IMG/VR virus record: IMGVR_UViG_3300042923_001785 | Location: 1 to 45,334 of that record | Reading direction: 5' to 3' (one strand) | From: a virus | DNA length: 45,334 bases | Part shown: positions 1 to 45,334 of the stretch, piece after piece | Numbering within the stretch: the first letter of the stretch is position 1 | Layout: every line of letters starts with the position of its first letter | Notes under the pieces: model-generated | What the model saw: only the letters and a program-made list of their open reading frames with translations | Told to the model about the DNA's origin: nothing | The model's database searches: none | Made by a program: the position numbers and the translations under genes

Positions 1-1461
1 CTATGAGTAATATAAAAATACCTCTATGTTTTCGGTACTTCTTGAGTATACAATTCTTTTTACAACACTTTTGATTGCAGTATTTTTGATACTTGTTTCT
101 ACACCGGATGTAATTATTGAATATAAGTTTTTTAATCTGTTCATCATTTCGAATTTAACCTGATCTGAATCGCTGTTATCTTTGATGGATACAATTCTTT
201 CGGTTAACCGTATTCTTTCAGCTTCAATCCGCGATTTATTCTCCTTGTATTCCTCCAAAGTATCAATACCATTTATGTAAGCATCTTTAATCCGGGTTTC
301 TTTTTGCTCAAGCTTCTTAAGTGCAGCTTCAGATAGCCTCATGTCATCAAACGCTCCAACTGACGGTATCACTTCATATGATAGATTGTAATCGTCTGAG
401 AGTTCGCAAATTGCCTTAATGACAGCCTGCTCTATTTTTTTAAAACTAATATAGTGTGATACTGTACATTTACCCTTAGCATAAGCGTTGCATTGAAACC
501 CACCGCTGGAACCTCCGGATACCATGACAGACATACAGCTATCACAGAACAATAAGCCACTAAGCCAATGCGACATTTTTGTGCTAGGCTTAGAATAAGG
601 GCGGTGGTAATCACGTTGAAGTTTATCATTAGCCATATTCCATAATTCTTCAGATATAATAGGTTCATGCTTACCTTTAGTTATGATCATATCTGATGTA
701 GCATTATTGTGGTTTCTCAAATCTGTTTTCCCATTGTTGTTCCATCGAATATAGCCTTTATAAATTGGGTTCTGAATTATATATCTAACAGTACGGTGTT
801 CGAATTTCCCTCCCCTATAAGTGGTTAATTGCATCTCATTAAGTTTCTGAGCAATATTAAAGAATCCCTGGCCTGAAATATACATGTCAAAGATTTGTTT
901 AATAATAACTGCATCTTTATTGGGGATTAAAACACCGTTGGGTATACTATACCCGAACGGAGCAGCAGCTTGATATCCTCCAAGGAGAGCTTTTTTTGTC
1001 ATTCCACGAATTACATCTCCAGCAAGTCGAATACTGTAGTATTCATCCATCCATTCTATAATACGCTCTATTAGTTCACCAAATGGCCCATCTATCAATG
1101 GCTCTGTTATACTGATGACATCTACCTTGTTTTTCTTTAAGAGAGATTTATAAAGAATACTTTCTTCTTGATTGCGGGCAAAGCGTGAATATTTCCAGAC
1201 CAAAATAATGTCAAATGGATGATCTGATGATTTTGCAAGCCCTATCATATTTTGAAATTCCGGCCTATTGACAGACCTTTTTCCAGACCGGCCTTTATCT
1301 TCTATAAAAATGTATTCTTCTGGAATTACAATATTATTATTTTTGGCATACTTGCAAAGCTCATCCTTTTGAGATTCTGGGGAAAGTTCCAGCTGATCAT
1401 CTGTACTTACTCGAATATAGCATGCACCGATACGAATAGGTTGTGTAGTTTCTTTTGACAT
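1..1461 (-). CDS. int: Large serine recombinase (phage integrase)
   Basis: Site-specific recombinase of the large serine family, which would integrate and excise the prophage through a serine-DNA intermediate. The N-terminal resolvase domain shows YIRVSTDDQ with the probable nucleophile Ser19, followed by RSGKSVNRPEF and VWKYSRFARN arginine motifs. A recombinase domain follows, then a zinc ribbon near residues 303-336 (CDSC ... C ... C), then a coiled-coil tail. Length (486 aa) is usual for phage integrases. The start at 1461 is chosen because AGGGAGG lies 7 bases upstream; an in-frame ATG at 1506 lacks such a site. The stop codon is the first base triplet of the window, so the attachment site is probably outside or very near the left edge. 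Confidence 0.95.
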   Translation of the reverse strand: MSKETTQPIRIGACYIRVSTDDQLELSPESQKDELCKYAKNNNIVIPEEYIFIEDKGRSGKRSVNRPEFQNMIGLAKSSDHPFDIILVWKYSRFARNQEESILYKSLLKKNKVDVISITEPLIDGPFGELIERIIEWMDEYYSIRLAGDVIRGMTKKALLGGYQAAAPFGYSIPNGVLIPNKDAVIIKQIFDMYISGQGFFNIAQKLNEMQLTTYRGGKFEHRTVRYIIQNPIYKGYIRWNNNGKTDLRNHNNATSDMIITKGKHEPIISEELWNMANDKLQRDYHRPYSKPSTKMSHWLSGLLFCDSCMSVMVSGGSSGGFQCNAYAKGKCTVSHYISFKKIEQAVIKAICELSDDYNLSYEVIPSVGAFDDMRLSEAALKKLEQKETRIKDAYINGIDTLEEYKENKSRIEAERIRLTERIVSIKDNSDSDQVKFEMMNRLKNLYSIITSGVETSIKNTAIKSVVKRIVYSRSTENIEVFLYYS

Positions 1462-1537
1462 GATTGACCTCCCTAAAAAATAGTCAACTTCATTCCAGTT
1501 ATGCATTACGTTTTTTTACTTACAGCGGGGGATGACA

Positions 1538-2236
1538 TTAATCAAAACCATATAACCAATTACTTTCTGCTAGTAAAAGTTCCTGATGATTTTGAAAAGC
1601 GGTATTATTATATGTATGGCGTGGTGTCTTGCAATTTTTGCAAATAAAATCAGAGGAATTATATATCAAAGTATCGCAGTAAGCACATCTTTTTATGTTG
1701 AAAACAAAGCATTTCTGATCAATATTATGAAAGTGTTCATACATAGCCTTATCGAAGTCGTTCATTTTATAATAGACTGTTTGCCTATGCCAGCGCCTAT
1801 AATCGTTAAAAGCATATTGTGCAGCTTCACTTGTAAGAGAAAACAATTTTGTCACATCATTTTCATTTTTACATTTTGCATAGTGAATAGCCATACGCGG
1901 AGCGAGAATATTACTGGCATAGTAATTTGCTTCTTGCTCCATTTGGTGAGTACGGTTTTCGCTATGATTTAATACAATATGCCCCATTTCATGCATTAAT
2001 GAGAAACGAATTCTTCCTATAGGAAGTGAATCGTTATAACAAATCTTATCACGGTACTTTAAAGCGTCATTACTATATTTCATACAGTAATCCCTTAATT
2101 CTGCATTTAGTAATGAATAAGGGTAAACTTCTATATTATATTTCCTTAATAAATCGAAACAGTCTATCGGGAAAGATTTTATATCGTATATTTTATATAC
2201 ATTCAAAATTGAGTTGTTGATAAATGAATAATCCAA
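1538..2236 (-). CDS. ImmA/IrrE-family metallopeptidase with C-terminal zinc ribbon
   Basis: Zn-dependent peptidase of the ImmA/IrrE (COG2856) group. The HExxH motif HEMGH is at about residues 82-86 and the third metal ligand is probably Glu102 in EQEANYYA. A C-x2-C ... C-x2-C pair near the C terminus (CAYC and CKNC) suggests an added zinc ribbon. In ICEBs1 and related prophages such proteins cleave the cognate XRE repressor to trigger induction. The gene lies 17 bases downstream of the XRE repressor gene on the same strand, so the two probably form an operon. That it cleaves this repressor is an inference from context. Confidence 0.9.
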   Translation of the reverse strand: MDYSFINNSILNVYKIYDIKSFPIDCFDLLRKYNIEVYPYSLLNAELRDYCMKYSNDALKYRDKICYNDSLPIGRIRFSLMHEMGHIVLNHSENRTHQMEQEANYYASNILAPRMAIHYAKCKNENDVTKLFSLTSEAAQYAFNDYRRWHRQTVYYKMNDFDKAMYEHFHNIDQKCFVFNIKRCAYCDTLIYNSSDFICKNCKTPRHTYNNTAFQNHQELLLAESNWLYGFD

Positions 2237-2253
2237 ATAAATCCCTCTTTACT

Positions 2254-2568
2254 TTATAATTCTGACAACATCTTTATCAGTTTCATCTTCTCTTCTGTAG
2301 ATAGGTTTTTCCCATTTCGAGCTATAAGCTGTTGTAGATCATCATATGTAGGCTCGCCCGGTTCGGGCTTCTTATCGGTATCATCAAAATCATCCAATGT
2401 ACATCCTAGTACGCGAGCAATGGCTTTTAAGGTTTCTAATTTCGGGTCTTTTGTTACACCACTTAATATTTTGTCTATCGTACCCTTAGGTACTCCAGAT
2501 AATCGTGATAATTCTTCATTTGTAAGACCCATTCTCTTTTTTAACTCAGCTATCTTTTCAAGACCCAT
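2254..2568 (-). CDS. XRE-family phage repressor (CI-like)
   Basis: 104-residue protein with an N-terminal helix-turn-helix (residues about 5-60; LTNEELSRLSGVPKGTIDKI) followed by an acidic, proline-rich linker and a short helical tail. It is the expected lysogeny repressor: leftward, divergent from a Cro-like gene, and followed by an ImmA-type peptidase. It lacks a LexA/CI-type autoproteolysis domain, which fits inactivation by the neighbouring metallopeptidase. AGGAGG lies 10 bases upstream of the ATG, and a good promoter (TTGACT-N17-TATAGT) is in place on the minus strand. Confidence 0.92.
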   Translation of the reverse strand: MGLEKIAELKKRMGLTNEELSRLSGVPKGTIDKILSGVTKDPKLETLKAIARVLGCTLDDFDDTDKKPEPGEPTYDDLQQLIARNGKNLSTEEKMKLIKMLSEL

Positions 2569-2595
2569 GACTAATAAACCTCCTTACTATTTTTT

Positions 2596-2624
2596 ACTAT
2601 ATCACCGCCAACGGAAAAAGTCAA
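2596..2624 (-). promoter_or_regulatory. Leftward repressor promoter
   Basis: On the minus strand TTGACT and TATAGT are separated by exactly 17 bases, with the -10 ending 28 bases before the repressor ATG. An operator-like site fills the spacer, so autoregulation is likely. Confidence 0.7.
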
Positions 2625-2740
2625 TAAAATATTACCGTCAAAATTAACAAAATAGTAATTAACGGAAATAATTTGCTCTAATTACGTTGACAGTTTCCTT
2701 TAACGGTGATATATTTACATCAAGATAACCGTTAACGGAT
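2600..2740. promoter_or_regulatory. Operator array between repressor and Cro-like gene
   Basis: About five related dyad sites with the core ACCGTTAACGG. Clear copies are ATCACCGCCAACGGAA (2601-2616), ATTACCGTCAAAATT (2631-2645), AATTAACGGAAATA (2657-2670), TTCCTTTAACGGTGAT (2695-2710, inverted relative to the first) and GATAACCGTTAACGGATA (2724-2741), which contains the perfect palindrome CCGTTAACGG. Sites one and four lie inside the -35/-10 spacers of the two divergent promoters. This is the layout of a lambdoid-type genetic switch. Binding by the XRE repressor and the Cro-like protein is inferred. Confidence 0.75.
2687..2715 (+). promoter_or_regulatory. Rightward early promoter
   Basis: TTGACA (2687-2692) and TATATT (2710-2715) with a 17-base spacer that contains an ACGGTGAT operator half. 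It would drive the Cro-like gene and the long rightward early cluster. Confidence 0.75.
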
Positions 2741-2759
2741 ATAGAAAGGAGATGAAGCA

Positions 2760-2987
2760 ATGTATCGAAACTTAAAAGGTGAAATTATAAAAGCGAATTT
2801 GACTGTAGCTAAGCTTGCTATTCGCATAGGTGTTACTGAAAAAACCCTGCGTAACAAAATCAATGGTGAAACTGAGTTTAATTGGTCAGAGGTCCTTAAA
2901 ATAAGACTCATTGTCGCACCGCATTTAACTCTAGAAGAGCTCTTCAAAAAAGATGATGATGCTGTAAAGCAAACATGTGTTCGATAA
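2760..2987 (+). CDS. Cro-like helix-turn-helix protein
   Basis: 75-residue DNA-binding protein. A helix-turn-helix is visible at about residues 12-40 (LTVAKLAIRIGVTEKTLRNK). It is the first rightward gene after the divergent operator region, the place of Cro or an early activator. AAAGGAG lies 8 bases before the ATG. It could be either a Cro-type antirepressor or an antagonist of the CI-like protein; sequence alone cannot separate these. Confidence 0.85.
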   Translation: MYRNLKGEIIKANLTVAKLAIRIGVTEKTLRNKINGETEFNWSEVLKIRLIVAPHLTLEELFKKDDDAVKQTCVR

Positions 2988-3071
2988 TATTTTACCACGA
3001 CCGTATTTATATGTCAATCATTAAGAAACAAGTACAACCAAAACATCATATATTGAACCGAGGTGATTGCT

Positions 3072-3236
3072 TTGGCAAAAAGTAAAGAAATTACATACAG
3101 AATTTTCGTAAGTATTAATGGAGAGGATGTTCCATGGGACAGCTTAACCAAGGAGAAGCAAAGAGAAATATCAATTGCATTGAATGACAGAGCAATGCAA
3201 GCGATTGGATACAGGCGTGTAGAAAAAACCGCTTAG
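3072..3236 (+). CDS. Small phage protein of unknown function
   Basis: 54-residue ORF starting with TTG. The sequence reads MAKSKEITYRIFVSINGE and continues with a PWDSLTKEK segment and a helical, basic C terminus. The TTG is chosen because GAGGTG lies just upstream at 3060-3065; an in-frame GTG at 3063 overlaps that site. It continues the rightward early cluster and is followed 24 bases later by the next small gene. No function is recognised. Confidence 0.6.
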   Translation: MAKSKEITYRIFVSINGEDVPWDSLTKEKQREISIALNDRAMQAIGYRRVEKTA

Positions 3237-3260
3237 GCGGTAGAAAGGAGGGACAAGCCA

Positions 3261-3413
3261 GTGAAGAATTTATTTATAGCAGATATATCAACAGAAGATC
3301 TAGTAAAAGAATTGGAGCTAAGGGAAGGAGTCGAAAAGATAATCGCTGAACCGCATAAAGAGGTTTGTATTAAGGAAATTGGTCCAGCAATCATCCTTGT
3401 GATCAATGATTAG
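3261..3413 (+). CDS. BC1881-family small phage protein
   Basis: 50-residue protein starting with GTG, with GGAGG 9 bases upstream. The pattern STEDLVKELELREGVEKI near the start and GPAIILVIND at the end match my memory of the BC1881 phage family, whose function is unknown. Its stop codon overlaps the stop codon of the leftward KTSC gene by three bases, so the two genes are strictly convergent. Confidence 0.7.
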   Translation: MKNLFIADISTEDLVKELELREGVEKIIAEPHKEVCIKEIGPAIILVIND

Positions 3414-3616
3414 CGGTGCTTCTTGAAGGGGTAAGCATTCTTTATATGTGCAGCAAAATAACTACCATGAGACGAGGCGGCCATTAGTGCTCTATATACG
3501 GCTTCAGGGACTCCTGAGTATGAGTAAAGCCCACCTGAATTAAAGCTTACATAGAGTACACCACTTTCATAGCCTACTGCACTTAGATTGGATGATGATA
3601 CAGGGATCATATTCAT
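3410..3616 (-). CDS. KTSC-domain protein, leftward in the rightward early cluster
   Basis: 68 residues, essentially one KTSC domain: VSSSNLSAVGYE, then VLYVSFNSGGLYSYSGVPE, then an SHGSYFAAHIKNAYPF segment. The last part carries the S-x-G-xx-F/Y-xxxIK pattern of the family (PF13619, named for a lysyl-tRNA synthetase association). It is the only leftward gene between 2760 and 43205. It has its own ribosome site (AAGGAG, 8 bases upstream) and its own minus-strand promoter, which suggests expression in the lysogen. Role unknown. Confidence 0.85.
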   Translation of the reverse strand: MNMIPVSSSNLSAVGYESGVLYVSFNSGGLYSYSGVPEAVYRALMAASSHGSYFAAHIKNAYPFKKHR

Positions 3617-3665
3617 TAGTATTTTCTCCTTCCATATGTATTTCAGCTAGCAAGCCGATAAGGAG

Positions 3666-3695
3666 ATTGTACCACAAATTACCATAATTCTACAA
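3666..3695 (-). promoter_or_regulatory. Leftward promoter for the KTSC gene
   Basis: On the minus strand TTGTAG and TACAAT are separated by 18 bases, about 50 bases before the KTSC start codon. Confidence 0.5.
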
Positions 3696-3713
3696 GAAAG
3701 AAGGTGATATTTG

Positions 3714-3824
3714 ATGAATTATGAAATAGTAACAATCCAAGACTGTCTGGACATGTATGAGAAAAAGGGACAGGCTGCCATCATCGAAAACGGTCAAGTA
3801 ACTGGTTTTGGGAAGGAGGTATAG
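3714..3824 (+). CDS. Very small phage protein
   Basis: 36-residue ORF (MNYEIVTIQDCLDMYEKKG...) with a strong ribosome site, GAAGGTGAT, 5 bases before the ATG. It ends in GQVTGFGKEV, resembling the tails of other tiny clostridial phage proteins. It is separated by three bases from the next gene, whose ribosome site GGAGG lies inside its end. Function unknown. Confidence 0.55.
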   Translation: MNYEIVTIQDCLDMYEKKGQAAIIENGQVTGFGKEV

Positions 3825-3827
3825 GCC

Positions 3828-4124
3828 ATGCCAAATGAAATTTTATATTCAGTATCAAAGGATGCAGTAGTAATCCAGGACAAGCGGATGCACCGGCTAC
3901 TAGCAGAGGCAAATTCGACGGATGAGCGCAGTACATACCGGGCACTGAACGATGCATACCGGGCATTGAATATCGCCAGAGGATTTTATGAGGCACTTAA
4001 TGGGCTTGGATTATTGGAAATTCAAAACTTGGTTGGAGAGGATATCGAGCGCATTGAAAAGAAGATCAATGACATCCTGGACTCTAAGCGCAGAAGAGAC
4101 ACTCTGAAATGGAGGTCGCCATGA
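3828..4124 (+). CDS. Hypothetical early phage protein
   Basis: 98-residue, mostly helical, charged protein with no recognised domain. GGAGG precedes the ATG and the stop codon overlaps the next start (ATGA), a sign of translational coupling. The middle contains a short internal repeat, STYRALNDAYRALNIARGFYEAL.. style heptads, consistent with a helical bundle or dimer. Confidence 0.7.
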   Translation: MPNEILYSVSKDAVVIQDKRMHRLLAEANSTDERSTYRALNDAYRALNIARGFYEALNGLGLLEIQNLVGEDIERIEKKINDILDSKRRRDTLKWRSP

Positions 4125-4285
4125 GAGCAAGGTGTATTTATTGTCACAGATACTGGGGTGTCAGTATCCTGCAGCAGATCCCGCAATCGGGGTATGAGTG
4201 TCCCTGGTGTAGCAGCAAAAGAAAACGAGCCCAAAGGAATGCCAGTTCCTATCGGGCTCACAACAAATATTATCTAAGTGCATGA
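4121..4285 (+). CDS. Small zinc-ribbon protein
   Basis: 54 residues. Two cysteine pairs are visible, C-x2-C/H near residue 5 (CIYCHRYW) and CPWC near residue 32, which predicts a zinc ribbon, followed by a basic, tyrosine-rich tail. Its start overlaps the previous stop as ATGA, with GGAGG upstream. Probably a nucleic-acid or protein-binding accessory; no function is known. Confidence 0.65.
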   Translation: MRARCIYCHRYWGVSILQQIPQSGYECPWCSSKRKRAQRNASSYRAHNKYYLSA

Positions 4286-4311
4286 TAGCACGGAAATGGA
4301 GGAATTGCAAT

Positions 4312-4512
4312 ATGTTTGAGGTTGGAACAAAAGTAATTGCAACAGAAAATAACGATGAATTCGATAAGGGGACTCCTGGAGTTATCACAGATGTTGATTT
4401 ATCCGACTGTAAATATCCGTTTTTTGTCGAGTTTCCAGACGAAGATGGTGATCCATGCGAAACATGGTGTCGTGAAAACGAAGTCGAAGCAGATGGGGAG
4501 GTAATTGAATAA
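4312..4512 (+). CDS. SH3-like small phage protein
   Basis: 66 residues, MFEVGTKVIATENND..., with a GTPGVITDVD turn and YPFFVEFPDEDG. These alternations of beta strands and glycine turns resemble small SH3/KOW-like barrels. The internal ATG at 4312 is preferred over an upstream one at 4282 because GGAGG lies 9 bases before it. The stop overlaps the following ATG (TAATG). Function unknown. Confidence 0.7.
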   Translation: MFEVGTKVIATENNDEFDKGTPGVITDVDLSDCKYPFFVEFPDEDGDPCETWCRENEVEADGEVIE

Positions 4513-4904
4513 TGATTAAAGGCATTGTTAGAAAAGTTGATGAATTAGGCAGGATCACACTGCCGAAGGAATACAGAGCAGCACTGGATATCGCAACCTG
4601 TACACCGATGGATTTCTATCTGGACGGTAAGGTTATTCATCTGATAAAAGGCAAAGGCAGAAAGCTGGATGCGGTAGGTAGATTTACCTTACCGATGGAG
4701 GTTCGCCGGACCCTGCGGTTTGAAGACCGGGAGCTAGTTGACATGTACATAGTTGGTGATGAGATCTGTGTAAAGAGAGCAAACATAAGCTGCGTTATGT
4801 GTGGATCAGAAGATGAGACTGTACTGCATGAAGTGAATGGAGTTTTGATCTGTAAGAACTGCGCGCTGGCCGTCACTGACATGGTAATGGAGGTAGGACT
4901 ATGA
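4512..4904 (+). CDS. Tandem AbrB/SpoVT-type DNA-binding protein with zinc ribbon
   Basis: 130 residues with two AbrB-type swapped-hairpin repeats in one chain: GIVRKVDELGRITLPKEYR near residues 4-22 and GKGRKLDAVGRFTLPMEVR near residues 51-69. A C-terminal zinc ribbon follows (CVMC ... CKNC, about residues 95-118). AbrB domains normally dimerise; a tandem copy would give a self-contained DNA-binding unit. It could be a transition-state-type regulator that works on phage or host promoters. The start is coupled to the upstream stop (TAATG). Confidence 0.85.
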   Translation: MIKGIVRKVDELGRITLPKEYRAALDIATCTPMDFYLDGKVIHLIKGKGRKLDAVGRFTLPMEVRRTLRFEDRELVDMYIVGDEICVKRANISCVMCGSEDETVLHEVNGVLICKNCALAVTDMVMEVGL

Positions 4905-5116
4905 AGCCAGGTGTAACCAAGCAACAACTTATTAAATCGTTGGAGGCCACTCTAAAGCTCACTCGAGAGGAAATTGTTAGTCTGGAACTAACAAGCCGAC
5001 ATGAGCCGGAGGATACAGTAATTATCCATTTTAAAGGTGGAGACCATACTGTAAGCATTCACTGCGACAGCGGGATTGCAATTATTAGAGACGTATCAAG
5101 AGCGGTCAATTATTGA
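4901..5116 (+). CDS. Hypothetical early phage protein
   Basis: 71 residues; an N-terminal helix (TKQQLIKSLEATLKLTREEI) is followed by beta-rich sequence VIIHFKGGDHTVSIHCDSG. The start overlaps the previous stop (ATGA) and GGAGG lies upstream. No family recognised. Confidence 0.65.
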   Translation: MKPGVTKQQLIKSLEATLKLTREEIVSLELTSRHEPEDTVIIHFKGGDHTVSIHCDSGIAIIRDVSRAVNY

Positions 5117-5131
5117 TGGAGGTGTAAGCCT

Positions 5132-5287
5132 ATGAGTTACTATCATATCTGTCCAGAGTGTGGGGCTACACTTGATCCGGGCGAGACCTGTGATTGTCAA
5201 AAGGAATTACCGTTCGTAACAGTACCGAATGATTACGGTACCCACCATGAATTATATTGCGAGGAGGAAAATCAAAGTGTTATGTAG
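5132..5287 (+). CDS. Small zinc-ribbon protein
   Basis: 51 residues, MSYYHICPECGATLDPGE followed by CDCQ. The C-x2-C ... C-x-C pattern at residues about 7-22 predicts a zinc site. GGAGGTG precedes the ATG. The end overlaps the next gene by 11 bases. Function unknown. Confidence 0.6.
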   Translation: MSYYHICPECGATLDPGETCDCQKELPFVTVPNDYGTHHELYCEEENQSVM

Positions 5288-5435
5288 CAGCTGTAATAGA
5301 GATATAAATGCGATAGGTCAAGACAATGTTAGCCATATACCTGGTATGCCATTGTGTGAAGATTGCGCTGGATCATCCGGAGATTATGATTCGTATCCTG
5401 ATGAAGAATATGAAGAGGAGGATATTGAGGAATGA
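5277..5435 (+). CDS. Small zinc-binding protein with acidic tail
   Basis: 52 residues starting with GTG; GGAGG (5263-5267) gives good spacing to this codon, unlike the upstream ATG at 5229. Two knuckles, CSSC near the start and CEDC near residue 29, are followed by a strongly acidic C terminus (DEEYEEEDIEE). The acidic tail could mimic DNA or contact a basic partner, but this is not testable from sequence. Confidence 0.65.
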   Translation: MLCSSCNRDINAIGQDNVSHIPGMPLCEDCAGSSGDYDSYPDEEYEEEDIEE

Positions 5436-6469
5436 ATGAACTGCAGATAGTAGTAAACCAGAAGCCTGGAGTGATTTCCACTAATTTTAATGAAATTAAG
5501 GAATCGCTAACAGCGCAGATGCAAGTATACAAAGAGCTTGAAGTAACCGAAGAGAATAAGCCGGAGCGTAAGAAGGATGTTGCGACTCTCAGAAAGATGC
5601 AGAAAGCGATCACTGAGAAGAAGTCCGAAGTCAGAAACATGTGCCTGAAACCTTATGAAGAATTTAATGAGCAGGCTAATACTCTGGCTGAGATCATCAA
5701 TGAGCCTATCCGGATTATTGACAACCAGGTGAAGGAATTCGAAGAGAAGCAACGATTGGCCAAGATTAATGAAATCAATAAGATTTATGCAGAGCTAATC
5801 GGTAACTTAGAAGAAAATCTTCCACTTGATAAGATTTACGATAATAAGTGGGAAAACGCTGCCACGAGCAAGAAAGCCATTAAAGCTGAAATGACTGAGA
5901 AAATTGAAAAAGTCCGCTCGGAAGTAAAAGTTATTACCTCGATGGTATCTGATAAGACAGCTGAAGCATTAGATGGCTATTGGATTGATCTTAACCTTTC
6001 TCGAGCTATAGCGACTATAAACAGCTACGTGGAGTATAAGAAAAAAATTATAGCTCAGCAAGAGGAAAAACAGCGAAGAGAAAAAGAAGCTGAGCTTGAA
6101 CGCGAAAGAGAACGTATTAGGGAGGAAGAACGTAAAAAAATGCGTGAAGAGGAACGTATCAGAGAGGCAGAACGTCGTAAAGCAGCGGAAGCCGAGGAAC
6201 GTGCTCGTGAAGAAGAACGCAGAAACGCTGCCGAAGATGAGGGGCGTATCCGGGAAGAGGAACGGCTCGCTACTGAAAAGAAGTTGATGGGCATCAAAGA
6301 ACCTGCTCCAGTGTTTAGTTCTCCAGCAGATGATCTGGAAGCTCCATTTGATATAACAAACGATGAAATTCGGACAACTTTTATTGTTGAAGGTACTCCA
6401 GAAGAACTGGATCAGGTGGCTATGTATCTAAATAGTATTGGATTGGTTTGGGAAAGGAAGGTCTTCTGA
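5432..6469 (+). CDS. DUF1351-domain phage protein
   Basis: 345 residues. The N-terminal 200 residues match DUF1351 (MNELQIVVNQKPGVISTNFN..., KKDVATLRKMQKAI, KPYEEFNEQ), a family that commonly precedes single-strand annealing recombinases in Firmicute phages. Residues about 205-285 are an almost uninterrupted Arg/Glu-rich single helix (EERKKMREEERIREAERRK-like). A short folded C-terminal domain ends in MYLNSIGLVWERKVF. Overlaps the ERF gene by three bases (TGATG). Likely a partner in recombination or replication; biochemical role unknown. Confidence 0.88.
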   Translation: MNELQIVVNQKPGVISTNFNEIKESLTAQMQVYKELEVTEENKPERKKDVATLRKMQKAITEKKSEVRNMCLKPYEEFNEQANTLAEIINEPIRIIDNQVKEFEEKQRLAKINEINKIYAELIGNLEENLPLDKIYDNKWENAATSKKAIKAEMTEKIEKVRSEVKVITSMVSDKTAEALDGYWIDLNLSRAIATINSYVEYKKKIIAQQEEKQRREKEAELERERERIREEERKKMREEERIREAERRKAAEAEERAREEERRNAAEDEGRIREEERLATEKKLMGIKEPAPVFSSPADDLEAPFDITNDEIRTTFIVEGTPEELDQVAMYLNSIGLVWERKVF

Positions 6470-7230
6470 TGGCTGAAAACGAAAAGATTTACGAAGCGAT
6501 CAGCAATGTCATGGCTGAAATTGGAGCTATTGGTAAGAACAAACAGAATGAACAGCAAAAATTCATGTATCGTGGAATCGATGATGTAATGAATGCGCTG
6601 CAACCGGCGCTTGTTAAGAATAAGGTTTTTATTGTTCCTGAGGTAACAAGCGAGGAAAGAAGCGAAAGAACTTCAGTTAAGGAATTTCAGGGTCAGAAAA
6701 AAGAAAGCACCCTACTTTATACCCGGCTAGGGATTACATATAAATTCTTCACTGAAGATGGAAGCTTCATCGAGGCAAAAGTAATCGGAGAAGCCATGGA
6801 TAGTGGCGATAAGGCTACAAACAAGGCAATGTCTATTGCATATAAATACGCTTGCTTTCAGGTGTTCTGTATCCCGACTGAGGAAATGCTGGATCCGGAT
6901 GCAAAAGTTCATGAACCGGCTCCCAAGACCTCTAAACCAGCCAAGGCGGACAAGCCAAGGGCAACAACTCAGGTACCGAATCAACCTAAACAGGAGTCAA
7001 AATCCGCACCGTCTCCAGCACCTACTCCGGAACAAATGGCTGACATTGCGCAACAAAAGATTAATGATGCAAAGTTGACTACGATCCGGAAAGAGCTTGA
7101 CAGAACCGGGGTAAAGGAAATATCTATCTGTGATCGTTATAAATTCGAATCACTAGCTGATTGTACTGAAGAGTTGTTTATCAAGGTTATGAACGCCCTA
7201 AAAAAAACCAAGAACAAGGAGGAGTTGTAA
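6469..7230 (+). CDS. erf: ERF-family single-strand annealing protein
   Basis: 253 residues. The ERF core spans about residues 1-150: IYEAISNVMAEIGAIGKNKQ, FMYRGIDDVMNALQPAL and a C-terminal GEAMDSGDKATNKAMSIAYK segment. ERF proteins anneal complementary single strands for phage recombination. A proline/lysine-rich linker (residues about 150-195) and a small helical C-terminal region follow. The ATG at 6469 has AAGGAAGG upstream and overlaps the DUF1351 stop. SSB and a nuclease lie downstream, so this is a recombination module. Confidence 0.92.
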   Translation: MAENEKIYEAISNVMAEIGAIGKNKQNEQQKFMYRGIDDVMNALQPALVKNKVFIVPEVTSEERSERTSVKEFQGQKKESTLLYTRLGITYKFFTEDGSFIEAKVIGEAMDSGDKATNKAMSIAYKYACFQVFCIPTEEMLDPDAKVHEPAPKTSKPAKADKPRATTQVPNQPKQESKSAPSPAPTPEQMADIAQQKINDAKLTTIRKELDRTGVKEISICDRYKFESLADCTEELFIKVMNALKKTKNKEEL

Positions 7231-7231
7231 G

Positions 7232-8107
7232 ATGAATAGTAAAAATATCAAAAAGGCGTTAAGCGCCAAGATAAATAAATGGTTAGAGAGCGTAGAGGAT
7301 AAAGAAGTTAAGAAAGTTATACGTGATAACACAATAATATCTGGAGGAGCATTAGTATCTCTCCTTACTGGTTCGGAAGTTCATGATTATGATGTCTACT
7401 TCAGAACGAAAGAAGCAGTTCTTACAGTGGCGAAGTATTACGCTGAGAAATTCAACTCTGCACATAGTACTGGTGCGAGTATTAAAGAAATTCCTGATGG
7501 TCGGATTGTTATATTTATTCAAAGTCAAGGTGTTGCAGGGGAGGAAAAGGAAGAAGATCTTCCTTTCCTAGAGGGGGAGTTTATTCCAGAAGAAGCAGAT
7601 CAAACAGAATCAGAAAGTACTGAAAAGCCTAAATACAGGCCTGTGTACCTTACCAGCAACGCAATTACCTTATCGGATAAGATTCAGATTGTAATACGCT
7701 TCTGGGGTGATGTAGAAGAAATACATAAAAATTATGACTTTGCTCATTGTACATGCTCATGGAGTTCATGGGACAACAATCTAATCCTTCCGCAGAAAGC
7801 CCTAGAATGCATCATCAATAAAGAATTGTATTACATCGGAAGTAAATATCCACTGTGTTCAATCATCAGGGCAAGAAAATTTATTGATAGAGGATATTCC
7901 ATTAATGCAGGTCAGTATTTAAAAATGTGCTTACAGCTCAATGATTTAAACCTGCATGATGTCGAGACTCTGAAGGATCAGTTGGTCGGAGTTGATAGCG
8001 CTTATTTTAATATGGCTATTAATGCAATGGAGCAAAAGGCACAGAATGAACCGGAGTGGAAAGTTGATAACTCTTATTTATTCGAAGTTATTAACAAAAT
8101 ATTTTAA
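7232..8107 (+). CDS. Nucleotidyltransferase-fold phage protein
   Basis: 291 residues. Residues about 35-57 carry the polymerase-beta-type signature IISGGALVSLLTG followed by DYDVYF: a GG pair at 38-39 and aspartates at 52 and 54. A later strand YLTSNAITLSDKIQIVIRFWG could supply a further part of the fold. The family recurs in phages next to recombination genes, and its substrate is unknown. GGAGG precedes the ATG and the gene begins one base after the ERF stop. Confidence 0.78.
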   Translation: MNSKNIKKALSAKINKWLESVEDKEVKKVIRDNTIISGGALVSLLTGSEVHDYDVYFRTKEAVLTVAKYYAEKFNSAHSTGASIKEIPDGRIVIFIQSQGVAGEEKEEDLPFLEGEFIPEEADQTESESTEKPKYRPVYLTSNAITLSDKIQIVIRFWGDVEEIHKNYDFAHCTCSWSSWDNNLILPQKALECIINKELYYIGSKYPLCSIIRARKFIDRGYSINAGQYLKMCLQLNDLNLHDVETLKDQLVGVDSAYFNMAINAMEQKAQNEPEWKVDNSYLFEVINKIF

Positions 8108-8125
8108 GAGGCTGGAGGAAGTAGA

Positions 8126-8542
8126 ATGAATAAAGCAATTTTAATCGGAAGGCTTACGAGGGACCCCGAGGTCCGTTATACGGACAGCGGAACATCGATA
8201 GCGCGCTTCACAGTAGCAGTAGACCGGAGATTTAAGAAAGATGGGGAGCAGCAATCGGACTTTATCGGTTGTATCGCCTTTGGCAAGACGGCCGAGTTCA
8301 TCGAGAAATATTTCAAGCAGGGAAATAAAATCGGTGTCGAAGGCAGAATTCAGACAGGATCCTACACAAACAAAGATGGCGTAAAGGTCTATACAACCGA
8401 TGTGGCTGTGGAGAATGTGGAATTTGTCGAGAGTAAATCATCCGGTGGTGGACATTCAGATGGCGGATGGACTCCTTCGGATGCCGGAAATGGATTTATG
8501 AACATTCCGGATGGCATAGATGAAGAATTGCCCTTCAATTGA
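8126..8542 (+). CDS. ssb: Single-stranded DNA-binding protein
   Basis: 138 residues. The OB fold is clear (MNKAILIGRLTRDPEVRYTD, IARFTVAVDRRF, DFIGCIAFGKTAEFIEKY). It ends in the acidic tip DEELPFN, which in SSB proteins recruits partner proteins. A Gly/Ser-rich linker joins the two. Ribosome site GGAGG is 9 bases upstream. It works with the ERF protein and the replication genes downstream. Confidence 0.97.
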   Translation: MNKAILIGRLTRDPEVRYTDSGTSIARFTVAVDRRFKKDGEQQSDFIGCIAFGKTAEFIEKYFKQGNKIGVEGRIQTGSYTNKDGVKVYTTDVAVENVEFVESKSSGGGHSDGGWTPSDAGNGFMNIPDGIDEELPFN

Positions 8543-8554
8543 TAGGAGGCGCTT

Positions 8555-9109
8555 ATGAGCCTTACGATACAGATTGACTCTAGGGAGAAGCTCAGAGCAA
8601 TAACCAAGATTATAGCAGAGTTCGACCGTCAAGGGGTCAAGCATTACATAAGTAAGTTGTGGGCTGGGGACTATATGTCCCTGGACAACCCGCGGCTGAT
8701 AATTGACCGGAAACAAAATCTTACTGAAATATGTTCCAATGTTACAAATAATCATGATCGTTTTCGGAACGAGCTCATCAGGGCAAGAGATAATGGCATC
8801 AAGTTAATTATCCTCATTGAACACAGTAATCAGATTAAGTCTATTGATGATGTGGCAAAGTGGCAGAATCCGAGAAAGAAAGAAGTTAAGGTATGGGTAG
8901 AGGATAAATGTGCAATAGATGAAGATGGCGAAGAGTATTGGGTTCCTGCTCATTATGAAGTCAAGAAGAATAATGCAATATCCGGTGAGACTCTTGCCAA
9001 CATTATGCGTACTCAGGAGAGAAAGTACGGATGCAAGTTTATGTTCTGCGATAAGTTACATACCGGTAAACGCATCATAGAAATATTAGGCGGTGAGCAG
9101 ATTGACTGA
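8555..9109 (+). CDS. ERCC4-type nuclease
   Basis: 184 residues. The XPF/ERCC4 nuclease signature is present: IDSREK at residues 7-12, GDY at 38-40, and IIDRK at 49-53 in place of the classic V-ERK. These acidic residues and the lysine form the metal site. Such stand-alone phage nucleases cut branched DNA during recombination. AGGAGG lies 8 bases before the ATG. Residues 105-145 are an insertion with many charged residues. Confidence 0.85.
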   Translation: MSLTIQIDSREKLRAITKIIAEFDRQGVKHYISKLWAGDYMSLDNPRLIIDRKQNLTEICSNVTNNHDRFRNELIRARDNGIKLIILIEHSNQIKSIDDVAKWQNPRKKEVKVWVEDKCAIDEDGEEYWVPAHYEVKKNNAISGETLANIMRTQERKYGCKFMFCDKLHTGKRIIEILGGEQID

Positions 9110-9614
9110 AGAAGAGATTAGTGAACGCAAGGAATATCTGAGGGCTACCGTATCGGTACCGGAGGTGCTTAATCGGTATGGTATAAAGGTTAAATGGAAC
9201 CGCTGCAGAGGATTCTGTCATGATGGTAAAGATTTTAACATGAAGGTATTTAACACTGGCTGTCATTGTTTTGTATGTGGTAAGAGTTACGACATTTTCG
9301 ACATTACCATGATGTTGAATAGCTGTGAATTTTGGACTGCGTTTGAGTTACTCGGAGGTACTGAAAAGCAATCCTTCACAACGTCTAGAAAAGCCAAGCA
9401 AGCCGTCAGAGACCGCGAACAACGAATTGCTCAGCAGAGAGCTGAGGAATTGAGATTTAGGGAATTACAAATGTATATTACCGCCTATCGGAAGATTATA
9501 GAACAGGAAGAACCTTTTTCAGACCTATGGTGCTATGTACAGGACAGATTACCGTATCAATTATATTTACTTGAAGAATACATCGAGAGGGGGTGTTTGC
9601 CCTGCAGGAAATAA
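9102..9614 (+). CDS. CHC2-like zinc-finger protein (primase-type)
   Basis: 170 residues. The N-terminal half matches a DNA-primase CHC2-type zinc module: SVPEVLNRYGI, CRGFCHDGKDFNM, and CHCFVCGKSYDIFDITM. The rest is a helical, glutamine- and arginine-rich region without a Toprim domain, so it is only a zinc-binding part of a primase. TTG at 9102 is taken as start because GGCGGTGA sits 8 bases upstream; an in-frame GTG at 9093 overlaps that site. The gene overlaps the preceding stop and is followed closely by the DUF927 helicase. Confidence 0.8.
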   Translation: MTEEEISERKEYLRATVSVPEVLNRYGIKVKWNRCRGFCHDGKDFNMKVFNTGCHCFVCGKSYDIFDITMMLNSCEFWTAFELLGGTEKQSFTTSRKAKQAVRDREQRIAQQRAEELRFRELQMYITAYRKIIEQEEPFSDLWCYVQDRLPYQLYLLEEYIERGCLPCRK

Positions 9615-9619
9615 ATAGT

Positions 9620-11515
9620 ATGACAGCGGAATCTATTCTGGCTGATGAAGTGTTTATTGAAGTTATGGAAGAGGAAGATGAAATATATAAGGCTAAATTA
9701 TTACTTACGCTTACCGATCGGGCGCAGGCACTCGGTGTAAAAACTAAATTTACCAAGATAGTTGCTGCCTATAAAAAAGAGAAATCCAAATTTGATAGAA
9801 AGCAACAATCTCCTGCTAACTTAGAGCGCATGACGGTATTTGAAGGTACTTACAGTGAGATGCGCTGCGGCAACTGGATAGCTGACGAAAACGGCATCCG
9901 GACGTTTGGACCCTTCGGAGGTGAAATTCTCGCCTGTTATCATCCGATCATACCGGTCCAGAGACTAATCAACGCAGAGACCGGAAGAGAAAAAATTAAG
10001 TTGGCCTATAAAAAAGGTAGCCGATGGAAAGATATAATCATCGACAAGGGAATGATAGCTTCCGCGAATAGGATTGTTGGCTTAGCTGATTACGGCATAT
10101 CGGTTACATCAGAGAGCGCAAAGAATTTGGTTCGGTACCTCTCGGATATTGAAAATTACAATATGGATCGTATTGAGGTACAAGTATCAACCGGAAAGCT
10201 TGGATGGATTGAAAAAGAGTTTATGCCGTATGGCAAGGGAATCATTTTCGATAATGAAACTAGATTTAAAGATACATATGAAAGCATCCATGAACAGGGG
10301 TCCTGTGATGTATGGATGTCCATCGTAAAACAGATAAGGAAGTCGGAAAGGTTTGAGCCAAAGATTTATATTGCTGGAGCCTTGGCGAGTGTCCTAGTTG
10401 AACCATTGAACGCTCTTCCTTTCGTATTAAATCTCTGGGGCGATGCAGGTAAAGGTAAGACGGTTGCTATTATGCTTGCTGCTTCGATATGGGCTAATCC
10501 ATGGGGCAATGATTATGTAACTGATCCTAAATCAACAATGACGGCCCTGGAGCTTAGAATGGATTTTTTGAATAACCTCCCGATGCTCATAGACGATATG
10601 GCTCAGCTGAAAAATAAATATGACGGTGACTTCTCCGAGTTAGTATATATGCTATGCTCCGGAAAAGGTAAGGACCGTGCAAACGTCACTCTAGGGCTCA
10701 ATAAACCTACGACTTGGCGAAATGTAATCTTAACCAACGGAGAGCATTCCCTTGTCACGGAAACGATGCAGGGCGGTGCAATAAACCGTATTATAGATGT
10801 CCGGATGGATGATGGATACATTTTCGAAAGCGGTAATCAAGTCGTGGAAATTATCAAGGCGAATTACGGCTTTGCCGGAAGGATGTTTATTGATGCTATA
10901 GAACAGATAGGGATGGATCGAATCAAAGAGATGCAGCAGGGCTTCCTTAAACAGATTGCCAACCGAGCACAAGAACTGGAAGTAGAAAAGGAAGAAAAGC
11001 AGTCTTTACCGATGAGTATATTACTGACAGCTGACAAGATAGCCACTGACTATATATTTGAGGATGGTGTTTATCTGGATTTCAATGCATGTGTTGATCT
11101 ACTTAAGAATAAAGGCGACGTATCGGAAAATGAACGAGCTTATGAATTCATCCTATCCGAGGCTGCAATCAATATGAATAAGTTTAAACCAGACATGATG
11201 GGCGAATATCGCAATGAGGTTTGGGGAGCTATCGAAGGTGGGTATCTGATTATCATTAACAATGCCTTTAACAAGATATGTGAACGAGGTAATTTTTCCA
11301 GTAAATCATTTTTAGCATGGGCGGGAAAACAGAACTTATTGGACACTCAATCGGGTAAAAATACAAAGACTAAACGGTTAAACGGAACGGTAAGCCGTTG
11401 CATTTATCTTAGACTTCCTTCCGAAGGTGACACTAATCTAAATAAACAGATTGATATACCTGAGGAGTTTATGACTATTCCAGAGGACCTGCAAGGAGAA
11501 TTGCCTTTTGATTAA
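9620..11515 (+). CDS. DUF927-domain replicative helicase-like protein
   Basis: 631 residues. A Walker A motif, GDAGKGKT, is at residues 274-281, preceded by AGALASVLVEPLNALPFVLN, and a Walker B-like segment LPMLIDDMAQ lies about 50 residues later. This arrangement is DUF927, seen in phage and plasmid replication proteins. With the upstream CHC2-like protein it forms a split primase-helicase. The start is uncertain: ATG 9620 follows AGGAA at good distance, while GTG 9593 overlaps its own possible ribosome site. An iteron-like cluster lies directly downstream. Confidence 0.85.
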   Translation: MTAESILADEVFIEVMEEEDEIYKAKLLLTLTDRAQALGVKTKFTKIVAAYKKEKSKFDRKQQSPANLERMTVFEGTYSEMRCGNWIADENGIRTFGPFGGEILACYHPIIPVQRLINAETGREKIKLAYKKGSRWKDIIIDKGMIASANRIVGLADYGISVTSESAKNLVRYLSDIENYNMDRIEVQVSTGKLGWIEKEFMPYGKGIIFDNETRFKDTYESIHEQGSCDVWMSIVKQIRKSERFEPKIYIAGALASVLVEPLNALPFVLNLWGDAGKGKTVAIMLAASIWANPWGNDYVTDPKSTMTALELRMDFLNNLPMLIDDMAQLKNKYDGDFSELVYMLCSGKGKDRANVTLGLNKPTTWRNVILTNGEHSLVTETMQGGAINRIIDVRMDDGYIFESGNQVVEIIKANYGFAGRMFIDAIEQIGMDRIKEMQQGFLKQIANRAQELEVEKEEKQSLPMSILLTADKIATDYIFEDGVYLDFNACVDLLKNKGDVSENERAYEFILSEAAINMNKFKPDMMGEYRNEVWGAIEGGYLIIINNAFNKICERGNFSSKSFLAWAGKQNLLDTQSGKNTKTKRLNGTVSRCIYLRLPSEGDTNLNKQIDIPEEFMTIPEDLQGELPFD

Positions 11516-11516
11516 A

Positions 11517-11738
11517 TGTAACACCGTAACACGTGTAACACCTAAAAACATAAGCCCTTATATAAAAATATAAAAATCATAAAATTTTAAATTTTTCCTC
11601 ACGCGTATAGATATATCAAAAATGGTGTTACAGGTGTTACACCGATAAGAAACCCAGTAAAATCAATGCCTATAGCGTATCACCTATGGTGTTACAAATA
11701 CGAGATCAGGTGTTACAAACCAATAAAGAGGTGTTACA
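11517..11738. repeat. Iteron-like cluster with AT-rich core (candidate replication origin)
   Basis: Eight copies of GGTGTTAC(A) lie here. Three are inverted (GTAACACC-type) at 11517-11525, 11526-11533 and 11534-11542. Five are direct at 11624, 11633, 11688, 11709 and 11730, the last three exactly 21 bases apart, two helical turns. Between the groups, 11543-11600 is almost pure A+T. Short phased repeats flanking an AT-rich stretch next to a helicase gene is the pattern of an iteron origin. The last copy also supplies the GAGGTG ribosome site of the next gene, so a regulatory role is the main alternative. Confidence 0.6.
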
Positions 11739-11739
11739 A

Positions 11740-11979
11740 ATGTCTGAAATTAGTAAAAAAATACCTAATCAAACAGAGGTCAGACAGATATTTCATGAAG
11801 CCTATAATGTGTTTTATAAAAAGTGGAAGGACATATCCTCACCCGAACAATGGGGTGATCTGATGAAGGATATGCATGAGATAGACGGACGGTACCAGTG
11901 TGATCTGTGTAGGCAGATACTTCTGGAATTGGTTAAGGTTATTGAAAATGAGTTTAAAAGTAAGGAGGGATCTAAGTGA
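11740..11979 (+). CDS. Hypothetical phage protein downstream of iterons
   Basis: 79-residue helical protein (MSEISKKIPNQTEVRQIF...) with a single CDLC motif near residue 55. The ATG at 11740 is chosen since GAGGTG lies 8 bases upstream. An in-frame ATG at 11686 would translate the 21-base repeats into a VLQ-type heptad and has no ribosome site. The stop overlaps the next GTG start (GTGA). Function unknown. Confidence 0.65.
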   Translation: MSEISKKIPNQTEVRQIFHEAYNVFYKKWKDISSPEQWGDLMKDMHEIDGRYQCDLCRQILLELVKVIENEFKSKEGSK

Positions 11980-13832
11980 GTGAGGAGTTACAAGAGTTAA
12001 TAGATAGTAATCCAGAATGGTATAAGGATCTGCTATTACCAGATGTCAAGGAATTTATTAAAGACAACATCAACAGTGCATCCAGAAGCTTCGTAGCAAT
12101 CGGATACTATCTCAAATATGTCAGAGATAAAGAATTATATAAGCTGGATTGTTATTCGGGAATACTTGATTTTGCACAGGCTGAATATGGAATCAGTAAG
12201 TCCTGGGCGAGTAAATGGATGTCTATCAATGATAAGTTTTCAGTAAATGGTTACAGTCCAATATTGCTTAAGCAGTACCAAGACTTTTCGAGTAGTAAGT
12301 TAACCGAAATGCTTTATCTGACAGATGAACAGTTGGAGCAGGTGACAATTACAACCACTAAGGCAGAGATCAGACAGATTGGAAAGCCGGTTAAGGAAGA
12401 GATTGAGACAGTTTCATTTTCGCCGGCGAAAACGGAGCAGGAACCTAAGAAGCCGTATTATGAATGTGCTGCTTACAAGCAATACCAATACTCAACCAAG
12501 TGTAAAGACTGTTGTTATGATAAGGCTGATTGTCCCTATGATCGGGCAGGATATTTTGAAAAAATGAAGCAGCAAGAAGAATGGAAAACACACTGTGAAG
12601 TCCTTAAGGAAATGTGTGATTGTATCTGCAAAATGAGTTCATACATCCTTGAAAAGAATAACTATAGCATGGAGACAATCAAAAGTTTATCACGAATGGA
12701 TCAGAGTTTCTCTTTTGGTTTCGGGGATGATGGCGCGGGACACAGTAAGTATGATGCCCGCTTTATGACAAAAGAAAATCGTTATTGCGTCAAGGAATTC
12801 CATGGCGAAGGCATGTGGATGTTTGAAGCAGGAGAGGTTGATCAACAGATCTGGAATTACAACGGAAATACTTGGAGATTCCAGCAACATGAAGCTGCAA
12901 AATCGGCTAGGCCTATTGATGATCTTGATTTTACAGTCCGTACATATAACTGCCTGAAACATGCCGGTATCGATACGAATGAGCAGCTTTGTAATTTGAC
13001 TGAAGATGAGGTAATAGCAATTCGTAATATATCTCGGAAATGTCTTGATGAAATCAAGCTAAAATTATCCGAGATTGGAAAGTGCCTGAAATCTGATGAT
13101 ATCCCCGATACCGTGAACGATCAACCTGATAGCGTGGATTATGAGCCGGAAATCGTGACCGATGTGGATGAACAGGCTGAATCAGATGACTTGGTATTGG
13201 ATTGCTATAACTCGGAAGAAGGATGGCATAAGGAGATTGTTAGCGGTGAACCGGAAGAGGTTGAAACCGTAGAAGCTGACATCATCGAGACCTTATCGAC
13301 TGAAACGAAGTCACCAGATACACCTGTCCCAAGTCACTTAGAACTAGCCAAGGAAATGCTGAAACAGAAGCAGGAACGGTTAAGAGAGTTTATCAATGTT
13401 CAGACAGATACATATGCCGATCGGAAATATATCGAGTCCCGGAAGGTGGAAGTTGGTGCATTGGCTGCATTCATAGCAGACTTGGAAGGGATTCCGGAAC
13501 CGATTAAGCCGGTCCAGCCAGAACTGCCCATACTGAAGAACAATGATCAAAGGAAAGAGTTTCTCGAAGCCTTCGAGACATGGCCATTATGGATTGATAC
13601 TAAGGACACAGAAGAAAAGTATTATCGATATGATTTCGATAATGGAAGCTTCATAGTCGTTAAGGTTTATTTCCAGAAGGGATATAGTTGGGGCGAACTC
13701 AAGAATAAGGATCACTGGGGAAGTAATGAATATTACTTGATCAAATCTCCGGAATCACATTTTAAAGACTGCCAGACCAATATGTCGGCATTAATTGAAT
13801 ATCTGAAAGACCTTCAGAAGAAGGGAGCCTGA
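11976..13832 (+). CDS. Multidomain phage protein with RNA polymerase alpha-CTD-like domain
   Basis: 618 residues. Residues 1-130 are helical and contain a DNA-binding-like stretch (AEYGISKSWASKWMSI). A cysteine cluster (CKDCCYDKADCPYD) lies near residues 172-186. Residues about 315-368 closely follow the helix-hairpin-helix alpha-CTD of RNA polymerase: LDFTVRTYNCLKHAGIDT, LTEDEVIAIRNISRKCLDEI. An acidic linker (370-450) leads to a C-terminal domain with WPLWIDT and KDHWGSNEYYLIKSP. An alpha-CTD mimic could recruit or compete with host polymerase at UP elements or contact sigma; this is inference. Start GTG has AAGGAGG 7 bases upstream. Confidence 0.8.
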   Translation: MSEELQELIDSNPEWYKDLLLPDVKEFIKDNINSASRSFVAIGYYLKYVRDKELYKLDCYSGILDFAQAEYGISKSWASKWMSINDKFSVNGYSPILLKQYQDFSSSKLTEMLYLTDEQLEQVTITTTKAEIRQIGKPVKEEIETVSFSPAKTEQEPKKPYYECAAYKQYQYSTKCKDCCYDKADCPYDRAGYFEKMKQQEEWKTHCEVLKEMCDCICKMSSYILEKNNYSMETIKSLSRMDQSFSFGFGDDGAGHSKYDARFMTKENRYCVKEFHGEGMWMFEAGEVDQQIWNYNGNTWRFQQHEAAKSARPIDDLDFTVRTYNCLKHAGIDTNEQLCNLTEDEVIAIRNISRKCLDEIKLKLSEIGKCLKSDDIPDTVNDQPDSVDYEPEIVTDVDEQAESDDLVLDCYNSEEGWHKEIVSGEPEEVETVEADIIETLSTETKSPDTPVPSHLELAKEMLKQKQERLREFINVQTDTYADRKYIESRKVEVGALAAFIADLEGIPEPIKPVQPELPILKNNDQRKEFLEAFETWPLWIDTKDTEEKYYRYDFDNGSFIVVKVYFQKGYSWGELKNKDHWGSNEYYLIKSPESHFKDCQTNMSALIEYLKDLQKKGA

Positions 13833-13837
13833 TCGAA

Positions 13838-14011
13838 ATGTCAAAACGTAGTACAGGAAAGCCTCACCTTCGCAGTGAAGGTGAGCTAAAACAAAATATA
13901 AACCGGAGATATGGAGCTATTCAAAATGATCCGACAAAGATAAATCCGGTGTTCCTCGAGGATCACTATGGGATTAAGAAGTCGGTGAAGGAGGTAGCCG
14001 ATGGGTGCTAA
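13838..14011 (+). CDS. Small basic phage protein
   Basis: 57 residues, MSKRSTGKPHLRSEGELKQ..., rich in basic residues, with no recognised domain. GGGAG lies 10 bases upstream of the ATG, and the end overlaps the next gene by 11 bases. The coding sequence contains a perfect 9-base-pair hairpin, CTCACCTTC-GCAGT-GAAGGTGAG, at 13863-13885, which may be only chance. Confidence 0.55.
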   Translation: MSKRSTGKPHLRSEGELKQNINRRYGAIQNDPTKINPVFLEDHYGIKKSVKEVADGC

Positions 14012-14285
14012 AGATATAGCTTTCGAGAAAGAACGTGCTAAATACCGAAAGAGGATCAGGGAACTTCAAATCATCATAGATAATCAAGCCAAAGAGGAAT
14101 TTGTGTTAAGACATCAGCTGCAGGAGGCTCAGTCAACTATCAACGATAAGGATGAGTGGATCCGGAGGCTGTTGGAATACCTGGATATCTCTCCAGAGGA
14201 GTTCCGGGCTAAGATGAAAGCCGAGCAATCGATATCAACTATGTTTGGTGTAATGGCTGCTATTGGAGGAGGTAGATTCTATTGA
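14001..14285 (+). CDS. Coiled-coil phage protein
   Basis: 94 residues; residues about 5-60 form a predicted coiled coil (EKERAKYRKRIRELQIIID and onward). It ends in a glycine-rich stretch AAIGGGRFY. GGAGG lies upstream and its stop overlaps the next TTG start (TTGA). Unknown function. Confidence 0.7.
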   Translation: MGAKDIAFEKERAKYRKRIRELQIIIDNQAKEEFVLRHQLQEAQSTINDKDEWIRRLLEYLDISPEEFRAKMKAEQSISTMFGVMAAIGGGRFY

Positions 14286-14665
14286 AAGTATCTGACCTTA
14301 TGACCGGTCGCAACGATGGAATGCTAATGGCCTATAAGATTGCCAAGGAAGACGGCATCGAAGCACTGGAAAAGGAAATCCGGTACCGGAATATTACCGG
14401 CATATCCTTAAATCTTACCCAGCAGGAAATCAAGGACGCATCCTACAAAGCTCATGTCAGAGCTACGGAGGTAGCAATCGCAATCAGCCTAGTTACACTG
14501 ATGGATGAGTTTTGCTTCACCCGGAGCCAGATGCATAAATTTAAGGCTGCCTTTGATGCAAATGTATATAAGGCAACTAATAACGACAGGCCCATGGATA
14601 TCCTGCAGGAGTGCATAGATCGGATCCGGGAGGATGTCGGGATTGAGATTACGATTAAGGATTAA
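14282..14665 (+). CDS. Hypothetical helical phage protein
   Basis: 127 residues, TTG start coupled to the upstream stop with GGAGGAGG upstream. The protein is all-helical (DLMTGRNDGMLMAYKIAKE..., AIAISLVTLMDEFCFTRSQM) and has no motif I recognise. Last gene of this run before the membrane-protein moron. Confidence 0.7.
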   Translation: MKVSDLMTGRNDGMLMAYKIAKEDGIEALEKEIRYRNITGISLNLTQQEIKDASYKAHVRATEVAIAISLVTLMDEFCFTRSQMHKFKAAFDANVYKATNNDRPMDILQECIDRIREDVGIEITIKD

Positions 14666-14680
14666 ATTTAAAATAACATC

Positions 14681-14739
14681 GAGGTTGATCAAAAAGTACC
14701 TGATGCCAACGGCATGTCTCTCATAGTGGGATCAACCTC
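14681..14739 (+). other. Perfect 10-bp inverted repeat with inner hairpin
   Basis: GAGGTTGATC (14681-14690) and GATCAACCTC (14730-14739) are exact reverse complements. Inside lies ATGCC-AAC-GGCAT (14703-14715). No T-run follows on either side, so a simple terminator is unlikely. It stands between an early operon and the moron gene and may be a structured RNA or a protein-binding site. Confidence 0.5.
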
Positions 14740-14810
14740 TAAAAATATTATATGACAGTCATTGTAAAAAAGCAACAAATTAAGATTTGGTGTACATTGA
14801 CAATTAAATA

Positions 14811-14839
14811 TTGATAGTTGGTATAAATTGTTTTATTAT
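14811..14839 (+). promoter_or_regulatory. Promoter of the membrane-protein moron
   Basis: TTGATA (14811-14816) and TATTAT (14834-14839) with a 17-base spacer, 40 bases before the start codon. A second TTGACA at 14797 has a poorer 19-base spacing to TATAAA. Confidence 0.55.
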
Positions 14840-14878
14840 GTAGTAAATACTTTTTATAATTATAGAAAGGATAAACTA

Positions 14879-15637
14879 ATGATAACTGAATTTATGAATT
14901 TTTTTAAAGATAATAGCATGGCATTTACTTCGATAGGTGTACTAATTACGTTTTTTGTTAGCTCAATTTCTCTATTTTTTTCTATAAAAAATAATAAGGC
15001 ATCTTATTATATGAATGCAGTGACAAAAAGTAGAATTGATTGGATTCAGCAATTAAGAAATACTGTTGCGGAATTTATAGCAAATACTAATATATATAAT
15101 AATGCTTATTATAAAAATGATTATGAAAAAACAGGAATCCATTTATCTAAATGCCAAAAATTAAATTCTGAGATAAAATTATTATTAAACTGTTACGATG
15201 AAAAAGACAAAGAAATAGTAAGATTATCCGATAAAATACTTGAAGCATATAGGAAGTATTGTGATAGCGTGCATCATTGCAAAGTTAATGATTCAGGTTA
15301 TTTCGTTGATACACCAAAGATGAAAGAATTAAAAAATGAAGTAGAGGATACAATAAATGTATTGTCGAGTAAGGTGCAAATTTATCTAAAGTCAGAATGG
15401 AATCGTATAAAATACGAATCAAAAGGTAAAATTTACGAGAAAGAGACTCAAGAATTTGATTATATAGAATTAGAAAACAGATATGAGACCCCCTCGTATA
15501 AAAATCGAATTTGGAAACGATTTTGGATAAATTTTATCGCAAAACTTAAAAGAAAAATAGTTTCACCACGATTTGTTATTTTTGTATCTGCGATTATTAT
15601 ATTAATCTTAATATTCATCTTTATAGAACAAAAATAA
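14879..15637 (+). CDS. Two-helix membrane protein, stand-alone moron
   Basis: 252 residues. A transmembrane helix at about residues 14-35 (AFTSIGVLITFFVSSISLFF) and another at about 230-249 enclose a long soluble, charged domain with RIDWIQQLRNTVAEFI and probable coiled-coil segments. The gene is visibly more AT-rich than its neighbours, has its own promoter and is followed by its own strong terminator. This is the profile of a moron expressed in the lysogen. A superinfection-exclusion or defence role is possible but only inferred. Ribosome site AGAAAGGA. Confidence 0.75.
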   Translation: MITEFMNFFKDNSMAFTSIGVLITFFVSSISLFFSIKNNKASYYMNAVTKSRIDWIQQLRNTVAEFIANTNIYNNAYYKNDYEKTGIHLSKCQKLNSEIKLLLNCYDEKDKEIVRLSDKILEAYRKYCDSVHHCKVNDSGYFVDTPKMKELKNEVEDTINVLSSKVQIYLKSEWNRIKYESKGKIYEKETQEFDYIELENRYETPSYKNRIWKRFWINFIAKLKRKIVSPRFVIFVSAIIILILIFIFIEQK

Positions 15638-15646
15638 AATTACATT

Positions 15647-15682
15647 ACTACCAACTATGAAATATTCGGTTGGTAGTTTTTT
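15647..15682 (+). terminator. Rho-independent terminator after the moron
   Basis: ACTACCAAC and GTTGGTAGT form a perfect 9-base-pair stem with a 13-base loop, followed by a run of six T. Confidence 0.85.
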
Positions 15683-15726
15683 ATTGCACTAAACTAAAAT
15701 TTATCCCACGAAAGGAAGTGTATCAG

Positions 15727-15900
15727 ATGAACGCTGATCGCTGTGTATGTTGTGGAGCAATCATCCCTGAAGGATGCCAGGTTTGTATAAACTGCCTGAA
15801 TGGATGTAATGAATGTGGATGGAATGATAAATATAATTGTGAGGCCTGCAGAGGGCAGAAGGGAGCGGATAAGGATGCAGAGATTAGTTTACACAGTTGA
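15727..15900 (+). CDS. Cysteine-rich zinc protein
   Basis: 57 residues with four cysteine pairs: CVCC, CQVCINC, CNEC and CEAC. The CVCCGAIIPEGCQVC pattern recurs in many small Firmicute phage proteins. AAGGAAGTG precedes the ATG. It overlaps the next gene by 26 bases. Probably two zinc knuckles; function unknown. Confidence 0.7.
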   Translation: MNADRCVCCGAIIPEGCQVCINCLNGCNECGWNDKYNCEACRGQKGADKDAEISLHS

Positions 15901-16051
15901 CATTGATGAAGAGATTTACGGAGCTGATTGTCTACTTGAAGCAATAGATGCAACGATCAAATCCGAGATTGGTTGCAAAGTATTAAGGAGTCGATTAGAG
16001 TCACCGGATGAAGTTTGTGAAAACGGAGAATGGGAGGATGAAGAGGGATGA
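15875..16051 (+). CDS. Hypothetical acidic phage protein
   Basis: 58 residues, MQRLVYTVDIDEEIYGADC..., ending in an acidic stretch NGEWEDEEG. The ATG at 15875 is chosen because GGGAGCGG lies at the right distance; longer upstream reading overlaps the zinc protein more. The stop overlaps the following ATG (ATGA). Confidence 0.6.
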   Translation: MQRLVYTVDIDEEIYGADCLLEAIDATIKSEIGCKVLRSRLESPDEVCENGEWEDEEG

Positions 16052-16737
16052 GTAGTAGATCAGAGCATTGGAATGAGTTTTTTCTTAAAGGGAATCAGAT
16101 TGATAAACAGTTGGATGATATTGAAGGAGTTTTAAAGGTTGCTGAAATGCCAGAATGTTCAGTCAGTATTTATGCAGGCAAGGAGACAGTGTATCCCAAC
16201 TCAGTGCTTCCGGTAGAAACCATGGATAGAATTTTACACACGGTTACGGATGCTTTGAGAGAAATTAAGCTTAGTAAAGAGATTGAATTTGATAAGCTGA
16301 TGGGAAAAGTTAAGCCGGCATATATCAATCCATCATTCGAAGCGGCTGTCCAGGGCATGGAACGATCAGGCAAACAACTTAATGTAGAGACAAAAGAGTG
16401 CGTATTAACCGGAGACAAAAGTATAACCGTAACAATTGCACCGGATTCGCTGGAGAAGAAGCTGACCAGTATTCTACAGAAGGAAACTAAACGTATTGTG
16501 GACAGGCCAGTACCTAAAGCAGAACAGCCTAAGCAGGAATCTAAGATGGGCCTCATGACCAAAGAAGACGTTGAACGGATGTACATCCAAGAGAATAAGA
16601 CCATGAAGGAGATCGCTGAATACTATGGGGTCAAAAAGGGTGACGTAAATAATTTTATTTATGTAAATCACCTGAGCCGGAAAAACTTTAAGGATGATGA
16701 TTTCATGGATGGCGAGTCCGGAAGGGAGCGTCCCTGA
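16048..16737 (+). CDS. Phage protein with C-terminal helix-turn-helix
   Basis: 229 residues. The first 150 have no recognised domain. Residues about 172-210 (LMTKEDVERMYIQENKTMKEIAEYYGVKKGDVNNFI) form a resolvase- or sigma-like helix-turn-helix. A proline/lysine linker precedes it. It may be a DNA-binding regulator near the switch to late transcription, since the sigma-like late regulator follows shortly. Confidence 0.65.
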   Translation: MSSRSEHWNEFFLKGNQIDKQLDDIEGVLKVAEMPECSVSIYAGKETVYPNSVLPVETMDRILHTVTDALREIKLSKEIEFDKLMGKVKPAYINPSFEAAVQGMERSGKQLNVETKECVLTGDKSITVTIAPDSLEKKLTSILQKETKRIVDRPVPKAEQPKQESKMGLMTKEDVERMYIQENKTMKEIAEYYGVKKGDVNNFIYVNHLSRKNFKDDDFMDGESGRERP

Positions 16738-16912
16738 GCCGCCTCCACTGAGGACGCAGGATAAAGACAGTGAGATCTGCCCAGTGTGCGGTAAGCAGAT
16801 TGTATTTACGATCTATATGCCACGGTCGTGCTTTACATATAAATTCAAGAAGAACGACAAGATGGTTTACTGCTGCGGATGGAGCCACTTACAAAAGGCG
16901 AGAGGACGGTGA
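16694..16912 (+). CDS. Small zinc-binding phage protein
   Basis: 72 residues if begun at 16694; the start at ATG 16709 is about equally likely, as no strong ribosome site separates them. CPVCGKQIVF in the middle and CCGWSHLQKA at the end give the C-x2-C ... C-x-W pattern of a family of phage zinc proteins often found just before late regulators. It overlaps the previous gene by 44 bases. Confidence 0.55.
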   Translation: MMISWMASPEGSVPEPPPLRTQDKDSEICPVCGKQIVFTIYMPRSCFTYKFKKNDKMVYCCGWSHLQKARGR

Positions 16913-16916
16913 GACA

Positions 16917-17357
16917 TTGACAGAAGCAGAATTAAGTCAATACAGAGCAATTAAGCAAGAAATAGCGGATTTAAACAGGCGAATTCAAGAAGCGAAGGAT
17001 GGACCGATAATGAGCTTTGGAACAGTAAAGGGATCAAGTAAATACTTCCCTTATACACCTCAAACCTTTCATGTTACTGGTATGGATCCGGCGGATACAG
17101 ATATTCGTCAGAATGAAATATCTGAATTACTCAGACAACGTGAAGTTAAACGAAATGAGCTAATCAGGAAACAGTTAGAGATTGAACAGTACATTTCAGA
17201 AATACCTGACAGCACGACAAGGACAATCTTCCGAATGCATTTCATTGACGGTGAAAATCAAATTAAGGTTGGTAGTAAACTAGGATATGATCAGAGCGTT
17301 GTTTCAAGGAAAATTCGGAGCTATGTAAAGTTGCATAAAAAACATAATTCAAAGTGA
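16917..17357 (+). CDS. DUF1492/sigma-region-4-like late transcription regulator
   Basis: 146 residues. An N-terminal coiled coil (LSQYRAIKQEIADLNRRI) is followed by the segment ISEIPDSTTRTIFRMHFIDG and a helix-turn-helix (NQIKVGSKLGYDQSVVSRKI), as in DUF1492/ArpU-like phage proteins that resemble sigma-70 region 4. Such proteins activate late genes. TTG at 16917 is preferred because GGACGGTGA is at the proper distance; the longer upstream frame overlaps the zinc gene. It is the last gene before a strong terminator and the accessory bay. Confidence 0.8.
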   Translation: MTEAELSQYRAIKQEIADLNRRIQEAKDGPIMSFGTVKGSSKYFPYTPQTFHVTGMDPADTDIRQNEISELLRQREVKRNELIRKQLEIEQYISEIPDSTTRTIFRMHFIDGENQIKVGSKLGYDQSVVSRKIRSYVKLHKKHNSK

Positions 17358-17371
17358 TAGAATAATAGCGT

Positions 17372-17440
17372 GGAAGGTTGCCAATAGGTAACCTCCTGAA
17401 CGGCTGCCGGGTGTTAAAGCCAGGTGGCTGAATCCCCCAT
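17372..17440 (+). ncRNA. Candidate structured RNA ahead of the methylase
   Basis: A hairpin GGAAGGTTGCC-AATA-GGTAACCTCC (17372-17396; ten pairs, one bulge) is followed by a GC-rich stretch with GGCT...AGCC and GCCAGGTGGC pairings that could form a second fold. No ORF is present. Together with the adjacent terminator this could be a short RNA or an attenuator. Confidence 0.35.
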
Positions 17441-17442
17441 TT

Positions 17443-17480
17443 AAAACCGCCAAGGTAATTTAAAACCAAGGCGGTTTTTT
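17443..17480 (+). terminator. Rho-independent terminator after the late regulator
   Basis: AAAACCGCC pairs with GGCGGTTTT in a 9-base-pair stem, followed by a T-run. It ends the early/middle operon. Confidence 0.85.
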
Positions 17481-17523
17481 ATCACCTAAAATAATACCCA
17501 AATATTTTATGGAAGGTGATATT

Positions 17524-18279
17524 ATAAACAGTTTTATTTCATGGATCGGTGGCAAGAAGCTGCTGAGAAGCAAAATAATTGAACAATTCCCCGGCGCTAA
17601 TGAGTACGATAGATACATTGAAGTATTCGGAGGTGCTGGATGGGTATTGTTTGCAAAAGATAAGCATGCAACACTGGAGGTATTTAATGATGTTAACGGG
17701 GAGCTAATTAATCTTTACCGTTGTGTAAAATATCATAGTAATGCACTACAGGAGGAACTAGAATGGTCTTTCGTATCCAGAGAGCAATTCTTTGATTGTA
17801 AGGAACAGTTAGTGGTTAGAGGACTTACAGATATTCAAAGGGCAGCACGGTATTTTATTCTAATCAAGAATAGCTTTGGTACTGACTTAAGGTCATTCGG
17901 GGTTAAAGGTAAAGATTTAGATAACAGCATTGAGTATTTAGGAGCCATAAAGCAAAGGCTTAAGTCAGCTGTTATTGAGAACAAGGATTTTGAAAGTTTG
18001 ATTAATACTTATGATAGAGAAAAAGCATTGTTCTATTTGGATCCTCCGTATTATCAAGCTGAAGAATATTATGATGGAACCTTCAGTATCGAAGATCATG
18101 TACGGCTAAGGAAAAGGCTGGCGAATATCAAAGGAAAATTCATTCTGTCTTATAATGACTGCGACTATATTAAAAAGCTTTATTCAGATTGTTCGATATT
18201 TGAAATAGATCGACAGCATAATCTGGTTGCAAAATCAGGAAGCGATCGTTATAAGGAATTAATAATTAAAAACTTTTGA
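17524..18279 (+). CDS. D12-class N6-adenine DNA methyltransferase
   Basis: About 251 residues. The N-terminal SAM-binding region reads FISWIGGKKLLR and VFGGAGWVLF; the catalytic motif is DPPY in LFYLDPPYYQAEEYYDG, and LSYNDCDY follows. It would methylate adenine in a short DNA site, either to protect phage DNA or to alter host expression. No restriction partner is seen. The only ATG in frame (17509) has no ribosome site, while GGAAGGTGAT lies ideally upstream of an ATA codon at 17524, which would give MNSFISWIGG as in homologues. A non-standard ATA or ATT start is therefore proposed. Confidence 0.85.
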   Translation: MNSFISWIGGKKLLRSKIIEQFPGANEYDRYIEVFGGAGWVLFAKDKHATLEVFNDVNGELINLYRCVKYHSNALQEELEWSFVSREQFFDCKEQLVVRGLTDIQRAARYFILIKNSFGTDLRSFGVKGKDLDNSIEYLGAIKQRLKSAVIENKDFESLINTYDREKALFYLDPPYYQAEEYYDGTFSIEDHVRLRKRLANIKGKFILSYNDCDYIKKLYSDCSIFEIDRQHNLVAKSGSDRYKELIIKNF

Positions 18280-18304
18280 CAAACATATGTTCGATTGGTA
18301 TAAT
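18276..18304 (+). promoter_or_regulatory. Perfect consensus promoter with embedded LexA-like box
   Basis: TTGACA (18276-18281) and TATAAT (18299-18304) with exactly 17 bases between. The spacer and -35 edge contain AAACATATGTTC, the reverse complement of GAACATATGTTT, matching the clostridial LexA pattern GAAC-N4-GTTT. An ATAATACC-TTTG-GGTATTAT palindrome overlaps the -10. SOS-controlled transcription is inferred. Confidence 0.7.
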
Positions 18305-18362
18305 ACCTTTGGGTATTATTTTAGAATTTGTGGTAGTACGGTAAAATACCGGCTGCCGATAT

Positions 18363-18432
18363 GGAACTGTAGCTCAATGGGCAGAGCATTAAACGTATGT
18401 CAATGTTGCAGGTTCGAATCCTGCCGGTTCCT
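18363..18432 (+). tRNA. tRNA-like element with defective anticodon arm
   Basis: The acceptor stem GGAACTG/CGGTTCC (seven pairs, one G-U), D arm GCTC-AATGGGCA-GAGC and T arm GCAGG-TTCGAAT-CCTGC are all intact. The part between the D and T arms is only 20 bases, two or three short, and cannot form a normal five-pair anticodon stem with a U33 loop; a CATT/AATG stem with a long loop is the best fit. No CCA follows. It is transcribed from the consensus promoter just upstream. It may be a tRNA pseudogene or a tRNA mimic. Confidence 0.55.
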
Positions 18433-18475
18433 TCCCTCAACCCCTAGAGGGAACCCTATATGTACCCCTCATAAG

Positions 18476-18510
18476 AAAGGCATTCGGTTTGTCGGCTGAG
18501 AGCCTTTTTT
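18476..18510 (+). terminator. Terminator of the tRNA-like transcript
   Basis: AAAGGC pairs with GCCTTT around an imperfect loop with GGCATTCGGTT, followed by TTTTTT. The GGCATTCGGTT part is shared with the 3' hairpin of the repeat at 19048-19172. Confidence 0.65.
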
Positions 18511-18513
18511 GTA

Positions 18514-18542
18514 TTGCAATATATTGTAATAAGTTGTATAAT
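18514..18542 (+). promoter_or_regulatory. Promoter of the 157-residue accessory gene
   Basis: TTGCAA (18514-18519) and TATAAT (18537-18542) with a 17-base spacer, directly after the preceding terminator. Confidence 0.75.
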
Positions 18543-18568
18543 AATGGTAAATGGTTAGGAGGGGTGAT

Positions 18569-19042
18569 ATGCCAAAATTCAAGGAAGCAGATTTTTATTA
18601 CGGCTCAGTGTTATCAATGTTGTTTAGTAACAATATAACTCCAGTACTTATCGAGAATGATAATGATAGGCAAGTATATGATTATACAACCAATAAAGGT
18701 GAGTTTCGAGCATTTCTTAAGTACAGAACATCTAAAAAGAAAGTAAAAAAAGATAATTACAATAGTTGGGATTTTAATTTTGCAAACGATTGTGATGAAA
18801 TCAAGCGATATATTGGGGAGGGGAAAAACGTTGTATTGTTTTTAGTATGCGGGTCCGAAAATTTTAACGAAAGCGAACTTGCTATATTGTCAAAGGAAGA
18901 TATACAAACAATATTCGTTAACAATAAAAAGACAATCACTATCAGCAGGCAAAAACATGAAAGGGCTTTCCGTATAGCGATGGGCGGTGGGAGAAGCAAC
19001 TCATTGCCAATAAAAAACAACAGATTTGATGAAATATTTTAA
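18569..19042 (+). CDS. Accessory protein of unknown function, 157 residues
   Basis: Begins MPKFKEADFYYGSVLSMLF. It contains a KGEFRAFLKYRTSKKK segment, SWDFNF, a hydrophobic strand GKNVVLFLVCGS and a C-terminal ISRQKHERAFRIAMGGG. The order (acidic residue, then K-Y, then beta strand) could suit a restriction-like nuclease or a ligand-binding fold, but no catalytic motif is certain. It resembles a widespread family of bacterial hypotheticals beginning with ADFYYG. AGGAGG precedes the ATG, and the gene has its own promoter and terminator-like repeat. Confidence 0.7.
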   Translation: MPKFKEADFYYGSVLSMLFSNNITPVLIENDNDRQVYDYTTNKGEFRAFLKYRTSKKKVKKDNYNSWDFNFANDCDEIKRYIGEGKNVVLFLVCGSENFNESELAILSKEDIQTIFVNNKKTITISRQKHERAFRIAMGGGRSNSLPIKNNRFDEIF

Positions 19043-19047
19043 TACAT

Positions 19048-19172
19048 AATAAAGAGCATCCTTTGTGAGGCTTTTCTTATACCTCAAATATCAGGGTCGT
19101 GATAGGCCATAAGATAATTCAATACCTTCAATAGCGGAGGTTGGGCATTCGGTTCGGGCTGGGTGCCTTTTT
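19048..19172 (+). repeat. Two-hairpin intergenic repeat, copy A
   Basis: This stretch aligns along its length with 21636-21766. Shared blocks include TAATAAAG, AGCATCCTT, GCTTTTCTTATA, CAAATATCAG, CCATAAGA, AATTCAA and ACCT-CAA-AGCG. It has a degenerate terminator hairpin at its start and a second hairpin at its end (GGCATTC...GGGTGCC, then TTTTT). It lies downstream of the 157-residue gene. It could be a terminator-linked small RNA or a recombination block between cassettes. Confidence 0.6.
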
Positions 19173-19209
19173 AGTACAAAGCAAATGGTAATATAGTCCT
19201 ATAGATAAA

Positions 19210-19223
19210 CAAACAAACGTTCG
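19210..19223 (+). promoter_or_regulatory. Second LexA-like box
   Basis: CAAACAAACGTTCG contains AAAC-N4-GTTC, the reverse complement of GAAC-N4-GTTT. It is followed at once by ATATAATTATTATACC, a possible -10, though no good -35 is seen. The downstream gene begins at 19335. Confidence 0.4.
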
Positions 19224-19277
19224 ATATAATTATTATACCAAAAATAAGTAAGAAATGTCATATTTTACCCTTTTGTG

Positions 19278-19306
19278 TTGAAATTAATTCACTATTGATG
19301 TATAAT
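19278..19306 (+). promoter_or_regulatory. Promoter of the two-gene accessory operon
   Basis: TTGAAA (19278-19283) and TATAAT (19301-19306) with a 17-base spacer, 29 bases before the start codon at 19335. Confidence 0.75.
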
Positions 19307-19334
19307 GATGGAAACAATTTTGGGGGGGAATAGC

Positions 19335-20297
19335 ATGGCAAATAAAACAGTTGAATTCTTAAAAATTGATTTGATTGAAAGAATATCGGGACATAAACAA
19401 GACTATATAATGCTTGAAAAAATTTTACTTGATATTGTTAAGTCAAAAGGAATAAGTGGAGATGAATGCAAAACGATTGATTTGACTCCGGATATCACCG
19501 CGGATAATGTTCTGCCTAAAATGGTGTTAGATATTTTTGAAAATGACTTATTTTTATTTGGAAGAATATGCAGAAAGAAAGCGAATAATGCGATTTTACA
19601 GCGTGATTATGATTCTCTTGTAGCGAGCGAGGTATTTACACCATCAGAAGCAATGAGAAAGGGAATTGAGGTATTTACATATTTCATAATTGATCTAGCT
19701 AAAGGAATTATCTCTATTGCTAATGCTAAAGATGCGCCTGGAGCAGGTATACTTAATAACTTATTAGATCATTATAATTCTGAATATGTGATGAGATTTA
19801 CTAATATTCCAAATGAAGATGGCATAAACTTACTATACGCATCAACTATGCCAGAAATAACAAAGCTTGAATTTGTCGTTCCATCGCCAGATCCTCAATA
19901 TTTACAACGTATATTGGAATTAACAGAAGATGAAATAGCATGTATAGCTGGAAGTGACATAGTAACTACGACATTAATATTAAGTCCTCTACCTTATAAA
20001 TCCCTGGAAAAAGATACCTCTAAAGTAAAAAGGATTATTGATATCTTACGCGAAAAGAAGGGCATATATAAGCAAGCGATAATCAGGGGAAAATCGAACG
20101 AGTTTGGAAATAAGGAATTTGATTTGCAAGCAAAGTATTTTACTTACCCAATACAAATCAAAAAAGATCATGTAGTAGATGGTAAGAAAAAAGAGTATAA
20201 TCTAAAGGAGATCACAAAGCAATTTGAGGCGGGTCTTGTAGAAGCTTATTATCGAAATCGAGACTTGATTCTTGTAATTGCAAGTAGACGAGAATAG
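19335..20297 (+). CDS. Accessory protein, probable defence or exclusion component
   Basis: 320 residues, no transmembrane segment. N-terminal MANKTVEFLKIDLIERISG; a middle section LFLFGRICRKK, then GIEVFTYFIIDLAKGIISI, and a C-terminal region with KFYTYPIQIKKD-like strands and basic residues. The layout (a strand-rich N half with a self-contained ...YFIID..KGIISI core) recalls families of abortive-infection-type hypotheticals, but I do not recognise a named domain. GGGGGGGAA precedes the ATG. It is followed 14 bases later by a four-helix membrane protein, so the two probably act together. Confidence 0.7.
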   Translation: MANKTVEFLKIDLIERISGHKQDYIMLEKILLDIVKSKGISGDECKTIDLTPDITADNVLPKMVLDIFENDLFLFGRICRKKANNAILQRDYDSLVASEVFTPSEAMRKGIEVFTYFIIDLAKGIISIANAKDAPGAGILNNLLDHYNSEYVMRFTNIPNEDGINLLYASTMPEITKLEFVVPSPDPQYLQRILELTEDEIACIAGSDIVTTTLILSPLPYKSLEKDTSKVKRIIDILREKKGIYKQAIIRGKSNEFGNKEFDLQAKYFTYPIQIKKDHVVDGKKKEYNLKEITKQFEAGLVEAYYRNRDLILVIASRRE

Positions 20298-20311
20298 AAA
20301 GCGGTGAATTC

Positions 20312-20899
20312 ATGAAAATACTTAGATCATATGTATATAGTAAGAATTATCGCATGAACATATTCTTATTTTTTATAGTATCATTTTGTATATTTATGAT
20401 TGGTAAAACATTTCACTTTTATCTGTTTATAATTAATGTCGGAAATGAGTCCGACTATCATTCAAATATATTAACAATAAACTCGGTTTTAAGTGGATTT
20501 TCACTTACTAACCTAGGAATTTTAATAAGTATATCGGGAGATCAGTTAGTAGAAAAATTAAAGGGTACCGATATACTAATTAAGCGTAATACACTGATAA
20601 GTCATTCGATTTGTTTTGGCGCTATATCAATTGTTGCATCACTAATGTTTGTGTTGAATATTAATATTGAAAAATTTCCAGCAGTTACCGAATTTATTTA
20701 TGGTTATTTATTTATCATTGAGATTACATCAATGCTTCTTAGTATCACTTATTTTCTGCTCTCAGTTAAAAAAATGATTCAATTATTAACTTATATTTAT
20801 ATTCCTAAAAATCAGTTTACCTGCGAGGAAATTACTCGTATAAAAGAACAGATGAAGAACTCTGTGATTCGAACTGATGATATAGACCCAGATCAATAG
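20312..20899 (+). CDS. Four-helix membrane protein paired with the 320-residue protein
   Basis: 195 residues with four hydrophobic segments near residues 17-40, 55-75, 94-114 and 127-150, then a soluble C-terminal tail with charged helices. Two-gene units of a cytosolic sensor and a membrane effector are common among phage defence systems; here that is an inference. Spacing of 14 bases to the upstream stop and a ribosome site GGTGAA support an operon. Confidence 0.7.
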   Translation: MKILRSYVYSKNYRMNIFLFFIVSFCIFMIGKTFHFYLFIINVGNESDYHSNILTINSVLSGFSLTNLGILISISGDQLVEKLKGTDILIKRNTLISHSICFGAISIVASLMFVLNINIEKFPAVTEFIYGYLFIIEITSMLLSITYFLLSVKKMIQLLTYIYIPKNQFTCEEITRIKEQMKNSVIRTDDIDPDQ

Positions 20900-20963
20900 G
20901 AAAATTTATTGTCCTATTGTAGATATTGTCAGAAAGTAGGTTCATGGTATAGGAGGAGTTAAA

Positions 20964-21203
20964 TTGGAAGAGAAAATGGATATCTTTCATAGATACAGCC
21001 TTGAAATTAACGGTATTAATAATCTTCTAATTGATCTTGAAAATGGAAGAATATATGAGATCGATAAGGTGCCAGGTGTCGCTAGTAGCCACAAACTTGC
21101 TAAAGACATCGAGCAACGGTTTATAGATCTGTTAATCAAAATTCAGGATAATGAAGATAGCATATCAGAAGTGGCTGCTAAAGCGATAAAGCTTCGGAAA
21201 TAA
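20964..21203 (+). CDS. Small accessory cassette protein
   Basis: 79 residues starting with TTG, with GGAGGAG 5 bases upstream. It begins with MEEKMDIFHRYSLEINGINN and has a C-terminal helix (SEVAAKAIKLRK). No domain recognised. A UUCG terminator follows. The upstream sequence at 20917-20945 resembles the promoters of the next cassettes but has a poor -10. Confidence 0.6.
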   Translation: MEEKMDIFHRYSLEINGINNLLIDLENGRIYEIDKVPGVASSHKLAKDIEQRFIDLLIKIQDNEDSISEVAAKAIKLRK

Positions 21204-21228
21204 AAATATATTAGAAATAGTTTAATAG

Positions 21229-21252
21229 AGCATCCTTCGGGGTGCTTTTCTA
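21229..21252 (+). terminator. UUCG-loop terminator
   Basis: AGCATCC-TTCG-GGGTGCT hairpin (one G-U pair) followed by TTTCTATTTT. The stem matches the other GCATCC-type terminators in this bay. Confidence 0.75.
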
Positions 21253-21263
21253 TTTTCGTCCTA

Positions 21264-21292
21264 TTGCAAATATTGGCGAAAAGTGGTAGTAT
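21264..21292 (+). promoter_or_regulatory. Promoter of the 106-residue accessory gene
   Basis: TTGCAA (21264-21269) and TAGTAT (21287-21292) with a 17-base spacer. The spacer end AAAGTGG is shared with the promoter at 21777. Confidence 0.65.
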
Positions 21293-21317
21293 TTGGGTGA
21301 AAGGAGTGGTAATTATT

Positions 21318-21638
21318 ATGAAATATACAGATAAGTATGATAAATTAATCAATGAGCGTAAAATATTCATATCGAATAGCGTGAGCGCGAGAAACCGTTT
21401 AGAAAATGAATTGCACGAGTTGGCTGCTAAACTAAATCTTTATAAAGAATGCTTAATTGAAAAGAAAACAAACGATTATAGTAAATTAGAGAGCCTAGCT
21501 AACAAGGATTGCATAGACAAGCAGGAGGAGATTGACAACCTTGTTGCACAAGTAAAAAACGCAAAATATGAAATTGATGTTTTACAAGAGTTGATTAAAA
21601 AAGAAAAACATGAACCGTTTGAAGTTCAAAGATCTTAA
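21318..21638 (+). CDS. Coiled-coil accessory protein
   Basis: 106 residues, highly charged, with long helical stretches over most of the length (ARNRLENELHELAAKLNLY, QEEIDNLVAQVKNAKYEID). Likely a coiled-coil dimer. The ATG at 21318 follows AAGGAG with a rather long gap of 11 bases. It has its own promoter and a perfect terminator. Function unknown. Confidence 0.6.
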   Translation: MKYTDKYDKLINERKIFISNSVSARNRLENELHELAAKLNLYKECLIEKKTNDYSKLESLANKDCIDKQEEIDNLVAQVKNAKYEIDVLQELIKKEKHEPFEVQRS

Positions 21639-21766
21639 TAAAGAAAAGCATCCTTCGGGATGCTTTTCTTATAAACAAATATCAGAACCGATAAAGACCA
21701 TAAGACAATTCAAGACCTCCAAGAGCGAAGGCTGGCATCTGGATTAATTTCTGGATGCCATTTTTG
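21636..21766 (+). repeat. Two-hairpin intergenic repeat, copy B
   Basis: Homologous to 19048-19172 over its whole length, including the CAAATATCAG, CCATAAGA and AATTCAAGACCTCCAAGAGCG blocks. The 3' hairpin GGCATCTGGA-TTAATT-TCTGGATGCC (21734-21759) differs in sequence from copy A but keeps its structure and its T-run, which suggests that structure is conserved. Confidence 0.6.
21644..21670 (+). terminator. Perfect UUCG-loop terminator
   Basis: AAAAGCATCC-TTCG-GGATGCTTTT, ten perfect base pairs, then TCTT. It ends the coiled-coil gene and begins repeat copy B. Confidence 0.85.
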
Positions 21767-21776
21767 TAAAACACTG

Positions 21777-21805
21777 TTGCTTTATCTGGAATAAAGTGGT
21801 AACAT
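21777..21805 (+). promoter_or_regulatory. Promoter of the 124-residue accessory gene
   Basis: TTGCTT (21777-21782) and TAACAT (21800-21805) with a 17-base spacer ending in AAAGTGG, as in the promoter at 21264. Confidence 0.55.
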
Positions 21806-21826
21806 TTGGATGTTGGAGGTGATGGG

Positions 21827-22201
21827 ATGGGATTATATGATATTGTAAAAGATGCTATGAACATAGCTCAAAAAGCGGATAATATTGAATTATATAAAAT
21901 GCTTTTAGAAGCTCAAAAGGAAACACTTGATTTGGTAGAAGAAAATCGAGAACTTAAATTTAGATTAAGAGAATTAGAGGAAAAAGAAAGACTAGAGAAA
22001 TCTGTTGTTTATAAAGAAGACGCATATTATATTAAAAATGATGATGAGTCATTAGACGGTCCATTTTGCCGAATATGCTGGGATAAAGATAGAAAACTAA
22101 TCAGGATGTCTGTGGGAGATTATACATATGGCGAAGCAGCATGCCATGTATGTAACTTTGTAGCAGATAAAATATTAAAAAATAACAAGATTAAGCCCTA
22201 A
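21827..22201 (+). CDS. Coiled-coil plus zinc-ribbon accessory protein
   Basis: 124 residues. Residues 1-60 are helical and form a coiled coil (EENRELKFRLRELEEKERLEK). Then comes VVYKEDAYYIKNDDESLDGPFCRICWDKDRKLIRM and a second pair CHVC, giving a C-x2-C ... C-x2-C zinc ribbon. Proteins of this plan, with a GPFC.xCWD motif, are common in bacterial genomes and mobile elements with no known function. GGAGGTGATGGG precedes the ATG. Its stop codon is part of a terminator stem. Confidence 0.75.
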   Translation: MGLYDIVKDAMNIAQKADNIELYKMLLEAQKETLDLVEENRELKFRLRELEEKERLEKSVVYKEDAYYIKNDDESLDGPFCRICWDKDRKLIRMSVGDYTYGEAACHVCNFVADKILKNNKIKP

Positions 22202-22221
22202 TTTCGATTATGGGCTTTTCT
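22193..22221 (+). terminator. Terminator before the terminase genes
   Basis: AAGCCC-TAAT-TTCG-ATTA-T-GGGCTT forms a hairpin with a UUCG loop and a single bulge, followed by TTCTTATA. It separates the accessory bay from the late operon. Confidence 0.75.
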
Positions 22222-22258
22222 TATACCCAAAATAAACGAATAGAGGAGGTGAGCATTA

Positions 22259-22822
22259 ATGTTAACCGATAAACAAAAGTTATTTGCAGATGAGTATTTG
22301 ATAGACCTTAATGCCACCAGAGCATATAAGGCGGTCTACAAGAATTGTAAGAGCGATGAAGCGGCAGCTGCAGCCAGTGCAAGATTGTTAAGAAATGTTA
22401 AGGTGGCTAAATACATTGAGCAGCGAATGAAAGACCGAGAGAAACGTACTGAAATCACTCAGGATAAGGTCCTTAATGAACTTGCTGCCATTGCCTTCTC
22501 AAACGGTTCTGACTTCGCACAGGTTGTTGAAGAGCCGATGATTGTTGAAGGTAAGTATGTTATGGACCCGGATACGGGTAAACTAAGAAATTGGGAAACA
22601 GTAAAGATAACTCATACCGATAAGCTCCCCGAGGAAAAAAAGAAGGCTATTGCCGGTATAAAGATGGGGAAGAATGGGATTGAGGTCAGTACATGCGATA
22701 AGGTTAGGGCGCTGGAGCTGTTAGGCAAGCATCTGGGAATGTTCTCAGACACATTAAAGTTAAAAGGTGATGCAAATACCGAAATTACTATAAAAATTGG
22801 TGGTGAGGACTATGGCGATTAA
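22259..22822 (+). CDS. terS: Terminase small subunit
   Basis: 187 residues of the Terminase_2 (PF03592) kind: LTDKQKLFADEYLIDLNATRAYKAVY forms the N-terminal helix-turn-helix, followed by ASARLLRNVKVAKYI. It binds the packaging site and hands DNA to the large subunit. AGGAGGTGA precedes the ATG. It overlaps the large-subunit gene by 11 bases. No promoter of its own is evident in the 40 bases upstream. Confidence 0.95.
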   Translation: MLTDKQKLFADEYLIDLNATRAYKAVYKNCKSDEAAAAASARLLRNVKVAKYIEQRMKDREKRTEITQDKVLNELAAIAFSNGSDFAQVVEEPMIVEGKYVMDPDTGKLRNWETVKITHTDKLPEEKKKAIAGIKMGKNGIEVSTCDKVRALELLGKHLGMFSDTLKLKGDANTEITIKIGGEDYGD

Positions 22823-24053
22823 CCTCGATATAGATCCAAAGGTATTCAATGAGATATATTTAAAATATCAATTTCATAATAACAACCGCTATCAGATTTA
22901 CTTCGGAGGATCCTCTTCGGGTAAGTCTTTTTCTTTGGCCCAACGAGCAGTGCTAGATGTGTTTGGTGGTAAACGTAATTATCTTGTAGTACGTAATGTA
23001 CAGAGCACAATCAAGCGGTCCTGTCTCAATGAGATTACGAAGGCAATCAATGCATTTAATCTTAGAGATTATTTTGATATAAACAAAACAGACATGATCA
23101 TTACCTGTAACATCAATCAGAAACAGATATTATTCTGCGGTTTGGATGATGTTGAAAAGGTAAAGTCCATTACTCCTATTGATGGGGTTATTACAGATAT
23201 ATGGGTGGAAGAAGCAACTGAGTGTGAATACAAAGACATAAAACAGCTGGACAAACGTCTCAGAGGTCGCTCAGAGGTTATTAAAAGACTTACATTATCA
23301 TTTAACCCAATTCTTAAGGACCATTGGTTATTTACTGAGTATTTCGGTATCTGGGAAGATGATAAGCAGTATGTGGAGAAGGATAATGTATCAATCCTTA
23401 AGACTACATACAAAGACAATCGCTTCCTAACTCCGGATGATATAGTGGCTCTGGAGAATGAAGCAGATAAATATTACTATGAAGTTTACACCTTAGGTAA
23501 TTGGGGAACTCTTGGAGCAGTTATATTTAAGAACTGGAGAGTGGAAGACTTCTCCGATATCGAGAAGAGCTTCGATAATTACCGGCATGGTATTGACTGG
23601 GGTTTTGCTGAGGATCCATTTGCTTACATCAAACCGCATTACGATAAGATGCGGAAACGCTTATATATCTGTGATGAGATAGAGGCAGTCGACTTACTTA
23701 ATAGTGAATCGGTTCCAATGGTAAAGGAGAAAGCCGGCAGAGATAGAGTTATTTGCGATAGCGCAGAACCTAAATCAGTTGCAGAGTACAAATCTCTAGG
23801 TATCAATGCGAAAGGTGCTAAAAAGGGACCGGGTAGTATTGAATTTGGTATTAAGTTCTTACAAGGATTAGAAATCATAGTTCATCCAAGATGTAAGGCT
23901 TTTAAAACAGAAATAAATAAATACAAATACAAAGAGGACAAAAATGGCAAAGTGCTTCCTGTTCCGGTCGATAAAGACAACCATTTAATTGATGCTTTAA
24001 GGTATGCAATGGAAGACGATATGAAGCAATCAGGTATTAAAGTATTCAAATAA
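22812..24053 (+). CDS. terL: Terminase large subunit
   Basis: 413 residues, PBSX/SPP1-like Terminase_3 type. Walker A is GGSSSGKS at residues 32-39, Walker B is VITDIWVEEATE, and the RNase H-like nuclease shows GIDWGFAEDP, CDSAEPKS and a final DNHLIDALRYAM. It powers DNA packaging and cuts the concatemer. ATG 22812 has GGTGGTGAGG upstream and is preferred over 22797. Confidence 0.97.
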   Translation: MAINLDIDPKVFNEIYLKYQFHNNNRYQIYFGGSSSGKSFSLAQRAVLDVFGGKRNYLVVRNVQSTIKRSCLNEITKAINAFNLRDYFDINKTDMIITCNINQKQILFCGLDDVEKVKSITPIDGVITDIWVEEATECEYKDIKQLDKRLRGRSEVIKRLTLSFNPILKDHWLFTEYFGIWEDDKQYVEKDNVSILKTTYKDNRFLTPDDIVALENEADKYYYEVYTLGNWGTLGAVIFKNWRVEDFSDIEKSFDNYRHGIDWGFAEDPFAYIKPHYDKMRKRLYICDEIEAVDLLNSESVPMVKEKAGRDRVICDSAEPKSVAEYKSLGINAKGAKKGPGSIEFGIKFLQGLEIIVHPRCKAFKTEINKYKYKEDKNGKVLPVPVDKDNHLIDALRYAMEDDMKQSGIKVFK

Positions 24054-24067
24054 ACGAGGTGAGAAAT

Positions 24068-25489
24068 ATGGATTTTAAGAATGATATTAACATATTAACA
24101 ACTCCTGAGCTGATCAAGATTGAGATCGATGAGTTCAATACATCTAAAACGCGTCAGCTCATGATTAAGGGTGAAAACTACTACAAAGTAGAGAATGATA
24201 TCCTTAGCCGTAAAATGTACCGGTATGAGGATGAGCAGCCGGTAGAGGATGAGACCAAGACTAATCACAAGCTGGCTCACGGCTTCATGCATGAATTTGT
24301 AGAGGATAAAGTGAATTATCTGCTGTCAAAGCCTTTCACTATGGAATGTAAGGATGAAACATATCTTAAGCTTGTGCAGACTACCCTTGGCAAGCGATAT
24401 CAGCACAGATTGGTGCAGCTGGGTACCGAATGCAGTAACAAAGGTATTGCGTGGAGCTATGAGTACATAGATGCCAAGGGTAATAAAAAGACTATGCGAA
24501 TCCCATCCGAGCAATTGATCCCACTATGGATAGATAATGATCACGAAGAGCTGCAGGCCATGATCCGATATTATCAAGTCGAAGTTTACGAGGGCAGGGA
24601 AAAGAAGTACATTACCAAGATAGAATATCATACTCCGGAGGGGGTTGAGTACTATATTCAGAATAAGGATGGGGAAGTCATCTTGGACGCAGAAATGTAT
24701 TTGCAGGCCGAGGGCGAAGATATTCTTCTTCCACACTTCACAGTTAAAGATGAACCGGGATCTTGGGGACGTGTACCATTTGTTCCATGGAAGAACAATG
24801 ATTGTGAGCTGCCGGATCTGCAATTCGTCAAGACCTTAGTTGATGATTACGATATTTCCCGATCGGACGTCTCTAACTTACTAGCGGACCTTAGAAGCCT
24901 TATCTATGTGCTTAAGGGCTATGGCGGTGAGAGTCTGAGCCAGTTTATGAAGGATCTGGCATATTATCATGGTATCAAGGTGGAAGAGGATGGTGATGTA
25001 ACTACTCTCAACCCGACAATCAATATTGATGCTGCCGTGAAGCATTTCGAGCAATTGCTTAAGGATATATATCGGTTCGGTCAGGCTGTTGACAAAGGAC
25101 AGGACAAAATGGGAAACAGTCCTTCGGGTATCGCACTTAAATTCCTCTATTCCGGCTTGGATCTGAAGGATAATGCCTTGGAAGATAGCTTTAAATGGTC
25201 CTTTGAGCAGCAAATATATTTCATCAACAAATACCTTGAGGTTACAAGACAGACAGTATCCGACAAGGAGATAAGTATCTTATTCAACCGGGATATTGCA
25301 ATTAATGAGAGCGCTGCCATAACAGACTGTCAGAATAGTATGGGTGTAATCAGTCAGCAAACTATCATAGAAAACCATCCATGGACAAAGGATTATGAGA
25401 CTGAAAAAGCAAGGCTTGACGAAGAAGCTAAGTCGCAAGAGTTTCCGATGCTGGGAGAAGATGAGGATGACGAGGACGGTGAAGAATAA
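24068..25489 (+). CDS. Portal protein (SPP1 gp6 type)
   Basis: 473 residues matching the SPP1 portal family: YYKVENDILSRKMYRYEDE near the start, KTNHKLAHGFMHEFVEDKVNYLLSKP, and a C-terminal MGNSPSGIALKFLYSGLDLK. It forms the dodecameric ring through which DNA is packed. The acidic tail (GEDEDDEDGEE) is typical. Ribosome site GAGGTGAG precedes the ATG. It overlaps the head morphogenesis gene by one base. Confidence 0.95.
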   Translation: MDFKNDINILTTPELIKIEIDEFNTSKTRQLMIKGENYYKVENDILSRKMYRYEDEQPVEDETKTNHKLAHGFMHEFVEDKVNYLLSKPFTMECKDETYLKLVQTTLGKRYQHRLVQLGTECSNKGIAWSYEYIDAKGNKKTMRIPSEQLIPLWIDNDHEELQAMIRYYQVEVYEGREKKYITKIEYHTPEGVEYYIQNKDGEVILDAEMYLQAEGEDILLPHFTVKDEPGSWGRVPFVPWKNNDCELPDLQFVKTLVDDYDISRSDVSNLLADLRSLIYVLKGYGGESLSQFMKDLAYYHGIKVEEDGDVTTLNPTINIDAAVKHFEQLLKDIYRFGQAVDKGQDKMGNSPSGIALKFLYSGLDLKDNALEDSFKWSFEQQIYFINKYLEVTRQTVSDKEISILFNRDIAINESAAITDCQNSMGVISQQTIIENHPWTKDYETEKARLDEEAKSQEFPMLGEDEDDEDGEE

Positions 25490-27237
25490 TGCCTACACCG
25501 AATAAACCATATTGGCAAGACCGTCAGGAAAAGAAATATCTAGCCGGTGAAAAGAAAATCGATCAGTATTACAAAGACCTTGAGAAATCCTTTGAGCAGG
25601 CCAAGAGGGAAATGCAATCTGTTATCAATGATTTCTATTGGCGGTTTGCCGAGGAAAACCAATTATCCTTTGCCGGCGCCCAGCTAAAGTTGTCAAAGAC
25701 TGAAATCGGCGATTTGCAGGCCTTTATTGATAAGGCATATGAGAATATGGGTAAGTACAACCTGGAGCTGAATAACATGAGTATCCGAGCCAGGATAACC
25801 AGGTATGAAGCTTTACAGAAACAGATTGATGCCCAGATCCAGCAGCTATATGCGATTGAGTATCAGTATAAGGGCGAGGAGCTGCTGAAGGAAGTCCATT
25901 CCGACAGCTATTACCGGACATGGTTTAACATTGATCAGTATCATGGCTTCCACCAAGAATTTGCTCAGATTAGTGCACAAAAGGTTGATGAGTTGATTAA
26001 GTATCCTTTTGATGGAGCTGATTTTTCTACCCGGCTCTGGAAACAGAAGGATCATATGTTTCAGAAACTAAATGAAAGCATTACTACCATGCTGATCCAG
26101 GGCAGGAATCCGAAGACGCTGGCCGGTGAGATGTCAAAGACTTTCGGCACGAAGGAATATGAAGCTTATCGGTTGCTACATACAGAAGGATCCTTTGTCA
26201 TCGAACAGGGCTCACAGGCTGCATATACAGAAGACGGCGTTGAGAAGTATGAATGGCTTGCAACGCTCGATATGAAGACGTGTGAACGTTGTGCAGAGAG
26301 AGACGGAAAGACATATGATGTTGGTAAAGGCATTGTTGGAGTGAGCATGCCTCCGTTACATGCGTTTGATAGATGTACAACTGTTCCTGCCTATGATGAT
26401 AAAGACTTATCAGAAGATACCAGGTTAGCGAGGGACTCAGCCGGTAAGTCGTATGAAGTACCTGCAGATATGACATATAATCAATGGCACAAAGAGTATA
26501 TTGAAAGTCATCCAGAATCTTTGTTGGCTGAAAAGAAAATAAGGAACCTAAACTCTGATAAAGTGCAGTTTGAAGAGTACAAAGAAATATTAGGAAAAGA
26601 ATATATTCCGAAATCAATCGATGAGTTCCAAAATATTAAATACAACAATAGTGATGAGTATGGTATACTCAAAGCTCAGACCAAAGGAATGAGTTATTAC
26701 AATAAGGCTGTAGCGAATGAACCAGAGATTTCAGCGCATGTTATGAAGGTAGCAGAAACCGTGGATATGAACATGGCTGGTTTTAAATATCGAATAAAGG
26801 AAAAGGATTCGTATCTCAGGAAAATTAGAAGTAAATATAATCCTAATGGTAACGAATATGAAGTAAAAGATATTCTCAGATATACTTATACAGCTTCTCC
26901 TGATGCACTTACAGACAAAACACTAAAGGCTATTGAAACACATCAGAGTTTGGATTATAATACAATTGAAATTAAGAACTACTGGATGAATAAATCAGAT
27001 CCTTATAACGGTATCAATACCACCTTTAAATCTCCGTCCGGACAGAAATTTGAATTACAGTATCATACGCCTGAAGGCTTTGATCTTAAAAATGGTAAAA
27101 TGCATGAGTTGTATGAGAAGCAAAGATTAATAAGCGATACTTCAAGTAAAGAATATATGGAGTTAACTGATCAGATGTTTGAGCTGTCTGATTCATTGGA
27201 GATTCCAGTTCGCATAGAAGAGGTGAAAAATAGGTGA
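25489..27237 (+). CDS. MuF-type head protein fused to RelA/SpoT-like toxin domain
   Basis: 582 residues. Residues 1-310 are the phage Mu F/SPP1 gp7 minor head domain, with its zinc motif CERCAERDGKTYD near 265 and MPPLHAFDRCTTVPAYD near 290. Residues about 375-582 are an extra domain resembling RelA/SpoT-type synthetases: R435-x-K437-xxx-S441 in RIKEKDSYLRK, D461 in VKDILRYTY, YNGIN at 506-510 and E522 in FELQYHT. Both acidic residues used for catalysis in that family are kept. It would be carried in the virion and may transfer pyrophosphate to a nucleotide or RNA. The function of the fused part is inference. Confidence 0.85.
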   Translation: MPTPNKPYWQDRQEKKYLAGEKKIDQYYKDLEKSFEQAKREMQSVINDFYWRFAEENQLSFAGAQLKLSKTEIGDLQAFIDKAYENMGKYNLELNNMSIRARITRYEALQKQIDAQIQQLYAIEYQYKGEELLKEVHSDSYYRTWFNIDQYHGFHQEFAQISAQKVDELIKYPFDGADFSTRLWKQKDHMFQKLNESITTMLIQGRNPKTLAGEMSKTFGTKEYEAYRLLHTEGSFVIEQGSQAAYTEDGVEKYEWLATLDMKTCERCAERDGKTYDVGKGIVGVSMPPLHAFDRCTTVPAYDDKDLSEDTRLARDSAGKSYEVPADMTYNQWHKEYIESHPESLLAEKKIRNLNSDKVQFEEYKEILGKEYIPKSIDEFQNIKYNNSDEYGILKAQTKGMSYYNKAVANEPEISAHVMKVAETVDMNMAGFKYRIKEKDSYLRKIRSKYNPNGNEYEVKDILRYTYTASPDALTDKTLKAIETHQSLDYNTIEIKNYWMNKSDPYNGINTTFKSPSGQKFELQYHTPEGFDLKNGKMHELYEKQRLISDTSSKEYMELTDQMFELSDSLEIPVRIEEVKNR

Positions 27238-27443
27238 GCACATCGGTAAGGTATTTACGATTAACGGATTATGATAACCGTGGAACAATAATAAAGCAGG
27301 ATGGAAGAGAATTCTACGGCGTTGAGAATGGCGCTTGGAAGAGAAGAGGATTGTCAGTAGGCTATTTTTATCCTGATGCTCCGGAGTTTGAATGCTATGA
27401 AGTGATTTCTGAAGAAGAAGCAACTAAATCAATCAATATTTGA
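27234..27443 (+). CDS. Candidate immunity protein for the RelA/SpoT-like domain
   Basis: 69 residues starting with GTG overlapping the upstream stop (GTGA). Beta-rich sequence: VRYLRLTDYDNRGTIIKQDG, then EFYGVENGAWKRRGLSVGYF. No family recognised. The strict coupling to a toxin-like domain, the small size, and the terminator that closes the unit right after it are what one expects of an immunity or antitoxin gene. A plain phage structural accessory is the alternative. Confidence 0.6.
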   Translation: MSTSVRYLRLTDYDNRGTIIKQDGREFYGVENGAWKRRGLSVGYFYPDAPEFECYEVISEEEATKSINI

Positions 27444-27475
27444 TACCATCTATCATAACGGTAGGTGGTATTTTT
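27443..27475 (+). terminator. Terminator after the toxin/immunity-like pair
   Basis: ATACCATCTA pairs with TAGGTGGTAT (one G-U) around a 9-base loop, then TTTTTAT. Its first base overlaps the stop codon of the preceding gene. Confidence 0.75.
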
Positions 27476-27490
27476 ATACATAAAGATCAG

Positions 27491-27517
27491 GCACTTACTT
27501 TTCGGTAGGTGCTTTTC
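27491..27517 (+). terminator. Second terminator in tandem
   Basis: GCACTTAC-TTTTCG-GTAGGTGC, eight pairs with one G-U, followed by TTTTCTTA. Confidence 0.7.
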
Positions 27518-27546
27518 TTATGCCGGTGAGAGTGAGGTGAGAAGGT

Positions 27547-27648
27547 GTGAGGTTTATTAAAATCCTGAAATGGTTATGGATTAATCGGAATTGGCATCAT
27601 GGAAGGCAAAAGCAGAAAGCATTTTTAAAGTTTTGCGATTCTCTTTAA
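27547..27648 (+). CDS. Possible small basic peptide
   Basis: 33-codon reading frame, VRFIKILKWLWINRNWHHG and a basic tail, with a good ribosome site GAGGTGA 7 bases before a GTG codon. It is hydrophobic and basic, and could be a membrane-active peptide or simply noise between terminators and the scaffold gene. Confidence 0.3.
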   Translation: MRFIKILKWLWINRNWHHGRQKQKAFLKFCDSL

Positions 27649-27809
27649 AAGGAGCGTGATCCTTCATCTCCCTCATGACCGGGGTTAAGGTCTTAATTTT
27701 ATGTCCGAAATGACATTTAAACTATACTAACCCTTGCAGAATGGGATATAAACTTCTGTATCGCAGTGGAGACACCACAATTAAAAATATGGCGATTGAA
27801 AGGAGTAAT

Positions 27810-28451
27810 ATGGAATTTTTAAAAGCAATCTTAGGTGACAAGTACCCAGAATTTGAAGCGGCTATCACTGCATATAACGCACTACCAGAGAACAAGGATA
27901 AACCAGTTAAACTTGCTGACCTTGGGGGTGGCGAATATGTAGGTATTGGTAAGTACAATACCACAGTAGCTGAAAGAGATGGTTTTAAGGAAAAACTTGA
28001 AACTGCTGAGGGCACGATTACCACGCTTAAGAAGGACAACAAGGACAACGAGACATTGCAGCAGACCATCAAGACACATGAGGGCACGATTGAGACCTTG
28101 AAAACTACTTATGAAGGAAAGATCAAGGATCTAACCATCAATGCTGCAATCCAGACAAAGCTGACGGATACCAAATATCCGGATCTGCTGGCCACGAAGT
28201 TTGACAAGTCCAAATTAGTGGTTGGTACCGATGGAGCTGTATCCGGTATTGATGAGCAGCTGACACAGATCAAAGAAACTTACAAGGATTTATTTACACC
28301 AGCGGTAACCGGCAGGGATCCTTACAACAAGGAGAAAAATCCAAACGAACAAAAGAACCCCTGGAGCAAAGAACATTTTAACCTGACTGAGCAAGGAAGA
28401 TTACTCAGAGAGAACCCTGAACTTGCTAAACAGTTCATGGCAAGTAAGTAA
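27810..28451 (+). CDS. Capsid scaffolding protein
   Basis: 213 residues of the phage GP20 scaffold kind. A coiled-coil middle part (ERDGFKEKLETAEGTITTLKK) and a C-terminal helix NLTEQGRLLRENPELAKQF match the family. It shapes procapsid assembly and is then removed. ATG 27810 has AAGGAG upstream. It precedes the major capsid gene as in SPP1 and PBSX. Confidence 0.9.
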   Translation: MEFLKAILGDKYPEFEAAITAYNALPENKDKPVKLADLGGGEYVGIGKYNTTVAERDGFKEKLETAEGTITTLKKDNKDNETLQQTIKTHEGTIETLKTTYEGKIKDLTINAAIQTKLTDTKYPDLLATKFDKSKLVVGTDGAVSGIDEQLTQIKETYKDLFTPAVTGRDPYNKEKNPNEQKNPWSKEHFNLTEQGRLLRENPELAKQFMASK

Positions 28452-28490
28452 CCATTAATTAAAATTATAAGAAAGAACGAGGTAAATAAT

Positions 28491-29474
28491 ATGCCCGATA
28501 TTACAAGAGTAGTAGATGTTATTCAACCCGAAATTTTTACACCCTATACCATCAACAGAACAATGGAGTTATCCAATCTGATTCAGAGTGGAATTGCTGA
28601 AAACAACGGAGAATTTGATTCTCTGGCTAGTGGTCCGAATCTTACCGCTAATATGCCGTTTTGGAATGACCTTACCGGCGATCTTGAAATCATGGACGAC
28701 AAGGGTGAATCTGTGCCTGAAAATATTGGTTCTGACAAGGATGTTGCTAGAAAGCTAGCCTTTGTTAAGTCTTTCGGCGCAAACGCATTGGCTGGGTTAC
28801 TTTCTGGTTCAGATCCCATGAAAGCAATCGCTGATTTGTTTGCAGCATATTGGAACAGACAGTATCAGGGAGTTTTGCTATCCATCCTTGATGGAGTTTT
28901 TGCAGCTGCCAATATGACTGAAAAGGTGCACGACATTACTGCCAAGACCGGTGGTGCTGAATTGATCGGCGGTGCAACCTTCCTTGATGCAGTCCAGCTA
29001 ATGGGCGACGCAAAGGATCTGCTTACCGGTATGATGATCCACAGCGCAACTGAGACTTATCTTGCAAAGAACAATCTCATTGAGTATGTAAGAGAATCCG
29101 ACGCTAATCCAAGAGTGCCTTACTTTATGGGCAAGAGAGTCATTGTTGACGATGGTCTCGCCTTTGATACTGCAACCGGAGCTTCCGAGTCATACTTGTT
29201 CGGTGCCGGTGCAATCGCGTGGGGCAATGGCAACCACAAAGACATCCTAGAGACTGAGGTAGTTCGCAAGGGCTTATCTCTTGCCGGTGAGGATATCTTA
29301 GTCAATAGACGCCTTTCCATTCTTCACCCGAGAGGTATTCAGTGGGTTGAACCGGTTGGTGGTGTTACTAAGAAGTTCCCCAGCTTAACCGAGTTAGCAA
29401 CAGGGACCAACTGGAACCGTGTATACGAGCCTAAGAAGATTCGTGTCGTGAAGTTCGTGTTCAAAACTGCGTAA
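28491..29474 (+). CDS. Major capsid protein
   Basis: 327 residues. PDITRVVDVIQPEIFTPYTI, ANMPFWNDLTGDLEIMDD and YLAKNNLIEYVRES identify the SPP1 gp13/A118-like coat family. It is expected to form the icosahedral shell. Ribosome site GAGGT is upstream. A terminator-like hairpin follows, which may raise its level relative to downstream genes. Confidence 0.93.
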   Translation: MPDITRVVDVIQPEIFTPYTINRTMELSNLIQSGIAENNGEFDSLASGPNLTANMPFWNDLTGDLEIMDDKGESVPENIGSDKDVARKLAFVKSFGANALAGLLSGSDPMKAIADLFAAYWNRQYQGVLLSILDGVFAAANMTEKVHDITAKTGGAELIGGATFLDAVQLMGDAKDLLTGMMIHSATETYLAKNNLIEYVRESDANPRVPYFMGKRVIVDDGLAFDTATGASESYLFGAGAIAWGNGNHKDILETEVVRKGLSLAGEDILVNRRLSILHPRGIQWVEPVGGVTKKFPSLTELATGTNWNRVYEPKKIRVVKFVFKTA

Positions 29475-29486
29475 CTGTATTAATTA

Positions 29487-29515
29487 ATGAGGGGGCTTAT
29501 GCTCCCTCTCATTTT
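29487..29515 (+). terminator. Terminator-like hairpin after the capsid gene
   Basis: ATGAGGGGGC-TTAT-GCTCCCTCTCAT, a stem with small bulges, followed by TTTTAAG. It is likely leaky, since the late operon continues. Confidence 0.5.
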
Positions 29516-29534
29516 AAGAAAGGATAAAAATATC

Positions 29535-29753
29535 ATGGGATTATATGAAGACAGAGTAAAAAGGCTGCATGATCATGTTATTAAGCAGCAGAAAGCTACC
29601 GAGCAGGGTCAGGAGCCAACCAATGCTGAGTTAAAAGCTAAGCTTGATGAATTGGGCATTGAGTATGATAAAAGAGCTAACAAATCTACACTTATGGAGC
29701 TGCTTGAAAAGGCTCAAAAAGAAGATCCGGATAATGGTGAGGGTGCTGAGTAA
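29535..29753 (+). CDS. HeH/LEM-domain small head protein
   Basis: 72 residues. TNAELKAKLDELGIEYDKRA followed by NKSTLMELL is a helix-extended-helix (HeH/LEM) motif, usual for a small protein after phage capsid genes. Its role is unknown; a connector or DNA-contacting part is possible. ATG 29535 follows AAAGGA. Confidence 0.75.
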   Translation: MGLYEDRVKRLHDHVIKQQKATEQGQEPTNAELKAKLDELGIEYDKRANKSTLMELLEKAQKEDPDNGEGAE

Positions 29754-29761
29754 TCAGCTCC

Positions 29762-29778
29762 CTCTTTTCTGAAGGGAG
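29762..29778 (+). promoter_or_regulatory. Hairpin masking the ribosome site of the connector gene
   Basis: CTCCCT and AGGGAG can pair, leaving an 9-base loop, and the second arm contains the GGGAG ribosome site of the gene at 29787. Translation may need an upstream ribosome to open it. Confidence 0.35.
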
Positions 29779-29786
29779 TTGATACG

Positions 29787-30128
29787 GTGACCACTGATGA
29801 ATTAAAAACAAAAGTCAAAGAAAATTTGAAATTAACTGATGGCACGCATGACCTCACTATAACTGATGTGATCCAGGAAGTTTCAAATCACTGCAATCTG
29901 GATGAACTACCAGAATCATTAGAACCTTTCATCCGGAAGAAAGTCAAGGCAATCATCAACTATGAAGCAGAGAATGGTTCCAGCTCCGTATTCGATGTTA
30001 AGAGCTTACACGAAGGAGACACGACTATTACTTATAATGTGGATGATAAAACCTCTAAGGAAACGATTTACGGCTTATCAGCGAAGGATAAAGAAAGCCT
30101 GAGTAAATTTAGGAGGCTGAGACGATGA
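29787..30128 (+). CDS. Head-tail connector protein (gp15-like)
   Basis: 113 residues, GTG start with GAAGGGAG upstream. The plan TTDELKTKVKENLKLTDGTHD plus a C-terminal KDKESLSKFRRLRR fits small head-to-tail adaptor proteins (SPP1 gp15-like). Position after the capsid gene and before the gp16-like and HK97 gp10-like genes supports this. Overlaps the next start (ATGA). Confidence 0.75.
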   Translation: MTTDELKTKVKENLKLTDGTHDLTITDVIQEVSNHCNLDELPESLEPFIRKKVKAIINYEAENGSSSVFDVKSLHEGDTTITYNVDDKTSKETIYGLSAKDKESLSKFRRLRR

Positions 30129-30460
30129 GTGTATTTGAACGGTTATGGAAAGACACAATGGATATTTACCGATGGATGGAATCAGAGATTAATGGAGTAA
30201 CTCAGAACGTAGAACAGCTGATACCGCCTTCCGGATATAAGTGCCATTATAGCAAAGGATCCTTGACCGAAACCGGTGAAGATGGAGTACCGGTATTAAT
30301 AAGCTCTCATATGCTTTTCTGTTCGGTTGGAACTGTTTTGGAAGGTGACAAGGTTATCGTCACTCAGCGAGATGGTAAAAAGGTGACATTGACGGTCGGT
30401 GAGGGATTTCCTTATTCGGGTGCAATGCAATACAGAGTAAAGCGAAGTGATACCGCATGA
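30125..30460 (+). CDS. Head closure protein (stopper)
   Basis: 111 residues. Beta-rich sequence (HYSKGSLTETGEDGVPV, LEGDKVIVTQRDGKKVTLTV) fits SPP1 gp16-like head-completion proteins that plug the portal. Its place between the connector and the gp10-like gene is the standard one. Start and stop both overlap neighbours by four bases. Confidence 0.75.
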   Translation: MSVFERLWKDTMDIYRWMESEINGVTQNVEQLIPPSGYKCHYSKGSLTETGEDGVPVLISSHMLFCSVGTVLEGDKVIVTQRDGKKVTLTVGEGFPYSGAMQYRVKRSDTA

Positions 30461-30873
30461 TCAGCAACCAACAACACAACCGAAAGGAAATTAATGCTTT
30501 CCGAAAAGAGCTTAAAGCCATGCTTGGCGACATTGAAGATATAGATAGAAAGTGCTTGAATATCGCAGTCAATAAAGGCCTTGCGAGTGCTAAAAGAGGG
30601 ACTCCGGTTGATACAGGATTTATGCGAAAAATGTGGGGAGCTCTACCTCTCCGTAAGGTTAGACGAAAAGGTGTTGAGAAATCCGTATACAATGCTGCTG
30701 ATTATGGTTCCTTTGTCAATGACGGTCACAGGATAGTTAATGGGGCCGGAGAGACCACAGGATGGGTAGAAGGTAAGTTTATACTTGAAAGAGCCGAGAA
30801 AGCAGTAATACGGTCACTTATTCAGGAATTCAAAAAAGAAGTAGAGAGGGTGAACCGAAAATATGATAAGTGA
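30457..30873 (+). CDS. HK97 gp10-like tail-completion protein
   Basis: 138 residues. NKGLASAKRGTPVDTGFMRK is the conserved TPVDTG motif of the HK97-gp10 family, followed by YGSFVNDGHRIV. It joins head to tail. The gene overlaps its neighbours on both sides. Confidence 0.88.
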   Translation: MISNQQHNRKEINAFRKELKAMLGDIEDIDRKCLNIAVNKGLASAKRGTPVDTGFMRKMWGALPLRKVRRKGVEKSVYNAADYGSFVNDGHRIVNGAGETTGWVEGKFILERAEKAVIRSLIQEFKKEVERVNRKYDK

Positions 30874-31273
30874 GATTAAACAAGCAATAATTAATAAGCT
30901 GTTGGCGGTTTATCCGACCGGGTATAAGCGATATGATGAGGATATTCCCCAAAAGTTTGAACCTCCTCTTTTTGTGGTTTCCACTATCGACCAGGTGTAT
31001 GACAAGCGGATGAACACCAAATATAACGGGTTGGTATCCTTTGACGTGAAATACTTCTCTGACAAAGGAGTAACCGCGATAAAAGCCGATTGTCTACAGA
31101 AGCAAGAAGATTTACTCCGAGCATTTGATTATATAGGTAACCACAAGGTACTAAATAAGGATGCTAGGATAACTGATAATGTGTTGCATCTGATATTCGA
31201 TGTGAAGTATTCAGAAATGAAAACGGAAACATCAGTACAGATGCAGAAACAGCAAACAAATACAAGTTTATAA
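30863..31273 (+). CDS. Tail terminator-like protein
   Basis: 136 residues, resembling the PBSX XkdJ/DUF6838-type tail tube terminator: MISEIKQAIINKLLAVYPTG near the start and EDIPQKFEPPLFVV. It lies directly before the sheath gene, as in PBSX. It would cap the tail tube at the head end. Confidence 0.75.
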   Translation: MISEIKQAIINKLLAVYPTGYKRYDEDIPQKFEPPLFVVSTIDQVYDKRMNTKYNGLVSFDVKYFSDKGVTAIKADCLQKQEDLLRAFDYIGNHKVLNKDARITDNVLHLIFDVKYSEMKTETSVQMQKQQTNTSL

Positions 31274-31290
31274 GAAAGGTGGAATAAATC

Positions 31291-32340
31291 ATGGGTGGAA
31301 CTTTTACCTCTCAGAATAAAATTCTTCCTGGTGCATATCTCAATTTCAGAACTAACGCACCGCTATCGATTACCTTGGGCGACAGGGGAACGGTTGTATT
31401 GTTACAGGAAATGAGCGTAGGTGTACAAGGAGAAATGTATATCATTACAGCGCTTGACTCGGGTCAGTACCCAGAAGGTGCTACAGCTACAGATAAGTTG
31501 CTCGTCAACGAAGCATTGAAAGGTGCCAAGACAGTTATTGTATTTAATCTGGGTGCCACTGCTCATGATGCTGCAGACATTACAGCAGCACTAGCAGTAC
31601 TTAAGACTGTTGATTTTAACGTACTGGTTTATCCATATACTGGAGTAGGATTTACAGCTAATCAACTTGCAATCGCAACATGGGTAAAAGCCATGGTCGC
31701 TGAGGAGGGCGTAGGCATACAAGCCGTTCTGGCTGATTATGTAGCTGACAGCGAATTCATTATCAATGTAACACATGGTGTTGAATTGGTAGATGAGACC
31801 GTACTCACGGCAGCGCAAGCCACAGCATGGGTAGGCGGTGTTACTGCAGGTGCAAATATCAATCAATCCAACACCGGGCGAAAATATCTAGGTGCAATCG
31901 ATGTTGTTCCTAGGATGACTAAACTAGAGATGGAAGCTGCCATCACGGCCGGAGAGTTCATCTTTAAGGTGGATGCAGCTCAAAACGTTACTGCAGTATA
32001 TGATATCAACAGCTTAACAACGGTTACTGTGGATAAAGGTCCACAGTTCAAGAAGAACCGTGTAATTCGGACTCTCCAAGGTATCAACAATGATATCACA
32101 GAGATCTTCGAGAGTAACTATGTTGGCAAGACCAATAATAATGCCGATGGCAGGTCGCTTCTCAGAGCTACGCTGATTGAGTATTTCAATGAGCTTCAGA
32201 GGATGGCAGCTATCCAGAATTTTGTAGCCGAGGACGTTACGGTCACAGCCGGAACCGATTCCGATGCAGTTGTTATTGATTGCTACATCCAGCCGGTTGA
32301 TAGTATCGAAAAGATCTATATTACTGTTAACCTAACCTAA
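31291..32340 (+). CDS. Tail sheath protein (XkdK-like)
   Basis: 349 residues. MGGTFTSQNKILPGAYLNF is the characteristic start of PBSX XkdK-type sheaths. The C-terminal NFVAEDVTVTAGTDSDAVVI and YIQPVDSIEKIYITVNL also match. Its presence shows a contractile tail. GAAAGG precedes the ATG. Confidence 0.93.
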   Translation: MGGTFTSQNKILPGAYLNFRTNAPLSITLGDRGTVVLLQEMSVGVQGEMYIITALDSGQYPEGATATDKLLVNEALKGAKTVIVFNLGATAHDAADITAALAVLKTVDFNVLVYPYTGVGFTANQLAIATWVKAMVAEEGVGIQAVLADYVADSEFIINVTHGVELVDETVLTAAQATAWVGGVTAGANINQSNTGRKYLGAIDVVPRMTKLEMEAAITAGEFIFKVDAAQNVTAVYDINSLTTVTVDKGPQFKKNRVIRTLQGINNDITEIFESNYVGKTNNNADGRSLLRATLIEYFNELQRMAAIQNFVAEDVTVTAGTDSDAVVIDCYIQPVDSIEKIYITVNLT

Positions 32341-32360
32341 GAAAGGAGGATTAAGAAATT

Positions 32361-32837
32361 ATGGCAGATAATTATACAAGATTAGCCGATACCATATCCT
32401 CTAAGGAAGGCAAGGCATTTATCACCATCAATGGAATTAACAGAGAGTTATTTGAGATATCAAGCCTTAAAGCACAACTTGAACTTATCGTACAGGCGAG
32501 GCGAATGATGGGACACAGAATGACTCAGCATAAGGTAGTAGGTGCAGAGGGTACTGGAAGCATGACAATGTACTTCATGAATTCGGATATGCTTAGACTT
32601 GCCATTGCTTACATTAAAGAGGGCAAATATGGCGGATTAAAACTTCAAGTCAAAAACGAAGATGCTCAGTCCACTATTGGAGCTCAGGAAGTGGTATTAC
32701 TAAACGTATTACTAAAGACTATTCCGGTGGCAGTAATCGACGATCAGTCAGAGGATCCTATCACGATCGATACTGACTTTACCTTTGATGATTTAGAGGG
32801 ATTGAGTTTCTTCGCTTTGCCGGAGAATTACAGATAA
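32361..32837 (+). CDS. Tail tube protein (XkdM-like)
   Basis: 158 residues. SSKEGKAFITINGINRELFE and RRMMGHRMTQHKVVG followed by GTGSMTMYFMNS mark the XkdM tail-core family. GAAAGGAGG precedes the ATG. A terminator-like hairpin follows. Confidence 0.93.
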   Translation: MADNYTRLADTISSKEGKAFITINGINRELFEISSLKAQLELIVQARRMMGHRMTQHKVVGAEGTGSMTMYFMNSDMLRLAIAYIKEGKYGGLKLQVKNEDAQSTIGAQEVVLLNVLLKTIPVAVIDDQSEDPITIDTDFTFDDLEGLSFFALPENYR

Positions 32838-32852
32838 ATTACAACCATTAGT

Positions 32853-32884
32853 GGGGAGGCTTACACAGCTCCCTTATTATTTTA
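32853..32884 (+). terminator. Terminator-like hairpin after the tube gene
   Basis: GGGGAGGC-TTACACA-GCTCCC, with a bulge, followed by TTATTATTTT. Probably a partial terminator that lowers expression of the chaperone and tape-measure genes. Confidence 0.45.
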
Positions 32885-32897
32885 GAGGAGGAACTTT

Positions 32898-33305
32898 ATG
32901 AGTTCATTAAAAGCGTTTCTTAATCCGATACAGACGGAAAGTAAAGAAGTGATAGTATCTAAGCGGTTTATGGAAGATGGCAAGCCCGTTCCATTTATTA
33001 TCAGACCGATAACGCAAGAAGAAAATAAGATGCTTATCAAAAAGTTTACGAAAAAGAACGACAAGAAGGGCACTGAGACTTTCGATAGGACCGAGTATGT
33101 TTCAGCTTTGACTGCAACCGCAGTTGTGTTTCCAGATCTAACAAGCGCAGATCTACAGAAAGCTCATGGAGTATTAGGAGAATCGGCATTACTACAAAAG
33201 ATGCTTTATATTGGCGAGTATGCAGAGTTATCCATGGCGGTGCAGGAGTTAAGCGGACTTGATGCAGACATCAATGAGGATATCGAAGAGGTAAAAAACG
33301 CATAA
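32898..33305 (+). CDS. Tail assembly chaperone (XkdN-like, zero-frame product)
   Basis: 135 residues matching the PBSX XkdN family: SSLKAFLNPIQTESKEVIVS, IIRPITQEENKMLIKKF, and an acidic end EDIEEVKNA. AGAGGAGG lies upstream. Near the 3' end A-AAA-AAC in the reading register XXX-YYY-Z allows a -1 shift that adds a C-terminal extension. It works with the extended form to guide tail-tube polymerisation around the tape measure. Confidence 0.9.
   Translation: MSSLKAFLNPIQTESKEVIVSKRFMEDGKPVPFIIRPITQEENKMLIKKFTKKNDKKGTETFDRTEYVSALTATAVVFPDLTSADLQKAHGVLGESALLQKMLYIGEYAELSMAVQELSGLDADINEDIEEVKNA
33293..33299 (+). other. -1 ribosomal frameshift site (A-AAA-AAC)
   Basis: The heptamer A-AAA-AAC is in the correct register (GTA AAA AAC) two codons before the zero-frame stop. 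A shift leads to CGC ATA AGG CAG and opens a 57-residue frame. Confidence 0.85.
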
Positions 33306-33472
33306 GGCAGAATGATGCTGAATTTGGTTTGGCTCATTTTGCACTGCAGAAACTCCATATTCTCCCGTCAGTAATTGCAAATATGGATGATAAAGAAAAA
33401 GCCTTTTTATTCGCAAGTATTCAGCTGCGGATAGAAGAGGAAAAGAAACATCTTCCGAAGGGAGGTAAATAG
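33299..33472 (+). CDS. Frameshift extension of the tail chaperone
   Basis: 57 codons in the -1 frame, beginning RIRQNDAEFGLAHFALQKL and ending EEEKKHLPKGGK. It has no start codon or ribosome site of its own. The fused product would be 134 plus 57 residues (191 aa). It is the GT-type partner of a G/GT pair as known in lambda and other tailed phages. Confidence 0.82.
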   Translation, partial: RIRQNDAEFGLAHFALQKLHILPSVIANMDDKEKAFLFASIQLRIEEEKKHLPKGGK

Positions 33473-33474
33473 CA

Positions 33475-35523
33475 ATGAATTTAAGTGCAACTTTTAAGTT
33501 GTTCGATGGATATTCGAGCACTGCAGATAAGGTAAGCAGAAAAACTGATCAAGCCACTAATAAGATATTGAATGCCAGTGGTGCAACTGACAAATTTAAT
33601 CGAAGGCTCGAAGCAACCGGTGCAAGTGCTGGGAAGGCAAGTGGCGGACTGGGTAAATTTATAAGTATGGCGGTATTAGTCGGCGGAGCCTTAAAAGGCA
33701 TGAATATTGACGATAACTATACAAATACAGGAGCAAGATTAAAACTAATAAACGACGGATTACAAACACAAGCCGAGTTGCAAGACAAAATTATGGCTTC
33801 TGCTAATCGGTCAAGGGGCGCTTATGGTGAAATAGCTGCCGCAATCGGAAAGATGGGCATAAATGCAGCAGATGCCTTTGGTTCCAATGACGAACTAATA
33901 GAGTTTACAGAGCTAGTCCAAAAGTCATTTAAGGTTGGTGGCGCCACCTCGGGCGAACAATCTTCTGCAATGCTCCAATTAACCCAAGCAATGAGTGCAG
34001 GGGTTTTACAGGGCGATGAATTTAGGTCAATAGCAGATGCAGCCCCTCTAATTCTTAATGCAGTAGCTAAATATACAGGCAAATCCAGAGGTGAGCTAAA
34101 GAAATTAGCCGCAGAGGGATATATTACAAGTGAAATGATGAAAAAGGCCATGTTCATGGCTAGTAAGGATATAAACGGTCAGTTCGCAACAATGCCTATG
34201 ACATTTACCGATATTTGGAACAGGATTACAAATGATGCTACTGATGCATTTGGACCGTTAATGAAGAGGATTAGCAATATTATTAACGGTGATAAATTTC
34301 GAAAATTTCTTGATAAAATTGAAATGGGTTTGTACGGAATGGCTAATGCTGCAGATAAAGCACTTGATGGTATGATCGGAATATATGATTACATTAGCTC
34401 TAACTGGAACAAAATAGAACCCATTGTATATGGTGCAGTGGCTGCATGGGGCGCATACAAACTGGCGCTACTAGGTGTTAAAGCCGCCCAATGGGCTGTT
34501 AACCTTGTTACTATGGCTAATCCCATAGGGCTTGTTATAGTATTAGTTACTGCTTTAGCTGCTGCCTTTGTGATGTTATGGGAAAAAAGCGAAGGTTTTC
34601 GATCGTTCTTTACAAACATGTGGGCCGAAAATTTTAAATCATTGGGACATTTTTATAATGTTTTTACAGTCATTTATAACGAGGTATACAGTCTACAAAA
34701 TAAAATAACTACATTCCTTCAGGCATTTGTACTTGCATTTGGATATTGTGCATCAGCCGCTATCGAAATAGGTGCCAATATGGCAAAAGCAATAATTAGC
34801 TCATTCGGATTTATTGTGGATGCAATTAATCTTACTATTGCTCAGTACAATCAGGTTGCTAAATTGCTCGGCATGAAAACAATTGATGTTAAGTTTAATA
34901 AGGACGGTTTGAGTGGTTTTATAGATGGTGCAGCGCAGGACGCTATTTATAAGATAAATGGGACTACTAAGGGTTTGGCGGATATATTGGAAGGCGCAAA
35001 GGAAGAGCCTTTAAAGAAAGTTGATGAATTATTGGGTTTAGAAAAGACACCTTCAGTCATGGATAACAAAAAGAATTTAGCATTCTCTCAGAACAGATAT
35101 GAGAAAGATTTATTGGGATTAACAAATCCGAAGTTTGATGATGTAGTGGAGGGAATGGCTGGCAAACTTAAGAATTTTACTATATCAGGATGGCTTAAAG
35201 ATACATTCAGCAGCCTTACTAATGAATTGACAGGTGCCATGAAAGGATTTGATAATCCTTTAAATCTTGATGACCCTTTGTTGGTTGAGGGCACAGGAGC
35301 CAATGGATCCATCCAAGTTGATATGTCAACCGAAGATCTTCGGTACCTGCGGGATATCGCAGAAAGGGAATACATCAATAAATTCTCTACGGCTACTTTG
35401 GCACCTAATGTATCATTTACTTTTGGTGATATCCACGAGAAAACAGATGTCAACGAATTAAAAGGCACGCTGGAAATGCTGATGCGTGAAGAGATAGCAG
35501 TAGCTGCTGAGGGGGCATATTAA
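33475..35523 (+). CDS. Tape measure protein
   Basis: 682 residues. An N-terminal tape-measure domain (SRGAYGEIAAAIGKMGINAADAF, QLTQAMSAGVLQGDEFRSIAD) is followed by hydrophobic helices in the middle (VKAAQWAVNLVTMANPIGLV) and a helical tail. By the usual rule of about 0.15 nm per residue it would set a tail near 100 nm. GGGAGG lies before the ATG, and the gene begins two bases after the chaperone extension stop. Confidence 0.93.
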   Translation: MNLSATFKLFDGYSSTADKVSRKTDQATNKILNASGATDKFNRRLEATGASAGKASGGLGKFISMAVLVGGALKGMNIDDNYTNTGARLKLINDGLQTQAELQDKIMASANRSRGAYGEIAAAIGKMGINAADAFGSNDELIEFTELVQKSFKVGGATSGEQSSAMLQLTQAMSAGVLQGDEFRSIADAAPLILNAVAKYTGKSRGELKKLAAEGYITSEMMKKAMFMASKDINGQFATMPMTFTDIWNRITNDATDAFGPLMKRISNIINGDKFRKFLDKIEMGLYGMANAADKALDGMIGIYDYISSNWNKIEPIVYGAVAAWGAYKLALLGVKAAQWAVNLVTMANPIGLVIVLVTALAAAFVMLWEKSEGFRSFFTNMWAENFKSLGHFYNVFTVIYNEVYSLQNKITTFLQAFVLAFGYCASAAIEIGANMAKAIISSFGFIVDAINLTIAQYNQVAKLLGMKTIDVKFNKDGLSGFIDGAAQDAIYKINGTTKGLADILEGAKEEPLKKVDELLGLEKTPSVMDNKKNLAFSQNRYEKDLLGLTNPKFDDVVEGMAGKLKNFTISGWLKDTFSSLTNELTGAMKGFDNPLNLDDPLLVEGTGANGSIQVDMSTEDLRYLRDIAEREYINKFSTATLAPNVSFTFGDIHEKTDVNELKGTLEMLMREEIAVAAEGAY

Positions 35524-36387
35524 ATGAACAATTATGCGATATTTTTTGATAAGGATGGCATTGTATACCAGCTCCCAGTTAATCCGGAAGAAATGAAAGT
35601 AAGTACGGTGCAGGCTAATGAAAAATATGAAATATTGAAACTCGGTCAGATTGTAGTACCTACTCATTTGGAACTTACGGAATATAGCTTTGAGTGTGAA
35701 TTTCCATCGATTAAGATAGGAGTGTTAGCAGGAGCTATAATTGGCTCGTCTACTGCCGCTGGTTTTTCCTTACGAAGTTATCTCGGTGTTCCGCATTATG
35801 CTGAGACTTCAAGCGGTTTTATGGGAGCTGATTCCTATCTTGCCTTATTTGACGAGTGGAGAAAAAAGAATGAACCGGTACGTTTTATTGCATCTAACGG
35901 AATTGGAGAAGACATCAACTCGCTTGTACTTATCGAAAGCCTTGAAATCACCGAGAAAGCCGGAGAAGAAGGCGACAAATACGTTAGTTTTAGGCTGCTG
36001 GAATACAGGGAATATGGAAAGCGGACGATGGTTAATGTTGGCGGATCTGTGGTTCTCGGAGCGGCAATGGCTGTTGGTACCAAGAAAAAAATAGTTAATG
36101 AAGTGACCAACCCGAAGTCAAATGGGTATCATATCGTGAAGTTCGGCGAATCGCTTTGGGCGATAGCAAAGAAATACTATGGAGACGGGGCTAAGTGCAA
36201 TATTATCTATAACGCGAATAAGGATAAAATCAAAAATCCATCAGTAATAAAGGTTGGCTGGAAGCTTAAGATACCGGATAAAAGCCAATTTTCTAAGTAT
36301 TCCGCTGCCTTGCCCAAGACGATTACCAAAGAGCCTACACTCCCGAAGTTTACAGGTGGCTCCAGGGCGATCCAAGAAAGGGCATAG
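35524..36387 (+). CDS. LysM-containing tail protein (XkdP-like)
   Basis: 287 residues. The N-terminal part (DKDGIVYQLPVNPEEMKVS) belongs to the XkdP family. Residues about 202-252 are a LysM domain: YHIVKFGESLWAIAKKYYG, NIIYNANKDKI, WKLKIP. LysM binds peptidoglycan or serves in baseplate hub assembly. Confidence 0.9.
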   Translation: MNNYAIFFDKDGIVYQLPVNPEEMKVSTVQANEKYEILKLGQIVVPTHLELTEYSFECEFPSIKIGVLAGAIIGSSTAAGFSLRSYLGVPHYAETSSGFMGADSYLALFDEWRKKNEPVRFIASNGIGEDINSLVLIESLEITEKAGEEGDKYVSFRLLEYREYGKRTMVNVGGSVVLGAAMAVGTKKKIVNEVTNPKSNGYHIVKFGESLWAIAKKYYGDGAKCNIIYNANKDKIKNPSVIKVGWKLKIPDKSQFSKYSAALPKTITKEPTLPKFTGGSRAIQERA

Positions 36388-36395
36388 GTGACGGT

Positions 36396-37331
36396 ATGGA
36401 GTTCTTAATCGAGGTCAACTCAGAAGTTTATGAAATCAGCGAGCTTGTGAAATCCGTATCGTGGCAAGATAGATTAAACGATGGATGCAGCAAGCTCGAA
36501 TTTTCCTTCACTGACGATGATTTGAAGTTAGAAAACGGAGCTATAGTCCGATTTACCGATGGCGATATTAAGTTTTTCGGTATGGTATTTAAGCATGGGC
36601 GGAATAAAAAGAAAGAAATTACAGTCACGGCATATGACATGCTGAGATACGCCAAAGCTAAAGATACAATCATATCAAAAGGCGAAACAGCAACAACCCT
36701 AGTTAAAAAAATGTGTAATTACCTTGGTCTTAAGACGGGTAAACTCACAGATACAGTATATAAGCTCTCCACAGCCCCACATGATGATAAAACTTGGCTT
36801 GATATAATTTGCTCCGCTATTAGTGAAACACTTACGAATAAAGGCAAGTGGTACTCACTCAGAGATGAATACGGAAGTATAGCTTTGAGAGACTTGGAAG
36901 AATTGAAGCTTGACCTGGTGCTTGGTGATGAAAGCCTTTGCTATGATTATGAGTACGAAAAATCTATTGATGAGAATTTTTATAATGTCGTTAAGCTTGT
37001 TAGTGACAATGAATCCACTGGCAAAAGAGATACTTATATTGTTAAGGATGGTAATTCAATATCGAATTACGGCATACTGCAGTATTTTGAAGTGCTTGAC
37101 AAAAACGGTAATCCATCTCAGATAAAAGCCAAAGCAGATATACTGCTAGGCCTTTATAACCGAGAGGCAGAAACACTCACATTGAAATGCCTGGGCGACA
37201 CTAGGGTGAGGGCTGGAAACAGCTTTTATGCAAGCATTAAGGATATTGATATGAATAAAAGACTTATTGTCCGGTCGGTAACTCATGAATTTTTACCTGT
37301 CCACACCATGAGCTTGGAGGTAATGATATGA
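36396..37331 (+). CDS. Baseplate hub protein (XkdQ-like)
   Basis: 311 residues. EFLIEVNSEVYEISELVKS, GAIVRFTDGDIKFFGMVFK and a final MNKRLIVRSVTHEFLPVHTMSLEV fit the XkdQ/gpD-like baseplate hub. The ribosome site is weak (GGTGACGG). The stop overlaps the next start (ATGA). Confidence 0.9.
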   Translation: MEFLIEVNSEVYEISELVKSVSWQDRLNDGCSKLEFSFTDDDLKLENGAIVRFTDGDIKFFGMVFKHGRNKKKEITVTAYDMLRYAKAKDTIISKGETATTLVKKMCNYLGLKTGKLTDTVYKLSTAPHDDKTWLDIICSAISETLTNKGKWYSLRDEYGSIALRDLEELKLDLVLGDESLCYDYEYEKSIDENFYNVVKLVSDNESTGKRDTYIVKDGNSISNYGILQYFEVLDKNGNPSQIKAKADILLGLYNREAETLTLKCLGDTRVRAGNSFYASIKDIDMNKRLIVRSVTHEFLPVHTMSLEVMI

Positions 37332-37561
37332 TAAGCGAAATCAAGATTATAGTACAAAACTATCTGAATAATGCAAAACTCTGCAGTCTAATGGTGGGTA
37401 CTGTGACCGATGATGGAATCCGGATAAGCGATAGATTGGTATTACCGTACGAGCTTATCGTAGGCAATCTAAAAGGCACAGTCATAACCGGACAGAAGGT
37501 AAGGCTCCTTCGCAATCTTGGCGGCCAGCAATTTTACATCTTGGAGGTGATCAACGATTGA
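37328..37561 (+). CDS. DUF2577 baseplate protein (XkdR-like)
   Basis: 77 residues. An OB-like beta barrel pattern (CSLMVGTVTDDGIRISDRLVL, GTVITGQKVRLLRNLGGQQFYI). The family occurs between XkdQ and XkdS in PBSX. Overlaps the next start. Confidence 0.88.
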   Translation: MISEIKIIVQNYLNNAKLCSLMVGTVTDDGIRISDRLVLPYELIVGNLKGTVITGQKVRLLRNLGGQQFYILEVIND

Positions 37562-37944
37562 GTATGCTAACAACGGATTTAGCCGTCACGGAAGATCTGG
37601 AAACCTCTAAGACATATAAACTATCTCCGGACAAGATACAAGGTTTAACTTACGATTTAGGAGCATTGGAACAAGCTATATATAAAGTGTTAAATACCGA
37701 AAAGTATAAACATCCGATATATAGTTTTTCTTATGGCATGGAACTTGAAAGCCTTATAGGAAAAGATAGGACCTATGTACAGATTGAATTGAAAAGGCGC
37801 ATAAAGGAAGGTCTATTGAATGATGAGAGGATCCAGAATATTGATAATTTCAGTTTTACTGTTACCGGTGATGAACTGCTGTGTACCTTTGATGTCCGGA
37901 GCATATACGGCGATTTAACAATAAGGAAAGAGGTGAATGTCTGA
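37558..37944 (+). CDS. DUF2634 baseplate protein (XkdS-like)
   Basis: 128 residues, TTG start with GGAGGTGATC upstream. SKTYKLSPDKIQGLTYDLGALEQAIYKVL and HPIYSFSYGMELESLIGKD identify the XkdS/gpW-like (gp25-like lysozyme-domain) family. It links hub and wedge in the baseplate. Confidence 0.9.
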   Translation: MSMLTTDLAVTEDLETSKTYKLSPDKIQGLTYDLGALEQAIYKVLNTEKYKHPIYSFSYGMELESLIGKDRTYVQIELKRRIKEGLLNDERIQNIDNFSFTVTGDELLCTFDVRSIYGDLTIRKEVNV

Positions 37945-38960
37945 TGTGGGAAGATATGACCTATGAAAATATACTAAATGATATGCTTAACAGGGTAACA
38001 TCAGACGTAGACAAAAGAGAAGGGTCCGTAATCTTTGATGCATTGGCTCCATGCGCTTATCAATTGGCACAGAATTATTTTTATCTGAATGCTTTTATTG
38101 ACCTAGTATCAGGCGATACAGCAATCGGAGAGTACCTTGATAGGGTTGTGGCAGACTACGGAATCACCCGAAAACCTGCTACATATGCGGTGAGGAAGAT
38201 TACATCCACAGGTGCGGTCGATATCGGCACCAGATGGGGCTTAAATGATACAAGCTATGTAATAACAGAAATGTTATCTGAAAACATTTATAGAGCTGCT
38301 TGTGGGCAACTGGGCGAAGTCGGGAACCAGTACAGCGGAGCCCTTGAAAATATAGATAACGTATCCGGGATAACCGCCGTATTAACAGACATTATTACAT
38401 CCGGACAGGATGAGGAAACGGATGTTAACCTTAGGGAAAGATTTTATACCTACCTGCAGAGACCATCTACCACCGGTAACGCATTCAATTACCAAAAATG
38501 GGCTCTTGATGTTCCTGGAATAGGCGATGCAAAGGTATTTCCACTATGGAATGGTGCGGGTTCGGTTAAAGTACTGATCGTTAACAATGATATGGAAATT
38601 GATCCATCTTTGGAACCAGTTGTTCATGGTTATATCGAAACGGTTAGACCGATCGGTGCAACTGTTACAGTGGATAGTCCAGGAGAAAAAATCATTGGCT
38701 TAACTGCAAACATAGCGATGGATGGATCTGCTACATATGAGTCGATTGTATCCTATTTTACAGATCAAATAGCAGCTTACTTTAAAGGCTTAATATTTGA
38801 TACTTATAGTGTTAGTTATGCAAAGGTCGGCAGTTTATTGCTATCTACTCCGGGAGTATTAGATTACAATACGCTGCTCATTAACGGAGGAGCTTCTAAT
38901 ATTACCATAGCTGACACAGAGATGCCAATCGTAGGCTCAATAACTCTCACGGAGGTATAA
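37944..38960 (+). CDS. Baseplate J protein (XkdT-like)
   Basis: 338 residues. NRVTSDVDKREGSVIFDALAP, NLRERFYTYLQRPSTTGNAFNYQKWALDVPGIG and a C-terminal LLLSTPGVLDYN mark the phage P2 gpJ family, which forms the baseplate edge. Confidence 0.95.
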   Translation: MWEDMTYENILNDMLNRVTSDVDKREGSVIFDALAPCAYQLAQNYFYLNAFIDLVSGDTAIGEYLDRVVADYGITRKPATYAVRKITSTGAVDIGTRWGLNDTSYVITEMLSENIYRAACGQLGEVGNQYSGALENIDNVSGITAVLTDIITSGQDEETDVNLRERFYTYLQRPSTTGNAFNYQKWALDVPGIGDAKVFPLWNGAGSVKVLIVNNDMEIDPSLEPVVHGYIETVRPIGATVTVDSPGEKIIGLTANIAMDGSATYESIVSYFTDQIAAYFKGLIFDTYSVSYAKVGSLLLSTPGVLDYNTLLINGGASNITIADTEMPIVGSITLTEV

Positions 38961-38961
38961 T

Positions 38962-39498
38962 ATGGACTTAATGGATTTGCTACCGGATCAATATGCATCA
39001 AATAATACTATGAAAGAGCTGCAGAGCATATTAAGCGGAAAGATAAATAATATTGCCTCCGGATTTAATGAAACAATAAACCAGTGTTTTGTTAGCACCG
39101 CAACCAACTTGTTGAGCCGGTACGAAAAAATATATGGTTTAAATGTAGATGTATCAAAAAGTAATGAATTTCGCAGGGAGCGGATTATAGCAAGAGCAAG
39201 AGGTATCGGAACAGTTACGGCCAAGATGATTGAAGAAGTGGCTATGTCTTATTCAAACGGGGAAGTTGAGGTTATCGAAGATCCTGCAAACTATAGCTTT
39301 AAGATTAAATTTGTAGGTACCAAAGGTCTCCCGCCGAACATGGCCGACTTAACCTTGACCATCGAAGAGATTAAACCGGCACATATGGCATTTGCTTTTG
39401 AGTATGTATATAGGACACACACAGAGCTGTCAATATATACTCATGATCAGTTAGATGCCTTTGCGCATGAACATTTAAGGGAAGGAGAGATGAACTAA
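38962..39498 (+). CDS. DUF2313 tail protein (XkdU-like)
   Basis: 178 residues. ATNLLSRYEKIYGLNVDVS, FRRERIIARARGIGTVTAKM and YSFKIKFVGTKGLPPNMADL fit YmfQ/XkdU. The gene lies two bases after the gpJ-like gene and its stop overlaps the fibre start. Confidence 0.92.
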   Translation: MDLMDLLPDQYASNNTMKELQSILSGKINNIASGFNETINQCFVSTATNLLSRYEKIYGLNVDVSKSNEFRRERIIARARGIGTVTAKMIEEVAMSYSNGEVEVIEDPANYSFKIKFVGTKGLPPNMADLTLTIEEIKPAHMAFAFEYVYRTHTELSIYTHDQLDAFAHEHLREGEMN

Positions 39499-40877
39499 TG
39501 TCCACTCAAACAACAAATTTCGGGCTGACTAAGGATGCCGGCACGGATTATTACAATATCGATACCATTAACAAAAATATTGACAGGATAGATGTAGCGT
39601 TAGGTAATACAGCTAAATTTGAGACTGCAGGAGGTACTGCGACGGCAATCACCCTGTCAGGTATCTCTTTGACAGATGGCAACAGTAAGACATTTATTGT
39701 ATCGGCCAATAATAATGGAGCTGCTACAAAAATTAATAATAAACCATTATATAAACCAGGCACAACAACAGCTCCCAAGCTGACTGCCGGAAAGGCAGTA
39801 ACGGTTTGGTATAATGCTGCAGGTGATTGTTTTTTTATCAAGGCTAGTGCGGAGGGTGATGCCAAAGCTGAACACGTACTAGCACCATACACATTCAGCA
39901 ATAGCGAAGACACAGGAGTTGTAGGTACAATACCAATATTACAGCCCGAGATAGGTGCCGCTGGTATCTATGCAAGAAGTGTGATACAAGACGCAGGACA
40001 CCTTCATTTTCAGATTGATAGGTATTCATATACTTCTGAGCTAAACTGGGTAGTTTCATATCAACCAGACCTAGTTCCTGCTAATATCTTAGGAGGTAAA
40101 AATATAGGTGGGGTACAAGGAAGTATTCCTATTGTCAACCCTCATGAAGCAGACAGGGTCAACGCAGCGGAAGCAGTCGCTGATGGCACGTATGCATACA
40201 TGAGGATAAGCCCGAACAGCTATTATAATGGTGTAAACTACATAAGAAGCCCGCAACCAGATTTAAGGGCAGCTAATATATTAAGTGGTAAAACTGTTAT
40301 GGGCGTGGCTGGGGCTATTCCACATAAGGCAGGAATGACGTATACCCCATCTACAAGTAATCAGGTTATATCAGAAGGACAGTATCTTGATGGTAACATC
40401 ACTGTATTAGGTGATGCAGACTTAATCCCTGCTAACATACTTAGTGGTAAAAACATCTTTGGTGTGGCCGGTACAATGTCTGCTATGCCAGCAGGAGTAC
40501 AACTTGCGATTGGTTCAACGCCAGTAATCAAAAGTTACAAGACTTTTGTAGACCTTTCTCAGTCCAGCCATTCTAAATATTATGTGCAAGTATCGGGAAT
40601 AGGGTTTGTTCCAGACATAATTGCAGTATATGGATTTGATGCTATCACATATAACACAGAGTTTGTTGGCATGAATAATGGCACACTCTACACGAGAACG
40701 AATACTGGTGGATGGACTAAGTCTATTTGTTGTGGTGGAACATTTTTCTTCTTAAATACAGAGGTTGCGAGTTCCGCGGCATACGTGGATAGCACAGGAT
40801 TTTTGTTGCCTGGTCCTAACAATCCAGGTAGCGCATCTTTATGTTACTGGTATGCAATAAAATTACCTATACATTAA
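39498..40877 (+). CDS. Tail fibre protein with glycine-rich repeats
   Basis: 459 residues. The N-terminal part reads TTNFGLTKDAGTDYYNIDTI, the usual attachment domain of Firmicute fibres. Three repeats of ANIL.GK.I.GV.G(T/A/S)I begin near residues 194, 257 and 310, with a related GVVGTIP near 140. The last 130 residues form a different, cysteine- and glycine-rich head domain (NGTLYTRTNTGGWTKS). Such fibres recognise the host surface. Confidence 0.85.
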   Translation: MSTQTTNFGLTKDAGTDYYNIDTINKNIDRIDVALGNTAKFETAGGTATAITLSGISLTDGNSKTFIVSANNNGAATKINNKPLYKPGTTTAPKLTAGKAVTVWYNAAGDCFFIKASAEGDAKAEHVLAPYTFSNSEDTGVVGTIPILQPEIGAAGIYARSVIQDAGHLHFQIDRYSYTSELNWVVSYQPDLVPANILGGKNIGGVQGSIPIVNPHEADRVNAAEAVADGTYAYMRISPNSYYNGVNYIRSPQPDLRAANILSGKTVMGVAGAIPHKAGMTYTPSTSNQVISEGQYLDGNITVLGDADLIPANILSGKNIFGVAGTMSAMPAGVQLAIGSTPVIKSYKTFVDLSQSSHSKYYVQVSGIGFVPDIIAVYGFDAITYNTEFVGMNNGTLYTRTNTGGWTKSICCGGTFFFLNTEVASSAAYVDSTGFLLPGPNNPGSASLCYWYAIKLPIH

Positions 40878-40902
40878 CATTAAATAATAGAGGAGATAAG
40901 TT

Positions 40903-41217
40903 ATGGAACAAAACTATTTGGTAATATATGATACTAGCGGTAGAGTAATATCGCAAATGGCAGGCAGCATAACAGAGCCAAAAGGGATACCCTTTATGTG
41001 GGTAGAAGTACATAATGGGCAATATGTAGAGAGAATTGATGTAACAGCTACCCCTCACAGGGCAATTTTAAGTGAGCCGCCGAGAGATTTAGTCGCCGAG
41101 AAATTAACGGAAATCGAAAAAAGGTTATCTAATACAGAGGGTGATAACATTATGGTACTGGCAGCTATGGCAGAGGTGTACGAAGCAGTATTACCTTTCT
41201 TGCCGCCACAAGATTGA
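40903..41217 (+). CDS. Small tail-associated protein
   Basis: 104 residues. The first half is beta-rich (YLVIYDTSGRVISQMAGSI), the second a helix with EKLTEIEKRLSN and a final PFLPPQ. AGAGGAG precedes the ATG. It sits where PBSX has XkdW. Probably a fibre chaperone or baseplate accessory. Confidence 0.65.
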   Translation: MEQNYLVIYDTSGRVISQMAGSITEPKGIPFMWVEVHNGQYVERIDVTATPHRAILSEPPRDLVAEKLTEIEKRLSNTEGDNIMVLAAMAEVYEAVLPFLPPQD

Positions 41218-41230
41218 GGAGGATCAACAC

Positions 41231-41353
41231 ATGGCATATGTTTATTACAGATTAATTAAGAGTGGAGCAAGAACAATTCAACAGGTTCCTACCCATCTTA
41301 GATCAGAAGTACAGGCTTTATTAGATGCTGATGCATCAGGTGCACAAGCATGA
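41231..41353 (+). CDS. XkdX-like small protein
   Basis: 40 residues, MAYVYYRLIKSGARTIQQVP and THLRSEVQALL. The xVYYRLIK...T..QVP pattern is that of the XkdX/CD1375 family found after phage tail genes. GAGGAGGA lies 6 bases before the ATG. Confidence 0.7.
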   Translation: MAYVYYRLIKSGARTIQQVPTHLRSEVQALLDADASGAQA

Positions 41354-41403
41354 TTTTCAATTTTCTTATAAGAATGCTTTTAGGGAAAGGAGGAAGATTA
41401 CAT

Positions 41404-41541
41404 ATGGTATCAGTATATATTGCTTTGATTGTATATAAGGTAAGAACTAATGATTCAGTTCCCAAACATCTGCAGGATGAAGTGTTAGCCGGATTAGAAG
41501 CTCTCGGGCTTGATGGTTATGGGAATCCAACTGCGACGTAG
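41404..41541 (+). CDS. Second XkdX-like small protein
   Basis: 45 residues, MVSVYIALIVYKVRTNDSVPKH and LQDEVLAGLEAL. It keeps the VP..L..EV spacing of the preceding gene, so the two are probably paralogues. AAGGAGG precedes the ATG. Confidence 0.68.
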   Translation: MVSVYIALIVYKVRTNDSVPKHLQDEVLAGLEALGLDGYGNPTAT

Positions 41542-41564
41542 TAATTAAAAAAATGATTTACTTT

Positions 41565-41589
41565 GAAGGGGCTTAAAGGCTCTTTTTTT
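41565..41589 (+). terminator. Terminator at the end of the tail operon
   Basis: AAGGGGC-TTAAA-GGCTCTT, a short stem, followed by seven T. It separates tail from lysis genes. Confidence 0.5.
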
Positions 41590-41618
41590 AATGCGAAGGA
41601 AAGGATGGTATAACATGC

Positions 41619-41924
41619 ATGAATGAATTTTGGAGGATAGTTATAGCTGCAGGACTTCCGTCTACCATTTGTAGCACAATTATTGGGATTGCAATAACGC
41701 GAATGGCAGCTAAGCAGGAAGAGAAAGAAAAAGCAAGAGAGGAAATCAATGTATTATTGATACAATGTGTGAATGCCTCTATCAGTTTGGGTGAAGCGGT
41801 GGCAATTGCTCAAAAGAACGGTAAGCCCAATGGAGAGACGGAAAAGGCTCTGTCTTATGCCAAGGATGCCAAACACGATATTACCAATTTCCTTACTCAC
41901 AAAGGCGTACAGAGTATCGCATAG
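41619..41924 (+). CDS. Small membrane protein of the lysis region
   Basis: 101 residues with one N-terminal hydrophobic segment (residues about 5-28, IVIAAGLPSTICSTIIGIAI), then a charged helix (AAKQEEKEKAREEINVLL). The position just upstream of a holin suggests a lysis accessory. Ribosome site AAGGATGG is rather far (11 bases). Confidence 0.65.
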   Translation: MNEFWRIVIAAGLPSTICSTIIGIAITRMAAKQEEKEKAREEINVLLIQCVNASISLGEAVAIAQKNGKPNGETEKALSYAKDAKHDITNFLTHKGVQSIA

Positions 41925-41933
41925 AAAGGTCAG

Positions 41934-42158
41934 ATGGAGCCAATGGAAAAGAAAAAAGGAAAATATTCAAAGGTAATAGTAACAGCCGTGATAGTGCTTA
42001 ATGTACTTTTCACGGCTGCCGTGCTTTATGTATTTTCACGAACCGGTAACGAGCCCTCCACTCTTATAGCTTCATGGTTCGGGTTTACAACAGGGGAACT
42101 GTTATTGTTATCAAGTATCAAAAAATCGAAGATCAAGAAAGGATCAGGTGAAGAATAA
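41934..42158 (+). CDS. Two-helix membrane protein (possible second holin)
   Basis: 74 residues. Two hydrophobic segments, VIVTAVIVLNVLFTAAVLYVF and a TLIASWFGFTTGELLLLS stretch, with basic termini. Such proteins sometimes act as holin or pinholin partners. Start could also be ATG 41943. Overlaps the holin start (TAATG). Confidence 0.6.
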   Translation: MEPMEKKKGKYSKVIVTAVIVLNVLFTAAVLYVFSRTGNEPSTLIASWFGFTTGELLLLSSIKKSKIKKGSGEE

Positions 42159-42487
42159 TGGAATTATTCGCATTTTTTACAAATAATTTAGTATTACTGC
42201 TGACGATTATAGGAGTGCTTGCATTCCTGGTATCGGCAATTACCGAAGTAACAAAGAATGTCGGATTCCTCAAGAGGATACCGACGGATCTGCAGGTCAT
42301 TGTACTGTCTACTGCGCTATGTTTGGTAGCATATTTTGCGTACACGTCTTACTTTAATGTAGATATCCAATGGTATTACATAGCAGGCTGCCTTATAGCA
42401 GCTTTTATTGTTGCTTTTGTGGCCATGTATGGGTGGGAGAAGATGACGGCCTTATATAAGAGGTTTACAAACAAGGAGAGTGAATAA
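42158..42487 (+). CDS. Phage holin-like protein
   Basis: 109 residues with three hydrophobic segments near residues 9-28, 46-64 and 72-92, and a basic C terminus (LYKRFTNKESE). It lies directly before the endolysin gene. It would open the cytoplasmic membrane to release the lysin. Confidence 0.75.
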   Translation: MELFAFFTNNLVLLLTIIGVLAFLVSAITEVTKNVGFLKRIPTDLQVIVLSTALCLVAYFAYTSYFNVDIQWYYIAGCLIAAFIVAFVAMYGWEKMTALYKRFTNKESE

Positions 42488-42488
42488 C

Positions 42489-43205
42489 ATGGATAGTCGT
42501 GATAAAATTATCAGCATAGCGAAAGCGGAACTCGGTACCCAAGAGAGCAATGGTGGCGATGATAAGTATATAAAATGGTACGCTGGATGGCTATCGTTAA
42601 CATCTGCATGGTGCGCTATATTTGTATCATGGGTATTCTATATGTTTAACAAGAATAAGTACTTCCCAAAGTTTTGTGACTGCGATAAGGGCCTGCAATG
42701 GTTTATTGAGAGAAAACGGTTTAATAAGTCAAAAGCACAGGGTGGAACGTATATTCCCCGGCCTGGTGACGTTGTATTTTTCTCGGATGAATCGACCTTA
42801 AAGGATTCTACGCATGTAGGGATAGTCACAAAGGTGGCTAATAATATTTTGCATACTATTGAAGGCAATTCCAAGGACATGGTGCGTGAGAAGAGCTATG
42901 CACTCAGCAACTCATATATTATCGGATATGGTGTACCGGAGTATCCAGATGATAATCCATATCAGAAACCGGGTGGAACCGTCAAAATCGGTACCAAAGG
43001 TGAAGGAGTAATGTGGGTACAATGGCAGCTCCGCAAAGCCGGTTATGCATATGTCATGGTTAATGGTGTAAAAAAGGAAATGAAGATAGACGGAAGCTGC
43101 GGACCGATTACGGATGCAGGAATCAGAGCATACCAATTAGACCATAGTTTGGTTGTTGATGGCAAGGTAGGATCTAAAACCAAGGCATCTTTTCAAGCAT
43201 CATAA
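42489..43205 (+). CDS. CHAP endolysin with peptidoglycan-binding domain
   Basis: 238 residues. The N-terminal CHAP domain has SAWCAIFVSW with catalytic Cys42 and STHVGIVTKV with His109, plus IPRPGDVVFF. A C-terminal peptidoglycan-binding domain (residues about 165-238) ends in AYQLDHSLVVDGKVGSKTKA. It hydrolyses the cell wall at the end of infection. AAGGAG lies 10 bases before the ATG. Confidence 0.92.
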   Translation: MDSRDKIISIAKAELGTQESNGGDDKYIKWYAGWLSLTSAWCAIFVSWVFYMFNKNKYFPKFCDCDKGLQWFIERKRFNKSKAQGGTYIPRPGDVVFFSDESTLKDSTHVGIVTKVANNILHTIEGNSKDMVREKSYALSNSYIIGYGVPEYPDDNPYQKPGGTVKIGTKGEGVMWVQWQLRKAGYAYVMVNGVKKEMKIDGSCGPITDAGIRAYQLDHSLVVDGKVGSKTKASFQAS

Positions 43206-43207
43206 TC

Positions 43208-43223
43208 GTTTCGACGTCGAAAC
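43208..43223. other. 16-base perfect palindrome
   Basis: GTTTCGACGTCGAAAC, with no loop, begins four bases after the lysin stop. It could be a binding site or part of a terminator complex with the hairpin directly next to it. Confidence 0.6.
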
Positions 43224-43249
43224 AAAACCCCGGTCAGTGATGGCCGGGG
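43224..43249 (-). terminator. Terminator for the leftward DUF3006-like gene
   Basis: CCCCGGTCA-GTGA-TGGCCGGGG forms a nine-pair stem with one G-U. On the minus strand it is followed by TTTT. It ends leftward transcription just before the lysin stop. Confidence 0.75.
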
Positions 43250-43254
43250 GTAAT

Positions 43255-43437
43255 CTAGTTCTTACGCTTGGTATTTACTTCATCGATGCGGAATTTCCCA
43301 TTTTTATCAATAAACAGGCAATCTCCCACTTTGGTTTCTATAGGTAAATCTTCTGTCAAAATGTAAACTTTTTCTTTTATGCTATTTTCACAGATAACGG
43401 CCATCCCAGCGAATTTTATAATCTTATAGTTTCTCAT
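43255..43437 (-). CDS. DUF3006-like small protein
   Basis: 60 residues. AGMAVICENSIKEKVYIL followed by DLPIETKVGDCLFIDKNGKF follows the small beta-barrel pattern of DUF3006 proteins, which are often linked to competence-like hydrolases. No partner is seen. Upstream on the minus strand the ATG is preceded by AAGGG. Leftward, against the lysis genes. Confidence 0.55.
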   Translation of the reverse strand: MRNYKIIKFAGMAVICENSIKEKVYILTEDLPIETKVGDCLFIDKNGKFRIDEVNTKRKN

Positions 43438-43516
43438 CTAAACCCTTTCGGTAAACGATTTCCTTTTTTAAAATAAATAACTGCAGCTCCTAATCAATCA
43501 AAGTAGAAGTTTCGAA

Positions 43517-44101
43517 TTATTCTGATATTTTCGAAGAGTCTGCAGTATGAAAGACATCTCCAGTAGATTGATCAATAAAATAAACAACTGTATTAATGGA
43601 ATCGCTTTCTATACCATTAAGCGTTTGGTAGAATGCGCTTTGCAAATATAAAGCGAGAGCAACAAAGGAATCAAATTCACTATATTTTTCTTTATCGCAC
43701 ATTATTTTAAATTCTGATAATTCATCATTATAAGTGATGTCAATAAATGATTGGTATAATTCTTCGTCGTTTAAAATTTCTTGAATTGTTTCATCAATAC
43801 TTGACTTAATATCCGATAACATTTCCTTGTGATTATCTTTATCCATTATATAAGTAACGGATTCATCATCGTTAAAGACAACGTCATTTACCCCGTTTTC
43901 TATTGCTGTCGATTCTATCTCATCCTGAGTAGTTCCATCAAAAAACGATGCCGGAAAAGTAACTTCAACTTCAGATACTTCTTTATCACTCGGTAGCGCT
44001 TCACCCGCATTGTCTTCTTTTACAGTATCATGGGTATCTGCGACATTGCATGAAGTTATAACAAGTAGTAAGAGCAGTATTAAAGTGAATAATCTTCTCA
44101 T
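43517..44101 (-). CDS. Predicted lipoprotein
   Basis: 194 residues. An N-terminal signal of the lipoprotein type, LLLLLLVITSC, places Cys18 at the lipobox. The mature part is acidic, with FPASFFDGTTQDEIESTAIE and a long helical middle. A member of a family common in clostridia with no known role. GGAGG lies 8 bases before the ATG. It may be a conversion gene or host flank. Confidence 0.75.
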   Translation of the reverse strand: MRRLFTLILLLLLVITSCNVADTHDTVKEDNAGEALPSDKEVSEVEVTFPASFFDGTTQDEIESTAIENGVNDVVFNDDESVTYIMDKDNHKEMLSDIKSSIDETIQEILNDEELYQSFIDITYNDELSEFKIMCDKEKYSEFDSFVALALYLQSAFYQTLNGIESDSINTVVYFIDQSTGDVFHTADSSKISE

Positions 44102-44274
44102 TTGATGACCTCCTTTGTAATACCAATATCATAATGCTTATTGAGTAATCTGAGAACATAAAGATACCAATAGCCCTCTTCTCAAACAGTTCAAGTTCAT
44201 AAAACTAACTAAGTATTACGTTTGAAATCTTCATATCCTTCGCTTACTAAAAAATAAGAATAATGATGCGAATA

Positions 44275-45051
44275 TTATTGCATTATTTTACATCCTTTTA
44301 ATTCGAGATATTGTCCATCCTTTACAGTTATATAAGCTGTATTATCAAACATATCATTACTCTCTATATCGTCATGCCGGTTGTCGTTATAAATACAATA
44401 ATAACCATAAATTTCCCCTGTTTGAACTAATTTATATTCACCTGCCGATAAGTGATACCCAATCTTGAAAAAGCCTTCTCCGTCAGTGCCAAGCTTCGCT
44501 TCCTCGAGAGGTATCATGTATGATCCTTGAATCTTAAGATACTCTCCCTGTTTTGCATATATGATTGTACAGTAATTAAAATTATCATTAACTATTATAT
44601 CTTTTTCATTACTATCGCTAGACAATGAGAAATAACCTTTAAATAATTCTCCGTCAGCACCGAATATGACATACTCACCTTCGGAGATATCAGTTCCAAT
44701 TTTATATGTTCCTTCAGTATATTTTCCATTAGGAGGAGTAGGCGTTGGTTTATTGCTGTCAACTACGGTTACTTTACAAGTATACTTTTTACTGTTAATG
44801 GTGGCGGTAATGGTAGCATTTCCTTCTTTTTTAGCGGTAATGGTTCCGGATTTCGTCACGGTTGCAACTGATTTTTTGGTTGTTGACCATGTAACCTTAC
44901 TATCCGTCCCGGAGATTTTTAAATCTAATGTTGAGTCAATTTCCATGGTAGCTTTAGCCTTGCTAATTTTGATGGCAGCACTTACTGGCTGAGATGGTAA
45001 AATAGTCAGACATATAACAATACTTAATATTAATGATAAAAGTTTTTTCAT
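44275..45051 (-). CDS. Secreted protein with Ig-like (BIG2) domain and repeats
   Basis: 258 residues. A signal peptide (MKKLLSLILSIVICLTILPS, cleavage near VSAA) is followed by a BIG2-type Ig domain (DSKVTWSTTKKSVATVTKSG, NATITATINSKKYTCKVTV). After a proline-rich linker come two related repeats with (Y/F)KIG-x-(D/H)-(I/L)S-(E/A)GEY followed by a GQYL- or GEYLKI-type end. Likely a surface or exported adhesin-like protein. Confidence 0.8.
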   Translation of the reverse strand: MKKLLSLILSIVICLTILPSQPVSAAIKISKAKATMEIDSTLDLKISGTDSKVTWSTTKKSVATVTKSGTITAKKEGNATITATINSKKYTCKVTVVDSNKPTPTPPNGKYTEGTYKIGTDISEGEYVIFGADGELFKGYFSLSSDSNEKDIIVNDNFNYCTIIYAKQGEYLKIQGSYMIPLEEAKLGTDGEGFFKIGYHLSAGEYKLVQTGEIYGYYCIYNDNRHDDIESNDMFDNTAYITVKDGQYLELKGCKIMQ

Positions 45052-45116
45052 TTGACCCTCCTATGTACATACCAATGTTTACCAAATAATTATAAAACTA
45101 ATAACATAATTTGTAA

Positions 45117-45157
45117 ACAAAAAGATACCCCGCGCACCATTCCGTTAATGCGCAGGG
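45117..45157 (-). terminator. Terminator for the leftward gene at the window end
   Basis: On the minus strand CCCTGCGC pairs with GCGCGGGG (one G-U) around a 14-base loop, followed by TATCTTTTT. Confidence 0.7.
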
Positions 45158-45184
45158 CTCTTTAATAAATGTAATAATATAAAG

Positions 45185-45334
45185 TTAATTTTTATTACTT
45201 ATTTGAGAATTGAGTTGTCGAAGCATATTATCAGCAACTCTCTGTAATATCTCAATTGACTCTTCCTTGCTACGAATACAATCATCGTAGATTTTAATCG
45301 TTGCTGAACCATTTTTATGTTCTTCTACTAACAT
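45185..45334 (-). CDS. Small hypothetical protein, start at the window edge
   Basis: 49 residues if ATG at 45334 is the start; the frame may continue outside. It reads MLVEEHKNGSATIKIYDDCI and continues with RSKEESIEILQRVADNMLRQ. The shape (a strand with IYDD, then a long helix) resembles small hypothetical proteins common in clostridia. No ribosome site can be seen because the window ends. Confidence 0.5.
   Translation of the reverse strand: MLVEEHKNGSATIKIYDDCIRSKEESIEILQRVADNMLRQLNSQISNKN

Follow-up and report, generated by a model that had tools for sequence, protein, structure and literature searches.

RNAs with the shape of a tRNA that serve as regulators are already known (PMC3399842), as are phage tRNAs directed against defences that cut tRNAs (PMC11555353, PMC10264068). 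The tRNA-Other of Bacillus cereus is tRNA-shaped and non-translational and is thought to be part of a larger regulatory RNA; its gene lies on the chromosome beside a pathogenicity island, its anticodon is clearly that of Trp, and a link to Fur was reported (PMC3399842). A T5-like tRNA-Tyr defeats retron-Eco7 (PMC11555353), and anticodon-loop variants of phage tRNAs have been described (PMC10264068). These anti-defence tRNAs are highly expressed, complete molecules that replace the cleaved tRNA, and a change of the anticodon abolished the effect (PMC11555353, PMC10264068). GOLLD and ROOL are structured phage-associated RNAs, hundreds of bases long, which have been discussed alongside tRNAs (PMC12286853). 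The RNA analysed here is encoded in a 45,334-base IMG/VR virus record (the window, whose positions are used as coordinates below). Like tRNA-Other it has a tRNA-shaped element that would act outside translation, but it is phage-borne, lacks a conserved anticodon and belongs to a family with exchangeable arms. With the anti-defence tRNAs it shares a phage-encoded tRNA fold and an anticodon arm that may be under arms-race selection, whereas the family has no conserved anticodon to restore. GOLLD and ROOL are far longer, and the window element has no Rfam match to them. We did not find a phage family with an exchangeable, often self-complementary anticodon arm in the mostly freely accessible literature on phage tRNA mimics and decoys.

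In the window, a self-contained RNA unit is located between the 3′ end of a Dam-type DNA methyltransferase gene (17509–18279, plus strand; PF02086, E 1.7e-30) and an uncharacterised ORF of 163 aa (18551–19042), which as a query found no relatives in viral contigs and no plasmid match. Upstream of the locus lies the gene of a late regulator (phrog_36, DUF1492, ArpU-like; 16770–17357, plus strand; phrog_36 E 3.5e-17), and the gene of the terminase small subunit (22259–22822, plus strand; PF03592, E 5e-36) forms the right border of the accessory bay. The first-pass annotation had placed the RNA in that bay, and its position bears this out, with the late regulator and Dam upstream and the terminase small subunit downstream. 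From 5′ to 3′ on the plus strand the unit consists of a promoter with a LexA-type box, a hairpin, a tRNA cloverleaf, a second hairpin and a terminator stem that runs into T6 at 18510. The first hairpin, GGTAG-TA-CGGTA-AAA-TACCG-G-CTGCC (18332–18357), lies directly 5′ of the cloverleaf, and its place is taken in relatives by another hairpin or a terminator. The second, TTCCCTC-N8-GAGGGAA (18432–18453), is the same in L004, L034, L046 and L105 and similar in L050 and L076. The intrinsic terminator AAAGGC(...)GCCTTTTTT spans 18472–18510, and most clostridial relatives have similar GGCATTC...GTGCC-T-run terminators 3′ of the tRNA-like element. The form GGCATTC...GGTGCC-T-run recurs in the window (18476–18510 and 19143–19175), with similar ones in L004, L050, L076 and L105, and closes units of the accessory bay. 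For the RNA of about 200 nt a fold of −72.1 kcal/mol was predicted (z −4.2; reached by 0/200 shuffles), and in this MFE fold one hairpin stands on either side of the cloverleaf and the last stem leads into T6. The sole ORF across the RNA (18287–18499, 70 aa) has its start codon within the promoter and is not credible. The claim of a transcript of about 200 bases that ends at a T-run and holds no plausible gene is upheld by the fold and by the position of this ORF.

The 70-nt cloverleaf (18363–18432, plus strand) is composed of an acceptor stem (18363–18369/18425–18431), a D arm (18372–18387), a short anticodon module ATTAAACGTATGTCAATGTT (18388–18407), a T arm (18408–18424) and a discriminator U at 18432; CCA is not encoded. 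It scored 51.3 bits against the Rfam tRNA covariance model RF00005 (E 3e-8, gathering cut-off 29) and was read by ARAGORN as a 70-nt tRNA-Tyr(GTA). The acceptor, D and T arms had been described as intact and the anticodon arm as shortened, and both descriptions proved correct: 16/16 pairs of the three arms form, and the distance from D stem to T stem is 20 nt, 3 fewer than the standard 23. In the ARAGORN structure the anticodon stem is paired at 4/5 positions with GTA as the triplet, it contains an A.C mismatch, and position 33 is C, not U. The combination of a 5-bp anticodon stem, a 7-nt loop, U33 and a conserved anticodon was found neither in the window nor in its relatives, although a tRNA cloverleaf with acceptor, D and T arms is evident from the RF00005 score and from the covariation described below. 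The anticodons assigned by ARAGORN were Tyr(GTA) for the window, Ile(TAT) for the homologue L105, Val(CAC) for L073 and an undefined two-base one for L034, and most of the members with the longer arm received no call. This disagreement among homologues is evidence against decoding; the window copy may retain a residual ability. ARAGORN reported no tmRNA, that is, no tag-peptide frame with a tRNA-like domain, and in scans of the window and of the relatives' loci for other Rfam families, GOLLD and ROOL included, only RF00005 reached the cut-off.

With the Dam gene as a query, 30 relatives were found in IMG/VR. In the nearest, L004 (80% identity), Dam is followed by the identical promoter and box layout, and a cloverleaf at L004:7820–7899 has the T arm of the window and nearly its D and acceptor arms; its anticodon arm is longer and quite different. 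Further phages were found by pattern scans that left the anticodon region free and then by scans for the new arm. The set comprises 16 distinct relatives; about 15 phages and prophages contribute to it, among them those of Clostridia, an Eggerthella phage and two high-GC phages, and each of the eight records with the D-arm pattern contains one copy. In most relatives the arm (type A) begins with CUG; an 8-mer, one purine and (Y)YAACARGUA come next, followed by CAG and five bases of the variable region, and a 3-bp CUG/CAG stem with a loop of 18–19 nt replaces the anticodon. The segment (G/A)UAACARGUA of this loop (for example in L069 and L004) resembles GUAACAAGGUA, which we take to be the universal 16S rRNA sequence near the decoding site; the resemblance is possibly due to chance. 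The window has a shorter arm (type B), known from two lineages, in which CGTATG.CAA is common to the window and the homologous module ATGTATCGTATGACAACGGAT of L105/L158.

The two types occur at one and the same phage locus. L046, with a type A arm, and L105/L158, with a type B arm, are 100% identical over 127 nt up to position 26 and carry unrelated anticodon arms from there on; beyond the arm, the T arm and 3′ hairpin are about 90% alike, and downstream of the shared hairpin the genes are mostly unrelated. Therefore, the anticodon arm is exchangeable, as would suit a mimic whose arm faces changing partners. The anticodon region of other phages had been proposed for comparison, and it showed a tRNA body that is kept, an arm that is swapped and, in most relatives, an oversized loop. 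The recombination breakpoint between L046 and L105/L158 falls precisely where D arm and anticodon arm meet, and this point also marks the left edge of the accessory bay. We also considered whether the type B arm is accompanied by an accessory protein of its own; the accessory proteins of the window, L105 and L004 had no convincing similarity, and the idea was dropped. Translations of L046 and L066, being out of frame, are excluded from this comparison.

Over the 16 distinct members, 96.3% of the cells in the acceptor, D, T and CUG/CAG stems are paired, and 11/19 pairs have double changes. This level was reached in 0/500 shuffles, and slid registers gave 30–48%. Exceptions are mainly L041 and L076, whose acceptors have a bulged A, and L048 and L049, which have weak pairs. 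The homologues were examined for random decay of all their arms, the mark of a simple pseudogene, and did not show it; instead the acceptor, D and T stems covary, and on these compensatory changes such a pseudogene was rejected. We consider it probable, with good confidence, that the element is a selected, non-decoding tRNA-like RNA.

In whole genomes the type A loop was detected in 1/397 Lachnospiraceae and in 1/391 sampled Clostridia, both times in the same Herbinix MAG. Since it is missing from 396 and 390 of these genomes, respectively, the element is phage-borne, and the same counts give no support to capture of a host tRNA by the phage. Short-arm elements were found in 0 of 299 Lachnospiraceae genomes; a normal-arm control pattern likewise found none in 16 of them, and therefore this host-genome comparison says nothing on phage specificity. 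The copy in Eggerthella lenta phage LE2-3 (MW679026.1; L069:1495–1573) is annotated as a tRNA-Cys and is actually a type A element, which makes the name doubtful. This phage also encodes RtcB.

The promoter of the window RNA is of the sigma-70 type, TTGACA-N17-TATAAT with an extended −10 TG (18276–18304, plus strand), and matches the consensus at 12/12 positions, so that its description in the first-pass annotation as perfect stands. It is abutted by the 3′ end of Dam and is the sole perfect site in 16500–20500; weaker promoter matches were at chance level (19 found versus 16.9 expected). Equivalent promoters follow Dam in L003–L006. Between the −35 and −10 elements lies the box CAAACATATGTTCG (18280–18293), which on the minus strand reads CGAACATATGTTTG, an exact CGAAC-N4-GTTYG. 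A clostridial LexA box on this strand had been claimed, and the exact GAAC-N4-GTTT agrees with it; in C. difficile, LexA operators of this pattern occur at lexA, recA and ruvC (PMC4234289). A candidate operator of the form GAAC-N4-GTTT/C overlaps the promoter at 18280–18293. The sequence of the box varies in L003–L006. Two other exact LexA-type boxes are present in the window, one at the end of a Cro-like gene (2970–2983) and one between accessory genes (19210–19223). With one mismatch allowed, both strands together contain 6 boxes versus 2.2 ± 1.8 expected, a count that is only suggestive by itself because 8/100 shuffles also reach 6. In the Herbinix MAG, which carries a relative and may differ from the host of the window, the box pattern occurs 3 times versus 14 for the reversed control, with none of the sites beside an evident SOS gene.

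The box-bearing promoter goes with the 3′ end of Dam in the window, L003, L004, L005 and L006, and the contents downstream of it vary. Between the promoter and the tRNA-like element of L004 come first a Kelch/Ig-type gene (L004:5959–7770), broken by an in-frame stop, and then a terminator. No box was found in front of the element in L036, L048, L049, L050 or L105, and the link from promoter to tRNA-like element was found in this window only. The travelling of the LexA-box promoter with Dam in L003–L006 argues that SOS control of the RNA is local to this prophage, and together with the arrangement in L004 and the five boxless relatives it rules out SOS control as a trait of the family. The original proposal of an SOS-driven tRNA mimic holds as far as the strong promoter with a LexA-type box in this window is concerned, and fails for the relatives, in which the box is absent or separated from the element.

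We propose that the locus encodes a phage-borne tRNA-like RNA that does not decode, with a LexA-boxed promoter and an exchangeable anticodon arm, acting in trans as a mimic; judged from the DNA sequence, this explanation as a whole has about an even chance of being right. Upon DNA damage, LexA would leave its operator and the RNA of about 200 nt would be made. Enzymes of tRNA processing (RNase P, RNase Z and CCA addition) would then release an L-shaped RNA of 70 nt, which would act in trans as a tRNA mimic. Its body would bind a tRNA-handling protein, and the anticodon arm would set the partner, or prevent decoding or cleavage. The likeliest purpose, put forward tentatively, may be to act as a decoy for, or to inhibit, a tRNA-directed effector of the host or of a rival phage, given that the tRNA body persists, the ability to decode has gone and phages exchange the arm among themselves. 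The first-pass annotation had suggested a decoy for an anticodon nuclease, an inhibitor of a tRNA enzyme or a signal in induction; all three are conjectural. PADLOC, run on the accessory proteins, detected no tRNA-directed defence gene beside the element.

A more specific possibility is that two RNAs join through a self-complementary anticodon loop and that the dimer is the active form. Loops that are self- or mutually complementary, and that vary yet stay pairable, are found in viruses in the HIV-1 dimer initiation site and in the phi29 pRNA, and the type A architecture recalls the HIV-1 loop; those contacts differ in lying outside any tRNA fold, and the dimerisation of the type A RNA is a prediction. 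The type A 8-mer is GCGCGCGC in most members, GCGGCCGC in L072, GTGCGCAC in L073, CCGCGCGG in L075 and GGCGCGCC in Eggerthella phage LE2-3, the last of these, the fifth version, having been added by hand alignment. Each version is its own reverse complement and always stands directly after CUG. In the 12 alignable type A sequences 100% of the palindrome pairs form, and 3/4 pairs vary on both sides, as in 0/500 shuffles; the self-complementary loop is thus upheld by compensatory change, in five versions. Predicted duplex energies are −13.7 to −17.5 kcal/mol. A single molecule cannot pair an 8-nt palindrome with itself along its whole length, so that pairing of two molecules is the simplest reading, and in the type A relatives a kissing helix would join two RNAs. 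Against the dimer, the loop is nearly all G and C, which raises the chance of a palindrome (0.04 each in a GC-only loop; 1.3e-7 for five on the assumption that they are independent), the version in L041 has only 6 nt (GCGCGC), and a palindrome might act in DNA instead.

The window would take part in such pairing through the weak candidate 8-mer ACGUAUGU (18393–18400, plus strand), which is self-complementary only with G.U pairs and has a duplex energy of −6.2 kcal/mol; with a shuffle P of 0.26 it is not significant alone and was dropped as firm evidence. The 8-mer of L105, UCGUAUGA, also pairs with itself when G.U is allowed, and its outer pair is U-A where the window has A-U. Such 8-mers are expected in 20–26% of shuffles, which speaks against the dimer and leaves the two cases suggestive only. 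On balance we regard an active dimer, extended to the window by G.U pairs, as possible but somewhat improbable. A broader picture, which we rate as doubtful, is that a tRNA-shaped RNA family with an exchangeable dimerisation loop occurs in phages from two or more bacterial phyla, in which an 8-bp kissing helix would produce a non-decoding double mimic that cannot be cut, made in the prophage of the window on DNA damage.

The main rival of a trans-acting mimic, which we hold to be unlikely, is a cis-acting element in the leader of the late operon, where the cloverleaf would serve as a processing or antitermination signal and the released piece would have no function. A comparable arrangement is the leader (6S) RNA of the lambda PR′-tR′ region, which is short, terminated and located beside the late regulator, before the late genes; it has no tRNA fold, and it has a late promoter whereas that of the window RNA is of LexA type. 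A cis-acting role fits the position of the element, which in clostridial phages usually comes just after a phrog_36/ArpU-like regulator and 5′ of the terminase, in some with intervening accessory genes and in others without. A gene of the phrog_36 family precedes it also in L083, L084 and L105, a protein related to Q-like antiterminators occupies the place of the regulator in L072, and in L073 the element is directly before the terminase. The terminators 3′ of most clostridial copies imply read-through, as do those in L004 and L066, where a terminator lies only a few bases 5′ of the element, and therefore the RNA there would have to come from read-through. However, the element of the window has its own promoter and terminator, the copy in Eggerthella phage LE2-3 belongs to a small cluster of tRNAs in a genome whose first 30 kb have no annotated terminase, and a processing signal leaves the conserved loop and the changing yet self-complementary 8-mers unexplained. 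A packaging RNA or cos site, which the nearby terminase had brought to mind, was rejected: covariation of the stems is at the RNA level, the window, L004 and L105 have accessory genes in between, and the Eggerthella copy has no annotated terminase nearby.

Some further features of these genomes were observed. Right behind the late regulator of the window is a hairpin, GGCTGCC...GGTGGCTGA (17402–17432), which recurs in L048, L050, L065, L076 and L083 with pair changes that keep the stem when judged by eye; it perhaps belongs to the late promoter or the leader. The tRNA-like element of L050 follows this hairpin immediately, and in the window Dam lies in between. The window also encodes a 618-aa phage protein (11976–13832) whose central part contains an RNA polymerase alpha C-terminal domain (PF03118), and on the minus strand (1538–2568) a pair of M78/IrrE-type peptidase and HTH repressor that resembles the ImmA/ImmR switch of ICEBs1.

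Two other explanations are far less probable than a cis-acting leader. A phage tRNA of the usual functional kind, unusual in its anticodon loop and restoring decoding under attack, would agree with an Rfam tRNA score far over the cut-off and with the known phage tRNAs that replace cleaved host tRNAs (PMC11555353, PMC10264068); yet the absence of a conserved anticodon, the 3-bp stems and 18–19-nt loops of type A and, in the window, the C at position 33 and the A.C mismatch make it very unlikely. A degenerate tRNA pseudogene left by recombination at the edge of the accessory bay, to which the breakpoint exactly at the D/anticodon junction of L046 versus L105 would lend itself, is the least credible reading of all, given compensatory changes in three stems, 0/16 broken pairs in the window and a type A loop conserved across phyla.

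Elements with a short arm are not restricted to these relatives. A scan for a short gap between the same D and T arms returned 80 IMG/VR stretches (L089–L166), 70 of them distinct, and in 46 of the latter the acceptor (at least 6/7) and T stem (at least 4/5) are intact versus 4.7 expected when acceptor halves are dealt out at random. In many of them the anticodon arm is cut to a tight hairpin with a loop of 3–6 nt. Non-decoding tRNA-like RNAs may thus be common among phages, as far as a set preselected for the short gap can indicate.

The tRNA genes of phages are usually viewed as translation tools or as substitutes for cleaved host tRNAs. If the trans-acting mimic proposed here is real, the shape of a tRNA would also serve phages as a weapon or signal outside decoding. 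Such elements are overlooked by the standard tRNA finders or receive misleading amino-acid names from them, as with the tRNA-Cys of the Eggerthella phage, and the self-complementary loop of the family makes a sharp prediction of RNA dimerisation.
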